Below, one piece after another: positions 1 through 64,000 of a DNA stretch of 64,000 nucleotides. Position 1 is the stretch's first letter. Each line of letters begins with the position of its first letter. Location of the stretch: positions 124,001 through 188,000 of the forward strand of contig NZ_BNBZ01000007.1 in the NCBI RefSeq assembly GCF_014656215.1, written 5' to 3'. Under the pieces are notes generated by a model. The model worked only from the letters and a program-made list of their open reading frames with translations. It was not told the origin of the DNA and did not search any database. The stretch is from Streptomyces zaomyceticus (GTDB lineage Bacteria > Actinomycetota > Actinomycetes > Streptomycetales > Streptomycetaceae). A program made the translations under genes and the position numbers.

Positions 1-5
1 GGTGA

Positions 6-461
6 TCAGCGGGGCGTCGGGACGCCGAACTTCTCCAGGGTGACGGCCACGGGCTCGACCTCGCTGGTGCAGTGGGCGCAGCGGGAGGCGATGGCCGGGA
101 TCTCGGTGAAGCAGCGGGGGCAGTCGCGCTTCTCGGTCTTGGGGTCGGCGGCCTCCTCCTTGGCGAACTTCGCCTGGACCTTCGCCAGCGGGGCGACGAT
201 CAGGAAGTAGAGCACCGCGGCGGTGATGACGAAGGCGATGGTCGCGGAGATCGCGAGGCCGTAGGGGAAGACGGTCTTGCCGACGTGGAACTGCGCGTCG
301 TTGAAGTTGCCGACGGAGCCGGTGGCGAGTCCGATGAGGGGGGTGATGAAGGCCTTGCTGAAGCCGGTGACGACAGCGGTGAACGCCGTTCCGACGGCCA
401 GACCGATGGCCATCGAGATGACGTTCCCGCGCAGTATGAAGTCCTTGAATCCGTTCAGCAC
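6..461 (-). CDS. mscL: Large-conductance mechanosensitive channel MscL with C-terminal zinc ribbon
   Basis: This 151-residue protein forms the emergency osmotic release valve of the plasma membrane. The N-terminal helix begins MLNGFKDFILRGNVISMAIG, which is the diagnostic MscL start, and two membrane segments lie near residues 15-40 and 70-92. The tail is longer than in E. coli MscL (136 residues) and holds two Cys-x2-Cys knuckles, CPRC at 114-117 and CAHC at 128-131, which should bind one zinc. The start is GTG, with AGGAG-type spacing to GAGGAGC upstream. The gene lies 34 bases after nuoN2 on the same strand, so it may be read from the end of that operon. Family assignment is secure; the role of the zinc ribbon is unknown. 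Confidence 0.95.
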   Translation of the reverse strand: MLNGFKDFILRGNVISMAIGLAVGTAFTAVVTGFSKAFITPLIGLATGSVGNFNDAQFHVGKTVFPYGLAISATIAFVITAAVLYFLIVAPLAKVQAKFAKEEAADPKTEKRDCPRCFTEIPAIASRCAHCTSEVEPVAVTLEKFGVPTPR

Positions 462-495
462 GGGGTGTTGCTCCTCGGTGTCGCTCGTGGGGGGG

Positions 496-2034
496 TCAGA
501 ACAGGCTGTTCGCCGCGAAGCGAAGGGCGAACTGCGGGTAACCCGACAGCACGACTCCGGCGGCGGCGGTCAGCGCGATCGCCAGAGTGATCGACACGGG
601 GGCCGTGTGGGGGACGGGGGCCCCGGCCGGTGCCTCCTCCACCGCGCCTTCCGGCGCGCGGAACAGCAGTGCCGTCCAGCGGAGGTAGTAGTACAGCGCG
701 ATCACGACGTTCACGGCCATGACCACGGCCAGCCAGCCGAGGCCCGCGTCGACGGCCGCCGAGAAGACGGTCACCTTGGCGAAGAGGCCGATGATACCCG
801 GGGGCAGACCGGCCAAATTCAGGAGGAAGAACCCGAACGCCAGAGCCGTGGCGGGGCTCGTCGCGTACAGGCCGCGATAGTCCGCGACCCGGTTCCCGGG
901 GTGTCTGCGGGCGACCAGCGCGACGACCGCGAAGGCGCCGAGGTTCACCACCGCGTACATCAGGGCGTACGCGACGGTCGCGCCGATCTGGTCGTCGCTG
1001 GAGTACGCGGCGGCCGCGATCGGCACCAGCAGATAGCCCGCCTGGGCGACCGAGGACCAGGCGAGCAGCCGGACCGCGCTCCACGCGCGCGTGGAGACCT
1101 GGCGGAGGGCGGCCACGTTGCCGGCGGTCATGGTCAGGGCGGCGAGCACCGCGAGCGCCGGACCCCACACGTCCGCGTACGAGGGGAAGGCGACGACCGT
1201 CACCAGGATCAGCCCGGTGAAGCCGACGGCCTTGCCGACCACCGAGAGGTAGGCGGCGACCGGCAGCGGGGCGCCGACGTACGTGTCGGGCACCCAGAAG
1301 TGGAAGGGAACGGCCGCGGTCTTGAAGGCGAAGCCGACGAGGGTGAGGGCCACGCCCGCCTCGGCGAGCGTCTGGAGCTGCCCCGGCACGTCGTCGAGGC
1401 GCTGGGCGAGCTCCGTGAGGTGGAGGGTGCCGGTCGCCGCGTACACGAAGCTGACGCCGAGCAGGGTGACGGCGGTCGCGGTCACCGAGGAGAGGAAGAA
1501 CTTGAGCGCCGCCTCGCCCGACCTGCGGTCGCCGCGCTTGAGGCCGACGAGCGCGAAGGCCGGCAGCGAGGCCACTTCGAGGGCGACGACGAGGGTCGCG
1601 AGGTCACGGGAGGCCGGCAGCAGGGCGGCGCCCGCCGCCGAGGCGAGCAGCAGGAACCAGAACTCGCCGGCCGGGAGCCTCTCCCGGGTCTCCGTCAGCG
1701 ACAGCAGCGCCGTGAGGAGCGCGCCGCCGAGGACGAGCAGCTGGATGACGAGGGTGAAGTGGTCGGCCGTGTAGCTGCACGCCCCCACCCCGGTGTCCGC
1801 GGTGAGGCAGAAGGTGGAGCGGTCACCGGCCCGCAGCGGTACGAGGAGGGCGAGGGCCGCGACGAGGCCGCCGATCGCGGTCAGGCCGAGGAACCGCTTG
1901 TGCTCCTCGGGGACGAAGAGGTCGGCGACGAGCACGACGAGGGCGACCACGGCCGTCAGGGTCGGGGGCGCGATCGTGAGCCAGTCGACGGACTGGACGA
2001 GCGAGTCGCCGGCGAGCGCCGTCACTGGGGTCAT
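496..2034 (-). CDS. nuoN2: NADH-quinone oxidoreductase subunit N, second copy
   Basis: This 512-residue multi-helix antiporter-like subunit belongs to the membrane arm of complex I. The conserved TM5 glutamate is in LVVALEVASLPAFAL and the TM7 lysine in AFKTAAVPFHFWVPD, so the proton channel looks intact. The ATG at 2034 overlaps the nuoM2 stop as ATGA, which sets the start, and the reading frame upstream of it is only a shadow of nuoL2/nuoM2. It is the last nuo gene of the incomplete operon. It is a clear paralogue of nuoN at 44039 but about 40 residues shorter. Confidence 0.95.
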   Translation of the reverse strand: MTPVTALAGDSLVQSVDWLTIAPPTLTAVVALVVLVADLFVPEEHKRFLGLTAIGGLVAALALLVPLRAGDRSTFCLTADTGVGACSYTADHFTLVIQLLVLGGALLTALLSLTETRERLPAGEFWFLLLASAAGAALLPASRDLATLVVALEVASLPAFALVGLKRGDRRSGEAALKFFLSSVTATAVTLLGVSFVYAATGTLHLTELAQRLDDVPGQLQTLAEAGVALTLVGFAFKTAAVPFHFWVPDTYVGAPLPVAAYLSVVGKAVGFTGLILVTVVAFPSYADVWGPALAVLAALTMTAGNVAALRQVSTRAWSAVRLLAWSSVAQAGYLLVPIAAAAYSSDDQIGATVAYALMYAVVNLGAFAVVALVARRHPGNRVADYRGLYATSPATALAFGFFLLNLAGLPPGIIGLFAKVTVFSAAVDAGLGWLAVVMAVNVVIALYYYLRWTALLFRAPEGAVEEAPAGAPVPHTAPVSITLAIALTAAAGVVLSGYPQFALRFAANSLF

Positions 2035-3608
2035 CGGGTGCCTCCGGCGAGGAGCTTCTGGACGGCCGGGTCGGTGAGGCCGAGGAGAACCGCGGGCCAG
2101 AGTCCGGCCAGGACGGTGAGGGCGACGAGCGGGGTCCAGGCGGCGAACTCGTAGCCCTGGACGTCGGCGATCGGTGTCTCCCCGGCGGGCCGTGGGCCGC
2201 CCATGCAGACGCGGCGGACGACGAGGAGGAGGTACGCGGCGGTGAGGAGGGTGCCGAAGGCGCCGATCGCCATGAAGGTGAGGAACGCGGGCCGGCTGAG
2301 GCCCTCGGCGGGCTCGAAGGCGCCGAACAGGGCGAGCATCTCGCCCCAGAAGCCGGCCAGCCCCGGCAGTCCGAGGGAGGCGACGGCGGCGAAGGCCAGC
2401 AGGGCGCCGAGGCGGGGGGCACGGCCGTAGAGGGCGGCGCCGGTGGCGCCCGCGAGGGTGTCGAGGTCGGCGGTGCCGTACCGGTCCTTGACCGCGCCGA
2501 CCAGGAAGAAGAGCAGGCCGGTGACGAGGCCGTGGGCGACGTTGGCGAAGAGGGCGCCGTTGACCCCGGTGGGCGTCATGGTGGCGATGCCCAGGAGGAC
2601 GAAGCCCATGTGGCCGACGGAGGAGTACGCGATGAGGCGCTTGAGGTCGCCCTTGCTGCCGGGCCTCACGAGGGCGAGGCAGGCGAGCGATCCGTAGATG
2701 ATCCCGGCGACGGCGAAGGCCGCGAGGTACGGGGCGAAGGTCCGCATCCCGTCGGGGGCGACCGGCAGCAGGATGCGGACGAAGCCGTACGTGCCCATCT
2801 TCAGGAGGACACCGGCGAGGAGGACCGAGCCGACCGTCGGGGCGGCGGTGTGGGCGTCCGGCAGCCAGCTGTGCAGCGGCCACATCGGGGTCTTCACGGC
2901 GAGCCCGAGACCGATCGCGAGAACGGCGATGACCTGCACGGACGTGGTCAGTCCACGGCCGTTGTCGGCGGCCAGCGCCACCATGTCGAACGTGCCCGCC
3001 TTCACTCCGACGAGGAGCAGGCCGAGCAGCATGACGACGGAGCCGAGCAGCGTGTAGAGGATGAACTTCCAGGCCGCGGCCTGCCTCCCCTCGCCGCCCC
3101 AGCGGGCGATGAGGAAGTACATCGGGATGAGGACCGTCTCGAAGGCCAGGAAGAACAGGATCAGGTCGAGGACGGCGAAGGTGGCGAGGGTGCCGGACTC
3201 CAGGACGAGGAGCAGTGCGACGAAGGCCTTGGGGGACGGGCCCGCCGGCATCTTGAAGTAGCTGTACAGCGCGCAGAGGAAGCTCAGGAGCGCGGTCAGG
3301 ACCAGGAGGGGCAGGGAGATGCCGTCGACACCGAGGTGGATCCGCACGTCGAGTGCCCGGATCCAGCTGACGTCCGTCGTGGCCTGCATCCTCGACGGCC
3401 GGTCGTGGTCGAAGCCGAGCGCGAGGACGATCGCGGCCAGCAGGATCACACCGGTGACGACGACACCGTGGCGGAGCACGGCCTGGTCCGGGGACTTCCC
3501 CTTCAGCCCCGGCGGAGCCGGCAGGAGGGCGGCGGCCGCGCCGAGGAGCGGTCCGGCGACGATCGCCACCAGAAGGAACTGCATCACGGATTCGCTGATA
3601 TCGATCAC
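2031..3608 (-). CDS. nuoM2: NADH-quinone oxidoreductase subunit M, second copy
   Basis: This 525-residue proton-pumping antiporter-like subunit sits in the membrane arm. The TM5 glutamate lies in FFLAFETVLIPMYFLI and the broken-helix lysine in AVKTPMWPLHSWLPD, both as in active NuoM. It follows nuoL2 by three bases and overlaps nuoN2 by four, so translation is coupled. Together L2, M2 and N2 give the full set of three antiporter-like pumps although the operon lacks the NADH module. A paralogue (nuoM) lies at 45697. Confidence 0.96.
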   Translation of the reverse strand: MIDISESVMQFLLVAIVAGPLLGAAAALLPAPPGLKGKSPDQAVLRHGVVVTGVILLAAIVLALGFDHDRPSRMQATTDVSWIRALDVRIHLGVDGISLPLLVLTALLSFLCALYSYFKMPAGPSPKAFVALLLVLESGTLATFAVLDLILFFLAFETVLIPMYFLIARWGGEGRQAAAWKFILYTLLGSVVMLLGLLLVGVKAGTFDMVALAADNGRGLTTSVQVIAVLAIGLGLAVKTPMWPLHSWLPDAHTAAPTVGSVLLAGVLLKMGTYGFVRILLPVAPDGMRTFAPYLAAFAVAGIIYGSLACLALVRPGSKGDLKRLIAYSSVGHMGFVLLGIATMTPTGVNGALFANVAHGLVTGLLFFLVGAVKDRYGTADLDTLAGATGAALYGRAPRLGALLAFAAVASLGLPGLAGFWGEMLALFGAFEPAEGLSRPAFLTFMAIGAFGTLLTAAYLLLVVRRVCMGGPRPAGETPIADVQGYEFAAWTPLVALTVLAGLWPAVLLGLTDPAVQKLLAGGTR

Positions 3609-3611
3609 GGC

Positions 3612-5591
3612 TCACGCTCCGGCGGCGGCGTTGGCGAGGGCGACGGCGACGATCGCCAGGACGACGGAGCCGGCGAGCAGGGCGCTGAGGTAGGTCTGCA
3701 CATTGCCGGTCTGGGCGCGGCGGACGAGCCAGCCGAGTCCCTTGGCCGAGTTGCCCGCGGCCTGCACATAGGTGTCGACGACCTCGCGGTCCAGGAAGCG
3801 GACCAGGGAGGCGGCGGCGAGGACGGGCCGGACGAACGCCGCCCGGTAGACGGCGTCCAGGTGGAAGCCGTCGGCGGCGGGGCCGTGCAGCGGGCCGAGG
3901 AGGGCGCGGCCGGGGTCGGCCGGGTCCTCCGCGGGGTGCGGCAGACGCAGCGCCTCGGCCTCGACGAGACCCGCTTCGGCGTCCGGGTGGGCGACGTGCG
4001 GGGCGGCGGCGCCCACCGGGGTCCTGGCGGCCAGGGTGCGCCAGACCGCGTAGGTGATCACGGCTCCGGCGGCGGCGAGGCCCGTACCGAGGACGGCCGT
4101 GGTCAGGGTCGGGGTGAGGGCGTTCCCGTCGAACCAGTCGTCGAGGTACGTGACGGTCAGACCGAAGCCCAGGGAGGGGATCGCGAGCACCCACAGGACG
4201 GACGTCATCGCGAGGGGCTGACGGCCGTGGTCGGGGGCCTCCGCGCCCCGGCCGTGGAAGGTCCGCAGCCACAGGCGGAGCGCGTATGCGGCGGTCAGCA
4301 GCGCGGTCAGCAGACCGGCGACGAGGACGGTCCAGCCCGCCCCGGCGGGGGCGACCGTCCGGTCCCCGAGCGCGGTGTGCTCGGCGGCCACCAGCACGGC
4401 CTCCTTGGAGAAGAAGCCGGCGAACGGCGGGATCGCGGCGAGCGCGAGCAGGGCGACGGTCATCGTCCAGTACGCGTCCGGGATGCGCTTCGCGAGGCCG
4501 CTCATGCGGGACATGGCGGTCAGCGAGTTCGTACCCGCGGCGTGGATGACCGTACCGGCGGCGAGGAAGAGCAGCGCCTTGAACGCGGCGTGCGAGAGGA
4601 GGTGGAAGACGGCGGACCCGCGGTCGCCGACGGCGAGGGCACCGGCCATGTAGCCGAGCTGGCCGATCGTCGAATAGGCCAGGACCCGCTTGATGTCGTC
4701 CTGGGCGAGTGCGGCCAGCGCCGAGCCGACCATCGTGATCGCGGCCATCACGGCGAGCACCGTCATCGCGGCGGCGGACTCGGCGAAGACGGGCAGCAGC
4801 CGGGCCGTGAAGTAGATGCCGGCGGCGACCATCGTCGCCGCGTGGATGAGCGCGGAGACGGGGGTGGGACCGGCCATGGCGTCGGGGAGCCAGGTGTGCA
4901 GCGGGAACTGCGCCGACTTGCCCGCCACACCGGCGAGCAGCAGCAGCGCGATCAGGGTGGGGTGGTCGATGCCGCCGCTCGCGACGGCGCCGAGGACCCC
5001 CGTGATCCGGAAGGTGCCCGCGTCGGTGGCGAGCGCGAAGAGACCGATCAGGAAGGGGACGTCACCGAGCTTGGTGACGAGGAAGGCCTTCAGGGAGGCG
5101 GCCCGCGCCTCCGGGGTCTCCCAGTAGTGGCCGACGAGGAAGTACGAGCAGATGCCCATGATCTCCCAGCCGACCAGGAGCACCATCAGGTCGCCCGAGT
5201 AGACGACGAGCAGCATCGCGGAGGTGAAGAGGGAGACGAGCGCGGCGTACGAGGGGTAGCGCGGGTCCTCGCGGAGGTAGCCGGTCGAGTAGATCTGCAC
5301 ACAGGTGGCGACGACGCCGACCAGGACGGCGACGAGCGCGGCGAAGCCGTCGATGTACAGGGCCAGGTCGATGGGGACCGAGCCGGTGGGGGTGAGCTCG
5401 GTGGCGGCCTCGATCGCCTTCCCGCCGCCCTGGCGGACGGCCACGACCACGGCGAGGGCGGCGGCGGCGAGCGTCGGGAGTACGGCCAGCGGGCGGACGA
5501 AGCCGGGCGCGGTGCGGCCGAGCAGCAGTCCGGCGACGGCGCCGAGGAAGGGAAGGAGGGGGACGAGGACGGCGAGGGTCGTGGTGGTCAC
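3612..5591 (-). CDS. nuoL2: NADH-quinone oxidoreductase subunit L, second copy
   Basis: This 659-residue protein is the distal antiporter-like subunit with the long lateral helix of complex I. Key residues are present: glutamate in [16 protein letters not shown] and lysine in [16 protein letters not shown], followed by the conserved [15 protein letters not shown] segment. The C-terminal region (about 520-659) carries the amphipathic lateral helix and final membrane segment. The start overlaps the nuoK2 stop by four bases. It is slightly longer than the canonical copy at 47274 (631 residues). Confidence 0.96.
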
Positions 5592-5971
5592 GCGGTGGCC
5601 TCGGCCTTCTCGCCGGTGGGCGTCTCGTCCGCGGACGCGTCGTCCGGGGAGTCCTGGGAATCCGGGCGCTCCGCCGTGTCGCGGAGGCGGTCGATGTCCG
5701 CGGTGCCCCTGTTGCGGTGCACCATCAGGACGATCGCCAGACCGATGCCGATCTCGGCCGCGGCGATGGCGATGGTGAAGAGGGTGAGGGCCTGGCCGGC
5801 GTGAAGGGTGTCGCGGAGCCAGACGTCGAAGGCGACCAGGTTGAGGTTGACGGCGTTGAGCATCAGCTCGACGGACATCAGGACCAGGATCGCGTTGCGG
5901 CGGGCGAGGACGCCGTACACGCCGACGGCGAAGAGGAGGGCGGCGAGGACGGCCGGGTAGGCGAGGTGCAT
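5588..5971 (-). CDS. nuoK2: NADH-quinone oxidoreductase subunit K, second copy
   Basis: This 127-residue, three-helix membrane subunit keeps both buried glutamates of the E-channel, in [14 protein letters not shown] and [16 protein letters not shown]. It has an acidic hydrophilic tail of about 35 residues (from [11 protein letters not shown] onward) that the 99-residue canonical NuoK at 49180 does not have. The ATG at 5971 overlaps the nuoJ2 stop, and its own stop overlaps the nuoL2 start. Confidence 0.95.
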
Positions 5972-6579
5972 CAGCGCCGCTCCTCGTTCTGGTCCGAGGG
6001 CTTCTTGCGGGAGAGCACGATCGCGCCGACCAGGGCCGCCAGGAGGAGGACGGACAGCGCCTCGAAGGGCAGCACCCAGTGGCGGAAGAGGCTCTCGCCC
6101 GAGACCTCGGTGGACCCCTGCACCGCTCCGTCCAGGTCGATCCACGTCGTACGGAACGCGTCGACGACGACCCAGACGAGCGCGGCCGCGGCGGCCAGGG
6201 CGACCGCGGCGGCGACCGGCTTGTTGCGGGAGTCGGCGTCCGGGGAGCGGCCGATGGGCGCCTTGGTGAGCATGAGCCCGAAGAGCAGGAGGACGACGAC
6301 GGAACCGACGTAGATCAGGACCTGGACCCAGGCGATGAACTCGGCCGTCAGGAGCAGGTACTCGACGGCGAGCCCGCCCAGCGCCACGACCAGCCAGAGC
6401 GCGGCGTGGACCAGCTGGCGGGTGGTGACCGTGACGAGGGCGGCGCCGAGGGTCACGAGACCGACGAGGACGAAGGCGATCTCGACGCCGGTCGGCGAGA
6501 GGAAGCCGTGCTCCTCCGCCGCCCCGGCCGCCCGCACCGCCTGTGCCGCCGCTTGAGTTGTGTGTGCTGCCAGGATCAC
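5971..6579 (-). CDS. nuoJ2: NADH-quinone oxidoreductase subunit J, second copy
   Basis: This 202-residue membrane subunit contains the TM3 segment [20 protein letters not shown], which forms the pi-bulge/alpha-helix switch of NuoJ. The start is the GTG at 6579, which forms a GTGA overlap with the nuoI2 stop. Longer upstream readings in the same frame run over nuoI2 and are not credible. The gene shares its last base with the nuoK2 start. Confidence 0.93.
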
Positions 6580-7187
6580 TGCTGCTCCCCCTCGGCGGGC
6601 CGGGCCTCGGCCTCGGCGGCCGCCGCCGCTTCCGCGGCCGCGGCGGTGGCGGCCTTCTCCGCCGCCTTGCGGGCCGCCGCGATCTCCTTCGGTTCCTCCG
6701 CGCGCGGATCGAGGGCGGGCGGCTCGGGAACCGTCCACATCCACTCGCGGAGCTTGTCGCGCTCGTGGGTGAGCTCGTGGATGTCGGTCTCCGCGTACTC
6801 GAACTCGGGCGACCAGAACAGCGCGTCGAACGGGCACACCTCGATGCAGATACCGCAGTACATGCAGAGCGAGAAGTCGATGGCGAACCGGTCGAGAACG
6901 TTCCGGCTGCGCTCGCGGCCGCCCGGCACCGCCGCCGGCACCGTCTCCTTGTGGGAGTCGATGTAGATGCACCAGTCGGGGCACTCACGGGCGCACAGCA
7001 TGCAGACCGTGCAGTTCTCCTCGAACAGCCCGATCACCCCGCGCGTACGGGGCGGCAGCTCGGGCTGGACGTCCGGGTACTGCGCGGTGACGGTCTTCTT
7101 CGTCATCGTGCGGAGCGTGACGGCGAGGCCCTTGGCGAGGCCGGAGCCGGGGATGCCGGGCCGGGAGGGAGGGAGGAGGGGGGCCAT
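6576..7187 (-). CDS. nuoI2: NADH-quinone oxidoreductase subunit I, second copy (two [4Fe-4S] clusters)
   Basis: This 203-residue ferredoxin-like subunit carries two complete cluster motifs: Cys59/62/65 with Cys69 and Cys108/111/114 with Cys118. It would pass electrons to the terminal cluster in NuoB2. Because no NuoE, F or G is encoded here, NuoI2 is the most exposed iron-sulfur protein of the predicted complex and is the natural docking point for ferredoxin, as in cyanobacterial and archaeal complexes. The tail is rich in Ala and Glu (about 165-203). The start ATG shares its last base with the nuoH2 TAA stop. Confidence 0.95.
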
Positions 7188-8155
7188 TACTGGATCGCCA
7201 CCTTCACGATGCCGGTGAGCGCGATCTGCGCGAGCGCGAGCGGGACGAGAGTCGTCCAGGCGAGCTTCTGGAGCTGGTCCTCACGCAGGCGCGGGTAGCT
7301 CACCCGCAGCCAGATCACGACGAACGCGAGGACCGCGGTCTTCAGGAGGGTCCAGACCCAGCCGAGCCCGTCCCCGCCGAAGGGGCCGTGCCAGCCGCCG
7401 AGGAACAGGACGGTGGTGAGACCGCACAGGACGACGATGCCGGCGTACTCGGCCAGCAGGAACAGCGCGAAACGGAGACCCGTGTACTCGGTGTACGCGC
7501 CGAAGATGATCTCCGAGTCGGCGACCGGCATGTCGAACGGCGGCCGCTGGAGCTCCGCCAGACCCGCCACGAAGAAGACGAGCGCGCCGACGATCTGCCA
7601 GGGCACCCACCACCACTCGAAGGCGTTCAGGATGCCCGGCAGGGACACCGTGCCGGCGGCCATCGCGACCGAGGCGGCGGCCAGCAGCATCGGGAGCTCG
7701 TACGCGAGGAGCTGGGCGGCGGTACGGAGACCACCGAGCAGCGAGAACTTGTTCGCGGACGCCCAGCCGGCCATGAGACTGCCGAGCACGCCGACGCCCA
7801 TGACGGCGAGGACGAAGAAGATGCCCGCGTCGACGACCTGACCGACCGCGCCCTCGCTCGGCCCGATGGGGATCGCGACGAGCACGAGGAGATACGGCAG
7901 AAGGGCGACGGCCGGCGCGAGCTGGAAGACCCGCCGGTCGGCGTCCTTGGGGACCACGTCCTCCTTCTGCGCGAATTTCACCCCGTCGGCGACGAGCTGC
8001 GCCCAGCCGTGGAAGCCACCGGCGTACATCGGACCGAGACGGCCCTGCATATGAGCCATGACCTTGTGCTCGGTCTGCCCGACGACAAGCGGCAGAACGA
8101 GAAAGACGGCGAAGACGACGAGCAGCCGGAGGGCGACGTCGAGTACGTCGTTCAC
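7187..8155 (-). CDS. nuoH2: NADH-quinone oxidoreductase subunit H, second copy
   Basis: This 322-residue, eight-helix subunit forms the entrance of the quinone chamber. The acidic and basic signature after TM1 is clear: [14 protein letters not shown], then [14 protein letters not shown]. The GTG start at 8155 overlaps the nuoC2 stop (GTGA). It is much shorter at the C terminus than the canonical NuoH (463 residues), which has a long hydrophilic tail. The quinone-facing loops look intact although no NuoD partner is encoded in this operon. Confidence 0.95.
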
Positions 8156-9816
8156 GCGGGATCGCCTCCGGCGGGGGTGGTGGGGTCGGTGTCGTCGGTG
8201 TCGGCGTCGCCCTGCGGGGCGGCGGGTCCGGGCTCCTGCCCTGCGGGCCGGGCGGCCGTCGCGGGACCGTCGTCCCCGCCATCGGGCCGCGCGGCCTCCG
8301 GCGACGCTTCCGGGGCCTTCGGCCCGGTGCCGGGCTGCGCCGGCTGCGGACCCACCGGCTTCGCCTCGGTCGAGGCGCCGGGCTTCGCCCCCGTGGCGGG
8401 AGTCGAAGCGCCGGGCTCGGCCTTCGTGGCGGGAGTCGTAGCGCCGGGCTCGGCCGCCGACGGCTCCGCCGGCGCGGTGCCGGAGCTGCCCGGCTCCGCC
8501 GGAGTGCCCGGCTTCGCCGGGGTCCGCGGGGTGGAGGGCTCCTCGTCGAAGGCCGGGCGGGCGTGGTGCCAGGGGGCGTCCGAGCTGCGCGTGCGCGGGG
8601 GCGTGGCCTCCGCGCGCGGCGCGGGGCCGTCCGGGGCCGCCTGGCTCGCCGAGCCTTCGGCGGCCGAGCGGGTGCGGCGCGGAGGGCGGCCCGCGGTGGG
8701 CGGGGTGGTCGTCGACCCGCCCGGCTCCTGGGCTGCGGCATCCGGCTCGGGAGCCGCGCCGGGCTCTGGGGACACCTGACTCGCCGAGCCGTCCGCCGCC
8801 GAACGGCTGCGGCGCGGCGGACGAGCCGCAGGTGCGGCAGCCTCACCCTCCGACTCGACGACCGGCTCGGGGGTCGCCTGGCTCGCCGAACCGTCCGCCG
8901 CCGAGCGACTACGGCGCGGCGGACGAGCCGCAGACCCCGAGGTCTCAGCCGTCTCCGCGCCGGGCTCCGGGGACACCTGGCTCGTCGAGCCGTCCGCCGC
9001 CGAGCGGCTGCGGCGTGGTGCGGGGGCCGTGGTCCCGGTGGGCTTCGTGGTCTCCGCGCCGGGCTCCGGGGGTGTCTGGCTCGCCGAGCCCTCGGAGGCC
9101 GTGCGGGTGCGGCGCGGCGTGGTCGGGGCCGGCGTCGGGGACTCCGGTCCGGTAGCCGAGCCCTCCGTCACCGAGCGGGCCCGGCGGACCGGGCGGTCGC
9201 CGGCCGCCGCGCGGGCGGGGCGGGTGGGCGCCGGGGGAAGCTGGCCCTTGAGGGGGCCCCATTCGTTGGGGTCCGGGACGCCGGGGGGCAGCATCTGCCG
9301 GCGCTTCGGGCCGCCGCCATCGTGGGACTCGCCCGGTTCCTTCGCTCCCGGCCACGCCTTGGCGACCCGCGCGGCGAGGACGAAGTCCTTGCGCAGCGGG
9401 TGGCCCTCGAAGTTCTCGGGGAGGAGCAGCGGCACCAGGTTCGGGTGGCCCGTGAAGACCACGCCGAACATCTCGTGGGTCTCCCGCTCGTGCCAGCCCG
9501 CGCCCGCGTACACCCCGAGCGCCGTCGGGAGGACGGGCTCGGAGTGCGGGACCGTCGTACGGACGAGGAGGCGACGCGGGCGGCCTTCCGCCAGGGCCAC
9601 CACGTGGGCGCAGACACGGAAGCCCGTGCCGGGCTCGTCGACCGCGCTCAGCCAGTCGAAGTAGGTGCACCCGAGGGTGTCCCGGGCCGTTTCGAGGGCC
9701 GTGATCCAGGAGCCCGGCGGCACGTCGACCGTCAGCAGGTCGTACGCGTGCTCCGCCGTCGCCCCTTCGCCGAAGATCTCCGTCACGGCCCCGGGAAGGG
9801 AGTCGTACGTGGTCAT
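8152..9816 (-). CDS. nuoC2: NuoC-like 30-kDa subunit with long disordered repeat tail
   Basis: This is a 554-residue protein. Residues 1-190 are a normal complex I 30-kDa (NuoC) domain, with the family signature [19 protein letters not shown] at 108-126 and GHPLRKDF at 138-145. From about residue 200 to the end it is low-complexity Pro/Ala/Gly/Ser/Thr sequence. This includes six clear copies plus one degenerate copy of a unit with the core [13 protein letters not shown] (residues 211-393), followed by PG-rich repeats (435-480) and an acidic end. The ATG at 9816 overlaps the nuoB2 stop. The domain is NuoC only; no NuoD is fused, and there is no room for nuoD on either side because of the overlaps. 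The frame and overlaps are continuous, so the tail is not a frameshift artefact. Confidence 0.9.
8638..9189 (-). repeat. In-frame protein-coding repeats in nuoC2 tail
   Basis: Six imperfect units of 28-45 codons, plus one degenerate unit, lie in tandem. Each begins with an RR[ST]R[ST]A core followed by [DE]GS[AT]SQ and then a variable Pro/Glu/Ala spacer. The basic, serine-rich cores alternate with acidic PEPGAE-type spacers. Copy number is likely to vary between strains because the DNA units are alike. Confidence 0.85.
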
Positions 9817-10424
9817 GCCGTGCCTCCCGGCGGGGCCACCAGGGGGCTCGTGAGCTGCGAGACCGACGCGGCGGTCGCGTACCGCTCCGCCAGGCTCTCG
9901 CGCGCGATCTTCTCCTGGAGCTTGAGGATGCCCTGGAGCAGCGCTTCGGGGCGCGGCGGGCAGCCCGGCACGTACACGTCGACGGGGATGATCTGGTCGA
10001 CGCCCTTGGTGACCGAGTACGAGTCCCAGTAGGGGCCGCCGCAGTTGGAGCAGGCGCCGAAGGAGATGACGTACTTCGGCTCCGGCATCTGCTCGTAGAG
10101 CCGCTTCACCGCCGGCGCCATCTTGTCGGTGACGGTGCCGGAGACGATCATCAGGTCGGCCTGTCGCGGGCCGGGCGCGAAGGGGATGACACCGAGGCGG
10201 ATGAAGTCGTGCCGGGCCATCGACGCGGCGATGAACTCGATCGCGCAGCACGCGAGCCCGAAGTTGAAGACCCACAGGCTGTAGCGGCGGCCCCAGTTCA
10301 GGACCACCTTCATCGGCTCGGGCGCCAGACGGGCCAGCAGCCCCAGCTTCGGAGCGGGCACAGGATCCGGCAGAGCGGTCGGCTGGGCGGTCGGCCGGTC
10401 TGCGGGCAGGGGTGTTACGTCCAT
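9813..10424 (-). CDS. nuoB2: NADH-quinone oxidoreductase subunit B, second copy
   Basis: This 203-residue subunit holds the terminal [4Fe-4S] cluster N2 that reduces quinone. The cysteine pair is in [16 protein letters not shown], the third ligand is in GACSNCGG and the fourth in [12 protein letters not shown]. The N-terminal extension is rich in Pro (residues 1-30). The ATG at 10424 overlaps the end of nuoA2 by ten bases. In canonical complex I this subunit forms the quinone pocket with NuoD, which is absent from this operon. Confidence 0.95.
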
Positions 10425-10849
10425 GCCAGGACGCCCTTCTTGTACGCGTAGAGCAGCCCCACGGCCAGGAAGCCGAGGAAGACGAACATCTCGACCAGGG
10501 TCGTGGCGCCGTAGCCGGGCGCGGCGAAGACCGTCGCCCAGGGGAAGAGGAAGATCGAGTCGACGGCGAAGATGACGTAGAGGAAGGCGTACACGTAGTA
10601 GCGGACCTGGGTGTGCGCCCAGCCCTCCCCCACGGGGTCGACACCGCACTCGTAGGTGAGGAGTTTCTCGGGCGTCGGCACGACGGGCCTCAGCAGCCGG
10701 CCCGCGCCGAACGCCACGGCGACGAAGAGCACGCCGACGACGGCGAGCAGGCCGACGACGGAGTACGTCTGGAAGTAGTCCGCCGCGTCGGCCGCGACAA
10801 CGGTCGGTTCCCGCACGTCCGCCCCTCGGTCTCGTGTCTCATGAGTCAC
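10415..10849 (-). CDS. nuoA2: NADH-quinone oxidoreductase subunit A, second copy
   Basis: This 144-residue, three-helix membrane subunit has the conserved loop [15 protein letters not shown] and the TM2 motif [20 protein letters not shown]. It is the first gene of the ten-gene nuo2 operon. The start is GTG at 10849. No good Shine-Dalgarno sequence precedes it, but a TAGACT -10-like hexamer (minus strand, 10865-10870) lies only 16-21 bases upstream, so the leader would be very short. Confidence 0.94.
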
Positions 10850-10864
10850 TTCTGTACGAACGCG

Positions 10865-10870
10865 AGTCTA
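10865..10870 (-). promoter_or_regulatory. Possible -10 hexamer (TAGACT) for the nuo2 operon
   Basis: TAGACT on the minus strand fits the TANNNT pattern of the major Streptomyces sigma factor. A transcript would start about seven bases later and give a leader of under ten bases before the nuoA2 GTG. No convincing -35 was found, so this is tentative. Confidence 0.35.
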
Positions 10871-10983
10871 GGCCCTGCTAAAGAGACCGTAAGCAGTCGC
10901 GCACGGGGTGCGTACGCGCGGTACGCCCCGGGAACGGACGCGGTCCGCGCGCGGTGCGCCGCCGGTGCGCCCGCGGTGCCGGT

Positions 10984-11022
10984 GGGGATATCCCCCCTGC
11001 CGCTCACCCACCTCCCCCATGG
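10984..11022 (+). promoter_or_regulatory. Palindrome and conserved block upstream of first histidine kinase
   Basis: A perfect 12-bp palindrome, GGGGATATCCCC, lies at 10984-10995, and CCCACCTCCCCCATGG follows at 11007-11022. A matching block with the same 23-base offset lies upstream of the second kinase (12452-12490); 27 of 39 positions agree. This suggests a shared operator or duplicated promoter, perhaps bound by the neighbouring response regulator. Confidence 0.5.
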
Positions 11023-11056
11023 CGTCGCGCCGTCCCCGACCGGCAGTCTGGGGAAC

Positions 11057-12292
11057 ATGACCGCTGATCATGACTCCGTCGCCTTCTCCGGGAACCCCGG
11101 GGCCTCCGCGGCCTCCGCGGCTGCCGTGTCCGGCGGATCCGCCGGATCCGCCCTCGCCCCGCCTCCGCCGAAGCGCACCGCCTACGGGAAGGAGACCTGG
11201 AAGGAGATCGCCTTCCTCCTCTCCAATCTCTTCACCGCGCTGATCGGCTTCGTCTACGCGGTCGTGAGCGTGCTCCTCGGCGTCGGCCTGTCGGTCACCG
11301 TGATCGGCCTTCCCCTGCTCGCCCTCGGGCTGGGCGGCGCGCGCCTCGTCGGCCGGTCGGAGCGGGCGCGGGCCCGGGCGCTGCTCGGGCTCGAGATCGC
11401 CGAACCGTCCCCGCTGCCCGTACGCGGCGGTTTCTTCGGCTGGCTGTGGACCACGCTGAAGGACCCGGTGGCCTGGCGGACCCAGCTGTACGGGTTGATC
11501 CGGCTGCCCTGGGGGATCGTGACGTTCACGGTGGCCCTGGTCTCGCTCATCGTGCTCTGGCCCGTACTGCCCTTCATCGCCCGTGGTCTGGCGAGCGCCG
11601 ACCGCGGCATGGTCCGGGGCCTGCTCTCGCCCTCGGACGAGCTGGAGCGGCGGATCGCCGAGCTGGAGTCGGACCGGGGTGTGGTCGTCGACACCGCCGC
11701 CGCCGACCTGCGGCGCATCGAACGCGACCTCCACGACGGGGCGCAGGCCCGGCTCGTCGCCCTCGCGATGGGCCTCGGCCTGGCGAAGGAGAAGCTCCTC
11801 GACGACCCCGAGACCGCCGCGGCGATGGTCGACGAGGCGCACGGCGAGGTGAAGCTCGCGCTTCAGGAGCTGCGGGACCTCGCCCGGGGCATCCACCCGG
11901 CGGTCCTCACCGACCGTGGGCTGAGCGCCGCCCTCTCGTCGGTCTCGGCGCGCTGCACGGTGCCGGTGAAGGTGACCGTGGAGCTCGCGGAGCGGCCGGC
12001 CGAGGCGATCGAGGGCATCGCGTACTTCACGGTGTCCGAACTGCTCCAGAACGTGTCCAAGCACTCCCGCGCCCGGTCCGCGTCCGTGGACGTGTGGCGG
12101 GCGGAGGACCGGCTGCTGCTCCAGGTCCGCGACGACGGGGCGGGCGGGGCGCGCTTCGACGGCGGCACGGGGCTCGCGGGGCTCGCGGAGCGGCTCGGGG
12201 CGGTGGACGGGCTGCTGGTCCTGGACTCGCCGGACGGCGGCCCGACGACGGTGACGGCGGAACTGCCGTGGCGCTCCCGCCCGGGCATGTGA
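11057..12292 (+). CDS. Membrane sensor histidine kinase (sensor domain, HisKA_3 type), copy 1
   Basis: This 411-residue kinase has a Ser/Ala/Pro-rich cytoplasmic start (1-40) and two pairs of hydrophobic segments at about 50-95 and 142-178, as in the Streptomyces 'sensor domain' family. A NarL/LiaS-type dimerisation helix follows, with the phosphate-accepting His226 in ERDLHDGAQARL. The ATPase domain follows at about 320-405, with an N-box in VSELLQNVSKHSRA and a glycine box in DDGAGG. The ATG at 11057 lies 15 bases after the end of the CGGCAGTCTGG stretch. It is divergent from nuo2 and is paralogous to the next gene. The likely partner is the response regulator at 14112. Confidence 0.9.
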   Translation: MTADHDSVAFSGNPGASAASAAAVSGGSAGSALAPPPPKRTAYGKETWKEIAFLLSNLFTALIGFVYAVVSVLLGVGLSVTVIGLPLLALGLGGARLVGRSERARARALLGLEIAEPSPLPVRGGFFGWLWTTLKDPVAWRTQLYGLIRLPWGIVTFTVALVSLIVLWPVLPFIARGLASADRGMVRGLLSPSDELERRIAELESDRGVVVDTAAADLRRIERDLHDGAQARLVALAMGLGLAKEKLLDDPETAAAMVDEAHGEVKLALQELRDLARGIHPAVLTDRGLSAALSSVSARCTVPVKVTVELAERPAEAIEGIAYFTVSELLQNVSKHSRARSASVDVWRAEDRLLLQVRDDGAGGARFDGGTGLAGLAERLGAVDGLLVLDSPDGGPTTVTAELPWRSRPGM

Positions 12293-12313
12293 GCCCCGGC
12301 GGCGGAAACGGCA

Positions 12314-12370
12314 CGTGAGCCTGTCGGCAGCCGGGCGCGTGAGCTTGCCGGTGACCGGGCGCGTGAGCTG
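12314..12370 (+). repeat. 24-bp direct repeat, about 2.4 copies
   Basis: Two 24-base units (12314-12337 and 12338-12361) begin CGTGAGC and end CCGGGCG, and a partial third (CGTGAGCTG) follows. They sit just after the first kinase gene and directly before the 16-bp tandem array. Confidence 0.8.
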
Positions 12371-12450
12371 CCCGTACCCGCTGGGTCCCGTACTCCGTGG
12401 GCCCCGTACTCCGTGGGTCCCGTACCCCCTGGACTCCGTACCCCCTGGGT
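12371..12450 (+). repeat. Five tandem copies of a 16-bp unit
   Basis: Exactly five 16-base units run head to tail at 12371, 12387, 12403, 12419 and 12435, with consensus CCCGTACYCCSTGGGT. The copies differ at only a few positions. The array ends one base before the conserved block upstream of the second kinase, so it may act in control of that promoter or simply be slippage-prone spacer DNA. Confidence 0.9.
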
Positions 12451-12451
12451 A

Positions 12452-12490
12452 GGGAAAACCCCCGCCCCCAGACGCCCACCTGCCTCATGG
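12452..12490 (+). promoter_or_regulatory. Conserved block upstream of second histidine kinase
   Basis: GGGAAAACCCCC at 12452-12463 is followed by CCCACCTGCCTCATGG at 12475-12490. It matches the block before the first kinase in sequence and spacing. Here it directly follows the 16-bp repeat array. Confidence 0.5.
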
Positions 12491-12575
12491 TCCGGCGGGG
12501 CGCGGGACGGAACCCTGGAACACGTACCGACCTCCCCCGACGACCGCACCTCCTGAGCAGAGAAGGACCCCCGCG

Positions 12576-13862
12576 ATGGCCTCCCACCGACTCCCCGCCG
12601 CGATCCGCGCGCCGTTCGAGGCACGCACCTGGCGGGCCTTCCTCCACGTGCTGATCGGGCTGCCGCTGAGCGTCGTCTGGTTCGCGCTCTCCATCTCCTT
12701 CGTCTCGGCCGGCGCGGGGCTGCTCATCACCTTCCTCGGTGTGCCGATCCTGGCCGGCGCCCTCGCCATGTGCCGGGGCTTCGGCGCGGTCGAGCGGACC
12801 AGGGCGCGTGCGCTCCTCGGGCTCGACGTGCGGGCTCCCGAGCAGGTGCGGGGCAGGACCGGCGGGGCCTTCTCCTGGATGGGCGCCATGCTGAAGAGCG
12901 GGGCGTCCTGGCGGCACCTGCTGTACGCGGTCGTGCACATGCCGTGGGCGGTGTTCTCGTTCTCGGTGACGGTGGCGTTCTTCGCCTGGGGCTGGAGCCT
13001 CTTCACGTATCCGCTGTGGCAGTGGGTCTTCCCGATGTACGCGGGGCAGGCCGGACTCCAGCTGTACGGCGACGGGACGCACGACCTCTACCTGGACTCT
13101 TCCTTCGAGATCGCCGTCACCAGTGGGATCGGGCTGCTGTTCGTGATGGCCGGGCCCTGGCTGCTGCGCGGGTTCGTCGCCGTCGACCGGCTCCTGGTCT
13201 CGGGGCTGCTCGGCCCGTCCCGGCTCGCCTCCCGTGTCACCGAGCTGGAGTCGGACCGGGGTGTGGTCGTCGACACCGCCGCGGCCGACCTGCGGCGCAT
13301 CGAGCGGGACCTGCACGACGGGGCGCAGGCCCGGCTGGCCGCGCTCGCCATGGATCTGGGGCTGGCGAAGGAGAAGCTCGCGGAGGACCCGCGGGCGGCG
13401 GCGGTGCTGGTCGACGAGGCGCACGGCGAGGTGAAGCTCGCGCTTCAGGAGCTGCGGGACCTCGCCCGGGGCATCCATCCTGCGGTCCTCACCGACCGTG
13501 GCCTGGACGCGGCGCTGTCCGCGATCGCCTCGCGGTGCGCGGTGCCGGTGTCGGTGTCGGTGGACCTGCCGGCGCGGCCGGTGCAGGCCATCGAGGGGAT
13601 CGCGTACTTCACGGTCTCGGAGCTGCTCCAGAACGTGTCCAGGCACGCGCGGGCGCGGCGGGCCTGGGTGGATGTGTGGCGGACCGGGAACCGGCTGATG
13701 CTCCAGGTGCGGGACGACGGCGTCGGTGGGGCGGAGGCCGTGGCGGGACACGGGCTGTCCTCCCTCTCCGACCGGGTGGGGGCGGTGGACGGGGTGCTCG
13801 CGGTGGACTCGCCCACGGGTGGGCCCACGACCGTGACGGTGGAGCTGCCCTGGCGGGCGTAG
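12576..13862 (+). CDS. Membrane sensor histidine kinase (sensor domain, HisKA_3 type), copy 2
   Basis: This 428-residue paralogue of the preceding kinase has hydrophobic segments at about 24-65, 115-155 and 178-205 and the His247 phosphorylation site in ERDLHDGAQARLAALA. An ATPase domain follows, with VSELLQNVSRHARA and DDGVGG. The extra loop between membrane segments (about 150-178, GQAGLQLYGDGTHDLYLDSS) has no counterpart in copy 1 and may give a different input. The start ATG has AGAAGGA upstream. A 70-base stretch encoding part of the kinase core (13408-13477) is identical to copy 1 (11826-11895). Confidence 0.9.
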   Translation: MASHRLPAAIRAPFEARTWRAFLHVLIGLPLSVVWFALSISFVSAGAGLLITFLGVPILAGALAMCRGFGAVERTRARALLGLDVRAPEQVRGRTGGAFSWMGAMLKSGASWRHLLYAVVHMPWAVFSFSVTVAFFAWGWSLFTYPLWQWVFPMYAGQAGLQLYGDGTHDLYLDSSFEIAVTSGIGLLFVMAGPWLLRGFVAVDRLLVSGLLGPSRLASRVTELESDRGVVVDTAAADLRRIERDLHDGAQARLAALAMDLGLAKEKLAEDPRAAAVLVDEAHGEVKLALQELRDLARGIHPAVLTDRGLDAALSAIASRCAVPVSVSVDLPARPVQAIEGIAYFTVSELLQNVSRHARARRAWVDVWRTGNRLMLQVRDDGVGGAEAVAGHGLSSLSDRVGAVDGVLAVDSPTGGPTTVTVELPWRA

Positions 13863-13904
13863 CCGCGCCGGGGGTGGTCGCCCCGGGGCCTTCGGGCCTC
13901 GGGG

Positions 13905-14000
13905 CCTCTCCTCGTGCGCGCGGACCCTTGGCGCACGGGCCCTGGGGCACGCGGACCCTCGGGCGCGCGGACCCTCGGGCCGGGCGCGGCCCCGTTCGGC
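13905..14000 (+). repeat. GC-rich short direct repeats between kinase and regulator
   Basis: Three close copies of a unit resembling GCGCGCGGACCCTCGG recur between the second kinase and the response regulator. Nothing else recognisable lies in this 249-base gap except the regulator's ribosome site. Confidence 0.55.
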
Positions 14001-14111
14001 GCGTTGCCCGGAACAGGGTGGCCGCGGTGGCGGGGATGCCATGCTGGAGGCCTCAACGGGCAACAATCATGGGGGCTGTACGGCGTGGGTGCGGATCAAG
14101 GGGTCGGGCGC

Positions 14112-14771
14112 GTGCGGGTGGTCATCGCCGAGGATTCGGTGCTGTTGCGGGAGGGCCTGACCAGGCTTCTGACCGATCTGGGGCACGAGGTCGTCGCGGG
14201 TGTCGGGGACGGGGAGGCGCTCGTCGAGACCGTCGCGAAGCTCGCGGCGGAGGGTGCGCTGCCGGACGTCGTGGTCGCGGACGTGCGGATGCCGCCGACG
14301 CACACGGACGAGGGTGTCCGTGCGGCGGTGCGGCTGCGGAAGGAGCATCCGGGTCTCGGCGTCCTCGTGCTGTCGCAGTACGTGGAGGAGCAGTACGCCA
14401 CCGAACTCCTGGCCGGTTCCAGCCGTGGTGTGGGGTATCTGCTGAAGGACCGGGTCGCGGAGGTCCGTGAGTTCGTGGACGCGGTCGTGCGGGTCGCCGG
14501 CGGCGGTACGGCGCTGGACCCGGAGGTCGTGCAGCAGCTGCTCGGCCGGAGCCGTCAGCAGGACGTGCTCGCGAATCTGACGCCGCGCGAGCGGGAGGTC
14601 CTGGGTCTGATGGCGGAGGGCCGGACGAACTCGGCGATCGCGAAAGCGCTGGTGGTGAGCGACGGCGCGGTGGAGAAGCACATCAGCAACATCTTCCTGA
14701 AGCTGGGCCTCTCGCCGAGTGACGGCGATCACCGGCGGGTACTGGCGGTGTTGACGTATCTGAAATCCTGA
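14112..14771 (+). CDS. NarL/LuxR-type response regulator
   Basis: This 219-residue regulator has a receiver domain at 1-120, with acidic pair Glu7-Asp8, phosphoacceptor Asp57 in VVADVRMPP and Lys112 in YLLKDRV. It has a LuxR-type DNA-binding domain at about 155-205, from LTPREREVLGLMAEG to EKHISNIFLKLGL. I chose the GTG at 14112 because AAGGGG at 14098-14103 sits eight bases before it and the receiver fold starts at once; a GTG at 14085 is possible. It is probably the shared partner of the two upstream kinases and may control them, nuo2 or korAB. Confidence 0.92.
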   Translation: MRVVIAEDSVLLREGLTRLLTDLGHEVVAGVGDGEALVETVAKLAAEGALPDVVVADVRMPPTHTDEGVRAAVRLRKEHPGLGVLVLSQYVEEQYATELLAGSSRGVGYLLKDRVAEVREFVDAVVRVAGGGTALDPEVVQQLLGRSRQQDVLANLTPREREVLGLMAEGRTNSAIAKALVVSDGAVEKHISNIFLKLGLSPSDGDHRRVLAVLTYLKS

Positions 14772-14773
14772 CG

Positions 14774-14792
14774 ATCTGACACTCTGTCAGAT
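14774..14792. promoter_or_regulatory. Perfect 19-bp palindrome after the response regulator
   Basis: ATCTGACACTCTGTCAGAT is an 8-bp inverted repeat around CTC, starting three bases after the regulator stop. It is not GC-rich and has no T tract, so it looks more like a dimeric-regulator operator than a terminator. It lies about 280 bases before korA. Confidence 0.6.
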
Positions 14793-15073
14793 AGCACGGA
14801 GGCCGGGAGGGCGACCGTCGGCGCCCCGAAGGGCCCAGGACCGAGGGATGAGGCGGAATCCGACTTTCCGGAACACTCCGGGTGGCGACAGAACGTGACG
14901 ATTCAGGGCAAGAGGGCGTCTCAAAAAGAGGTCCATGATGTGAGAAGTCCCGGGAGGGCCCCCCTTACCGTCGTAGGGTGGGCCTCGGGACGGACGGTGA
15001 TCGGCCGACCGCATCCCGAGCCTTCTCCCGCCTCCGGCGGAGAGTCCCCTTGCCGCGAGGGAGGTCCAGTTCA
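14793..15073. other. Intergenic region upstream of korA
   Basis: The region holds no credible gene. A TAGGGT hexamer at 14974-14979 could be a -10 for korAB, but no good -35 is visible. The korA ribosome site GGAGG lies at about 15060-15064. Short stretches pair imperfectly around 14947-14992. Confidence 0.5.
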
Positions 15074-17003
15074 GTGACCAGCCAGGTCAGTAGCGAGGCC
15101 GGTGAGGCCCTGCTCGGGGAGCAGCGCAGCGCCCCGGCGAAGCCCCACCACGGCACCGAGAAGGAAGTGCGCCGGCTCGACCGGGTGATCATCCGCTTCG
15201 CGGGTGACTCCGGTGACGGTATGCAGCTGACAGGTGACCGCTTCACCTCGGAGACGGCGTCCTTCGGGAACGACCTCTCCACGCTGCCGAACTTCCCGGC
15301 CGAGATCCGGGCACCCGCCGGAACCCTGCCGGGCGTCTCGTCCTTCCAGCTGCACTTCGCCGACCACGACATCCTGACCCCCGGCGACGCCCCGAACGTG
15401 CTGGTCGCGATGAACCCCGCCGCCCTGAAGGCCAACATCGGGGACGTACCGCGCGGCGGCGAGATCATCGTCAACACCGATGAATTCACCAAGCGCGCCA
15501 TGGCCAAGGTCGGCTACGCGACCTCGCCCCTGGAGGACGGTTCGCTGGACGGCTACCGGGTCCACCCGGTGCCGCTGACCACGCTGACCGTCGAGGGCCT
15601 CAAGGACTTCGGTCTCTCCCGGAAGGAGGCCGAGCGCTCCAAGAACATGTTCGCGCTCGGGCTGCTGTCCTGGATGTACCACCGGCCGACCGAGGGCACC
15701 GAGACCTTCCTGCGGCAGAAGTTCGCGAAGAAGCCGCAGATCGCCGAGGCGAACATCGTCGCCTTCCGGGCGGGCTGGAACTTCGGCGAGACCACCGAGG
15801 ACTTCGCCGTCTCCTACGAGATCGCCCCCGCGACCCGGGCCTTCCCCACCGGCACCTACCGGAACATCTCGGGGAACCTGGCCCTCTCGTACGGTCTGGT
15901 CGCCGCCTCCCGCCAGGCGGACCTGCCCCTCTACCTGGGCTCGTACCCGATCACGCCGGCCTCCGACATCCTCCACGAGCTCAGCAGGCACAAGAACTTC
16001 GGTGTCCGCACCTTCCAGGCCGAGGACGAGATCGCCGGCATCGGCGCGGCGCTCGGCGCGGCCTTCGGCGGCTCGCTCGCCGTGACGACGACCAGCGGCC
16101 CCGGTGTGGCGCTGAAGTCCGAGACGATCGGCCTCGCGGTCTCCCTGGAACTGCCGCTGCTCATCGTCGACATCCAGCGCGGCGGCCCGTCCACGGGACT
16201 GCCCACCAAGACCGAGCAGGCCGATCTCCTCCAGGCCATGTACGGCCGCAACGGCGAGGCCCCGGTACCGATCGTCGCCCCGCAGACGCCCGCCGACTGC
16301 TTCGACGCGGCGATCGAGGCGGCCCGGATCGCCCTCACGTACCGCACGCCCGTCTTCCTGCTCTCCGACGGCTACCTCGCCAACGGCTCCGAGCCCTGGC
16401 GCATCCCGGACGTCGAGGAGCTGCCCGACCTGCGGACCCTGTTCGCCACCGGTCCCAACCACGAACTGGCCGACGGCACCGAGGTCTTCTGGCCGTACAA
16501 GCGCGACCCGGAGACCCTCGCCCGCCCGTGGGCCGTACCCGGCACCCCCGGTCTCGAACACCGCATCGGCGGCATCGAGAAGCAGGACGGCACCGGCAAC
16601 ATCTCGTACGACCCCGCCAACCACGAGTTCATGGTCCGCACCCGGCAGGCCAAGATCGACGGCATCGACGTCCCCGACATCGAGGTCGACGACCCGGACG
16701 GCGCACGGACCCTGGTCCTCGGCTGGGGCTCCACCTACGGGCCGATCACGGCCGCCGTGCGCCGCATCCGCCGCGAGAACGGACACATCGCCCAGGCCCA
16801 TCTGCGCCACCTCAACCCCTTCCCGAAGAACCTCGGCGAGGTCCTGAAGAGGTACGAGAAGGTCGTCGTCCCGGAGATGAACCTCGGCCAGCTCGCCACC
16901 CTCGTCCGGGCGAAGTACCTCGTCGACGCCCGCAGCCACACACAGGTCAACGGGATGCCGTTCAAGGCCGAGCAGCTCGCCGCCGCTCTCAAGGAGGCCA
17001 TCG

Positions 17004-17011
<8 letters not shown>
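15074..17011 (+). CDS. korA: 2-oxoglutarate:ferredoxin oxidoreductase, alpha (fused gamma-alpha) subunit
   Basis: This 645-residue subunit of the thiamine- and iron-sulfur-dependent 2-oxoacid oxidoreductase converts 2-oxoglutarate and CoA to succinyl-CoA, CO2 and reduced ferredoxin. The N-terminal gamma-type domain starts at VIIRFAGDSGDGMQLTGDRF (about 37-56) and the alpha domain carries GSYPITPASDILHELS near residue 290. The GTG at 15074 has GGAGG upstream. It overlaps korB by eight bases. The fused arrangement matches the oxygen-tolerant KorAB of mycobacteria. A ferredoxin gene was not found in the window. Confidence 0.93.
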
Positions 17012-18056
<1,045 letters not shown>

Positions 18057-18071
18057 CGCCCGTCCGCGCGG

Positions 18072-20255
18072 TCAGTCGCGTTTCGCTGCCTCGGTGTACG
18101 GACCGAGGCAGCGGGGCTTTCCGGACGTGATCCGCCAGAGGGTCAGCCCTTGCAGGACGGTCGTCGAGTTCTGGCTGGCCCTGGAGTGGTAGGACCTCGC
18201 CACCCCCTGGTACGTCTTGTGCTCCTCCATGAACGCGTACGACATCGCCGCGCCCGGGTACTTCGCGTTCCTCTCGACGGCGGTACGCAGCGCCTGCACC
18301 GTCCAGTACACGGCGTCGTACGACTCCACCGCGAACCGGTCGACCGGGTCCGTGACCGCGAGCCGCCAGCGCCTGCGGTACGCGGCCGCGAACTCCTTCG
18401 CGGCCGGGACCGTATCGGGGTCGGTGTAGCCCGCCCCGAAGTACCAGCCCTCGGCCGCCGCACCCGCCACGGTGAGGAACTCCGGCTGGAGCGCGGGCTC
18501 GACGCTTCCGCGCGGGCCCTCGTATCCCTGCCGCAGCAGCGCCTTGGCGCACAGGGCGGCCCGGCGCGGCGACTTCCCCAGGTACATCACGCCCGTCGGG
18601 GAGGTGGCGAGCGCGGCCCGGACCGCCGGGCCGAAGTCCTCGCTGTCCGCCGCGACCCGGTGCACGGTGACCGTGCCGCCGGCAGGCGGCGAGTCCTTCA
18701 GATTGCGGGCGGCGAGCCAGCTGTAGGTGCCGGCCGCCCGGTCCTCGATGACGGCGGTGCGGCCCAGACCGTGCTCGGTCAGGTAGCGGCCGAAGGGCGC
18801 CGACATCACATCGGGGTAGGGCCGCACCTCGAAGTAGGTGCGGGCCGGCGTCTGGCCCCGGATCACCCCGTCCGCGACCGACGGCACCACGCCGAGCACC
18901 GGCACCCTGGCATCGACGAGCGCGTTCGCCGCCCCGACGGCCGTCTCGGTGGTCGTCGGGCCGAGGACGGCGACCAGGGCCGGGTCCCGGAGGAGGGTGC
19001 GGGCCCCGGCGGCGGCCCGCTCGGGGGCTCCCCCGTCGTCCGTCACCTTGAGGATCAGGTCGAAGGGCCGGTCCGCGCGGGCGTTGAAGGTCTCCGCGGC
19101 GAGGCGCAGTCCGCGTTCCTGGGCGCGCCCGTCCGCCTTGCCGGGGCCGCTGAGATCGGTGAGGACACCGAGCGTGTACGCCGCTTTGGGCGCCCCCGTA
19201 CCGCCGCCGGTGCCGCCGCCCGGTCCGGTGCCTTGGTCGCGGCCGAGCAGCCAGGCGGTGAGGCCGCCCGTGCCCGCGACGGCCCCGGCCGCTCCGAGCA
19301 CCAGAAGACGGCGCCGCGAAGTCCCCTGCGTCTCGCCGGGGTTGAGGACGGTCGGATCGGCGACAGGCAGGTCCAGGACCCGCGAGGAGCGCTGGGCGAT
19401 CAGGGCGGGCAGACCGGTCGGCAGCCAGTCGCCCGCCGCCGGGCCCTCGTGCGGGCCGAGGGCGTCCCGTACCTCGACGGTGCCCGGCCGGTCGGCGGCG
19501 TCCTTGGCGAGACAGGCCTCGACCAGGGGCAGCAGCGGCCCGGGCAGGCCGTCGAGGTCGGGCTCCTCGTGGACGGTGCGGTAGACGACCGAGGCCACCC
19601 CGCCCGTGCCGAAGGGGCGGCGTCCGGTCAGCGCGTACGCGAGGACGCAGCCGAGCGAGAAGACGTCGCTGGCCGGTCCGACCTCCCCGGCGCCCGCGAC
19701 CCGGGCCTGTTCGGGGGCGAGGAAGCCGGGGGTGCCGATCATGGCGTCGGTGGCCGTGAGCGCGGTCGCCCCGGCGGTCCTGGCGATGCCGAAGTCGATC
19801 AGCCGGGGCCCGTCGAGGGCGAGCAGCACGTTCCCGGGCTTGACGTCCCGGTGGACGAGCCCGGCCGTGTGCATGTCGGCGAGGGCGTCGGCGAGTCGCG
19901 CGCCGAGCGCCCGCACGGTCGGCTCGGGCAGGGCGCCGTGCAGGGCGACGGCCTCGGCGAGCGAGGGCCCGGGCACGTACTCGGTCGCGAGCCACGGCTC
20001 GCGGGCCTCCGGATCGGCGCCGAGGACGCGGACGACCCAGCGGCCGGTGATCCTCTCGGCGGCCCGCGCCTCGCGGCGGAACCGCTCCCGGAAGCCGGGG
20101 TCGGTGGCGTGCTCGGCCCGGATGAGCTTGAGCGCGGCGAGCGCACCGCCGGCGGAACGGGCGAGGTAGACCACGCCCATGCCGCCGGCGCCGAGCCGCC
20201 CGAGCAGCCGGTAGCCGGCGATCGAGGAGGGATCGGCCTTCTTGAGTGGCTGCAC
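18072..20255 (-). CDS. Receptor Ser/Thr kinase fused to extracellular substrate-binding domain, copy 2
   Basis: This is a 727-residue protein. Residues 14-270 are a PknB-like kinase with the glycine loop GRLGAGGMGVVYLA, Lys43, catalytic Asp137 in HRDVKPGN and DFG at 154-156. A basic SRRRLLVLG motif (313-321) and one hydrophobic segment (317-337) follow, then a Gly/Thr linker. Residues 360-727 are a periplasmic-binding-protein type I domain of the branched-chain amino-acid receptor class, starting LGVLTDLSGPG. The GTG start at 20255 is two bases after the previous stop. It is a tandem paralogue of the next entry. The ligand is unknown. The kinase would sense a small molecule outside and phosphorylate cytoplasmic targets. 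Confidence 0.9.
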   Translation of the reverse strand: MQPLKKADPSSIAGYRLLGRLGAGGMGVVYLARSAGGALAALKLIRAEHATDPGFRERFRREARAAERITGRWVVRVLGADPEAREPWLATEYVPGPSLAEAVALHGALPEPTVRALGARLADALADMHTAGLVHRDVKPGNVLLALDGPRLIDFGIARTAGATALTATDAMIGTPGFLAPEQARVAGAGEVGPASDVFSLGCVLAYALTGRRPFGTGGVASVVYRTVHEEPDLDGLPGPLLPLVEACLAKDAADRPGTVEVRDALGPHEGPAAGDWLPTGLPALIAQRSSRVLDLPVADPTVLNPGETQGTSRRRLLVLGAAGAVAGTGGLTAWLLGRDQGTGPGGGTGGGTGAPKAAYTLGVLTDLSGPGKADGRAQERGLRLAAETFNARADRPFDLILKVTDDGGAPERAAAGARTLLRDPALVAVLGPTTTETAVGAANALVDARVPVLGVVPSVADGVIRGQTPARTYFEVRPYPDVMSAPFGRYLTEHGLGRTAVIEDRAAGTYSWLAARNLKDSPPAGGTVTVHRVAADSEDFGPAVRAALATSPTGVMYLGKSPRRAALCAKALLRQGYEGPRGSVEPALQPEFLTVAGAAAEGWYFGAGYTDPDTVPAAKEFAAAYRRRWRLAVTDPVDRFAVESYDAVYWTVQALRTAVERNAKYPGAAMSYAFMEEHKTYQGVARSYHSRASQNSTTVLQGLTLWRITSGKPRCLGPYTEAAKRD
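18085..18112. terminator. Hairpin inside the 3' end of the kinase gene, likely korAB terminator
   Basis: An 11-bp perfect stem, GCTGCCTCGGT with a six-base loop, lies 28 bases after the korB stop but within the coding sequence of the convergent kinase gene (the codons before its stop). The 15-base gap between the two genes has no terminator of its own. Confidence 0.6.
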
Positions 20256-20257
20256 GC

Positions 20258-22513
20258 TCAGGCCTTCTTGGGCTTCTTGGGCTTGTTGGGTTCCGCGGGC
20301 GCGGGACCCAGGAACTTGTAGGCCCCGTTCTGCACGCCGTAGAGGAAGGTGCCCATACCTCTGAGCTCGCCGTTGTCGGCGAACGAGTAACCGCCCATGG
20401 CCCCGGTGTACTCCTGCTTGCGCAGCGCCTCCCACAGGCCCTTGCGGGTGAGCGGGCCCTTGGCGGCGTTCGAGGAGAGCCAGGACGTGACCAGGTTGAC
20501 CACGTCGAAGGACTCGCCGGTGTAGAAGGCGGGGGTGGTGCCGTAGCGCTTGCGGTGGGCGTCGAGGAAGTCCTGGGCGGCCTTGCGGTCGGCCGCCTTC
20601 TGCTTGGTGTCGGCGGCCCGCTGGACGGGGTCGACGACGGGCGCGCAGACGTACCAGCCCTCGGCGGCGGTCCCGGCCTCCTTCAGGAATTCCGACCCGA
20701 AGACGTGCTGGCCGGCGAACCGGGGCCCGGTGAAGCCGAGTTGCGTCAGGGCGCGGGCGGCGAGCACGGCCGTGGAGCGGAGACCGCAGTGGACGTACGC
20801 GTCGATGCCGGCGTCGACCATCTCGCCGATGACCCGGCGGTAGTCGGTGACCCCGGCCGGGACCACTCGGAAGTGCGGCTCGATGCCGGCGTACCGGAAC
20901 CCGAAGCGGGCGCCGGCGGTGCACTGCCAGCCGTACTGGTCGTCGGAGCGTTCCTGGAGGACTCCCGGGCGCCGGATCTGCGGCAGCAGCGTGGCGGACC
21001 AGGCGAGGTAGGTGCCCGCCAGGATGTGGTTCGGGACGGCGCGGAGGACGGTCGTGTTCCGCGAGGAGCCGGCGTCTTCGCGCAGGGTGAAGAGGTTGTA
21101 GCCCGCCGAGGTGGTGAGGAGCGGCATGCCGGCCTCCTCGAAGGCGGGCAGCGCGGTGACGCCGGTGGCGTCGGAGGTGGGGCCGAGGGTGGCGATCACG
21201 GTGGGGTCGGAGGTGAGCCGACGGGCGGCGGCGAGGGCGCCGGCGACCTCCCCGCGGTCGTCGGAGACCTTGAGTTCGAGGGTGAAGGGCTTGCCCTTGT
21301 GCGCGGCGTTGAACAGCTCGACGGCGAGCCGGGCACCGCGCTCCTGGGCCCGGCCGATCTCCCGGGCGGGCCCGGAGAGGTCGGCGAGGACGCCGATGGC
21401 CCAGGTGTTCCGGGGCTTCGGCGCGGGGTGCTTCGCGTCGGTGTCGTCCCGCCCGGAGTCCCACAGGGCGTACCCGCCGCCGCCCGCCGCGAGCACCGCG
21501 GCACCGGCGCCGAGCAGCAGGAAGCCGCGCCTGCTGGGCCGGGCCGGGGCGGCGGCGTCCGTGCCGTGCGCGGTCGGGTCGATGTCGGGTAGGGCCAGCA
21601 TGGCCGTCGAGCGGGTGGCGATGGTGGTGACGACGGGTGCGGGCAGCCAGTCGGAGGGGGCGCCGGGGGTGTCCTCGGTGAGCCGGGCGGCGATCTCCTC
21701 GGCGGTGGGGCGTGCGGCCGGTTCCTTGGCGAGGCACTGCCGTACGAGGTCGAGCAGCGGCTCCGGTACGCCGGCGAGGTCGGGCTCGTCGTGCACGGTC
21801 CGGTAGAGGAGGGCGTCCACGGCGCCCCTCCCGAACGGCGGGCGGCCGGTGGTCGCGAAGGCGAGCAGACAGCCGAGGGCGAAGACGTCTGAGGCGGGGC
21901 CGATCTCGGCGGCGCGGGCCTCGGCCTGTTCGGGGGCGAGGAAGCCGGGCGTGCCGACGATCATGTCGGCCGAGGTCAGCCCGGTCTCCCCGGTGGCACG
22001 GGCGATGCCGAAGTCGATCAGCCGGGGGCCGTCGACGGCGAGCAGGATGTTGCCGGGCTTCACGTCGCGGTGGACGATCCCGGCCGCGTGGACGGCGGCG
22101 AGCGCGCGGGCGACGGCGCCGCCGAGGATCCGTACGCTCCGCTCGGGCAGCGGACCGTGGGCGAGAACGGCCTCGCCGAGGGACGGGCCCGGCACGAAGG
22201 CGGTGGCCATCCACGGCTCGGGGGCGTCGGGATCGGCGCCGGTCACGGGGACGGCCCAGGGGCTGACGACCCGGCGGGCGGCCTCGACCTCGCGGCGGAA
22301 GCGGGCCCGGAAGTCGGCCTGGTCGGCCTGGTCGGCGTGGGTGACCTTGACGGCGGCGAGCTCGCCGCTGTCGGTGCGGCCGAGGTAGACGACGCCCATG
22401 CCGCCGGCGCCGAGGCGGCCCAGGAGGCGGTAGCCGGCGATCGACGAGGGGTCGGAGGGCAGGAGCGCCTGGAGGGCGCCGGGCTGGGGGCCGGGCTGGG
22501 CCATCGGGCTCAT
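20258..22513 (-). CDS. Receptor Ser/Thr kinase fused to extracellular substrate-binding domain, copy 1
   Basis: This is a 751-residue protein. The kinase domain is at about 28-285 (glycine loop GRLGAGGMGVVYLG, Lys56, HRDVKPGN with Asp150, DFG at 167-169, GTPGFLAPEQ). A classical twin-arginine sequence, SRRGFLLLG (327-335), leads into a hydrophobic segment to about 350. A type I periplasmic-binding domain spans 371-735, starting IGVLADLSGPA. A Lys/Pro-rich tail ends the protein. The ATG at 22513 overlaps the lipoprotein stop as ATGA. The membrane segment's resemblance to a Tat signal is unusual for a receptor kinase. Confidence 0.9.
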   Translation of the reverse strand: MSPMAQPGPQPGALQALLPSDPSSIAGYRLLGRLGAGGMGVVYLGRTDSGELAAVKVTHADQADQADFRARFRREVEAARRVVSPWAVPVTGADPDAPEPWMATAFVPGPSLGEAVLAHGPLPERSVRILGGAVARALAAVHAAGIVHRDVKPGNILLAVDGPRLIDFGIARATGETGLTSADMIVGTPGFLAPEQAEARAAEIGPASDVFALGCLLAFATTGRPPFGRGAVDALLYRTVHDEPDLAGVPEPLLDLVRQCLAKEPAARPTAEEIAARLTEDTPGAPSDWLPAPVVTTIATRSTAMLALPDIDPTAHGTDAAAPARPSRRGFLLLGAGAAVLAAGGGGYALWDSGRDDTDAKHPAPKPRNTWAIGVLADLSGPAREIGRAQERGARLAVELFNAAHKGKPFTLELKVSDDRGEVAGALAAARRLTSDPTVIATLGPTSDATGVTALPAFEEAGMPLLTTSAGYNLFTLREDAGSSRNTTVLRAVPNHILAGTYLAWSATLLPQIRRPGVLQERSDDQYGWQCTAGARFGFRYAGIEPHFRVVPAGVTDYRRVIGEMVDAGIDAYVHCGLRSTAVLAARALTQLGFTGPRFAGQHVFGSEFLKEAGTAAEGWYVCAPVVDPVQRAADTKQKAADRKAAQDFLDAHRKRYGTTPAFYTGESFDVVNLVTSWLSSNAAKGPLTRKGLWEALRKQEYTGAMGGYSFADNGELRGMGTFLYGVQNGAYKFLGPAPAEPNKPKKPKKA

Positions 22514-23340
22514 GACTGGGCTCCCCACTGCTTCTTGACGCGGTCCTGCATGATGACGTTGGCCCGGACCTGGGCGTCGGTGATGTTCGCCTCGGTGTAG
22601 CCGGGGGCTCCCTTGATGACGGTGGCGAAGCTGACCTGCCCGATGCGGGTCTGGAACCAGGTGTAGAACTGCGGTTTCTCGAAGGCGTCGTTGAGGTACG
22701 AGCCGCGCTCGACGATGAGGTCGTCCGTGGTGGAGTGTTCGTCGTAAGGGGGGCTGACCGACGTGAGGCCGCTGATGCGTTCGCCCTCGCTCAGCCGCTG
22801 GTCGGTGCAGCGCAGCGCCTCCTCCAGGGTCTCGGCCATCTCCCAGCCGGCGTCGGACCCGGTGCGGTGGATGGTGACGGTGGCGGCGACGCGCACGACT
22901 CCCTTGCCTCCCGCGGCCGGGATCTCGCTGTAGGAGGTGACGCTGTAGAGGACGGAGCCCGGCAGGCTGCCCGCTTCCCAGGTGCATTGCTCGTCGAGGA
23001 CCGGCCAGGAGCCGGGGGCGCTGAGGAACGGGCTGCGCTCGACGTACTCGGGCCCCCAGGCGTCCGGCCCCGCCACGACGGCGAGTGCCAGCCGTTTCGC
23101 CTCGGCCGCGGTGCGCGGGGCCTTCTTCGGGTCCAGGGTGACGACCCGTCCGCTCGCTGTCGGGGACGGGGTCGGGGTCCCGGACGCGCTGGTGCTCGGT
23201 GTGCTTCGGGGCGGTTTCCCGTCGCCCCCGCCGTCTCCCGGCGAACAGGCCGCCAGGAGTGCCATGCCCGCCGCCACCACGGCACCGGTGCGCAGCGCTC
23301 TTCCGTACGTGTCCCTCACGATTCCCCCACGGTCGCTCAC
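22510..23340 (-). CDS. Putative secreted lipoprotein, unknown function
   Basis: This protein has 276 residues from the GTG at 23340 (269 from a GTG at 23319). A signal peptide ends in the lipobox LLAAC near residue 32, so it should be lipid-anchored outside the membrane. A Ser/Thr/Pro linker follows (about 42-63), then a soluble domain with three scattered cysteines (CTW, RCTD) and no recognised family. It is the first gene of the receptor-kinase cluster, with translation coupled to the first kinase. It may help present or sense the same ligand; this is inference from context only. Confidence 0.8.
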   Translation of the reverse strand: MSDRGGIVRDTYGRALRTGAVVAAGMALLAACSPGDGGGDGKPPRSTPSTSASGTPTPSPTASGRVVTLDPKKAPRTAAEAKRLALAVVAGPDAWGPEYVERSPFLSAPGSWPVLDEQCTWEAGSLPGSVLYSVTSYSEIPAAGGKGVVRVAATVTIHRTGSDAGWEMAETLEEALRCTDQRLSEGERISGLTSVSPPYDEHSTTDDLIVERGSYLNDAFEKPQFYTWFQTRIGQVSFATVIKGAPGYTEANITDAQVRANVIMQDRVKKQWGAQS

Positions 23341-23404
23341 ACGATCCCCCGGTCGGTGAAGGAGATCGTACGGCTCCGTGGATCAACCGGGCGGGGCTAC
23401 AACG

Positions 23405-23806
23405 TCATTGGGACGCTTCTCGCACGGTGTCGTAACGCACACGCGCCTTCTCCACCTCGTCGAGACTGCTCGCGGTCCACCGGGCGAGCTCCCAGACCTG
23501 GCGGGCGGCCTCCTCGCCGAGTCCGGTGAGGCTGTAGTCGACGCGGGGCGGGATGACGGGCTTGGCGTCGCGGTGGACGAAGCCGTCGCGCTCCAGGGTC
23601 TGGAGGGTCTGGGTGAGCATCTTCTCGCTGACGCCGCCGACCGCGCGGCGCAGCTCGCTGAAGCGGTACGAGCGCTCCCGCAGGGCGATGAGGATGAGGA
23701 CGCCCCAGCGGCTGGTGACGTGCTCCAGGACGCGGCGCTCCGGGCACATGGCGTCCGCCACGACGGTCCCCGGCAGGTCGTGCGGCACTTTGTCACTTAC
23801 TCCCAT
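23405..23806 (-). CDS. HxlR-family winged-helix transcriptional regulator
   Basis: This 133-residue, small MarR/HxlR-type DNA-binding protein has Cys21 in the N-terminal segment ADAMCPERRVLEHVTSRWG. A conserved Cys in this place serves as a redox or quinone sensor in YodB, HypR and QorR. The winged helix spans about 35-110 (RFSELRRAVGGVSEKMLTQTL). It is divergent from the quinone-reductase-like gene at 23914, the usual layout for a repressor and its target. Confidence 0.92.
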   Translation of the reverse strand: MGVSDKVPHDLPGTVVADAMCPERRVLEHVTSRWGVLILIALRERSYRFSELRRAVGGVSEKMLTQTLQTLERDGFVHRDAKPVIPPRVDYSLTGLGEEAARQVWELARWTASSLDEVEKARVRYDTVREASQ

Positions 23807-23810
23807 ACCA

Positions 23811-23868
23811 GTACCTTACTTCAAAGTGGGTACTTACGAAAGGTTAGCGCCAGCCGTACGGTAAGTGC
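23811..23868. promoter_or_regulatory. Repeated half-sites and promoter between hxlR-type and quinone reductase genes
   Basis: Related half-sites GTACCTTAC (23811-23819), GTACTTAC (23830-23837) and the inverted GTAAGTGC (23861-23868) fill the gap; a further copy, GTCACTTAC, overlaps the regulator's first codons. A -10-like TACGGT (23857-23862) for the plus-strand gene lies 17-18 bases after a weak TTACGA -35, inside the repeat cluster. This is the expected place for autorepression and target repression. Confidence 0.6.
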
Positions 23869-23913
23869 ATCGCCCGGCGCACCCCGCGCCTCCCACCGGA
23901 AGAAGGAAGCACC

Positions 23914-24789
23914 ATGAGCATCGTCGTCACCGGAGCCACCGGACAGCTCGGCCGTCTCGTCGTCGACGCCCTCCTCGCCGGCGGGTCCGCCGTTCCCGCC
24001 GAGTCCGTCGTCGCCGTCGTCCGCGACAAGGAGAAGGCGGCCGACCTCGCGGAGCGCGGTGTCGAGCTGCGCATCGCCGACTACAGCCGCCCGGAGACCC
24101 TGGCCGAGGCCTTCGAGGCCGGTGACCGGGTGCTGCTCATCTCGGGCAGCGAGGTCGGCCGGCGCGTCGCCCAGCACGCCGCCGTGATCGACGCCGCCAA
24201 GGCCGCGGGCGTCGCCCAGCTCGCGTACACCGGCGTCCTCGGCGGCGACGAGGCCGACTTCGACCTGGCGGCGGAGCACAAGGAGACCGAGCGGCTGATC
24301 CTCGGCTCGGGCCTGCCGTACACCCTCCTCCGCAACGGCTGGTACACGGAGAACTACACCGCCAACCTCGCCCCCGTCCTGGCCCACGGCGCCGTCGTCG
24401 CCAACGCCGGCGAGGGCCGGATCGCCTCCGCGTCCCGCGCCGACTACGCCGCCGCGGCGGCCGCCGTCCTGACCGGCCCCGCCGAGGAGCACCTGAACAA
24501 GGCGTACGAGCTGAGCGGCGACACCGCCTGGTCGCTCGCCGAGTACGCGGCCGAGGTCGCCGCGCAGACCGGCCGGGAGATCACGTACAGCAACGTGCCC
24601 GCCGAGGCGCACCTCGCGATCCTCACCGGGGCCGGGGTGCCGGAGGCCTTCGCCGAGATCCTGGTCGACGTCGACCGGGCCGTCGAGCAGGGCGCGCTCG
24701 CCGTGCGGACCGGCGACCTGGCCCGCCTGATCGGCCGTCCGACCACCCCGATCGCCGTGACGATCAAGGAAGCGCTGAACGGCTCCTGA
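23914..24789 (+). CDS. NmrA-like NAD(P)-binding protein, probable NAD(P)H:quinone reductase
   Basis: This 291-residue protein has an atypical SDR/NmrA fold with the nucleotide-binding start VTGATGQLGRLVVDALL and similarity in layout to QorB/YtfG quinone reductases. The segment LPYTLLRNGWYTENYTANL is typical of this group. The ATG is preceded by GAAGAAGGAAGC. With its divergent HxlR partner it likely forms a quinone- or electrophile-response pair that detoxifies quinones in the cytoplasm. Confidence 0.85.
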   Translation: MSIVVTGATGQLGRLVVDALLAGGSAVPAESVVAVVRDKEKAADLAERGVELRIADYSRPETLAEAFEAGDRVLLISGSEVGRRVAQHAAVIDAAKAAGVAQLAYTGVLGGDEADFDLAAEHKETERLILGSGLPYTLLRNGWYTENYTANLAPVLAHGAVVANAGEGRIASASRADYAAAAAAVLTGPAEEHLNKAYELSGDTAWSLAEYAAEVAAQTGREITYSNVPAEAHLAILTGAGVPEAFAEILVDVDRAVEQGALAVRTGDLARLIGRPTTPIAVTIKEALNGS

Positions 24790-24804
24790 CCCGCCCTCCC
24801 GGCC

Positions 24805-24859
24805 GTCATGACCGTATTGCGGTACGGGCATGACAACCTGCCCCGTGCGGCGCTACCTT
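24805..24859 (+). promoter_or_regulatory. rarD promoter with hairpin over the -35
   Basis: A 12-bp inverted repeat with one mismatch (24805-24816 and 24823-24834, core GTCATG...CATGAC) overlaps a -35-like ATGACA (24830-24835). TACCTT at 24854-24859 follows after 18 bases. The hairpin could also end transcripts from the preceding gene or serve as an operator. Confidence 0.45.
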
Positions 24860-24893
24860 CGACAGGACAGCGCGGCACAGGGCGGGAGGTCCG

Positions 24894-25958
24894 GTGAAGA
24901 CGGAGAACGAGGACAGAGCAGGATTGCTCTACGGGATCGGCGCCTACGGCATGTGGGGTCTGGTCCCGCTCTTCTGGCCGCTGCTCAAGCCCGCCGGGGC
25001 GATCGAGATCCTCGCCCACCGGATGGTGTGGTCCCTGGCCTTCGTCGGCCTCGCCCTGCTCGCCCTGCGCCGCTGGGGCTGGATACGCGAGCTCCTCCGC
25101 AGCCCGCGCAAGCTCGGCCTCATCACCGTCGCCGCCGCCGTGATCACGGTGAACTGGGGCCTGTACATCTGGTCCGTGAACACGGGCCATGTCGTCGAGG
25201 CCTCCCTCGGCTACTTCATCAACCCGCTCGTCACCATCGCCCTCGGCGTCCTCGTCCTCCAGGAACGGCTGCGCCCCGCGCAGTGGGCCGCGGTCGGCAT
25301 CGGCTTCGCCGCGGTCCTCGTCCTCGCGATCGGATACGGGCAGCCGCCCTGGATCTCGCTCACCCTCGCCTTCTCCTTCGCCCTCTACGGCCTGGTGAAG
25401 AAGAAGGTGAACATCGGCGGCCTGGAGTCGCTCGCCGCCGAGACGGCCGTCCAGTTCCTGCCCGCCCTCGGCTACCTCGTCTGGCTCGGCACCCAGGACT
25501 CCCTCGCCTTCGGCTCCCACGGCGCCGGCCACACGGCCCTGCTCGCCGCCACCGGCATCGTCACGGCGGTCCCGCTCGTCTGCTTCGGGGCTGCGGCGAT
25601 CCGCGTCCCCCTGTCGACGCTCGGACTCCTCCAGTACCTGGCGCCGACCTTCCAGTTCCTGCTCGGGATCCTCTACTTCCACGAGGCGATGCCTCCGGAG
25701 CGCTGGGCGGGCTTCGCCCTCGTCTGGCTGGCCCTGACGATCCTGACCTGGGACGCCCTGCGGACGGCCCGCCGCAGCCGGGCCGCGGTCGAGGCGGCCA
25801 AGGCGACGGCCGCGGCGGACGAGTCCGTGGCGGTGGCGATGGCAGCCGGGGTGGCCGCGCCGTCGGTGGTGCCCACGACGGCAGCGGTGTCGGCGTCGGC
25901 ACCGGCACCGGTCGAGGAGACCCCGGTCTCCGCGCCGTCCGCCCCTACGGGGCGCTGA
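24894..25958 (+). CDS. rarD: RarD/EamA-family transporter
   Basis: This 354-residue permease of the drug/metabolite transporter superfamily has about ten membrane helices and the RarD pattern (GIGAYGMWGLVPLFWPLL at the start, VNWGLYIWSVNTGHVVEASL, GYFINPLVTIALGVL). The C-terminal 50 residues are an Ala/Val/Pro-rich soluble tail. The GTG start has GGGAGGT upstream. The substrate is not known for this family member; E. coli RarD is linked to chloramphenicol sensitivity. Confidence 0.92.
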   Translation: MKTENEDRAGLLYGIGAYGMWGLVPLFWPLLKPAGAIEILAHRMVWSLAFVGLALLALRRWGWIRELLRSPRKLGLITVAAAVITVNWGLYIWSVNTGHVVEASLGYFINPLVTIALGVLVLQERLRPAQWAAVGIGFAAVLVLAIGYGQPPWISLTLAFSFALYGLVKKKVNIGGLESLAAETAVQFLPALGYLVWLGTQDSLAFGSHGAGHTALLAATGIVTAVPLVCFGAAAIRVPLSTLGLLQYLAPTFQFLLGILYFHEAMPPERWAGFALVWLALTILTWDALRTARRSRAAVEAAKATAAADESVAVAMAAGVAAPSVVPTTAAVSASAPAPVEETPVSAPSAPTGR

Positions 25959-25984
25959 CGCCACTCCCCCGAGAACCGCCGCCC

Positions 25985-26017
25985 GAGACGCCCGCCGGAG
26001 GAATCCGCGGGCGTCTC
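25985..26017. terminator. Bidirectional terminator between rarD and a convergent gene
   Basis: A perfect 11-bp stem, GAGACGCCCGC pairing with its complement at 26007-26017, has an 11-base loop. It lies just after rarD and touches the stop codon of the convergent small gene. Confidence 0.75.
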
Positions 26018-26333
26018 ACGCGTCCAGCAGGTCGTGCTCCCGGATCAGCCAGCAGACCGCCGTCAGACGCAGGGTCGCGAAGTCGTGGCCGCTGGGCTCG
26101 GTCCAGTCGACCCGGCTCAGCCAGTCGGTGAACCCGAGGACGTAGTCGGCGAGCTCCTCGCGCCGGACGGTCCGGCCCCCGGGGCCCCGCTGGGCGGGGA
26201 TCAGCGCCTCGCGCACGGCGGCGGCGTGCTGGTCGACGGCGGCCGCGAGCCCGGGCTCGGAGGGGATCTCCGAGAGCCGGGGCATGTACGTGGCGGCGAC
26301 ATCGATCAGCGGGCAGCCGGGCGAATCGTTCAT
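26016..26333 (-). CDS. Small uncharacterised actinobacterial protein
   Basis: This 105-residue soluble protein has no signal or membrane segment. The C-terminal half contains a run of Trp and Asp ([19 protein letters not shown], then [13 protein letters not shown]). It resembles short Streptomyces hypothetical proteins (possibly the DUF6401 group, from memory), but no function can be given. GGAGGG lies right before the ATG. It is divergent from the DUF4291 gene. Confidence 0.75.
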
Positions 26334-26428
26334 CCCTCCACGTTAGGGGCGTACGGGGGCGTTCGGACCGTGAGCTTGGTCGCACAATCCGGTGGCCCTT
26401 CCCCGGCGCTTCGGCCACCCTGAGGCCC

Positions 26429-27196
26429 ATGGAAGAACCGTCCGTGGAAGAGCCGTCCGGCGCAGAACCGACCGTGAACGAACCGCCCGTGGAAGAACCG
26501 TCCGCGGAAGAGCTGTTCACGGAAGAGCCCGCGTACCGGATCCGCGCGTTCCACACCGACCGTACGGTCACCGTCTACCAGGCGTACCCACCCGCGATCG
26601 GCCTCCCCACGGCCCGGGACGGCCGCTTTCCGGCCTCCTGGAAGCGGGAGCGGATGACCTGGATCAAGCCGTCGTTCCTGTGGATGATGTACCGCTCCGG
26701 CTGGGGGACCAAGGAGGGCCAGGAGACCGTCCTCGCCGTGGAGATCACCCGCGAGGGCTTCGAATGGGCCCTCCGGCACGCCTGCCTCTCCCACTACGAG
26801 CAGGGTGTCCACGCCGACCGGCCCACCTGGCAGCGGCAGTCGGGGGAGTCGCCGGCACGGGTCCAGTGGGACCCGGAGCGCGACCCGCACCTGCGGCGGC
26901 TCCCGTACCGCTCGCTCCAGCTCGGGCTGTCCGGCGAGGCGGTCCGGCGGTACGCCGACGAGTGGATCGTCTCCGTCCGCGACGTGACACCGCTCGCCCA
27001 CCGGGTCCGTGACCTCGTCCGGGCCGGTGACCTGGAGGCCGCCCGCCGGCTGCTCCCCCGCGAGGAGCCGTACGCCGAGCCCGCGGGGCTGCTGGACCAC
27101 CTGCGGGCTCAGGGAGCGGCGGAGGCCGGGGAGGGAGGCGCGGCGGGGGCCGTGACGACCGAGAAGTTGAAGTCGCCGGTGCCGAGCACCCCGTAG
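26429..27196 (+). CDS. DUF4291-domain protein with acidic N-terminal repeats
   Basis: This is a 255-residue protein. Residues 36-220 match the DUF4291 family (YRIRAFHTDRTVTVYQAYPP, then RMTWIKPSFLWMMYRSGWG and the SLQLGLSGEA stretch). Its function is unproven. The first 34 residues are imperfect copies of the motif EEPS/EEPT, which may be an expanded leader or a sign that the true start is a later codon. The 3' end overlaps the convergent reductase gene by 88 bases. Confidence 0.8.
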   Translation: MEEPSVEEPSGAEPTVNEPPVEEPSAEELFTEEPAYRIRAFHTDRTVTVYQAYPPAIGLPTARDGRFPASWKRERMTWIKPSFLWMMYRSGWGTKEGQETVLAVEITREGFEWALRHACLSHYEQGVHADRPTWQRQSGESPARVQWDPERDPHLRRLPYRSLQLGLSGEAVRRYADEWIVSVRDVTPLAHRVRDLVRAGDLEAARRLLPREEPYAEPAGLLDHLRAQGAAEAGEGGAAGAVTTEKLKSPVPSTP

Positions 27197-27792
27197 AGCC
27201 GCAGCCACAGCTGGATCAGCTGCTCGGTGGCCCGGGCGCTCGTCAGGTCGCCGAGGTCGACGATCCGGTCGGCCGCCCAGCCGAAGGAACCGAGCAGCTC
27301 CGCGACCACGGCCTTGGCGTCCTCGTCGTCCCCGCCGAGGAACACGTTGTGGTGCCCCGGGACGCGGCCGGGCTCGACCATGACCGTGTTGGTCATGGTG
27401 TTGAGCGTCTTGACGACCCGCGCCTCGGGGAACGCCCGCTGGAGCTGCTCGGCGACGCTTCCGCCGTCCGGGGTGACGACCCTGGGCGGGAAACCCTCCG
27501 AGAAGTCGAGGGCGTTGGACACGTCGACGAGCACCTTGCCGCGCAGGGCGTCCGCGCCGACGGACTCCAGGACGGCGAGCGAGACGAGACCGCCGGTCGC
27601 GTTGACCACGAGTTCGGCGGGGGCGGCGGCGTCCGCGAAGGTGCCGTGCCCGCCGCCGTGCTCCTCGGCCCATTTCACGGCCGCGGCGTTGTCGGCGGTA
27701 CGGGAGCCCATCGTGACCCGGTGACCCAGGGAGACGAGTGCGGTGGCGAGCCGGCGGCCGACCTCACCCGTCCCCAGTACGGCGATCTTCAT
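27109..27792 (-). CDS. NADPH/F420-type dinucleotide-binding oxidoreductase
   Basis: This 227-residue protein has a Rossmann fold at the start (MKIAVLGTGEVGRRLATALV) and the layout of F420-dependent NADP oxidoreductases and related NADP-binding proteins. VNATGG, VDVSNALDFSEGFPP and KTLNTMTNTVM are recognisable segments. The ATG at 27792 was chosen because the fold begins there. The Ala/Pro-rich C-terminal 15 residues lie over the 3' end of the DUF4291 gene. The exact substrate is unclear. Confidence 0.85.
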   Translation of the reverse strand: MKIAVLGTGEVGRRLATALVSLGHRVTMGSRTADNAAAVKWAEEHGGGHGTFADAAAPAELVVNATGGLVSLAVLESVGADALRGKVLVDVSNALDFSEGFPPRVVTPDGGSVAEQLQRAFPEARVVKTLNTMTNTVMVEPGRVPGHHNVFLGGDDEDAKAVVAELLGSFGWAADRIVDLGDLTSARATEQLIQLWLRLYGVLGTGDFNFSVVTAPAAPPSPASAAP

Positions 27793-27900
27793 GGCTGCGT
27801 GCGCTCCTTCGGGGGAGACGGCGTTCCGGGAGGCCGACCCTACGCCGACCCGCGCGGCCCCGCGCGGACCCGCCGCTCCGGGGCGTCCCGCGGTTTCCCG

Positions 27901-27934
27901 CGCCCGTCCCGCCCCGCCCCGCCCCACCGCCCCC
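27901..27934 (-). other. G-rich tract with quadruplex-forming potential
   Basis: On the minus strand, several runs of four or more G separated by one or two bases lie about 110-140 bases upstream of the reductase ATG, in the gap after the GNAT gene. It matches the simple G-quadruplex pattern, though such tracts are common in very high GC DNA. Confidence 0.45.
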
Positions 27935-27966
27935 ATGCGAGACCCTCAGGAAGGAGGCCCGGCCGC

Positions 27967-28584
27967 TCAGACGGCGGACGGGTCCCGGGGTGCGCGCCGC
28001 ATCGCCCACAGCGTCGGGCCGCCGCCCGGCAGGCTCGCCTCGCCGAGCACGACGAAGCCGAAGTGCTCGTACACGGGGAGGTTGTCCGGCTTGGAGGACT
28101 CCAGGTAGACGGGCATGCCCGCCGCGTCGGCCTTGGCCAGGCCGGAGCGCAGCAGCGCGGACCCGTGGCCCAGGCCCCGGGCGGCCGGGTCGGCGCCGAT
28201 CACCGCCAGGTACCAGTGGGGCTCCGGCGGGGTGTGCTCGGCCGCCGCCTCGACGGCCTGCCGGAACAGCCCGGCCCGGTCGCCGAGTATCTCCACGAGC
28301 TCCTGGACGGTCTCCGCGTCCGGGACGGCCTTCTCCTGACCCTCCGGCGCCACCCAGAAGGCGGCGGCCGCGTCGGTGCGCTCGCACACGCCGTGCAGGC
28401 CGTACTGCCGGGTGAAGAGGGTGGTGAAGTAGCGGCCGAGGCCCGCCTCGCGCGAGGCGTCTTCGGGGAAGAACCAGCGCATCATCGGGTCGTCGCCGAA
28501 GGCGCGGGCCAGGACGCCGCCGATCATCGGCGCGTCGTCGATTATTGCCGTTTTCGGGGTGTTCGACTGAGGCATAGAGGTCAT
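27967..28584 (-). CDS. GNAT-family N-acetyltransferase
   Basis: This 205-residue cytoplasmic acyltransferase has acetyl-CoA binding motif A in HWYLAVIGADPAARGLGHGSALL (about 132-154) and a final beta-bulge in PVYEHFGFVVLG. The acceptor substrate is unknown. The start ATG fits a MTSMPQS leader; a second ATG lies three codons later. Its neighbours give no pathway clue. Confidence 0.88.
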   Translation of the reverse strand: MTSMPQSNTPKTAIIDDAPMIGGVLARAFGDDPMMRWFFPEDASREAGLGRYFTTLFTRQYGLHGVCERTDAAAAFWVAPEGQEKAVPDAETVQELVEILGDRAGLFRQAVEAAAEHTPPEPHWYLAVIGADPAARGLGHGSALLRSGLAKADAAGMPVYLESSKPDNLPVYEHFGFVVLGEASLPGGGPTLWAMRRAPRDPSAV

Positions 28585-28665
28585 TCTGCACCCGCGATGA
28601 TCTTGATCGACGGGCGGGGTTCCTCCGCCTCACGGAGCACCGGGTCCCGGACCCCGGCGACGGGA

Positions 28666-28727
28666 AGCGGCCCCCGCCCGCGGAGGGACGGAGGCCGCTC
28701 GCTGCCCGCTCTGCCCGGAGAGCGGGC
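28666..28727 (-). terminator. Double hairpin after the FG-GAP protein gene
   Basis: The first hairpin (28704-28727) has a 9-bp perfect stem (GCCCGCTCT). The second (28666-28699 outer arms, AGCGGCC pairing with GGCCGCT) can extend to about 14 pairs with two G-U. Both lie immediately downstream of the stop on the minus strand. Confidence 0.7.
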
Positions 28728-28734
28728 CGTACTC

Positions 28735-30453
28735 CTAGAACAGCAGGTCGTACGTCTGCCAGCCGCCGCCGATCTTCGCGCGCGTGGCGTACGGCTTCGT
28801 CGCCACGCCCGTGCCCTGGTAGTACCAGAGCACGCCGGAGCCGTCGCGGGCCACCAGGTCCGCCTTGCCGTCCGAGTTCAGGTCGCCGGGCGCCACCATG
28901 GAGTTGTAGACCTGCCAGCCGGTGCCGATCTGCGTCCGGGCGCCGAACGGCCGGGTCGACACGCCCGTGCCCTGGTAGAGCCACTGCCTGCCCGCCGCGT
29001 CCCGCGCGACCAGGTCCGCCTTGCCGTCACCGGTGACGTCGGTGCCGCCGACCAGCGAGTTGTAGACGCTCCAGCCGCCGCCGACGCGCACCCGCGCGCC
29101 GAACGGGGTCGTGGTGTCACCCGTGCCCGGGTACAGCCACAGCGTGCCCGCGGTGTCCCGCGCGAGGAGGTCGGACTTCTTGTCGCCGGTCAGGTCCGAG
29201 GCGCCGGTCAGCAGGTTGTAGCTGTTCCAGCCGCCGCCGACCCGGAGCCGGTCCTTGAAGATGCCGCCGTCACCGGACATCCGGTAGAACCACAGCACGC
29301 CGCTCCTGTCCCGGGCGACACCGCCGGGGCCGGTGCTCTGCACGGTCACCGGACCGAGCCGGGTGATCGCCGAGTACAGGTTCCAGTCCAGGCTGTACCC
29401 GACGAGTCCGGCCTCGGAGAAGGGCCGGGCGGCCTTGCCCGTACCGCTGTACGCGTACAGGTCGCCCGCACGCCGGCCCACGAGCTGGTAGCGCTCGATC
29501 ACCGGGATCGAGCTGCCGACCGCGAAGTCGGAGACCTTCTCCGGGTTGCCCGTGCCGAAGCTGTACACCTCGTAGACCGCGCTGTTCCGCAGGCGCCACG
29601 CGGGCGCGGTGGCCCCTGCCTTGAGGCCGTACGTGACCGTGTAGTCGCCGGGCTTCGTGATGTCGCAGCGGACCTCGCCGCCCCAGCCGATCTCACCGAG
29701 CGAGTGGTCGCACTCGGCGCCGGCGGCACCGCCCGCGTCGACACCGTCGGCACTGACCTTCAGCTCGCCCTCGTCCCAGCGCCGGAAGCCGGGCGCCGCG
29801 CCGAGGCTCATCATGAGGCGGCCCTTGTCGGCCGCGTGCAGCTTCACCGTGTGCTTGACCGTGCCACCGGCCGGCAGCGTCGGCGTCGACAGCGTGATGG
29901 TGTTCTTGGCGACCTGGGCCCTGGTCCTGGCCGTGATCGCCGCGTGCGCCCGACGCGGGCCGATGGCCTTGGAGGCGGCGGTCTGCGCCTCCTTGACGCC
30001 CGCGTCGACGCTGGCGCCGCGCGGCACGTAGACGAGGCCGTAGTAGGCCGTCGTGCCGTTGGCCGCGGTGCTCGTGGCCGAGACGACGGGCCCCGGGTTG
30101 TTCCAGTCCTTGACGTCGCACAGATAGACGCCGCTGATCCCGGCCTTCGGCTTGCAGCCGTCCGCACGGTCCACCTTGAGCCCGGCCGGCAGTCCGCCGC
30201 CGGACCAGCCGGCGTCCGTGAGCGGCTTCTTGCTCAGGGCGTAGACGTACGTGCCGTCCGGCCGGCCGTCGTTCTGTCCGCCGGTGCCCAGCGGCCTCAG
30301 TTCGCCCCAGCCCTCCCCCGGCATGAGGACGAGGTCGTCGACCGGGTCGAAGAAGAACGTGGGGTCCCCGGCCGCCACGGCCGTCCCCGCCCCCACGATG
30401 CCACCGGTGGCGAGCAGCACGGCTGCGACACCGGCCCCCAGAAACTTGCGCAA
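28735..30453 (-). CDS. Secreted FG-GAP/VCBS repeat protein
   Basis: This 572-residue exported protein has a signal peptide (about 1-27, ending AVAA), a unique N-terminal region to about 330, and a C-terminal series of at least four FG-GAP repeats of about 50 residues. Each repeat has a calcium-type loop such as DVTGDGKADLVARD or DLNSDGKADLVARD followed by LWxYxGTG, as in beta-propellers. The start is TTG at 30453 with AGGGGG upstream. Two double hairpins follow the gene. A role in surface binding is plausible; no enzyme domain is seen. Confidence 0.87.
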   Translation of the reverse strand: MRKFLGAGVAAVLLATGGIVGAGTAVAAGDPTFFFDPVDDLVLMPGEGWGELRPLGTGGQNDGRPDGTYVYALSKKPLTDAGWSGGGLPAGLKVDRADGCKPKAGISGVYLCDVKDWNNPGPVVSATSTAANGTTAYYGLVYVPRGASVDAGVKEAQTAASKAIGPRRAHAAITARTRAQVAKNTITLSTPTLPAGGTVKHTVKLHAADKGRLMMSLGAAPGFRRWDEGELKVSADGVDAGGAAGAECDHSLGEIGWGGEVRCDITKPGDYTVTYGLKAGATAPAWRLRNSAVYEVYSFGTGNPEKVSDFAVGSSIPVIERYQLVGRRAGDLYAYSGTGKAARPFSEAGLVGYSLDWNLYSAITRLGPVTVQSTGPGGVARDRSGVLWFYRMSGDGGIFKDRLRVGGGWNSYNLLTGASDLTGDKKSDLLARDTAGTLWLYPGTGDTTTPFGARVRVGGGWSVYNSLVGGTDVTGDGKADLVARDAAGRQWLYQGTGVSTRPFGARTQIGTGWQVYNSMVAPGDLNSDGKADLVARDGSGVLWYYQGTGVATKPYATRAKIGGGWQTYDLLF

Positions 30454-30607
30454 AATTACCCCCTGCTATGAACCGACCGGCGGACGCTAACATGCCCGCC
30501 CGACAACGGAAGTCGCAGGTCGGCCCCCGTGCGGGTGCCGGGCGCGGGCAGGTTCGCGAGGGGCGCCGAAAACACCCGGCCCCGCGCCCCGCTCCGGCCC
30601 TACGATC

Positions 30608-31399
30608 ATGCCCATGGCGACCTTCGTGCACCTGACCCCCGCCGCCAACGCCGCCCGTGTCCGTCGCGCCGGGCTGCGGGCCGCCGGGTGCGGCGAGTGG
30701 CGCGGGGTGTTCCTGTTCCCCGTGCTCCCCTCGTACACCCTGACCCATCAGTGGCTGCGCGAGCTGGCCCGGCGCCCCGGCCCGCGCGGGCTCGTCGCCG
30801 TCCACGTACGCCTGCCGGACGACGAAGCGGTGACCGTAGGGCGGTACAGCGACCGGGAACCGGCCCGCGTGACGGCGGCGGTGGCCGTGCGGCGGGTGGC
30901 CGACGCGGCGGACGCCCGGGGCTGGGAGGTGTTCCTGCCGCGTTCCGTCACCCGCGCCGAGATACGGCACATCCGTCCCGTACGGCAGGTCAACGGCTGG
31001 CGATACCGGCCGGACGCCCACGGCACCCCGCCCTGCCTCTGCTTCGGATGCCGGGACCGCGGCGGCTACGGCGCGCGCCGTCTCGCGGAGCGGCGGCCGC
31101 ATCCGCTGGACGGGCCGGCGCCCGCGCCGCGGGTGCTGCTCGCCCGGGTGGAGGCCGCGGAAGCGGCGGGTGACACGGCGGCGCTGCGCGATGCCCTCCG
31201 CTGGTTCGGGATGCGGCGCCGCGGGCCGCTGCCGCGGCTCTCCGGGCTCGCCGGGCATGCCGACCCCGCCGTACGGACCGCGCTGGTCGAAGCCGTGGCG
31301 TACTGGTCGACGCCCGGAGTCGCCTCGCTTCTGCGGGAGTTGGAGCGGGACGCCGATCCGGGAGTGCGGGAGGCGGCGACCGAGGCGCTTGTCCGGTGA
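30608..31399 (+). CDS. HEAT-repeat-type protein with CxCxxC motif, unknown function
   Basis: This is a 263-residue protein. Residues 4-140 form an uncharacterised domain beginning FVHLTPAANAARVRRAGL, which is like the start of some 'RES/NTP-transferase-like' hypothetical proteins but is not assignable. A CLCFGC motif near 140 could bind metal. Residues 170-263 are helical with a HEAT-like pattern (AVRTALVEAVAYWSTPGVASLL, then DADPGVREAATEAL). Two ATGs (30608, 30614) are possible starts. It is divergent from the FG-GAP gene. Confidence 0.75.
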   Translation: MPMATFVHLTPAANAARVRRAGLRAAGCGEWRGVFLFPVLPSYTLTHQWLRELARRPGPRGLVAVHVRLPDDEAVTVGRYSDREPARVTAAVAVRRVADAADARGWEVFLPRSVTRAEIRHIRPVRQVNGWRYRPDAHGTPPCLCFGCRDRGGYGARRLAERRPHPLDGPAPAPRVLLARVEAAEAAGDTAALRDALRWFGMRRRGPLPRLSGLAGHADPAVRTALVEAVAYWSTPGVASLLRELERDADPGVREAATEALVR

Positions 31400-31426
31400 G
31401 CGAACGCGCCTGACCGGTTTCCGCTC

Positions 31427-32895
<1,469 letters not shown>

Positions 32896-32918
32896 CTCCT
32901 CGTCCCACCCGAAGAACG

Positions 32919-32958
32919 CCCGGGCGGGTCGGTGACCATCGCCCCCGACCCGCCCGGG
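32919..32958. terminator. Bidirectional terminator between peptidase and LolA-like genes
   Basis: A perfect 14-bp stem, CCCGGGCGGGTCGG with its complement at 32945-32958, has a 12-base loop and lies in the gap between two convergent genes. Confidence 0.8.
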
Positions 32959-32984
32959 GTCCCAACCTGTCGTCGCTCCGACGG

Positions 32985-34202
32985 CTACTTGTCGGCGTTC
33001 GCCGCGTTCACCAGCGCGTCCTTCGTCACCGCGCCGACGTAGACCTTGCCGTCGTCGGTGAGGAGGGCGTTCACGATCTTCGTCTTGAAGACCGTGCCCG
33101 AGCCGAACTCTCCGCCGACCTTGTCGCCGAGGGAGTCCAGGAGCCCCTGGACCTCCTTCGGCGCCTCGTCGGTCTTGGGCGCCGGCGCGCCGGTGTCGAG
33201 CCTCGCGATCGTCGTCCAGCCCTCGCCGATGACGTTCACGCCGTCCTTGCCGGTGCCCGCGCCGAGGCCGAAGGCCTCCCCGAGGCCCCCGGGCAGCTCG
33301 TCGCCGAACGGGTGCCCCTTCGCGCCCTCGGCCTCCTCGGCCGCCTTCTCCGCCGCGCCCTCGGTCACCTTCGCGCCCTCCGGCACCTTGAAGGTGAAGT
33401 CGGAGGCCGCCGGCTTCGAGAAGTCGATCTTCGTGAAGCCCGCGTCGACGACGGGCTTGCCGCCCTCGACGGAGTTGAGGGTGAACTTCAGCGGGGTGCC
33501 GTTCGCCGCGTCCACCGCGATCTTCACCGACGCGACCGTCGAACCGGCCTGCTTCGGCTTGATCACCAGCTGGTACGCGTCCCGGCCGGCCACCTTGGCC
33601 GTGCCGTCGACGGTGATCGACGTGGTGTCGCCGGCCGCCTTCAGGACCTCGTCCGCGAGCTGCTTGGGCGTGCCGGGGAGCTCCTTGTCCTTCGGCCCCT
33701 CGTGGGCGCCGGGGGCGTCCGCGTCCGCCGGAGCCTTCTCGTGGAAGACCTCCTCGGACTTGCTGTCGTACGCCCAGACGTCGTCGCCGTTGTGGATCAG
33801 GCTGTACTCGTCGGAGCCGTCGAGCAGGGTCAGCCGCTGGCGCTCGGGGCCGTCCGCCGCGATCCGCAGGGTGTGGCTGCCGGAGACGAGCTCCGTGAGC
33901 TTCTCCGAGGGGTCGGCCGACGAGCTGCCGCCGGCGCCGCCGCCCATGCCGCCGGCGAGGCCGCCGAGGCCGGACGTCAGGCCCTCCAGGGGCAGGCCCA
34001 GGTCGGTGGAGATCCGGAACGTGCCGGAAAGGGTCTGGGTGTCCGAGGCGGCGATCTTCTCGATGAGCTGCTGGGCGGTGATCTCCGGCAGGTCGGGGTC
34101 GCCGGACGCCGCCAGCGCCGGGACCAGTCCGATGGTCGCCGCGGCCACTCCTGCCACCGCGACCGGGACGATGAACCGGCTCGCCTTACGGGTCTCTGCC
34201 AT
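32985..34202 (-). CDS. Exported LolA-like lipid/lipoprotein-binding protein
   Basis: This 405-residue protein has an N-terminal membrane-spanning or signal segment (about 10-32) and a LolA/DUF2092-type fold (TAQQLIEKIAASDTQTLSGTF, then DVWAYDSKSEEVFHEKAP). A Gly/Ser-rich insert occurs near 85-97 and a Glu/Ala-rich one near 285-297. Such proteins in actinomycetes are found on the outer face of the membrane and may hold lipids. It lies downstream of the polyprenyl synthase with a gap of 186 bases. Confidence 0.85.
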   Translation of the reverse strand: MAETRKASRFIVPVAVAGVAAATIGLVPALAASGDPDLPEITAQQLIEKIAASDTQTLSGTFRISTDLGLPLEGLTSGLGGLAGGMGGGAGGSSSADPSEKLTELVSGSHTLRIAADGPERQRLTLLDGSDEYSLIHNGDDVWAYDSKSEEVFHEKAPADADAPGAHEGPKDKELPGTPKQLADEVLKAAGDTTSITVDGTAKVAGRDAYQLVIKPKQAGSTVASVKIAVDAANGTPLKFTLNSVEGGKPVVDAGFTKIDFSKPAASDFTFKVPEGAKVTEGAAEKAAEEAEGAKGHPFGDELPGGLGEAFGLGAGTGKDGVNVIGEGWTTIARLDTGAPAPKTDEAPKEVQGLLDSLGDKVGGEFGSGTVFKTKIVNALLTDDGKVYVGAVTKDALVNAANADK

Positions 34203-34388
34203 GGTCTTCCCTGCCTCCGTGCCCTTGACGGGCCCTCGTTGGTCGATGACTCCATCTCACCAAAGGGGAGGGGCCGAAACGTCAGTCCCGGGGATCAACC
34301 TCACGTACTGCTTCGGGATGACCCGACCCTGAGACCGACTCGGCCGCACGGTGGACGGACGGCGGCGGGGAAGAACCCGGTGCGGGGC

Positions 34389-35399
34389 CTAGCGCGCCCG
34401 GTGGACCACCGCGTCGCACATCTCCGCGAGGGCGGCCTTCGCGTAGCCGTCGGGCAGCGGCGCCAGCATCGCGCGCGCCTCCTCCGCGTACCGCACGGTG
34501 TCCCGGCGGGCCTGCTCCAGGGCGGGGTGGGCGCGCAGCCGGCGCAGGGCCTCGGCGTGCCGGGTGTCGTCGGTGAGGTCGCCGTCGACGAGCGCGACGA
34601 GTTCGAGGTCCTCGGGGCGTCCGTGGGCCGCCGCGGCGGCCCGCAGGTGCAGGACGGGCAGGGTCGGGATGCCCTCGCGCAGGTCGGTGCCGGGGGTCTT
34701 GCCGGACTCGTGGGAGTCGGAGGCGATGTCGAGGACGTCGTCGGCGAGCTGGAAGGCGACGCCGAGCCGCTCGCCGTACTGGGTGAGGGTGTCGACGACG
34801 CTCTGGTCGGCGCCGGCCATCATGGCGCCGAAGCGACAGGAGACGGCGACGAGGGAGCCGGTCTTGCCGCCGAGGACGTCGAGGTAGTGGTCGACGGGGT
34901 CACGGCCGTCGCTGGGACCCGCGGTCTCCAGGATCTGGCCGGTGACGAGACGTTCGAACGCCTCGGACTGGATGCGTACGGCCTCGGGGCCGAGGTCCGC
35001 GAGTGTGTGCGAGGCGCGGGCGAAGAGGAAGTCACCCGTGAGGACGGCGATCGAGTTGCCCCAGCGGGTGTTGGCGCTGTCGACCCCGCGCCGGACGTCG
35101 GCCTCGTCCATGACGTCGTCGTGGTACAGCGTGGCCAGGTGGGTGAGCTCGACGACGACGGCGGAGGGCACGACGCCCGGCGCGTAGGGGTCGCCGAACT
35201 GCGCGGCGAGCATCACGAGCAGGGGGCGGAACCGCTTGCCGCCGGCCAGGACGAGGTGCTGCGCGGCCTCCGTGATGAAGGGGACATCGCTCTTGGTGGC
35301 GTCGAGGAGGCCCGCCTCCACTGCCGCCAAACCGGTCTGGACATCGGCCTCAAGAGCCTGGTCCCGCACGCTAAGACCGAACGGCCCGACGACGGTCAC
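34389..35399 (-). CDS. Long-chain polyprenyl diphosphate synthase
   Basis: This 336-residue trans-prenyltransferase has both aspartate-rich motifs, LYHDDVMDEAD and FQLADDVLDI, plus KRFRPLLVML and GKTGSL. It probably makes the side-chain precursor of menaquinone, the quinone used by the two complex I systems here. The GTG at 35399 with AGGAGA seven bases upstream sets the start. It is divergent from the peptide transporter. Confidence 0.92.
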   Translation of the reverse strand: MTVVGPFGLSVRDQALEADVQTGLAAVEAGLLDATKSDVPFITEAAQHLVLAGGKRFRPLLVMLAAQFGDPYAPGVVPSAVVVELTHLATLYHDDVMDEADVRRGVDSANTRWGNSIAVLTGDFLFARASHTLADLGPEAVRIQSEAFERLVTGQILETAGPSDGRDPVDHYLDVLGGKTGSLVAVSCRFGAMMAGADQSVVDTLTQYGERLGVAFQLADDVLDIASDSHESGKTPGTDLREGIPTLPVLHLRAAAAAHGRPEDLELVALVDGDLTDDTRHAEALRRLRAHPALEQARRDTVRYAEEARAMLAPLPDGYAKAALAEMCDAVVHRAR

Positions 35400-35597
35400 G
35401 AGGGGGTCTCCTGTCTGCTGACGCCTGCTGACGTTCCCACGAATCGTCCACACGCACTGCCGACGATCGCAGGGATTGTCGATGTGTCGCTCGATTCACT
35501 CACGCCAGCGTATCCGGTCACCTTTCGATCACCGTGGGCGCCTTCCCGTCACCCCCGGTATGTTCGGGATCAGCTCATACGACCAGGAGTAGGCGTT

Positions 35598-37103
35598 TTG
35601 TCCCGAACAGAGATCGACACCGACACGAACGGCGAGCAACCTCCCCCCGAGGACGACCACGCCTTCTTCGGGCACCCCCGGGGACTGCTGACCCTCTCCG
35701 GTCTCGAGGTCTGGGAGCGGTTCTCCTTCCTCGGCATGCAGGCGATCCTCGTCCTCTACTTCGCGGCGGCCGTCTCCGACGGCGGCCTCGGCATGGCGCC
35801 CGGCACCGCCGCCTCGGTCTCCGCCGCCTACGGCACGCTCGTCTACCTGGTCTCGGTGGCCGGCGGCTGGCTCGCCGACCGCATCCTCGGCTCGTACCGC
35901 GCGGTCCTCTGGGGCGGCATCCTGATCGCCTGCGGCCACTACGCGATGGCCGTGCCGACGGCCGCCATGACCTGGGCGGGCCTCGGCCTGATCAGCGCCG
36001 GCACCGGACTGCTGAAGCCGAACGTGGCGACCATGGTCGGCAAGCTGTACCGCACGGACGACGACCGCCGGGACGCCGGTTTCGCGCTCTACTACATGGC
36101 GATCAACATCGGCGCCTTCGCCGGACCGCTGATCACCGGCTGGCTCGCCGACCACAAGGGCTACCACTGGGGCTTCTCGGCCGCCGCGCTCGGCATGACC
36201 CTCGGCCTGATCCAGTACGTCGCGGGCCGGCGTCACCTGGCCGGACGCAAGCACTCCGCCGAGTTCGCCCTGGCCCCGGAGGCGATGCGCCGGGCGGTCC
36301 GGCTGATGGCCGTCGGCGCGGTCGTCGTGGCCGTGGTGGCCACCGCCCTCGCGCTCGCGGGCTGGCTGACCATGGACCGCTTCGTGGACGTGCTGACGGT
36401 GATCTCGGTGATCGCCCCGGTCGTCTACTTCTGGGTGATGTTCACCAGCCCCCGGGTCACGACCGAGGAGCGCGGCCGCCTGAAGCCGTACATCGTGCTC
36501 TTCCTGGCCTCGGTCGTCTTCAACTTCATCCTCTTCCAGGCGTACTCGACGATGATCCTGCTGGCCTCCACCAACGCCCGCACGACCATCCTCGGCTTCG
36601 ACTTCCCGGCGAGCTGGTACGCCTCCGCCCTCGGTGCCTTCGAGGTGGCCCTCGCGCCCGTCGTGGCCGCCGTCTGGGCCCGGATGGGGCACCGGCAGCC
36701 GCACGCCTCCAACAAGATCGCCTTCGGAGTGATCCTCGGCGGTCTCTCGTTCCTGCTGATGGTCCTGCCGACCTCCGGGCACGCCGACGACACCTACCGG
36801 ATGGCCGCCTGGTGGATCGTCGGCTCCTATCTGCTGCTCGGCCTCGGCGACGTCCTCCTGGAGACCTCCGGGATGTCCGCCACCAGCAAGCTCGCCCCGA
36901 AGGCCTTCGCCAGCCAGACCATGTCGCTCTGGTTCCTCTCCCTGGCGCTCGCCAACGGCATCCAGGCGCAGACCGTGAAGCTCTACGACAACGTCTCCAA
37001 GCCCGTCTACTTCGGCGTGAACGGCGCCGTGGCCGTCGCCGTCGGCCTCGCCGTCATCGCCCTGGCGCCCTGGCTGCGCCGCACCATGCACCCCGTCCAC
37101 TAG
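35598..37103 (+). CDS. POT-family proton-dependent peptide transporter
   Basis: This 501-residue, twelve-helix permease imports di- or tripeptides. The proton-coupling ExxERF motif is in LEVWERFSFLGMQAILVLYF, and the PTR2 signatures are in GGWLADRILGSYRAVLWGG and FALYYMAINIGAFAGPLITG. The start is a TTG at 35598, with AGGAG at 35585-35589 and an eight-base gap. A longer frame reading overlaps two other genes and is rejected. The peptidase gene follows after nine bases, so import and hydrolysis of peptides look linked. Confidence 0.93.
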   Translation: MSRTEIDTDTNGEQPPPEDDHAFFGHPRGLLTLSGLEVWERFSFLGMQAILVLYFAAAVSDGGLGMAPGTAASVSAAYGTLVYLVSVAGGWLADRILGSYRAVLWGGILIACGHYAMAVPTAAMTWAGLGLISAGTGLLKPNVATMVGKLYRTDDDRRDAGFALYYMAINIGAFAGPLITGWLADHKGYHWGFSAAALGMTLGLIQYVAGRRHLAGRKHSAEFALAPEAMRRAVRLMAVGAVVVAVVATALALAGWLTMDRFVDVLTVISVIAPVVYFWVMFTSPRVTTEERGRLKPYIVLFLASVVFNFILFQAYSTMILLASTNARTTILGFDFPASWYASALGAFEVALAPVVAAVWARMGHRQPHASNKIAFGVILGGLSFLLMVLPTSGHADDTYRMAAWWIVGSYLLLGLGDVLLETSGMSATSKLAPKAFASQTMSLWFLSLALANGIQAQTVKLYDNVSKPVYFGVNGAVAVAVGLAVIALAPWLRRTMHPVH

Positions 37104-37112
37104 GGAGCCGAG

Positions 37113-39110
37113 ATGAAGATCCGTACCGACTTCCCCCACGAGACCCGGCACGAGGACGTCCGGATCCCGCTGCCGGACGGAACGAGGCTGTACGCGCGCG
37201 TGTGGCGGCCGGTCACCGACGAACCCGTACCGGCGCTCCTGGAGTACCTGCCGTACCGCCTCACCGACTGGACCGCGCCCCGCGACTGGCAGCGCCACCC
37301 CTGGTACGCGGGCCACGGCTACGCCTCCGTACGGGTGGACGTCCGCGGCCACGGCAACAGCGACGGCCTGCCCGGCGACGAGTACGACCCGGTCGAGCTC
37401 GCCGACGGCGTCGCCGTCGTGAACTGGCTCGCCGAGCAGCCGTGGTGCACCGGCAGGGTCGGCATGTTCGGCATCTCCTGGGGCGGCTTCAACTCGCTCC
37501 AGATCGCCGCCCTCGCCCCCGAGCCGCTCAAGGCGATCGTCACCGTCTGCTCCACCGACGACCGCTACGACAACGACGTCCACTACATGGGCGGCTCGGT
37601 CCTCGGCGTCGACATGCACGCCTGGGCCGCCACCATGCTCGCCTTCGTCTGCCGCCCTCCCGACCCCGAGTACGTGGGCGAGGAGTGGCGGGCGATGTGG
37701 CTGAAGCGCCTGGAGGCCGTGGAGCCCTTCCTCCACACCTGGCTCTCCCACCAGACCCGCGACGACTACTGGCGGCACGGCAGCGTCTGCGAGGACTACG
37801 GCGCGATCCGGGCCGCCGTCCTCGCTGTCGGCGGCTGGCACGACCCGTACCGGGACACCGTCCTGCGGCTCGCCCAGCACCTCCCCCAGGACCGGGTGCG
37901 CGGCATCATCGGCCCCTGGTCGCACCAGTACCCGGACCGCGGCCTGCCGCCGGGACCCGCCATCGGCTTCCTCCAGGAGACCCTGCGCTGGTGGGACCAC
38001 CACCTCAAGGACGTCGACAACGACGTGATGGCCGAACCCCTGCTCCGCTCCTGGATCAGCGACTCCCACCTCCCGGCCACCGTGTACGAGGAGCTGCCGG
38101 GCCGCTGGGTCACCGACCCCGCCTGGCCCTCCCCGAACGTCACCCCCGTCACCTACGCCTTCCAGGGCGCCCCGGTCGTGGTCGACTCCCCGCAGCAGAC
38201 GGGGCTCGGCGCGGGCCGCTTCTTCCCCTTCGGCAACGACGCCGACCTGCCGCCCGACCAGCGCGACGAGGACGCCCACTCGGCCTGCTTCGACTTCCCC
38301 GTCCCCGAGGACGGCGGCCCCGTCGAGATCCTCGGCCGGCCGTCGGTGAGCCTCGCCCTGCGCACGGCCGCCCCCACCGGGCAGGTCGTCGCCCGGCTCT
38401 GCGACATCGCCCCCGACGGCTCCTCCACCCTGGTCACCCGCGGCGCGCTCAACTTCTCCGCCCGCTACGGCCGCGACCGGGCCGTGGAGGCCCAGATCGG
38501 CGAGACGGAGAGCTTCGTCTTCGAGCTGAACGGCATCGGCCACGCCTTCGCCCCCGGCCACCGGGTGCGCCTGGCGGTCTCCTCCACGTACTGGCCGTGG
38601 ATCTGGCCGCAGCCGGACGCGGCCGGTTTCACCCTCGACCCGGCGGGCTCCTCCCTCACCCTGCCGGTCCGCGGGCCCTCCGTGGACGCGGTCACCTGGG
38701 AGGAGCCGGAGCAGTCCGAACCGCTCGGCGTGGTCTTCCCCCGCACCCTGGAGGAGCCCCGCCCGGAGCGGGTGGTGGTCAGGGACGTGGCGAAGGGCGA
38801 ATGGACGCTGGAGGTCGACCCGAAGTACGGCGGCACGCGCGTGTACCCCGACGGCCTGGAGTACTCCGAGGACGCCGTGGAGACGTACACGATCGACGAG
38901 AGCGGCCCGCTCTCCGCCCGGACCCGCTCGGAGTGGGCGATCCGCCTGCACCGCCCCGAGGCGGCCTGGGACGTCACCGTGGACACCCGCTCGGAGATCA
39001 CCTGCGACGCCGATGACTTCTTCACCACGAACGAGGTGGTGTGCAAGGAGGGCGGGGAGGTGGTCTTCCACCGGACGTGGGAGAAGCGGATCCCCCGGAC
39101 CGCGGGCTGA
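37113..39110 (+). CDS. CocE/NonD hydrolase, probable X-Pro dipeptidyl-peptidase
   Basis: This 665-residue S15-family alpha/beta hydrolase has nucleophile Ser122 in GISWGGFN, the Asp site in GGWHDPYRDT and His in GPWSHQYPD. The C-terminal half has the jelly-roll domain of X-Pro dipeptidyl peptidases and cocaine esterase. It has no signal peptide, so it should act inside the cell. Coupling to the POT transporter suggests it trims imported proline-containing peptides. An esterase role remains possible. Confidence 0.9.
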   Translation: MKIRTDFPHETRHEDVRIPLPDGTRLYARVWRPVTDEPVPALLEYLPYRLTDWTAPRDWQRHPWYAGHGYASVRVDVRGHGNSDGLPGDEYDPVELADGVAVVNWLAEQPWCTGRVGMFGISWGGFNSLQIAALAPEPLKAIVTVCSTDDRYDNDVHYMGGSVLGVDMHAWAATMLAFVCRPPDPEYVGEEWRAMWLKRLEAVEPFLHTWLSHQTRDDYWRHGSVCEDYGAIRAAVLAVGGWHDPYRDTVLRLAQHLPQDRVRGIIGPWSHQYPDRGLPPGPAIGFLQETLRWWDHHLKDVDNDVMAEPLLRSWISDSHLPATVYEELPGRWVTDPAWPSPNVTPVTYAFQGAPVVVDSPQQTGLGAGRFFPFGNDADLPPDQRDEDAHSACFDFPVPEDGGPVEILGRPSVSLALRTAAPTGQVVARLCDIAPDGSSTLVTRGALNFSARYGRDRAVEAQIGETESFVFELNGIGHAFAPGHRVRLAVSSTYWPWIWPQPDAAGFTLDPAGSSLTLPVRGPSVDAVTWEEPEQSEPLGVVFPRTLEEPRPERVVVRDVAKGEWTLEVDPKYGGTRVYPDGLEYSEDAVETYTIDESGPLSARTRSEWAIRLHRPEAAWDVTVDTRSEITCDADDFFTTNEVVCKEGGEVVFHRTWEKRIPRTAG

Positions 39111-39121
39111 GGACACGGAAA

Positions 39122-39150
39122 GCGCCCGTACCGGCGATCGGTACGGGCGC
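39122..39150. terminator. Bidirectional terminator
   Basis: GCGCCCGTACCG pairs perfectly over 12 bases with its complement around a five-base loop. It lies between the convergent peptidase and cell-wall protein genes. Confidence 0.85.
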
Positions 39151-39162
39151 CTTCGCGTCGGA

Positions 39163-40503
39163 TCAGACGCTCGCGCCGGCCTTGCGGCGGCGGGCGACGA
39201 CCATCGCGCCGGCGCCGAGGGCGACGGTCGCGGCGGCGGCGAGGCCGAGCCCGGTCAGGTTCTCGTTCGCGCCCGTGGCGGCGAGGGTGCCCCGCACCGG
39301 GGTGTTCGACGAACCGCCCTGCTGGGTGGTGTTGTTGTTGCCGCCGTGGGTGGGCGCCGGGGTCGGCGTGGCGGTGGTCCCCGACGGGGTCGGCTTCGGC
39401 TCGGGCTTGTCGCCCTTGGCCGCGGTGATGTCGAAGTTGGCGTGGCCGAAGTCCTCGCCGATGCCGCAGGTCCCGTCGTTGTTCTCGAACTCGCCGTAGG
39501 CCCAGGCGACACCGGGGCCGACCGGGGCCTCGGGGTCGACCGTGAGGCGCAGCTTCACGTCGTAGTGGCCGCCCTTGACGAGCGTGCCGACCTCGATCGA
39601 GTCGAACTCCTCGGTGATCTTCGTCCACTCCAGGACGTCGGCGGAGGACCACTCGACGGTGATGTACCGCTTGAAGAAGCCGTCCTCGTCGAGCGGCTCC
39701 TTGCCGTCCGGGAGGACACCGGCGTCGGTGTACGCCTCGACCGCGTCCAGGCTCCGGTCGGAGGTGTTGGTGACGCGCAGGGTGAAGACGGCGCTGTCGC
39801 CGGCGGCGACCGTCTTCGGGCCGCTGAGCTCGATCCCGAGCGCCTCGTCCTCCGTGCACTCCCCGCCGATCTCCTCGAAGAACTCCAGCTCCTCCTTGGC
39901 CTCGGTGAGCGTCTCGGCGGCGGCCTTCTTCACCTTCTCGGCGAGCCCTACGACCTTGGAGGCGGCCTGGTTGGCGTCGAGAAGCTCCTTGCTCGCCTTC
40001 CCCAGCAGCGCGTCGGCGGCGGTCTTGGCCGCGTCGGCCTCGCCGGCGGTCTTCTTCGCCTCCGCGACGGCCGTGGTGGCGGCCGCCTTCTGCTCCTCGG
40101 TGGCGTCGGCGGGCAGCTCCGCGAGGGCCTTCTCTGCCTTGGCGAGCGCCTCGTCGGCGGCGGTCTTCGCGGTGGCGGCCGCAGCGGCGGCCTTCGTGGC
40201 ATCGGCGGCGGCGACGACGAGAACGTGGTCCGGCTTCGAGAGGGCGTCCACGGCCGCCTTCGCCTCGGCGAGCCCGACGACGGCCTCGTCGTACTCCTTC
40301 TGCGCCAGGGCGACGGCGGCCTTCAGCTCTTCGAGCGTCGGCATGTCGTCCTTGTCGCCCTTGTCGTCCTCGCCCTGTGCGGGCTTCTGCGTCGACGCGG
40401 GCGAAGGCTTCGTGTCGGCGAACGCGGGCGCTGCCGAGAGGAACACGACCGGGGTGGTCACGGCGGCGGCCACAGCGGTCGCGAGAATGCGACGGATCTT
40501 CAC
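39163..40503 (-). CDS. Sortase-anchored surface protein with Ala-rich coiled coil (LAATG)
   Basis: This 446-residue secreted protein has a signal peptide at about 1-30 (ending AFAD). A long Ala/Lys/Glu-rich helical region at about 50-215 is likely a coiled coil, and a beta-rich domain at about 225-370 follows. A Thr/Pro/Asn linker precedes the sorting signal LAATG (407-411), a hydrophobic stretch and an RRRK tail. LAxTG is the signal used by class E sortases in Streptomyces, so the protein should be linked to the cell wall. No sortase gene is in the window. Confidence 0.85.
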   Translation of the reverse strand: MKIRRILATAVAAAVTTPVVFLSAAPAFADTKPSPASTQKPAQGEDDKGDKDDMPTLEELKAAVALAQKEYDEAVVGLAEAKAAVDALSKPDHVLVVAAADATKAAAAAATAKTAADEALAKAEKALAELPADATEEQKAAATTAVAEAKKTAGEADAAKTAADALLGKASKELLDANQAASKVVGLAEKVKKAAAETLTEAKEELEFFEEIGGECTEDEALGIELSGPKTVAAGDSAVFTLRVTNTSDRSLDAVEAYTDAGVLPDGKEPLDEDGFFKRYITVEWSSADVLEWTKITEEFDSIEVGTLVKGGHYDVKLRLTVDPEAPVGPGVAWAYGEFENNDGTCGIGEDFGHANFDITAAKGDKPEPKPTPSGTTATPTPAPTHGGNNNTTQQGGSSNTPVRGTLAATGANENLTGLGLAAAATVALGAGAMVVARRRKAGASV

Positions 40504-40716
40504 AGTGCGGGACCTTTTCCTGGTCAGGGAAGGGTGAGAGAGAGTGCGGGGCGCGCGCCTGCGGCACCTTCACGCGGCGCGATACCACCGTGATCGTATG
40601 GCCAGGAACAGCCCCGCGGGAGTCCCGTGTTCGCGGCTCGGAACGGCGCCCGACACCCGCCCGCCCTACAAATCACGCGAAGGCGGACAGTTGCCCACGG
40701 AGGCCGCACTTTCTGT

Positions 40717-40730
40717 GTGATCCATGTCAT
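40717..40730 (+). promoter_or_regulatory. Weak Crp-like site upstream of fumarylacetoacetase
   Basis: GTGATCCATGTCAT fits the Streptomyces Crp pattern GTG-N6-GNCAC except for the last base. It lies about 65 bases before the gene. The remainder of the 290-base gap (40504-40793) shows no other clear signal. Confidence 0.3.
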
Positions 40731-40793
40731 CAGCGCCCGGCGGTCCGCCCCGTAACGTGTCCCCCACACACGTGGAAAGCGAGGCAAGCACCG

Positions 40794-42020
40794 ATGTCCG
40801 AGCACAGCCCGCTCGACCTGGCCGAGGGCGATCCCTTCGGCCCGCACAACCTCCCGTACGGCGTCTTCTCGACCGCCGACGAGCCCGAGCGGCGCCGGGT
40901 CGGCGTCCGGATCGGCGGGTACGTGCTGGACGCGGGTGCCGCGGCGCACGCGCTCGGCTCCCCGTACGCGACACTGCTCGACCGGCCGAGCCTCAACCCG
41001 CTGCTCGCGGCCGGGCGGACCGCCTGGCGTGACGTCCGCCGGGCGCTCACCGCCTGGGTGTCGGTGCCCGCGCACCGCGCGGACATCGAGCCGCTGCTGC
41101 ACCCGCTCGACACCGTGACCCTGCACCTGCCGTACGAGGTCGCCGACTACGTCGACTTCTACGCGAGCGAGCACCACGCGACGAACGTGGGCCGGATCTT
41201 CCGCCCCGACGGCGACGCGCTGACCCCCAACTGGAAGCACCTGCCGATCGGTTACCACGGTCGCGCGGGCACGGTCGTGGTCTCCGGCACCGACGTCGTG
41301 CGCCCCTCCGGGCAGCGCAAGGCGCCCGCCGACGCGGCCCCCGTCTTCGGCCCCTCGGTGAAGCTGGACATCGAGGCGGAGGTCGGCTTCCTGGTCGGCA
41401 CCCCCTCGGAGCTGGGCACGCCGGTCGCGCTCGCCGACTTCCGGGAGCACGTCTTCGGCCTCACCCTGCTCAACGACTGGTCGGCGCGGGACGTGCAGGC
41501 CTGGGAGTACGTGCCGCTCGGCCCGTTCCTGGGCAAGTCGTTCCAGACCTCGGTGTCGGCGTGGGTGACGCCCCTGGAGGCGCTGGACGCCGCCCGGACC
41601 GCCCCGCCCGCGCGGGACTTCCCGCTCCTTCCGTACCTGGACGACGCGGGTGAGGAGGAGCCGGGCGGCTTCGACGTGCGGATCACGGTGGAGATCAACG
41701 GCGAGGTCGTGGCCGAGCCGCCGTTCTCCACCATGTACTGGACGGCGGCCCAGCAGCTCGCCCATATGACGGTGAACGGCGCCTCGCTGCGCACGGGCGA
41801 CCTGTACGGCTCCGGGACGGTGTCCGGGCCGGAGGTGAACCAGCGCGGTTCGCTCCTGGAGCTCACCTGGAACGGCCGGGACGCGATCGAACTCGCCGGT
41901 GGCAAGCGGACGTTCCTGGAGGACGGCGACGAGGTCGTCCTGACGGCCTGGGCTCCGGGCCCGGACGGCACGCGGGTGGGTCTCGGCGAGGTCCGGGGCC
42001 GGATCGTTCCCTCGGCCTGA
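40794..42020 (+). CDS. fahA: Fumarylacetoacetase
   Basis: This 408-residue enzyme of the last step of tyrosine breakdown splits fumarylacetoacetate into fumarate and acetoacetate. The SH3-like N-terminal domain covers about 1-120. The metal-binding and catalytic core includes DFYASEHHATNVGRIFR, YHGRAGTVVVSG and LLNDWSARDVQAWEYVPLGP. Length and motifs match the bacterial/eukaryotic FAH class. The adjacent ring-cleavage gene is secreted, so the two need not share a pathway. Confidence 0.95.
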   Translation: MSEHSPLDLAEGDPFGPHNLPYGVFSTADEPERRRVGVRIGGYVLDAGAAAHALGSPYATLLDRPSLNPLLAAGRTAWRDVRRALTAWVSVPAHRADIEPLLHPLDTVTLHLPYEVADYVDFYASEHHATNVGRIFRPDGDALTPNWKHLPIGYHGRAGTVVVSGTDVVRPSGQRKAPADAAPVFGPSVKLDIEAEVGFLVGTPSELGTPVALADFREHVFGLTLLNDWSARDVQAWEYVPLGPFLGKSFQTSVSAWVTPLEALDAARTAPPARDFPLLPYLDDAGEEEPGGFDVRITVEINGEVVAEPPFSTMYWTAAQQLAHMTVNGASLRTGDLYGSGTVSGPEVNQRGSLLELTWNGRDAIELAGGKRTFLEDGDEVVLTAWAPGPDGTRVGLGEVRGRIVPSA

Positions 42021-42038
42021 GGTGCCTGACGGGGTCGC

Positions 42039-42863
42039 TCAGCCGACGCGCCAGAGGGCGGGGACGTGGGGCGGCTCCCAGCCGGTCTGGCCCGTGTGTG
42101 CCTGGAGGCACACATAGGCCAGGCCGCCGTAGGTGACCCTGTCCCCCGCCCGGTAGGCGGTCCCGGCGGCCCAGCTGCCGCCGGGCGGCTGGGTGGTCGC
42201 GGTGGCCGTCGGGGTCGGGCCGGGGTTCTGCGGCACGTTGAGGACGAAGTCGAAGGCCGCCTCCCTGGCGCCGCCCGCGTCCCGCACGGTCATCAGGAGC
42301 CGGGGGTCGAAGATGCTGTCGGTGTTGTTGCGGGGCTCGTTCGGGAAGTACAGCTGGGTGGTGAGCACCGGGCGCCCGGGGGCCTGCAGCTTGACGTGGA
42401 TGTGCCGGGTGCGGCCGGGGTAGAGGCCGGGCACGATCGTGGTGAGCCTGAAGGCGCCCTGCGCGTCGGTGAACTGGTGTCCGCGGAACCGGAAGCCGGT
42501 GTTGTCGTAGGCGCCGTTGGTGTCGGCCTGCCAGAAGTCGAGCAGGACGCCCGATATCGGCCGGCAGGCGAGCCCGAAGACATAGCCGCTGACCGTCAGC
42601 CGGACACCGGCCGTGCCGGCCTCCAACAGGCTCGTGCGCAGCGGCGAGTTGGGCTTGAAGTAGGGGCCCTCGGTCTGCGGCGGGGTGGGGTCGTCGCCGT
42701 CGTCGCACTCCGGGGTGAGCGCGGGCGCCGTGTCGCCCGCGGTGAGGGTACGGGCGAGTGCCGGTACGCCCATGAGGACCGCGGGTGCCGCGATTCCGGC
42801 CGCGATCGCGGCCCGCAGCACCGCCTTGCGGGTGACGTGCCCGGTGGTGGTCTCGTTGTCCAT
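42039..42863 (-). CDS. Secreted intradiol dioxygenase with C-terminal CBM5/12 module
   Basis: This is a 274-residue protein. A signal-like segment at about 15-40 is followed by an intradiol ring-cleavage domain. Its non-haem iron site is visible as Tyr in GAYDN, Tyr in LYPGRTRHIHVK and the two His of the same motif. After a Thr/Pro linker, residues 228-274 are a chitin/cellulose-type CBM5/12 module (AYRAGDRVTYGG, then HTGQTGW and ALWRVG). This architecture is known from a Streptomyces catechol dioxygenase that binds lignin-like polymer and chitin, so an extracellular role in aromatic polymer breakdown is likely. Confidence 0.92.
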   Translation of the reverse strand: MDNETTTGHVTRKAVLRAAIAAGIAAPAVLMGVPALARTLTAGDTAPALTPECDDGDDPTPPQTEGPYFKPNSPLRTSLLEAGTAGVRLTVSGYVFGLACRPISGVLLDFWQADTNGAYDNTGFRFRGHQFTDAQGAFRLTTIVPGLYPGRTRHIHVKLQAPGRPVLTTQLYFPNEPRNNTDSIFDPRLLMTVRDAGGAREAAFDFVLNVPQNPGPTPTATATTQPPGGSWAAGTAYRAGDRVTYGGLAYVCLQAHTGQTGWEPPHVPALWRVG

Positions 42864-42905
42864 GCCTGCTCCTCGTGTGGGGGGCCTGGGGGATCGGCAA
42901 CGAAC

Positions 42906-43835
42906 CTAGGCGGGCGGGCCTCCGGCTTCGATGGACGGAGCGCGGCGGTCGTGGTGCTTCCGGAAGTCGCCGGGGCTGGTGCCCGTCTCCCTGCGGAAGA
43001 AGCGGCAGAAGTAGGCCGGGTCGCTGAACCCGGTGCGGGCCGCGATCTGCCGTACGGACAGTTCCGTACGGGCCAGCAGCCGTTGGGCCTCCCGCGTGCG
43101 GGCCTCACGGAGCAGGCTGCCGGGCGTCCGGCCCGTCGCGGCGCGGACGGCCTCGGTGAGATAGCCGGGGGTGACGCCGATCAGCTCGGCGTACGCGCGT
43201 ACGGACCGGCCGTCCGGCCCGGTACGGGCGAGCAGCCGGTCGAACTCCTCGGCGACGGCCGCGGGCCGGCCCGGCGGGGGCGTGGGGGTGCCGTGGCCGC
43301 GCAGCCTCGCCGTACGGACCAGGAGGACGTGCAGCAGGGAGCGCAGGACGGTGGCGAAGCCGTCGGCGCCGTGCCCGTACTCCTCGACGAGTTCGGCCAT
43401 CAGGCGGCCGGTGCGGGCGTGTGTGGGCCCGTCGAGGGTGAGCCAGGGGTGTTCGCCGAGGCGGCGCAGGAGGTCCCGGTCGCCGGGGTGGTCGAGGAGG
43501 AAGGCCTCGGTGAAGAGGACGACGTTGCCGTCGAGGCCGCGGGTGTCCTCCCAGTGGTGCAGCTGCCCGGGCAGGATCAGGCCCAGGTGGGGCGGGTGGA
43601 GCTGCCATCGGGCGAGGTCCACGACATGGGTGCCGGTGCCCGCGGTGACATGGACGATCTCGTAGAAGGTGTGCCGGTGCGGGAAGGCGGCGCGGGACAT
43701 CGGGCCGATGGTGTCGAAGGTGCCGGCGGCGAAGGGCACCTGGTCGGGGAGCCGGACCTCCAGGCGGTGCATGGGCGGGTCGCCGGGTCTCGGGGTGGTG
43801 CGGGGGGTCCCCGGTAAGGCGGTGGTGTCGTTCAT
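42906..43835 (-). CDS. AraC-family regulator with cupin sensor
   Basis: This 309-residue protein has an N-terminal cupin-type ligand domain (about 40-130, HRHTFYEIVHVTAGTGTHVVD) and two helix-turn-helix motifs at about 205-300 (AYAELIGVTPGYLTEAVRAA, then RQIAARTGFSDPAYFCRFFR). The ATG at 43835 has GGGAGGGAG upstream. The dioxygenase gene follows in the same direction after 42 bases, so they probably form an operon or a regulator-target pair responding to an aromatic or sugar effector. Confidence 0.9.
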   Translation of the reverse strand: MNDTTALPGTPRTTPRPGDPPMHRLEVRLPDQVPFAAGTFDTIGPMSRAAFPHRHTFYEIVHVTAGTGTHVVDLARWQLHPPHLGLILPGQLHHWEDTRGLDGNVVLFTEAFLLDHPGDRDLLRRLGEHPWLTLDGPTHARTGRLMAELVEEYGHGADGFATVLRSLLHVLLVRTARLRGHGTPTPPPGRPAAVAEEFDRLLARTGPDGRSVRAYAELIGVTPGYLTEAVRAATGRTPGSLLREARTREAQRLLARTELSVRQIAARTGFSDPAYFCRFFRRETGTSPGDFRKHHDRRAPSIEAGGPPA

Positions 43836-43988
43836 CGTGCCGCTTCTCCCTCCTGAGTGGTACAGACCATTGGGGTGTGCCCACGATGGCACGGGGACCT
43901 CCCACGGGTCACCCCCGCGTACGGAAGGGGAAGCGCCCGGCCCCGGTCGCCCCGAAGGGCCCGGGGGCGCGCGGGAGTCGGGGCACGC

Positions 43989-44024
43989 CGAAGGGCCCGG
44001 CTCGCCCCCGAGCCGGGCCCTTCG
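43989..44024. terminator. Terminator of the nuoA-N operon
   Basis: A perfect 16-bp stem, CGAAGGGCCCGGCTCG with a four-base loop, lies just after nuoN. The next gene on the minus strand is the AraC regulator, so this hairpin separates the two units. Confidence 0.85.
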
Positions 44025-44038
44025 CGCCTGCGCCGTGA

Positions 44039-45700
44039 CTACCGGACGAAGACGCTCGCCTGGTTCGCCAGGTTCAGGAAGTACTGCGGCGCGAGGCCGA
44101 GCACCAGGGTGACCGCCACACCCGCGGTGATGGTGACGGTCGTCAGCGCGGAGGGCACGGCGACCGTGGGGCCGTCCGCCTTCGGCTCGCTGAAGAACAT
44201 GAGCACGATCACCCGGATGTAGAAGAACGCGGCGATCGCGGAGGAGATCACACCGACCACGACGAGGGCGCCCGCGCCGCCCTCCGCCGCCGCCTTGAAG
44301 ACCGCGAACTTCCCGGAGAACCCGGAGGTCAGCGGGATGCCGGCGAAGGCGAGCAGGAAGACCGCGAAGACCGCCGCGACGAGCGGCGAACGACGCCCGA
44401 GCCCGGCCCACTTGGAGAGGTGGGTCGCCTCGCCGCCCGCGTCCCTGACCAGCGTGACGACGGCGAAGGCGCCGATGGTCACGAAGGAGTAGGCACCCAG
44501 GTAGAAGAGGACGGACGAGATCCCGCTCGGGGTGGCCGCGATGACACCCGCGAGCAGGAAGCCCGCGTGCGCGATCGACGAGTACGCGAGCAGCCGCTTG
44601 ATGTCGGTCTGGGTGATGGCGACGATCGCACCGCCCAGCATGGTGACGATGGCGACGCCCCACATGACCGGACGCCAGTCCCAGGTGAGTCCCGGCAGCA
44701 CCACGTAGAGCAGTCGGAGCAGCGCACCGAACGCGGCGACCTTGGTCGCGGCGGCCATGAAGCCGGTGACCGGGGTCGGGGCGCCCTGGTAGACGTCCGG
44801 GGTCCACATGTGGAACGGCACGGCGCCGACCTTGAAGAGGAGTCCCGTCAGGACCATGGCGAAGCCGATGAGCAGCAGTGCGTCGTTGCCCATGGTGTCG
44901 GCGAGCGCCGGGTTCACGGTGGAGATCGAGCCGTCGACGACCTTGGCGACGGTGTCGTACGAGACGGAGCCCGCGTAGCCGTAGAGCAGGGCGATCCCGA
45001 AGAGCAGGAAGGCCGAGGAGAAGGCGCCGAGCAGGAAGTACTTGACGGCCGCCTCCTGCGACATCAGCCGCTTGCGGCGGGCGACGGCGCAGAGCAGGTA
45101 CAGCGGGAGGGAGAAGACCTCCAGGGCGACGAAGAGCGTCAGGAGGTCGTTGGCGGCCGGGAAGACCAGCATGCCGGCGATGGCGAACAGCGCCAGCGGG
45201 AAGACCTCGGTGGTGGTGAACCCGGCCTTGATCGCGGCCTTCTCGTGGTCGCTGCCGGGGACGGCGGCGGCCTCGGCGGCGAAGGAGTCGACCCTGTGGC
45301 CGTGGTCGGCCGGGTCCAGCCTGCGCTCGGCGAAGGTGAAGATCGCCACGACGGAGGCGAGGAGAATGGTGCCCTGGAGGAAGAGGGCGGGTCCGTCGAC
45401 GGCGATGGCGCCCATGGCCGCGATGTGGGCCTTGGTGGAGCCGTAACCGCCCGCCGCCAGGCCGACGACGGCGGCGAAGGAGGCGACGAGCGCCACGACG
45501 CTGAGGAAGACCTGGCTGTGGTAGCGGGCCTTGCGGGGCACGAAGGCCTCGACGAGGACGCTGACGATCGCGGCGCCGACCACGATGAGTACGGGCGAGA
45601 GCTGGACGTACTCGATATGGGGTGCCGGGATCTTGTCCAGCGGTTCGGCAGCGGTCGTCCACAGGCTGTGGACAGAGGATGCGACGGCGGATGCAGTCAC
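44039..45700 (-). CDS. nuoN: NADH-quinone oxidoreductase subunit N
   Basis: This 553-residue membrane-arm pump subunit is the last of fourteen genes. The glutamate and lysine channel residues are in LFVALEVFSLPLYLL and LFKVGAVPFHMWTPDVYQGAPTPV. GTG start, four-base overlap with nuoM. A strong hairpin follows. Confidence 0.97.
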   Translation of the reverse strand: MTASAVASSVHSLWTTAAEPLDKIPAPHIEYVQLSPVLIVVGAAIVSVLVEAFVPRKARYHSQVFLSVVALVASFAAVVGLAAGGYGSTKAHIAAMGAIAVDGPALFLQGTILLASVVAIFTFAERRLDPADHGHRVDSFAAEAAAVPGSDHEKAAIKAGFTTTEVFPLALFAIAGMLVFPAANDLLTLFVALEVFSLPLYLLCAVARRKRLMSQEAAVKYFLLGAFSSAFLLFGIALLYGYAGSVSYDTVAKVVDGSISTVNPALADTMGNDALLLIGFAMVLTGLLFKVGAVPFHMWTPDVYQGAPTPVTGFMAAATKVAAFGALLRLLYVVLPGLTWDWRPVMWGVAIVTMLGGAIVAITQTDIKRLLAYSSIAHAGFLLAGVIAATPSGISSVLFYLGAYSFVTIGAFAVVTLVRDAGGEATHLSKWAGLGRRSPLVAAVFAVFLLAFAGIPLTSGFSGKFAVFKAAAEGGAGALVVVGVISSAIAAFFYIRVIVLMFFSEPKADGPTVAVPSALTTVTITAGVAVTLVLGLAPQYFLNLANQASVFVR

Positions 45701-47268
45701 TTGGCCGCCTCCACTTCTGGCTGGGGGTCCTTCTGCTGTACGTCGGACATGGTGTGCTGCACCGCCGGGTTGACGACGTCCGTCAGCGGCTTCGGGAAGA
45801 CTCCGAGGAAGATCAGGAGCGCGATCAGCGGGACGACCACGGCAAGTTCACGCACCCGCAGGTCGGGGAGCTCCCGCACCTCCTCCTTCACCGGCCCGGT
45901 CATCGTCCGCTGGTACAGGACGAGGGTGTAGAGCGCGGCGAGGACGATGCCGGTGGTGGCGATGACACCGGCCACCGGATAGCGGGCGTACGTGCCGACC
46001 AGCACCAGGAACTCGCTGACGAACGGGGCGAGTCCGGGCAGCGACAGGGTCGCGAGGCCACCGATCAGGAACGTGCCGGCGAGCACCGGGGCGACCTTCT
46101 GCACACCGCCGTAGTCGGCGATGAGCCGCGAGCCGCGCCGGGAGATCAGGAATCCGGCGACGAGCATCAGCGCGGCCGTCGAGATGCCGTGGTTGACCAT
46201 GTAGAGCGTGGCACCGGACTGGCCCTGGGTGGTCATCGCGAAGATGCCCAGGACGATGAAGCCGAAGTGCGAGATCGACGCGTAGGCGACCAGGCGCTTG
46301 ATGTCCCGCTGGCCGACGGCGAGCAGTGCCCCGTAGACGATGCTGATCAGGGCGAGGACGACGATCGCGGGGGTGGCCCACTTGCTCGCCTCCGGGAAGA
46401 GCCCGAGGCAGAAGCGGAGCATCGCGAAGGTGCCGACCTTGTCGACGACGGCGGTGATGAGGACGGCGACCGGGGCGGTCGCCTCCCCCATCGCGTTCGG
46501 CAGCCAGGTGTGCAGCGGCCAGAGCGGCGCCTTCACCGCGAAGGCGAAGAAGAAGCCGAGGAACAGCCACCGTTCGGTGCTGGTCGCCATCTCCAGTGAG
46601 CCGTTGGCGCGGGCCTCGGCGATCTCGGTGAGCGAGAAGTTCCCCGCGACCACGTAGAGCCCGATGACGGCGGCCAGCATGATCAGGCCGCCGACCAGGT
46701 TGTAGAGGAGGAACTTGACGGCCGCGTAGGAGCGCTGGGCCGCCGCGTTCTCGTCGGAGCCCGAGTGGGCCCGGTCGCCGAAGCCGCCGATGAGGAAGTA
46801 CATCGGGATGAGCATGGCTTCGAACAGGATGTAGAAGAGGAAGACGTCGGTGGCCTCGAAGGAGAGGATGACCATCGCCTCGACCATGAGGATCAGGGCG
46901 AAGAAGCCCTGGGTCGGGCGCCACCGCTTGGAGGAGGTCTCCAGCGGGTCGGCGTCGTGCCAGCCGGCGAGCACGATGAACGGGATCAGCAGCGCGGTCA
47001 GCGCGATGAGCGCCACCCCGATGCCGTCGACCCCGAGCTCGTAGCGGACGCCGAAGTCCTTGATCCAGGAGTGCGACTCGGTCAGCTGGTACCGCTCGCC
47101 GCCGGGCTCGAACCGTACGAAGACGACGGCGGCGAGCACCAGGGTGGCGAGCGAGACGAGCAGCGCCAGCCATTTGGCGGCGGTGCGGCGGGCGGCGGGG
47201 ACGGCGGCGGTGAGGATCGCACCGACCGCCGGAACCGCTGCCGTCACCGTAAGGAGCGGGAAGGACAT
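45697..47268 (-). CDS. nuoM: NADH-quinone oxidoreductase subunit M
   Basis: This 523-residue pump subunit has glutamate in LFEAMLIPMYFLIGG and lysine in AVKAPLWPLHTWLPNAMGEA. The ATG at 47268 lies five bases after the nuoL stop. It is a paralogue of nuoM2 and shows the usual C-terminal acidic tail. Confidence 0.97.
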   Translation of the reverse strand: MSFPLLTVTAAVPAVGAILTAAVPAARRTAAKWLALLVSLATLVLAAVVFVRFEPGGERYQLTESHSWIKDFGVRYELGVDGIGVALIALTALLIPFIVLAGWHDADPLETSSKRWRPTQGFFALILMVEAMVILSFEATDVFLFYILFEAMLIPMYFLIGGFGDRAHSGSDENAAAQRSYAAVKFLLYNLVGGLIMLAAVIGLYVVAGNFSLTEIAEARANGSLEMATSTERWLFLGFFFAFAVKAPLWPLHTWLPNAMGEATAPVAVLITAVVDKVGTFAMLRFCLGLFPEASKWATPAIVVLALISIVYGALLAVGQRDIKRLVAYASISHFGFIVLGIFAMTTQGQSGATLYMVNHGISTAALMLVAGFLISRRGSRLIADYGGVQKVAPVLAGTFLIGGLATLSLPGLAPFVSEFLVLVGTYARYPVAGVIATTGIVLAALYTLVLYQRTMTGPVKEEVRELPDLRVRELAVVVPLIALLIFLGVFPKPLTDVVNPAVQHTMSDVQQKDPQPEVEAAK

Positions 47269-47273
47269 GGGAG

Positions 47274-49169
47274 TTACACCGCCCTCATCAGCAGGGTCGC
47301 GGCGATCAGCACCGCCGTACCTCCGAACATGGAGACCGCGTACGAGCGGGCGTAGCCGTTCTGGAGCTTGCGCAGCCGGCCGGAGAGTCCGCCGACGGAG
47401 GCCGCGGTGCCGTTGACCACGCCGTCGACCAGGGTGTGGTCGACGTAGACGAGCGAGCGGGTCAGATGGGTGCCGCCGCGGACGAAGACGGCGTGGTTGA
47501 AGTCGTCCTGGAGGAGATCGCGGCGGGCGGCCCGGGTGAGCAGCGAGCCGCGCGGGGCGACGACCGGGACGGGCCTGCGCCCGTACTGGAGGTAGGCGAT
47601 GCCGACGCCGACGACCATGACGGCGACGGTGGCGGAGGTGATCGCCCCGGCGCTGATCGGCGGGTGACCGTGCTCGAAGGAGGTGACGGGCTCCAGCCAC
47701 TTCACGAACCGGTCGCCGATGCTGAAGAGGCCGCCCGCGAAGACCGACCCGAAGGCCAGCAGGATCATCGGGAGGGTCATGGACCTGGGCGACTCGTGCG
47801 GGTGCGGCTCGTGGCCCTCGGCGTCGGGCTGCCAGCGCTTCTCGCCGAAGAAGGTCATGAGCATCACGCGGGTCATGTAGTACGCCGTGATGGCCGCGCC
47901 GAGCAGGGTGACCGAGCCGAGGATCCAGCCCTCGGTGCCGCCCTTGGCGAAGGCCGCCTCGATGATCTTGTCCTTGGAGAAGAAGCCGGACAGGCCGGGG
48001 AAGCCGATGATCGCGAGGTAGCCGAGACCGAAGGTGACGAAGGTGACCGGCATGTACTTCCGCAGGCCGCCGTACTTCCGCATGTCGACCTCGTCGTTCA
48101 TGCCGTGCATGACCGAACCGGCGCCGAGGAAGAGCCCGGCCTTGAAGAAGCCGTGGGTCACGAGGTGCATGATCGCGAACACGTAGCCGATGGGACCGAG
48201 GCCGGCCGCCAGGATCATGTAGCCGATCTGCGACATCGTCGAACCGGCGAGGGCCTTCTTGATGTCGTCCTTCGCGCAACCGACGATCGCACCGAAGAGG
48301 AGCGTGACCGCGCCGACCACGACGACCACGAGCTGGGCGTCCGGGGCGGCGTTGAAGATGTCGGCGGAGCGCACGATCAGATAGACACCGGCGGTCACCA
48401 TCGTGGCCGCGTGGATGAGGGCCGAGACCGGGGTCGGGCCCTCCATCGCGTCCCCGAGCCAGGACTGCAGCGGCACCTGGGCCGACTTGCCGCAGGCGGC
48501 GAGGAGGAGCATCAGACCGATCGCGGTCAGCTTGCCCTCGCTGGTCTCCCCGGTCGCCCCGAGCACCGGCCCGAAGGCGAAGGTGCCGAAGGTGGTGAAC
48601 ATGATCATGATGGCGATCGACAGGCCCATGTCGCCGACCCGGTTGACCAGGAAGGCCTTCTTGGCGGCGGTGGCCGCGCTGGGCTTGTGCTGCCAGAAGC
48701 CGATCAGGAGGTACGAGGCGAGGCCGACGCCCTCCCAGCCGAAGTACAGGAGCAGGTAGTTGTCGGCGAGGACGAGGAGGAGCATCGCCGCGACGAACAG
48801 GTTGAGGTAGCCGAAGAAGCGGCGGCGGCGCTCGTCGTGCTCCATGTATCCGATGGAGTAGACGTGGATGAGCGTGCCGACCCCGCTGATCAGCAGGACG
48901 AAGGTCATCGACAGCTGGTCGAGCTGGAAGGCGATGTCCGCCTGGAAGCCCTCGACGGGGATCCAGGTGTAGAGCCGCTGGTACAGGGCCCGGTCGTCGG
49001 CGCTCCTGCCGAGCATGTCGGCGAAGAGCGCCAGACCGATGACGAAGGAGACGGCCGCGAGGAGCGTGCCGATCCAGTGCCCTGCCTTGTCGAGCCGCCG
49101 TCCGCCCAGGAGCAGGACGGCGGCGCCGAGCAGGGGTGCCCCGATGAGCAGCGCAATGAGATTTTCCAC
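47274..49169 (-). CDS. nuoL: NADH-quinone oxidoreductase subunit L
   Basis: This 631-residue distal pump subunit with the lateral helix has [17 protein letters not shown] and [20 protein letters not shown]. The start is GTG at 49169, ten bases after nuoK. Confidence 0.97.
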
Positions 49170-49179
49170 GGTCAGCCCC

Positions 49180-49479
49180 TCACAGCTTCATCAGGCTGGC
49201 GTCGTCGACCGAGGCCGAGTGGCGGGCACGGAAGACGGACACGATGATCGCGAGCCCGACGACGACCTCCGCGGCGGCGACGACCATCGTGAAGAAGGCG
49301 ATGATCTGGCCGTCGAGGTTTCCGTGCATGCGGGAGAAGGTGACGAACGCGAGGTTGCAGGCGTTGAGCATCAGCTCGACGCACATGAAGACCACGATCG
49401 CGTTGCGCCGGATCAGCACCCCGGCCGCGCCGATGGTGAACAGCAGGGCGGAGAGATACAGGTAGTTGACGGGATTCAC
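49180..49479 (-). CDS. nuoK: NADH-quinone oxidoreductase subunit K
   Basis: This 99-residue, three-helix subunit has buried glutamates in [15 protein letters not shown] and [14 protein letters not shown]. The GTG at 49479 overlaps the nuoJ stop (GTGA). Confidence 0.97.
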
Positions 49480-50318
49480 CGGTTGGCCTCCTCTTCGTCC
49501 CGGTCGCGGCCGAGCCGCTCCTCGGAGCGCTGCTCCAGGGCCTTGAGGTCGGCGAGTGCCTCGTCGGACACGTCCCGGATCTGGCCCCGCTTGCGCAGGG
49601 TCTGCATGACGGTGAGCTCGGAGGGGCTTCCGTCGGGCAGCAGACCGGCGATGTCCACGGCGTTGTGCCGGGCGTAGACACCGGGCGCCGGGAGCGGCGG
49701 AAGGTGCTTGCCTTCCCGTACGCGCTGCTCGGACAGCTCGCGCTGGGTGGCGGCCCGCTCGGTGCGCTCGCGGTGGGTGAGCACCATCGCGCCGACGGCG
49801 GCGGTGATCAGGAGCGCGCCGGTGATCTCGAAGGCGAAGACGTACTTGGTGAAGATGAGGGCGGCGAGGCCCTCGACGTTTCCGCCGTGGGCGCTGTTGG
49901 CGGCGCCCAGTCCGGCGAACTCGGTCAGCGAGGCGTTGCCGATGCCGGCGGTGAGCAGGATGCCGAAGCCGAGGCCGCAGACGACGGCCCACCAGCGCTG
50001 GCCCCTGATGGTCTCCTTCAGGGAGTCCGCCGCCGTGACACCGACCAGCATGACGACGAAGAGGAAGAGCATCATGATCGCGCCGGTGTAGACGACGATC
50101 TGGACGGCGCCGAGGAAGTACGCCCCGTTGGCCAGGTAGAAGACCGCCAGGATGATCATGGTTCCGGCGAGGCAGAGCGCCGAGTAGACGGCCTTCCTCA
50201 TCAGGATCGTGCACAGGGCGCCGGCGACGGCGACGGTACCGAGGACCCAGAACTGGAAGGCCTCGCCCGAGGAGGTCGTGTACGCGGCGAGCGTCTCCGC
50301 CGCGAGGTTCGCGCTCAT
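49476..50318 (-). CDS. nuoJ: NADH-quinone oxidoreductase subunit J
   Basis: This 280-residue protein is a five-helix subunit with the TM3 switch segment [21 protein letters not shown] hydrophilic C-terminal part of about 90 residues ([19 protein letters not shown] onward) extends beyond the usual NuoJ length and is charged. The ATG at 50318 overlaps the nuoI stop. Confidence 0.96.
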
Positions 50319-50893
50319 GCGTCCACCTCTTCCTCTTCGCCCTTCTCCCCCTTGGACACGGCGACCTGACGGACGGTCCCGGGTGCGGCTCCTTCGACGA
50401 GCCCCAGGTAGTAGTCCTGCTCGGTCATGCCGGGGAAGATCGCGTGCGGACTGTCGACCATGGTCTCCTCGAGCCCCGCGAGGAGCTGCTCCTTGGTGTA
50501 GATCAGGTTCTCGCGGGAGGAGTCGGCCAGTTCGAACTCGTTGGTCATCGTCAGCGCGCGCGTCGGGCAGGCCTCGATGCAGAGTCCGCAGAGGATGCAG
50601 CGGGCGTAGTTGATCTGGTAGACGCGGCCGTACCGCTCGCCGGGCGAGTAGCGCTCCTCGTCCGTGTTGTCCGCGCCCTCCACGTAGATGGCGTCGGCGG
50701 GACAGGCCCAGGCGCACAGCTCGCAGCCGACGCACTTCTCCAGACCGTCGGGGTGACGGTTGAGCTGGTGCCGGCCGTGGAAGCGGGGCGCCGTCGTCTT
50801 CTGCTGCTCCGGGTACTGCTCGGTCAGCCGCTTCTTGAACATGGCCTTGAAGGTCACGCCGAAGCCGGCCACCGGATTCTGGAAATCAGACAC
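50315..50893 (-). CDS. nuoI: NADH-quinone oxidoreductase subunit I
   Basis: This 192-residue subunit has two [4Fe-4S] clusters, Cys54/57/60/64 and Cys99/102/105/109. The GTG at 50893 was chosen over an open extension to 50947 because AAGGAG lies seven to eight bases upstream and the sequence [15 protein letters not shown] matches family starts. It overlaps nuoH by eight bases. Confidence 0.95.
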
Positions 50894-52277
50894 CGTCCGT
50901 CTCCTTTCCATCACTCGCAGTAGCAGTATCGGATGCGCCACTGACAACGAGGTCCCGGTCGTGCCGCGGCCTGCGCCGGGGCACGGGCGGCAGGGCCTGT
51001 CCGGGCTTGGGCGGTACGGGGAAGCCTCCGGCCATCGGGTCGAAGGAGCGCTCGTCGGCCGGCCCGGCCGCGCCCGCCTTCGCCCTGCGGTCGCGGAACA
51101 GGTCGACCACGAAGGAGAGCAGCAGCAGACCGAGGACGGCTCCGGCGACGTACAGCACGATGTTGGTGAAGGCGATGTTCTCGTTCCGCAGCGCCCGGAC
51201 GGTGGCGACCAGCATCAGCCAGACCACGGAGACCGGGATGAGGACCTTCCAGCCGAGCTTCATCAGCTGGTCGTAGCGGACGCGGGGCAGGGTGCCGCGG
51301 AGCCAGATGAAGAAGAAGAGCAGCAGCTGCACCTTGACGACGAACCAGAGCATCGGCCACCAGCCGTGGTTCGCGCCCTCCCAGAAGGTGGAGATCGGGT
51401 ACGGGGCCCGCCAGCCGCCCAGGAAGAGCGTCACCGACACGGCCGAGACCGTCACCATGTTCACGTACTCGGCGAGCATGAACATCGCGAACTTGATGGA
51501 CGAGTACTCGGTGTTGAAGCCGCCGACGAGGTCACCCTCGGACTCCGGCATGTCGAAGGGGGCGCGGTTGGTCTCGCCGACCATCGTGATGATGTAGATG
51601 ATGAAGGAGACCGGCAGCAGGATCACGAACCACCGGTCCGCCTGCGCCTCGACGATCGCCGAGGTCGACATCGACCCGGAGTAGAGGAAGACGGAGGCGA
51701 AGGCCGCGCCCATGGCGATCTCGTACGAGATCATCTGCGCGCAGGAGCGCAGGCCGCCGAGGAGCGGGTACGTGGAGCCGGACGACCAGCCCGCGAGGAC
51801 GATGCCGTAGATGCCGACGGAGGCGATCGCGAGCACGTACAGCATCGCGATCGGCAGGTCGGTGAGCTGCATCGCGGTGCGGTGACCGAAGATCGAGACC
51901 TCGTTGCCGGCCGGTCCGAAGGGGATCACGGCGATCGCCATGAACGCCGGGATGGCGGCGATGATCGGAGCGAGGACGTAGACGACCTTGTCGGCCTTCT
52001 TGACGATCACGTCCTCCTTGAGCATCAGCTTGATGCCGTCCGCGAGGGACTGGAGGAGACCCCAGGGGCCGTGCCGGTTGGGGCCGACGCGCAGCTGCAT
52101 CCAGGCGACGACCTTGCGCTCCCACACGATGGAGAAGAGCACGGTGATCATCAGGAAGGCGAAGCAGAAGACGGCCTTGATCAGGACGAGCCACCAGGGG
52201 TCCGTACCGAACATGGACAGGTCTTCGGCGGCGAGGACGCTGCGCTGAGCATCCGCGAGTGGAGCGAGGGCGGTCAT
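50886..52277 (-). CDS. nuoH: NADH-quinone oxidoreductase subunit H
   Basis: This 463-residue quinone-chamber subunit has [20 protein letters not shown] and [20 protein letters not shown] Pro/Arg-rich cytoplasmic tail of about 60 residues extends past the last helix. The ATG at 52277 has GGAGGT six bases upstream; that ribosome site lies inside the small gene described next. Confidence 0.96.
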
Positions 52278-52408
52278 GCGCGCACCTCCGGAGCAGCTGC
52301 GGTCCGGGCTGCGCCCGACCGGACGAGGGGGATGCGGGTGCGCGGCCCGGTGGGGCCGCGGTCCGCGACGGCCGGGGCTTCGCCCGGCCGGAGGGGGGTC
52401 CAGGTCAT
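52274..52408 (-). CDS. Probable 44-residue small protein between nuoG and nuoH
   Basis: An ATG at 52408 overlaps the nuoG stop as ATGA, and the frame stays open for 44 codons until a TGA that overlaps the nuoH ATG, again as ATGA. So this small frame joins the two genes with the same coupling used across the operon and fills an otherwise odd 127-base gap. About 38 of 44 codons end in G or C, as in real genes here. The product ([18 protein letters not shown] to APEVRA) is basic, Pro/Arg/Ala-rich, with no membrane segment and no family I recognise. It may be a small complex I accessory protein or only a translational coupler for nuoH. Confidence 0.6.
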
Positions 52409-54899
52409 GAGCCCGCCTCCGCGTCGTTACCGGCCGCCGGCCCCGCCGGGCCGATGCGGACCAGGTCGCCGGGGTGGGCACCGGTGTCGGAGAGGACACC
52501 GCGGCCGGCCGAGTTCAGCGGGAGCCAGACGACACGGTCGGGCATCTCGGTGATCTGGAGCGGGAAGGCGACGGCGCCCGTGGGGCCGGCGACTTCGAGG
52601 GTGTCGCCGTCCTTGACGCCGGTGTCGGCGGCGGTGGCGGCGGAGAGCCGGGCGACCGCCGCGTGCCGGGTGCCGGCCAGGGCGGTGTCGCCCTCCTGGA
52701 GGCGGCCGAGGTCGAGCAGGAGACGGTGTCCGGCGAGGACGGCCTCGCCGTCGCCGGGCCGGGGCGCGGACCTGCCCGGCTCGACGGGCTCGGTGGCCCG
52801 CTCGCCGGTCCAGCCGCCGAGCCGGTCGAGCTCCCGGCGCACGGACCTGAGGTCGGGCAGCGCCAGGTGGACGTCGAGGGCGTCGGCGAGCATGTGGAGC
52901 ACGCGCGCGTCCGCCGGCGCCAGGGGCCGGGTCATCTGCTCCGGCTTGAGCGCGGCCTCGAACATCCGGGCCCTGCCCTCCCAGTTGAGGAAGGTGCCGG
53001 GCTTCTCGGCGACCGCGGCGACCGGGAGGACGACGTCGGCGCGGGCGGTGACCTCGCTGGGCCGCAGCTCCAGGGAGACCACGAAGGCCGCGTCGAGGGC
53101 TTCCCGCGCGCGTGCCGGGTCCGGGAGGTCGGAGACCTCGACGCCGCCGACGAGCAGGGCGCCGAGTTCGCCGGTGGCGGCGGCCTCGACGATCTGGCCG
53201 GTGTCGCGGCCGTAGCCGTGCGGGAGTTCGCGGACGCCCCAGACTCCGGCGACCTCCTCACGCGCGCGGGGGTGGGTCGCGGGCCGGCCGCCGGGCAGCA
53301 GCGCGGGGAGCGCTCCGGCCTCGACGGCTCCGCGTTCGCCGGAGCGGCGCGGGATCCACACGAGCCGGGCGCCGGTGGCGGCGGAGGCGCGCAGTGCGGC
53401 GGTCAGGGCGCCGGGGACGCCCGCGAGGCGTTCGCCGACGACGAGGACGGCGCCTTCCCGGCGGAGGGCCTCTGCGGCGGCGGGGCCTTCGCCTTCGAGG
53501 CCGACCCGGGAGGTGAGGGCGTCGAGCCACTCGGTCTCGGTGCCGGGGGCGGCGGGCAGCAGGGTGCCGCCCGACTTCTCCAGGCCGCGGGTGGCGAAGG
53601 CGGCGACCGCGTAGGTCTTCTGCCCGTGCTTGCGCCAGGCCTTGCGGAGCCTCAGGAAGACGCCGGGGGCCTCCTCCTCGGACTCGATGCCGACGAGGAC
53701 GACGGCCGGGGCGGCTTCGAGGGAGGTGTACGTGACACCCGTGCCGTCGAGGTCGCGGCCGCGTCCGGCGACGGCGGAGGCGAGGAAGTCGGCCTCCTCG
53801 CCGGAGTGGACCCGGGCCCGGAAGTCGATGTCGTTGGTGTCGAGGGCGACCCGGGCGAACTTGGCGTACGCGTAGGAGTCCTCGACGGTCAGCCTGCCGC
53901 CGGCGAGGACACCGGTGCGGCCGCGGACGAGTCCGCGGGCGGCCGCCTCGAGAGCCTCGGGCCAGGAGGCGGGCTCCAGCTCACCGGTGACGGTGTTCCG
54001 GACGAGCGGGGTGGTGAGCCGGTCGCGCTGCTGCGCGTACCGGAAGCCGAAGCGGCCCTTGTCGCAGATCCACTCCTCGTTGACCTCCGGGTCGTCGGCG
54101 GCAAGCCGCCGCATGACCTTGCCGCGCCGGTGGTCGGTGCGGGTGGCGCAGCCACCGGAGCACTGCTCGCAGACGGACGGCGAGGAGACCAGGTCGAAGG
54201 GGCGGGAGCGGAAGCGGTAGGCGGCCGAGGTGAGGGCGCCGACCGGGCAGATCTGGATGGTGTTGCCGGAGAAGTACGACTCGAAGGGGTCGCCCTCGCC
54301 GGTGCCGACCTGCTGGAGGGCGCCGCGCTCGATGAGCTCGATCATCGGGTCGCCGGCGACCTGGTTGGAGAAGCGGGTGCAGCGGGCGCAGAGCACGCAG
54401 CGCTCGCGGTCGAGGAGCACCTGGGTGGAGATCGGGACCGGCTTCTCGTAGGTGCGCTTGACGCCTTCGAAGCGGGACTCGGACTGTCCGTGGGACATGG
54501 CCTGGTTCTGCAGGGGGCACTCGCCGCCCTTGTCGCAGACCGGGCAGTCCAGCGGGTGGTTGACGAGGAGCAGCTCCATCACACCGTGCTGGGCCTTCTC
54601 GGCGACGGGGCTGGTGAGCTGCGACTTCACCACCATGCCGTCGGTGCAGGTGATGGTGCAGGAGGCCATCGGCTTGCGCTGGCCCTCGACCTCGACGATG
54701 CACTGGCGGCAGGCGCCGGCGGGGTCGAGGAGCGGGTGGTCGCAGAAGCGCGGGATCTCGATGCCGAGCTGTTCGGCGGCGCGGATGACCAGGGTCCCCT
54801 TGGGGACGGAGATCTCGATGCCGTCGATCGTCAGTGAGACGAGATCTGCCGGTGGTACGGCCGGGCTGCCGCCGCCGGCGGGCTGGGGCGTGGTGACGG

Positions 54900-54903
<4 letters not shown>
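52405..54903 (-). CDS. nuoG: NADH-quinone oxidoreductase subunit G
   Basis: This is an 832-residue protein. The N-terminal [2Fe-2S] and [4Fe-4S] ligands are in [35 protein letters not shown] and [14 protein letters not shown] with CPVGALT. A molybdopterin-type [4Fe-4S] site is in CEQCSGGC followed by WICDKGRF. The C-terminal half is a degenerate molybdopterin oxidoreductase domain. The ATG at 54903 overlaps nuoF by four bases. Confidence 0.96.
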
Positions 54904-56248
<1,345 letters not shown>

Positions 56249-56252
<4 letters not shown>

Positions 56253-56989
56253 TCCCCCTCCTGACCGGAGGTCTCACCACGCGGGTGGACGATTCGGTGG
56301 TTCGGCTGCTCGCCCTTGGCGAGACGGAGTCCGACGAGGGAGGCCGGGCCGGCGCCGCCGGTGGCCTCGACGGCGCCCGGGCGCTCGTCGGGGAACCCGG
56401 CGAGGATGCGGGCGGTCTCCTTGAAGGTGCAGAGCGGGGCTCCGCGAGTGGGCTCGACGGTCCGGCCCGCCCTCAGGTCGTCCACCATCGCCTTGGCGGA
56501 CTCGGGGGTCTGGTTGTCGAAGAACTCCCAGTTGACCATCACCACGGGGGCGAAGTCGCAGGCCGCGTTGCACTCGATGTGCTCGAGGGTGATCTTGCCG
56601 TCTTCGGTCGTCTCGTTGTTGCCGACGGCGAGGTGCTCCTTGAGCTCCTCGAAGATGGCGTCACCGCCCATGACGGCGCAGAGCGTGTTCGTACAGACGC
56701 CGACCTGGTAGTCGCCGGAGGGCTTGCGCCGGTACATCGTGTAGAAGGTGGCGACGGCGGTCACCTCGGCGGTGGTCAGGCCGAGGGTCTCGGCGCAGAA
56801 CGCCATGCCGGTACGGGTCACATGGCCCTCCTCCGCCTGCACGAGGTGCAGCATCGGCAGGAGCGCGGAGCGGGAGTCCGGGTAGCGGTCGACGATCGCC
56901 CGCGCGTCCTCCGCCAGGCGTGCGCGGACCTCGGCCGGGTACGCGGGGGCGGGCAGCTGGGGCATCCCCAGGCTGACGTTCTCCGTCAT
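56249..56989 (-). CDS. nuoE: NADH-quinone oxidoreductase subunit E
   Basis: This 246-residue protein has thioredoxin-like [2Fe-2S] ligands in GVCTNTLC and IECNAAC. The C-terminal region of about 65 residues ([16 protein letters not shown] onward) is longer than in E. coli and looks flexible. The ATG overlaps the nuoD stop. Confidence 0.96.
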
Positions 56990-58308
56990 CGGTCGACGCC
57001 TCCCATCACGGGGTCGATGGAGGCGACGGCGACGATGACGTCGGCGACCTGGCCGCCCTCGCACATCGCGGCCATGGCCTGGAGGTTGGTGAAGGACGGG
57101 TCGCGGAAGTGGACCCGGAAGGGGCGGGTGCCGCCGTCGGAGACGACGTGCACGCCGAGTTCGCCCTTGGGGGACTCGACGGCCGCGTAGGCCTGCCCGG
57201 CCGGGACCCGGAAGCCTTCGGTGACCAGCTTGAAGTGGTGGATCAGGGCCTCCATGGAGGTGCCCATGATCTTCTTGATGTGGTCCATGGAGTTGCCGAG
57301 GCCGTCGACGCCCAGGGCGAGCTGCGCCGGCCAGGCGATCTTCTTGTCGCCGACCATGACGTCGCCCGGCTCGAGACGGTCGAGGCACTGCTCGACGATC
57401 CGGAGGGACTGCCGCATCTCCTCCAGGCGGACGAGGAAGCGTCCGTAGGAGTCGCAGGTGTCGGCGGTCGGGATCTCGAAGTCGTAGTCCTCGTAGCCGC
57501 AGTACGGGTCGGTCTTGCGCAGGTCGTGCGGGAGGCCCGCCGAGCGCAGGATCGGTCCGGTGGCGCCGAGGGCCATGCAGCCGGTGAGGTCGAGGTAGCC
57601 GACGTCCTGCATGCGGGCCTTGAAGATGGGGTTGCCGGTGGCGAGCTTGTCGTACTCCGGCAGGTTCTTCTTCATGGTCTTCACGAACTCGCGGACGGCG
57701 TCGACGGCGCCGGGCGGCAGGTCCTGGGCGAGGCCGCCGGGGCGGATGAACGCGTGGTTCATGCGCAGGCCGGTGATCAGCTCGTACAGGTCCAGGATCA
57801 TCTCGCGGTCCCGGAAGCCGTAGATCATGATCGTGGTGGCGCCGAGCTCCATGCCGCCGGTGGCGATGCACACCAGGTGGGAGGAGAGCCGGTTGAGCTC
57901 CATCAGCAGGACGCGGATGACGCTGGCCCGGTCCGGGATCTGGTCGGTGATGCCGAGCAGCTTCTCCACACCGAGGCAGTACGCCGTCTCGTTGTAGAAC
58001 GAGGTGAGGTAGTCCATGCGCGTGACGAAGGTGGTGCCCTGCGTCCAGGTCCGGTACTCGAGGTTCTTCTCGATGCCGGTGTGGAGGTAGCCGATGCCGC
58101 AGCGGGCCTCGGTGACGGTCTCGCCGTCGATCTCCAGGATGAGCCGGAGCACGCCGTGGGTGGACGGGTGCTGGGGGCCCATGTTGACGATGATGCGCTC
58201 GTCGTCGGCCTTGGCGGCTGACTGGACGACCTCTTCCCAGTCGCCACCGGTCACCGTGTAGACGGCGCCTTCTGTCGTCTCACGGGGAGACGCATGGGAA
58301 GTGCTCAC
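56986..58308 (-). CDS. nuoD: NADH-quinone oxidoreductase subunit D
   Basis: This 440-residue 49-kDa subunit forms the quinone headgroup site with NuoB. It has [20 protein letters not shown] and [10 protein letters not shown], with the quinone-binding His and Tyr expected in these segments. It is a separate gene, not fused to nuoC. GTG start overlaps nuoC. It is the only nuoD in the window, so it could in principle also serve the nuo2 complex. Confidence 0.97.
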
Positions 58309-59036
58309 GAGTACGACCTCCGCTGGTCCGGAGCCGGGATCTGGGCGCCCTTGTACTCGACGGCGATGCCGCCGAGGGGGTAGTCCTTGCGCTGCGGGTG
58401 GCCCTGCCAGTCGTCCGGCATCATGATCCGGGTGAGGGCGGGGTGGCCGTCGAAGACGATGCCGAAGAAGTCGTACGTCTCGCGCTCGTGCCAGTCGTTC
58501 GTCGGATAGACCGCGACGAGCGACGGGATCCGCGGGTCGGCGTCGGGCGCCGAGACCTCCAGCCGGAGCAGCCGGCCGTGGGTGAGCGAGCGCAGGTGGT
58601 AGACGGCGTGGAGCTCGCGGCCCTTGTCGCCCGGGTAGTGGACGCCGGAGACGCCGGTGCAGAGCTCGAAGCGGAGCGCCGGGTCGTCGCGGAGCGTGCG
58701 GGCGACGCGGACGAGGTGCTCGCGCTCGATGTGGAAGGTGAGCTCGTCGCGGTCGACGACCGTCCTCTCGATGGCGTTCTCCGGGAGGAGACCCTGCTCC
58801 TCCAGTGCGCCCTCGAGTTCGTCGGCGACCTCGTCGAACCAGCCGCCGTAGGGGCGGGAGGCCGGTCCGGGGAGCCGGATCGAGCGGACGAGTCCGCCGT
58901 AGCCGGAGGTGTCGCCGCCGTTGTTGGCGCCGAACATGCCGCGCTGGACGCGGACCTCCTCGCCGTGCTCCCCGCGCTGCCCCGGCAGGTTCTGCGCGCT
59001 GAGGTCCTTCTCTGGGTTGGGTGTCTCGTCACTCAA
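58305..59036 (-). CDS. nuoC: NADH-quinone oxidoreductase subunit C
   Basis: This 243-residue 30-kDa subunit has the signature [19 protein letters not shown] and [10 protein letters not shown]. The start is TTG at 59036, forming a TTGA overlap with the nuoB stop. Unlike NuoC2 it has no repeat tail. Confidence 0.96.
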
Positions 59037-59587
59037 CGGAGCAGACCCTTCAGTTCAATCGTCGGCAGCGCCTTCAATGCCGCCTCCTCCGCCTCCCGGG
59101 CCGCCTCCTCGGCGTTCACGCCGAGCTTGGAGGTCTGGATCTTCTGGTGGAGCTTGAGGATCGCGTCGAGCAGCATCTCCGGGCGCGGCGGACAGCCGGG
59201 CAGGTAGATGTCGACCGGCACGATGTGGTCGACGCCCTGGACGATCGCGTAGTTGTTGAACATGCCGCCCGAGGAGGCGCAGACGCCCATGGAGATGACC
59301 CACTTGGGGTTGGGCATCTGGTCGTAGACCTGCCTCAGGACCGGCGCCATCTTCTGGCTGACCCGGCCGGCGACGATCATCAGGTCGGCCTGGCGCGGTG
59401 AGCCGCGGAAGACCTCCATGCCGAAGCGGGCCAGGTCGTACCGGCCGGCTCCGGTGGTCATCATCTCGATGGCGCAGCAGGCGAGGCCGAAGGTCGCGGG
59501 GAACACGGACGCCTTGCGCACCCAGCCCGCGGCCTGTTCGACCGTCGTCAGCAGAAAGCCGCTCGGGAGTTTCTCTTCGAGTCCCAT
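59033..59587 (-). CDS. nuoB: NADH-quinone oxidoreductase subunit B
   Basis: This 184-residue subunit has cluster N2 ligands in [19 protein letters not shown] and [12 protein letters not shown]. An Ala/Glu-rich helix ends the protein. The ATG lies 17 bases after the nuoA stop. Confidence 0.97.
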
Positions 59588-59604
59588 AGGTGCCCCTCAG
59601 CCCC

Positions 59605-59964
59605 TCAGTCCCATTCCAGGCCGCCGCGACGCCACACGTAGGCGTAGGCGACGAAGACGGTGAGCACGAAGAGCAGCATCTCCACGAGCCCGAAAAGCCC
59701 CAGGGCGTCGAAGGTGACCGCCCAGGGGTAGAGGAAGACGATCTCGATGTCGAAGACGATGAAGAGCATCGCCGTCAGGTAGTACTTGATCGGGAAGCGG
59801 CCGCCTCCGGCGGGAGTGGGTGTCGGCTCGATGCCGCACTCGTACGCCTCAAGCTTTGCCCTGTTGTACCGCTTTGGCCCGATAAGCGTGGCCATGACCA
59901 CGGAGAAGATCGCAAACCCCGCACCCAGGGCACCGAGCACGAGGACGGGCGCGTACGCATTCAC
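59605..59964 (-). CDS. nuoA: NADH-quinone oxidoreductase subunit A
   Basis: This 119-residue, three-helix subunit has the loop LEAYECGIEPTPTPAGGGRF and TM2 YYLTAMLFIVFDIEIVFLYP. The GTG at 59964, with AAGGAG eight bases away, was preferred over an open extension to 60066 that would cover the Rex site. First gene of the operon. Confidence 0.96.
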   Translation of the reverse strand: MNAYAPVLVLGALGAGFAIFSVVMATLIGPKRYNRAKLEAYECGIEPTPTPAGGGRFPIKYYLTAMLFIVFDIEIVFLYPWAVTFDALGLFGLVEMLLFVLTVFVAYAYVWRRGGLEWD

Positions 59965-60032
59965 GCTCCTCGCTCCTTCCAGTCGTCCTTGACCGTTGGA
60001 TCGCACGGCCGGACCGTGAAAGATCGCCCCCA

Positions 60033-60048
60033 TGTGAGGCAGTTCACA
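60033..60048 (-). promoter_or_regulatory. Rex operator (ROP) of the nuoA-N operon
   Basis: On the minus strand the site reads TGTGAACTGCCTCACA, matching the S. coelicolor Rex consensus TGTGAACNNNTTCACA at all but one fixed position. It lies 69-84 bases before the nuoA start and just after the predicted transcription start, so bound Rex would block the promoter when NADH is low. Confidence 0.8.
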
Positions 60049-60064
60049 AGCCCGGCTGCCCCGC

Positions 60065-60070
60065 ATCCTA
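60065..60070 (-). promoter_or_regulatory. Probable -10 of the nuo promoter (TAGGAT)
   Basis: TAGGAT on the minus strand fits the major vegetative sigma factor. The -35 region is weak (near TCGCAG, 18 bases on). Transcription would start near 60057, placing the Rex site at about +10 to +25. Confidence 0.5.
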
Positions 60071-60382
60071 TGCCCGCCCCTCTGTGATCTGCGACACGGG
60101 GTACAGCAACGACTTTGTGATCTCCACCACCTGACGAAGGATCATGAAGTCGGATGAGCGGTGATCTTGTTGCGCGAAGCGCCCAGGTGATCACCAGATG
60201 TGACATCCGGACCGGAAATCGCTGATCGGAGGGGGTGTCGCTCTATCAAGCGATGGCCCCTACAGGCAAATTGGAGATGGACGCGTCCGGGTGATAAAGA
60301 ACCCGGCCGTCGCCCGGTCGGGGGGTCCGGCGTACGGCGGTGGACGCGTGCGCGCTTTCACGAGCGTTCATGAGACGACAAT

Positions 60383-60396
60383 GTGACCTGTGTCAC
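60383..60396 (+). promoter_or_regulatory. Crp-like inverted repeat
   Basis: GTGACCTGTGTCAC is a perfect GTGAC/GTCAC repeat and matches the Streptomyces Crp pattern GTG-N6-GNCAC. With its flank (TGTGA-N6-TCAC) it also resembles a weak Rex site. It lies 240 bases before the hydrolase and about 330 bases upstream of the predicted nuo transcription start. Confidence 0.45.
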
Positions 60397-60601
60397 GTTG
60401 TGAAGGTTCCGAAAAAACGGGGCTTGGCCACCGGCGTCAAGAGGTGGTAAGCGTCGGGCAATTCGGACCTTTCATTGAAAACCCGTGATCAAGGGCCAGA
60501 TGGACCGTGCCCGTTTTGCCCGTTACGGCGTCAATAAGGGCTCCACATAACCGGATTAGACGGTTCCGAACGTAACTGTGGCGCAACCCACGTTTCTTGA
60601 A

Positions 60602-60629
60602 GGGAACCGTGAAGCCCTGATAGCGGTTG
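60602..60629 (+). promoter_or_regulatory. ECF-type (SigR-like) promoter giving a leaderless transcript
   Basis: GGGAAC (60602-60607), an 18-base spacer and GTTG (60626-60629) match the SigR consensus GGGAAT-N18-GTTG with one change. The expected start point is at or next to the ATG at 60635, which has no Shine-Dalgarno sequence. A SigE-type reading of the same GGAAC is also possible. Confidence 0.5.
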
Positions 60630-60634
60630 TCCTC

Positions 60635-61516
60635 ATGTCCCACACCGCTCACATACCCAGCCACCGGAAGCCCCGCCGCAGCGCCTCGAAGCTCGCGCTG
60701 CGAGCCGGAGTTGCCGGTGGCGTCCTCGGCACCATCGCGGTGGCCGGTGCTGCCGGGCCGGCCAATGCCGAGCCGGTGACCGAGACCATCGAAATGCCCA
60801 CCCTGGGCTCGCTCGAGACCGGCGCCGGTCTCGCCAGCGCCGTCGCGGCCTCCGCCGAGGCCTCCCAGCAGGAGGCGCTCGACCAGAGCCTCCAGACGCT
60901 GGAGAACACGGCGCTGCAGAAGGCCGCCAAGGAAGCCAAGACGGCCAAGGCCGAGGCGGACCGCAAGGCCGCGGCCGAACGCGCCGAGAAGGCCCGCCTC
61001 AAGGCCGAGCAGGAGCGCAAGGAAGCCGAGGAGCGCGCCTCCCGCGACCGTGCGCGCACCCAGCTCTCCACCACGTCCTCGAGCAACGACGGCTCGGGCT
61101 CCGGCTCCTCGGACAGCGGCTCCTCGACCGGCAGCAGCGAGACCACGACGCAGGCCCCCTCCGGCTCCGCCGCCGCGATCGTGGCCTTCGCCCGTGCCCA
61201 GATCGGCGACTCCTACGTCACCGGCGGCACCGGCCCCAACTCCTGGGACTGCTCCGGCCTCGTCCAGGCCGCCTACCGCCAGGCCGGCATCGACCTGCCC
61301 CGCATCTCGTACCAGCAGTCGAGCATGGGCACGTCGGTCTCCCTGAGCAACCTCCAGCCGGGCGACATCCTGTACTGGGGCAGCCGCAGCGGCTCGTACC
61401 ACGTCGCCATCTACGTGGGCGGCGGCAAGTACGTCGGCGCGCAGAACTCCGCGACCGGTGTCGTCGAGCGCTCGCTGGACTGGGACACCCCCTCGGGCGC
61501 GGTCCGCATCCTCTGA
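60635..61516 (+). CDS. Secreted NlpC/P60 (C40) peptidoglycan endopeptidase
   Basis: This 293-residue protein has a signal peptide at about 1-45 (ending ANAEP), an Ala/Glu/Lys coiled coil (about 65-145), a Ser/Gly/Thr linker (145-185) and the C40 cysteine peptidase domain (185-293). The domain has catalytic Cys in NSWDCSGLVQAAYR and His in GSYHVAIYVGGGKYVGA. It would cut stem peptides of the cell wall. ATG 60635 was chosen for the signal peptide and the leaderless promoter; a GTG at 60578 in frame would add 19 residues. It is divergent from nuoA. Confidence 0.93.
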   Translation: MSHTAHIPSHRKPRRSASKLALRAGVAGGVLGTIAVAGAAGPANAEPVTETIEMPTLGSLETGAGLASAVAASAEASQQEALDQSLQTLENTALQKAAKEAKTAKAEADRKAAAERAEKARLKAEQERKEAEERASRDRARTQLSTTSSSNDGSGSGSSDSGSSTGSSETTTQAPSGSAAAIVAFARAQIGDSYVTGGTGPNSWDCSGLVQAAYRQAGIDLPRISYQQSSMGTSVSLSNLQPGDILYWGSRSGSYHVAIYVGGGKYVGAQNSATGVVERSLDWDTPSGAVRIL

Positions 61517-61540
61517 TCGGCCCGCACCTCTCGGCAGTCG

Positions 61541-61575
61541 AAAAGCCGTCACTCCTCGGGGGAGTGACGGCTTTT
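61541..61575. terminator. Bidirectional terminator
   Basis: A perfect 15-bp stem, AAAAGCCGTCACTCC with a five-base loop, ends in TTTT on both strands. It lies between the convergent hydrolase and reductase genes and is the most classical terminator in the window. Confidence 0.92.
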
Positions 61576-61607
61576 CTCGTTTCTGTCAGGAATGCGTACG
61601 TAAAGTC

Positions 61608-62471
61608 CTACTTTCGGAAGGACTCGATGATCCGGGCGTAGCTGTCCCCGCCGTGGCCCGCCCGGACCGCGGCGCGCATCAGCTCCAGATGCAGCTCGGG
61701 CAACCGGTTGTCGATGCCGCGCGCCTCCGCCGCGTGCAGGAGATGGCCGATGGCAACCGTCTGGACGTCGATCGTGGCGTCCTCTCCCGGGTACTCCCCC
61801 GCGTCGATCTGCTCGGCGTACCCGGTCATGAACCAGGAGACCGTCTTCAGCCAGCGGGTGGCCACCGCCGTGAAGTCCCGGGCGGGCACCCCGTCCGCGC
61901 CCGTGAGGGCGGTGGCGTGCAGCCAGCCGCCGAAGACGGACCACATGAGGCCGAGCAGCCCCGCGTCGTAGAGCGAGGCGCTCCCCGCGTCCGCCCCCAG
62001 GTCCACCGGGTCGCCGAGGACGGCGAGCGCCGCGCGGTGCTCGGCGAGAAGCCCGGGCCCGCCCGCGTACAGGATCATGTTGGCGCTGTCCCCGACCCCC
62101 GGCGGGGTCGTCATGACGGCGCCGTCGAGATAGCCGATGCCGTGCTCCGCCGCCCACTCCGCCTCCGCGCGGGCCTGCTCCGGCGATCCGGTGGTCAGGT
62201 TGACCAGGACGCGGCCCCGCAGCGAGTCGGCCACGGGCGCGAGGACCTCGCGGACGGCGGCGTAGTCGAGCACGCAGACCACGACGAGCTCGCTCGCCGT
62301 GACCGCCCCGGCGACGTCGGCGGCACGGACGGCGCCCCGCTCGACGAGGGCGTCGGCCTTCCCCGGGGTGCGGTTCCAGACGGTGGTGCGGTGGCCGGCG
62401 GTGAGGAAGGCGTCGGCGAGGGCGGTGCCCATCTGGCCGAGACCGATGACCGTGATGTTCTGTGCGTTCAT
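61608..62471 (-). CDS. NAD(P)-dependent oxidoreductase, imine-reductase-like
   Basis: This 287-residue protein has an N-terminal Rossmann domain (ITVIGLGQMGTALADAFLTAG) of the beta-hydroxyacid dehydrogenase type. It has a helical C-terminal domain like that of imine reductases and reductive aminases (SASLYDAGLLGLMW, GYLDGAVMTTPPGVG). The natural substrate is unknown. It is divergent from the GlxA-type regulator, which probably controls it. Confidence 0.87.
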   Translation of the reverse strand: MNAQNITVIGLGQMGTALADAFLTAGHRTTVWNRTPGKADALVERGAVRAADVAGAVTASELVVVCVLDYAAVREVLAPVADSLRGRVLVNLTTGSPEQARAEAEWAAEHGIGYLDGAVMTTPPGVGDSANMILYAGGPGLLAEHRAALAVLGDPVDLGADAGSASLYDAGLLGLMWSVFGGWLHATALTGADGVPARDFTAVATRWLKTVSWFMTGYAEQIDAGEYPGEDATIDVQTVAIGHLLHAAEARGIDNRLPELHLELMRAAVRAGHGGDSYARIIESFRK

Positions 62472-62502
62472 GGAATCCACGCTCGCAGCGGCGGAATCCG
62501 GC

Positions 62503-62542
62503 CGACAGTGGCAGGACCGACGGCTGTCGCACGATTCCTGCC
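62503..62542. promoter_or_regulatory. Interleaved inverted repeats between reductase and GlxA-type regulator
   Basis: CGACAG (62503-62508) pairs with CTGTCG (62524-62529), and GGCAGGA (62510-62516) pairs with TCCTGCC (62536-62542), all within the 85-base divergent gap. They are good candidates for binding sites of the adjacent regulator. Confidence 0.5.
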
Positions 62543-62556
62543 GTACGGTCGACGGC

Positions 62557-63552
62557 ATGAACGCTGGGGTCGTCGCCATCGCCGTCGTACCGGACCGGCG
62601 GATCGGAACGTCGCTGTGGGAGCTGTACGAACTCTCCCTCGCGTGCGGGGTCTTCGGCATACCGCATCCCGACCTCGCCGACCCCTGGTACCAGCTGCGG
62701 CTGTGCGGGGACGCCGGCGACACCGGGGTCTTCTCGCTGCGGACCGACCACGGTCTCGAGGGGCTCGTGGACGCGGACACCGTCATCGTGCCGTCCGTGC
62801 CCGACGCGGTCGTGGAGGACGGCGAGGAGGTGCCCGCCGAACTCGTCGAGGCGCTGCGCGCGGCCGCCGCCTCGGGCGCCCGGATGGTGTCGCTGTGCAC
62901 CGGCGCCTTCGCGCTCGCCGCCGCCGGGCTCCTCGACGGCCGCCGGGCCACCGCGCACTGGCAGCACACCGCGCAGCTGGCCGCCCGTCATCCCGAGGTG
63001 ATCGTGGACGACTCGGTGCTCTACACGGACGAGGGGTCCGTCCTGACCAGCGCCGGGGCCACCGCCGCGCTCGACCTCTGTCTGCATCTGGTGCGCACCG
63101 ACCTCGGCGCGACGGTCGCGGGGCAGCTCGCCCGGCGTCTGGTCGTCCCGGCCCACCGCCCCGGCGGGCAGGCCCAGTTCATCGAGGCGCCGCTGCCGCC
63201 GAGCGACGACGACAGCCTGGGACCGGTGCTGCAGTGGGCGACCGAGCACCTGTCGGAGCCGCTGACCGTGGAGGAGCTGGCGCGGCGGGCCCGGATGAGC
63301 CCGCGCACCTTCCACCGGCGGATACGGGAGGAGTACGGGACCACCCCGCTGCAGTGGCTGCTCCAGCAGCGGGTGGCGCGCGCCCAGACCCTGCTGGAGT
63401 CGACCGACCTGCCCGTGGAGCATGTCGGCGACCACAGCGGGCTGGGCTCGGCGGCCAATCTGCGCCGCCACTTCACCCGGGCCGTGGGGGTGTCCCCGTC
63501 CGGGTACCGGCAGGCGTTCAGGCCTTCGGGGCCACCTTCGAGAGGCCGTTGA
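62557..63552 (+). CDS. GlxA-type transcriptional regulator (DJ-1/PfpI plus AraC HTH)
   Basis: This 331-residue protein has a class I glutamine-amidotransferase-like (DJ-1/PfpI) domain at about 1-190 with the nucleophile-elbow-like VSLCTGAFALAAAGLL. A C-terminal AraC helix-turn-helix pair follows at about 225-320 (TVEELARRARMSPRTFHRRI, then VEHVGDHSGLGSAANLRRHF). The last 35 bases overlap the convergent geranylgeranyl-reductase-like gene. Confidence 0.92.
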   Translation: MNAGVVAIAVVPDRRIGTSLWELYELSLACGVFGIPHPDLADPWYQLRLCGDAGDTGVFSLRTDHGLEGLVDADTVIVPSVPDAVVEDGEEVPAELVEALRAAAASGARMVSLCTGAFALAAAGLLDGRRATAHWQHTAQLAARHPEVIVDDSVLYTDEGSVLTSAGATAALDLCLHLVRTDLGATVAGQLARRLVVPAHRPGGQAQFIEAPLPPSDDDSLGPVLQWATEHLSEPLTVEELARRARMSPRTFHRRIREEYGTTPLQWLLQQRVARAQTLLESTDLPVEHVGDHSGLGSAANLRRHFTRAVGVSPSGYRQAFRPSGPPSRGR

Positions 63553-64000
63553 TGATGCGGTCCATCGCGTCGCCGCCCGTGGGGTCGGTGAGGTTGGCCA
63601 GCATCTTCAGCGTGAACTTCATGAGCATCGGGTGGGTCAGACCGCGCTGGGTCGCGATCTTCATGACCTTCGGGTTGCCGATGAGCTTCACGAAGGCGCG
63701 GCCGAGCGTGTAGTAGCCGCCGTAGGTGTCCTTGAGGATCTGCGGGTAGTTCCGCAGGGCCAGTTCGCGCTGGGCGGGGGTGGTGCGGGCGTGCGCCTGG
63801 ACGATGACGTCGGCCGCGATCTGGCCGGACTCCATGGCGTAGGCGATGCCCTCGCCGTTGAACGGGTTGACCAGGCCGCCCGCGTCACCGACGAGCAGCA
63901 GGCCCTTGGTGTAGTGCGGCTGGCGGTTGAAGGCCATCGGGAGGGCTGCGCCGCGGATCGGGGTGGTCATGTTGTCCGGGGTGAAGCCCCAGTCCTCGGG
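63518..64000 (-). CDS. Geranylgeranyl-reductase-family flavoprotein, C-terminal part
   Basis: The gene runs off the right edge; the last 160 codons are present. The segment GLLLVGDAGGLVNPFNGEGIAYAM is the FAD-binding GD motif of this family (digeranylgeranyl glycerophospholipid reductase/MenJ). In actinomycetes such enzymes saturate the side chain of menaquinone, which fits the neighbouring complex I operon and the polyprenyl synthase at 34389. The start is outside the window. Confidence 0.88.
   Translation of the reverse strand, partial: PEDWGFTPDNMTTPIRGAALPMAFNRQPHYTKGLLLVGDAGGLVNPFNGEGIAYAMESGQIAADVIVQAHARTTPAQRELALRNYPQILKDTYGGYYTLGRAFVKLIGNPKVMKIATQRGLTHPMLMKFTLKMLANLTDPTGGDAMDRIINGLSKVAPKA

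Follow-up and report, generated by a model that had tools for sequence, protein, structure and literature searches.

How would a solute-binding domain reach the outer face of the membrane when it forms the C-terminal part of a protein that begins with a kinase? This question is raised by two neighboring genes, here called A and B, in the window (the whole stretch of 64,000 nucleotides that was analyzed), which belongs to a Streptomyces-type genome of 8.3 Mb. The initial annotation had described them, at 18072-22513, as tandem proteins with a kinase and a binding domain, and both open reading frames are indeed there, each with a Pkinase and a Peripla_BP_6 domain that score well over the Pfam cut-offs (Table 1). 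A lies downstream of B in the same direction, with a gap of 2 nt, and together with a lipoprotein gene they are codirectional on the minus strand. In both proteins, the region between kinase and sensor consists of a low-complexity linker followed by a twin-arginine segment, PSRRGFLLLGAGAAVLAAGGGGYALW in B and TSRRRLLVLGAAGAVAGTGGLTAWLL in A, just as had been quoted for this junction.

Table 1. Positions in the window of the three genes and of their domains and signals
Feature	Positions	Strand	Details
Lipoprotein gene	22510-23319	-	269 aa from GTG 23319; alternative GTG start 23340; overlaps gene B start (ATGA)
Lipobox LAAC of lipoprotein	23245-23256	-	Sec-type signal, no RR
Gene B	20258-22513	-	751 aa; kinase / linker / RR anchor / LivJ-like sensor; ATG 22513 to TGA 20258
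Gene B kinase domain, AfsK-type	21689-22432	-	residues 28-275 (Pkinase, Pfam); catalytic K, HRDxKPxN, DFG, APE present
Gene B internal Tat-like anchor SRRGFLLLGAGAAVLAAGGGGYALW	21461-21535	-	
Gene B sensor, Peripla_BP_6 / LivJ fold	20366-21403	-	residues 371-716 (Pfam)
Gene A	18072-20255	-	727 aa; kinase / linker / RR anchor / LivJ-like sensor; GTG 20255 to TGA 18072
Gene A kinase domain, AfsK-type	19470-20213	-	residues 15-262 (Pkinase, Pfam)
Gene A internal Tat-like anchor SRRRLLVLGAAGAVAGTGGLTAWLL	19245-19319	-	
Gene A sensor, Peripla_BP_6	18180-19175	-	residues 361-692 (Pfam)

The kinase part is a complete Hanks-type domain with the catalytic lysine, HRDxKPxN, DFG and APE, and the catalytic columns K42, H134-D136, K138, N141, D153-G155 and P180-E181 are invariant across 22 diverse aligned members. 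It had earlier been described as PknB-like, but the nearest model is not PknB: for both A and B, the best NCBIfam model is AfsK. Full-length relatives of the two proteins are found in many Streptomyces genomes, mostly as tandem pairs. In a tree of the kinase domains, the fusions form a single clade (SH-aLRT 99) nested in a larger AfsK-type clade; the few further rows within the fusion clade (L047, L049, L247) belong to the same kinase family but are truncated where the fetched stretch ends. Since all 142 fusion sequences considered below belong to this one clade, they are not independent of each other.

Conservation of the arginine pair among relatives had been set as the test by which the idea of a Tat signal could fall, and the pair proved to be invariant, being kept in 142/142 distinct fusion ORFs (orthologous or paralogous); two Streptomyces plasmid-borne members also carry the motif. 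The anchor consensus is (G/S/T)RR(R/G)(F/L)L. When the sequences are lined up on the motif, G, S or T occupies position -1 in 124 of 142 fusions, the consensus Phe position has F in 77 of them and L in a further 44, and L follows at the next position in 138. In the alignment of the 22 members, R315 and L318 never vary and R314 is conserved to at least 90%, in the midst of an otherwise poorly conserved linker. A conserved (S/T)RRxFL-type motif, as expected of a Tat substrate, is hence found ahead of the hydrophobic segment, and its arginine pair lies at residue 328 in B and 314 in A, not in the N-terminal location in which Tat substrates are expected to carry it. A TATFIND-like pattern, which is our own re-implementation and not the published program and was checked on QcrA only, matches 140/142 fusions compared with 30/120 other membrane Ser/Thr kinases, which served as controls and stem from a contig scan that was keyed on kinase motifs and for this reason yielded mostly kinases other than the fusions; the two fusions that are missed fail only because their x position is Leu. 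A basic residue within 10 aa past the anchor ("Sec avoidance") is present in 126/142 fusions versus 74/120 controls, and a lysine close to the anchor in 13/142 versus 44/120. Fisher and rank tests of fusions against controls give very small p-values, which are not to be taken literally for such related sequences.

The segment behind the arginines differs from ordinary anchors as well. Glycine makes up 20% of the fusion anchors compared with 10% in kinases without the motif, and valine plus isoleucine 8% compared with 25%. On a re-implemented Hessa/von Heijne scale, checked on QcrA only, the fusion anchors have a median predicted insertion energy of -0.2 kcal/mol (deciles -0.93 to 0.78), whereas the median of control kinases without the motif is -1.9 kcal/mol; the anchors of the window, taken as segments of 19-23 residues, have values of -0.31 (B) and -0.46 (A). 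For the QcrA of this genome, the scale gave TM1 and TM2, which are Sec helices, values of -1.0 and -1.35 and the Tat-dependent TM3 a value of +0.81, in agreement with published insertion energies of Streptomyces Rieske proteins (PMC5449189). Tat h-regions are known to be less hydrophobic and richer in glycine than Sec signals (PMC7317946). Because of its weak hydrophobicity and high glycine content, the fusion anchor thus resembles a Tat h-region, yet its weakness falls short of that of proven internal Tat helices, whose insertion energies range from +0.2 to +1.8 (PMC5449189). The mid-protein junction, which had been likened to a Tat signal peptide, therefore does have the correct Tat-type context, and as far as sequence can tell, the Tat-type nature of the anchor is well supported. 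Arginine-rich flanks as a chance source of the motif were considered and rejected in view of its register, its invariance and the hydrophobicity of the segment.

Among the relatives of A and B, the type of anchor varies with the type of outer domain. Within the AfsK-type clade, a Tat-like anchor is found in 10/12 kinases whose C-terminus exceeds 350 aa, compared with 2/31 with a smaller one, and all 8 of the scanned kinases with a large C-terminus carry PQQ propellers. Small outer domains thus mostly come with ordinary anchors, and large folded sensors (PQQ propellers) mostly with Tat-like ones. AfsK-type PQQ-propeller kinases with a Tat-like internal anchor occur at L032, L057, L060, L065, L066, L103, L106, L114 and L283 (e.g., SRRRFLTGAAVGVAVLGTGGG), and the motif is absent from two AfsK-type kinases of PQQ size (L028, L031). 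As AfsK-type kinases with PQQ sensors share the anchor of A and B, it was probably inherited with the kinase lineage.

One of the two kinases that have a small C-terminus and nevertheless a Tat-like anchor is a kinase-Rieske protein (P0003 / L030; L280:2287-3894) encoded in the window's own genome, on contig C5 at about 228.8-230.4 kb. Its internal anchor, ARRRTVLGLAGTALTAGAGLTGW (with RRRTVLGLAG), precedes a Rieske [2Fe-2S] domain whose cluster ligands, CTHxGC and CPCH, are intact, and three standalone Rieske proteins of the same genome have N-terminal Tat-type lipoprotein signals with RRTVL or RRTVV. Since the Rieske cluster is inserted in the cytoplasm, an outer Rieske domain is expected to need Tat, and for this reason the kinase-Rieske protein, known here from one genome, provides the strongest argument that a kinase can carry an internal Tat signal. 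Among the plasmids searched, no kinase-Rieske protein with both parts covered was found.

With respect to the sensor of the fusions, a confident AlphaFold2 model (pLDDT 91.6) adopts the fold of LivJ, matching 4gnr with Z 40.3 and an rmsd of 2.9 for 343 residues. However, the sensor does not share with the type I (LivJ / HAAT) proteins the acidic residue that grips the amino group of the ligand (Glu226 of E. coli LBP): among 21 members, the aligned column holds R in 12, T in 3 and G in 3, with no acidic residue among those listed. Because this position is mostly Arg, canonical binding of an ordinary alpha-amino acid has probably been lost in the sensor, and a ligand of this type is not the most cautious assumption. 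When standalone relatives of the sensor were sought, the five nearest (E about 1e-78 to 1e-92) all proved to be Sec lipoproteins, with ordinary K/R signals and no RR (LNKTIVKLAIPMAVGALALTGCG). None of the standalone LivJ-like proteins encoded in the window's own genome is fused to a kinase.

The third gene of the unit had escaped the initial annotation. Its product belongs to a family with invariant cysteines, in which 21/23 homologues have a lipobox by pattern, and no family in Pfam or NCBIfam was reached with it. Its AF2 model (pLDDT 85) matches TiME (Z 14.6) and the PknH sensor (4esq; Z 13.8, rmsd 3.3 over 175 residues) in the PDB, and hence the predicted fold is like that of the M. tuberculosis PknH sensor domain and of mycobacterial TiME/LpqN. 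Unlike in PknH, however, this fold would here reside in a separate lipoprotein and not in a domain of the kinase itself, and identity is only 7-11%. A homologue of the lipoprotein is found in 23/23 loci compared, and in 22 of these it lies directly upstream of the kinases, the exception being L101, where it is about 2.4 kb upstream of the match; the flanking korAB and nmrA genes, by contrast, are common to few of the compared loci. Large plasmids of S. cadmiisoli (L284) and S. anthocyanicus (L285) also carry the cassette, the "hypothetical protein" that stands before their kinases being a homologue of the lipoprotein (41% and 38% identity, respectively). Given its position upstream in 22/23 loci and on these two Streptomyces plasmids, we consider the unit to be a three-gene cassette, within which the B-type gene precedes the A-type gene in 46/56 loci with two full fusions. 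A three-protein receptor would be the simplest reading of this arrangement, and a lipoprotein with a PknH-sensor-like predicted fold likewise suggests a kinase sensor assembled from several proteins. On one of these plasmids, a gene for a SigE-family sigma factor comes after the cassette.

Of the two explanations that had been offered for the junction, we retain and favor the one in which the sensor is moved out by Tat, because the arginine pair is invariant in the right Tat context and is followed by a Gly-rich, weak h-region. We would give a probability of roughly 0.55 to this reading, in which the RR-x-(F/L)-L segment of each kinase would act as an internal, uncleaved Tat-type signal-anchor that exports a folded sensor. 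The kinase domains of A and B would be cytoplasmic, and the LivJ-fold domains and the lipoprotein would lie outside the membrane. After synthesis, TatC, which is encoded in this genome, would bind the two arginines on the cytoplasmic side, the helix, weakly hydrophobic as it is, would be inserted N-in/C-out, and the pre-folded sensor would cross the membrane while the kinase remains inside. The paralogs A and B, together with the lipoprotein, would probably form one receptor, whose sensors capture the ligand, with the lipoprotein perhaps presenting it or modulating its capture; this may change the pairing of the kinases and alter the phosphorylation of cytoplasmic targets. That receptor Ser/Thr kinases of actinobacteria with LivJ, PQQ-propeller or Rieske sensors use internal Tat signal-anchors in this manner as an entire class, the sensors being folded in the cytoplasm (and, in the Rieske case, loaded with their cluster) and then passed outward with the kinase staying inside, we hold to be a little short of an even chance.

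The known precedents both help and limit the Tat reading. Internal Tat signals ahead of the last helix have been established experimentally for Streptomyces Rieske proteins and Sco3746 (PMC5449189), and the dual Sec-Tat proteins QcrA/Sco2149 and Sco3746 resemble A and B in having the arginine pair before a last, weakly hydrophobic helix, with the C-terminal domain outside (PMC5449189). However, these proven cases contain cofactors and earlier Sec-inserted helices, whereas A and B, whose export is predicted from sequence, have no preceding transmembrane helices, a soluble N-terminal kinase and no known cofactor. A sensor without a known cofactor would also fit with an ordinary Sec/SRP signal-anchor, in which a normal N-in/C-out helix is inserted, the arginines serve as a positive-inside flank and the sensor folds outside. 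We regard this as a live rival that deserves a substantial, if minority, share of the probability. Sec insertion of the anchor would be physically possible, since its energies fall below those of proven internal Tat helices and are mildly negative in about half of the fusions (<=0 in 84/142), and the closest standalone relatives of the sensor, as Sec lipoproteins, imply that this fold can evidently be exported unfolded. Furthermore, an RR flank close to the membrane helix is also frequent in other high-GC kinases (67/120). Such a flank would not, however, readily account for an exact invariance of RR in a Tat-specific register (Phe/Leu, then Leu), nor for the near absence of lysine, the doubling of glycine and a hydrophobicity far below that of sister kinases with ordinary anchors.

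The remaining two explanations appear far less probable. According to the other earlier proposal, a kinase was joined to a binding protein exported by Tat, such that the motif would be a relic of that protein's N-terminal signal. The anchor does resemble a whole Tat signal, and type I binding proteins exported by Tat exist (PDB 3i45 and 4ey3, named "twin-arginine translocation pathway signal"), but the nearest standalone homologues are Sec lipoproteins devoid of RR, and the same anchor is found with PQQ and Rieske sensors, its presence in AfsK-type PQQ kinases pointing to an origin in the kinase lineage; we thus consider a fusion of this kind very unlikely. Still less likely is that the weakly hydrophobic segment does not span the membrane and that the whole protein is cytoplasmic and senses an internal metabolite. 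Some AfsK-type kinases do indeed lack a membrane segment, but here about 20 charge-free residues are preceded by the conserved RR and followed in most members by a basic residue, the same operon encodes a lipoprotein partner, and the fold of the sensor is of the extracytoplasmic type.

The domain layout had been called unusual, which is true in general, but the architecture of a kinase joined to a binding protein has already been catalogued for Streptomyces. NCBI names proteins with the architecture of A and B "bifunctional serine/threonine-protein kinase/ABC transporter substrate-binding protein", and in the S. cadmiisoli and S. anthocyanicus plasmids two genes so named stand in tandem after the hypothetical protein, as in the window. 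Kinases with solute-binding domains, of the Glu/Gln type in S. coelicolor and ANF-receptor-like in Nostoc, were listed in 2005 (PMC1262709). These sources name the kinase and the binding domain but say nothing about the type of anchor, the route of export or the partner lipoprotein. The AfsK-type kinases that include PQQ-propeller receptors belong to the same kinase clade, and many of their PQQ members have the RR anchor, but A and B differ from them in their LivJ-fold sensor, the lipoprotein gene alongside and the usual tandem arrangement. The new elements are the conservation of an internal anchor of the Tat type, the association of this anchor with folded sensors, and the three-gene cassette. 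In the literature searched, in which subscription journals are thinly covered, we found no Tat-dependent or internal-RR receptor kinases. The genome-wide search for dual Sec-Tat proteins retained candidates whose preceding helices were even in number, and a manual selection then restricted it to cofactor domains (PMC5449189), which is why kinases are absent from its discussion. Tat predictors, for their part, scan N-termini, such that internal signals of this kind would be missed.

Should these anchors work via Tat, receptor kinases would be a new group of Tat clients, and a Tat signal would be shown to function behind a large folded cytoplasmic domain. It would also provide a direct cause for signalling defects of Streptomyces tat mutants. 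As a minor observation, at L273/L277 (G031) the copy of the sensor is divided between two frames, apparently representing a decayed or frameshifted fusion.
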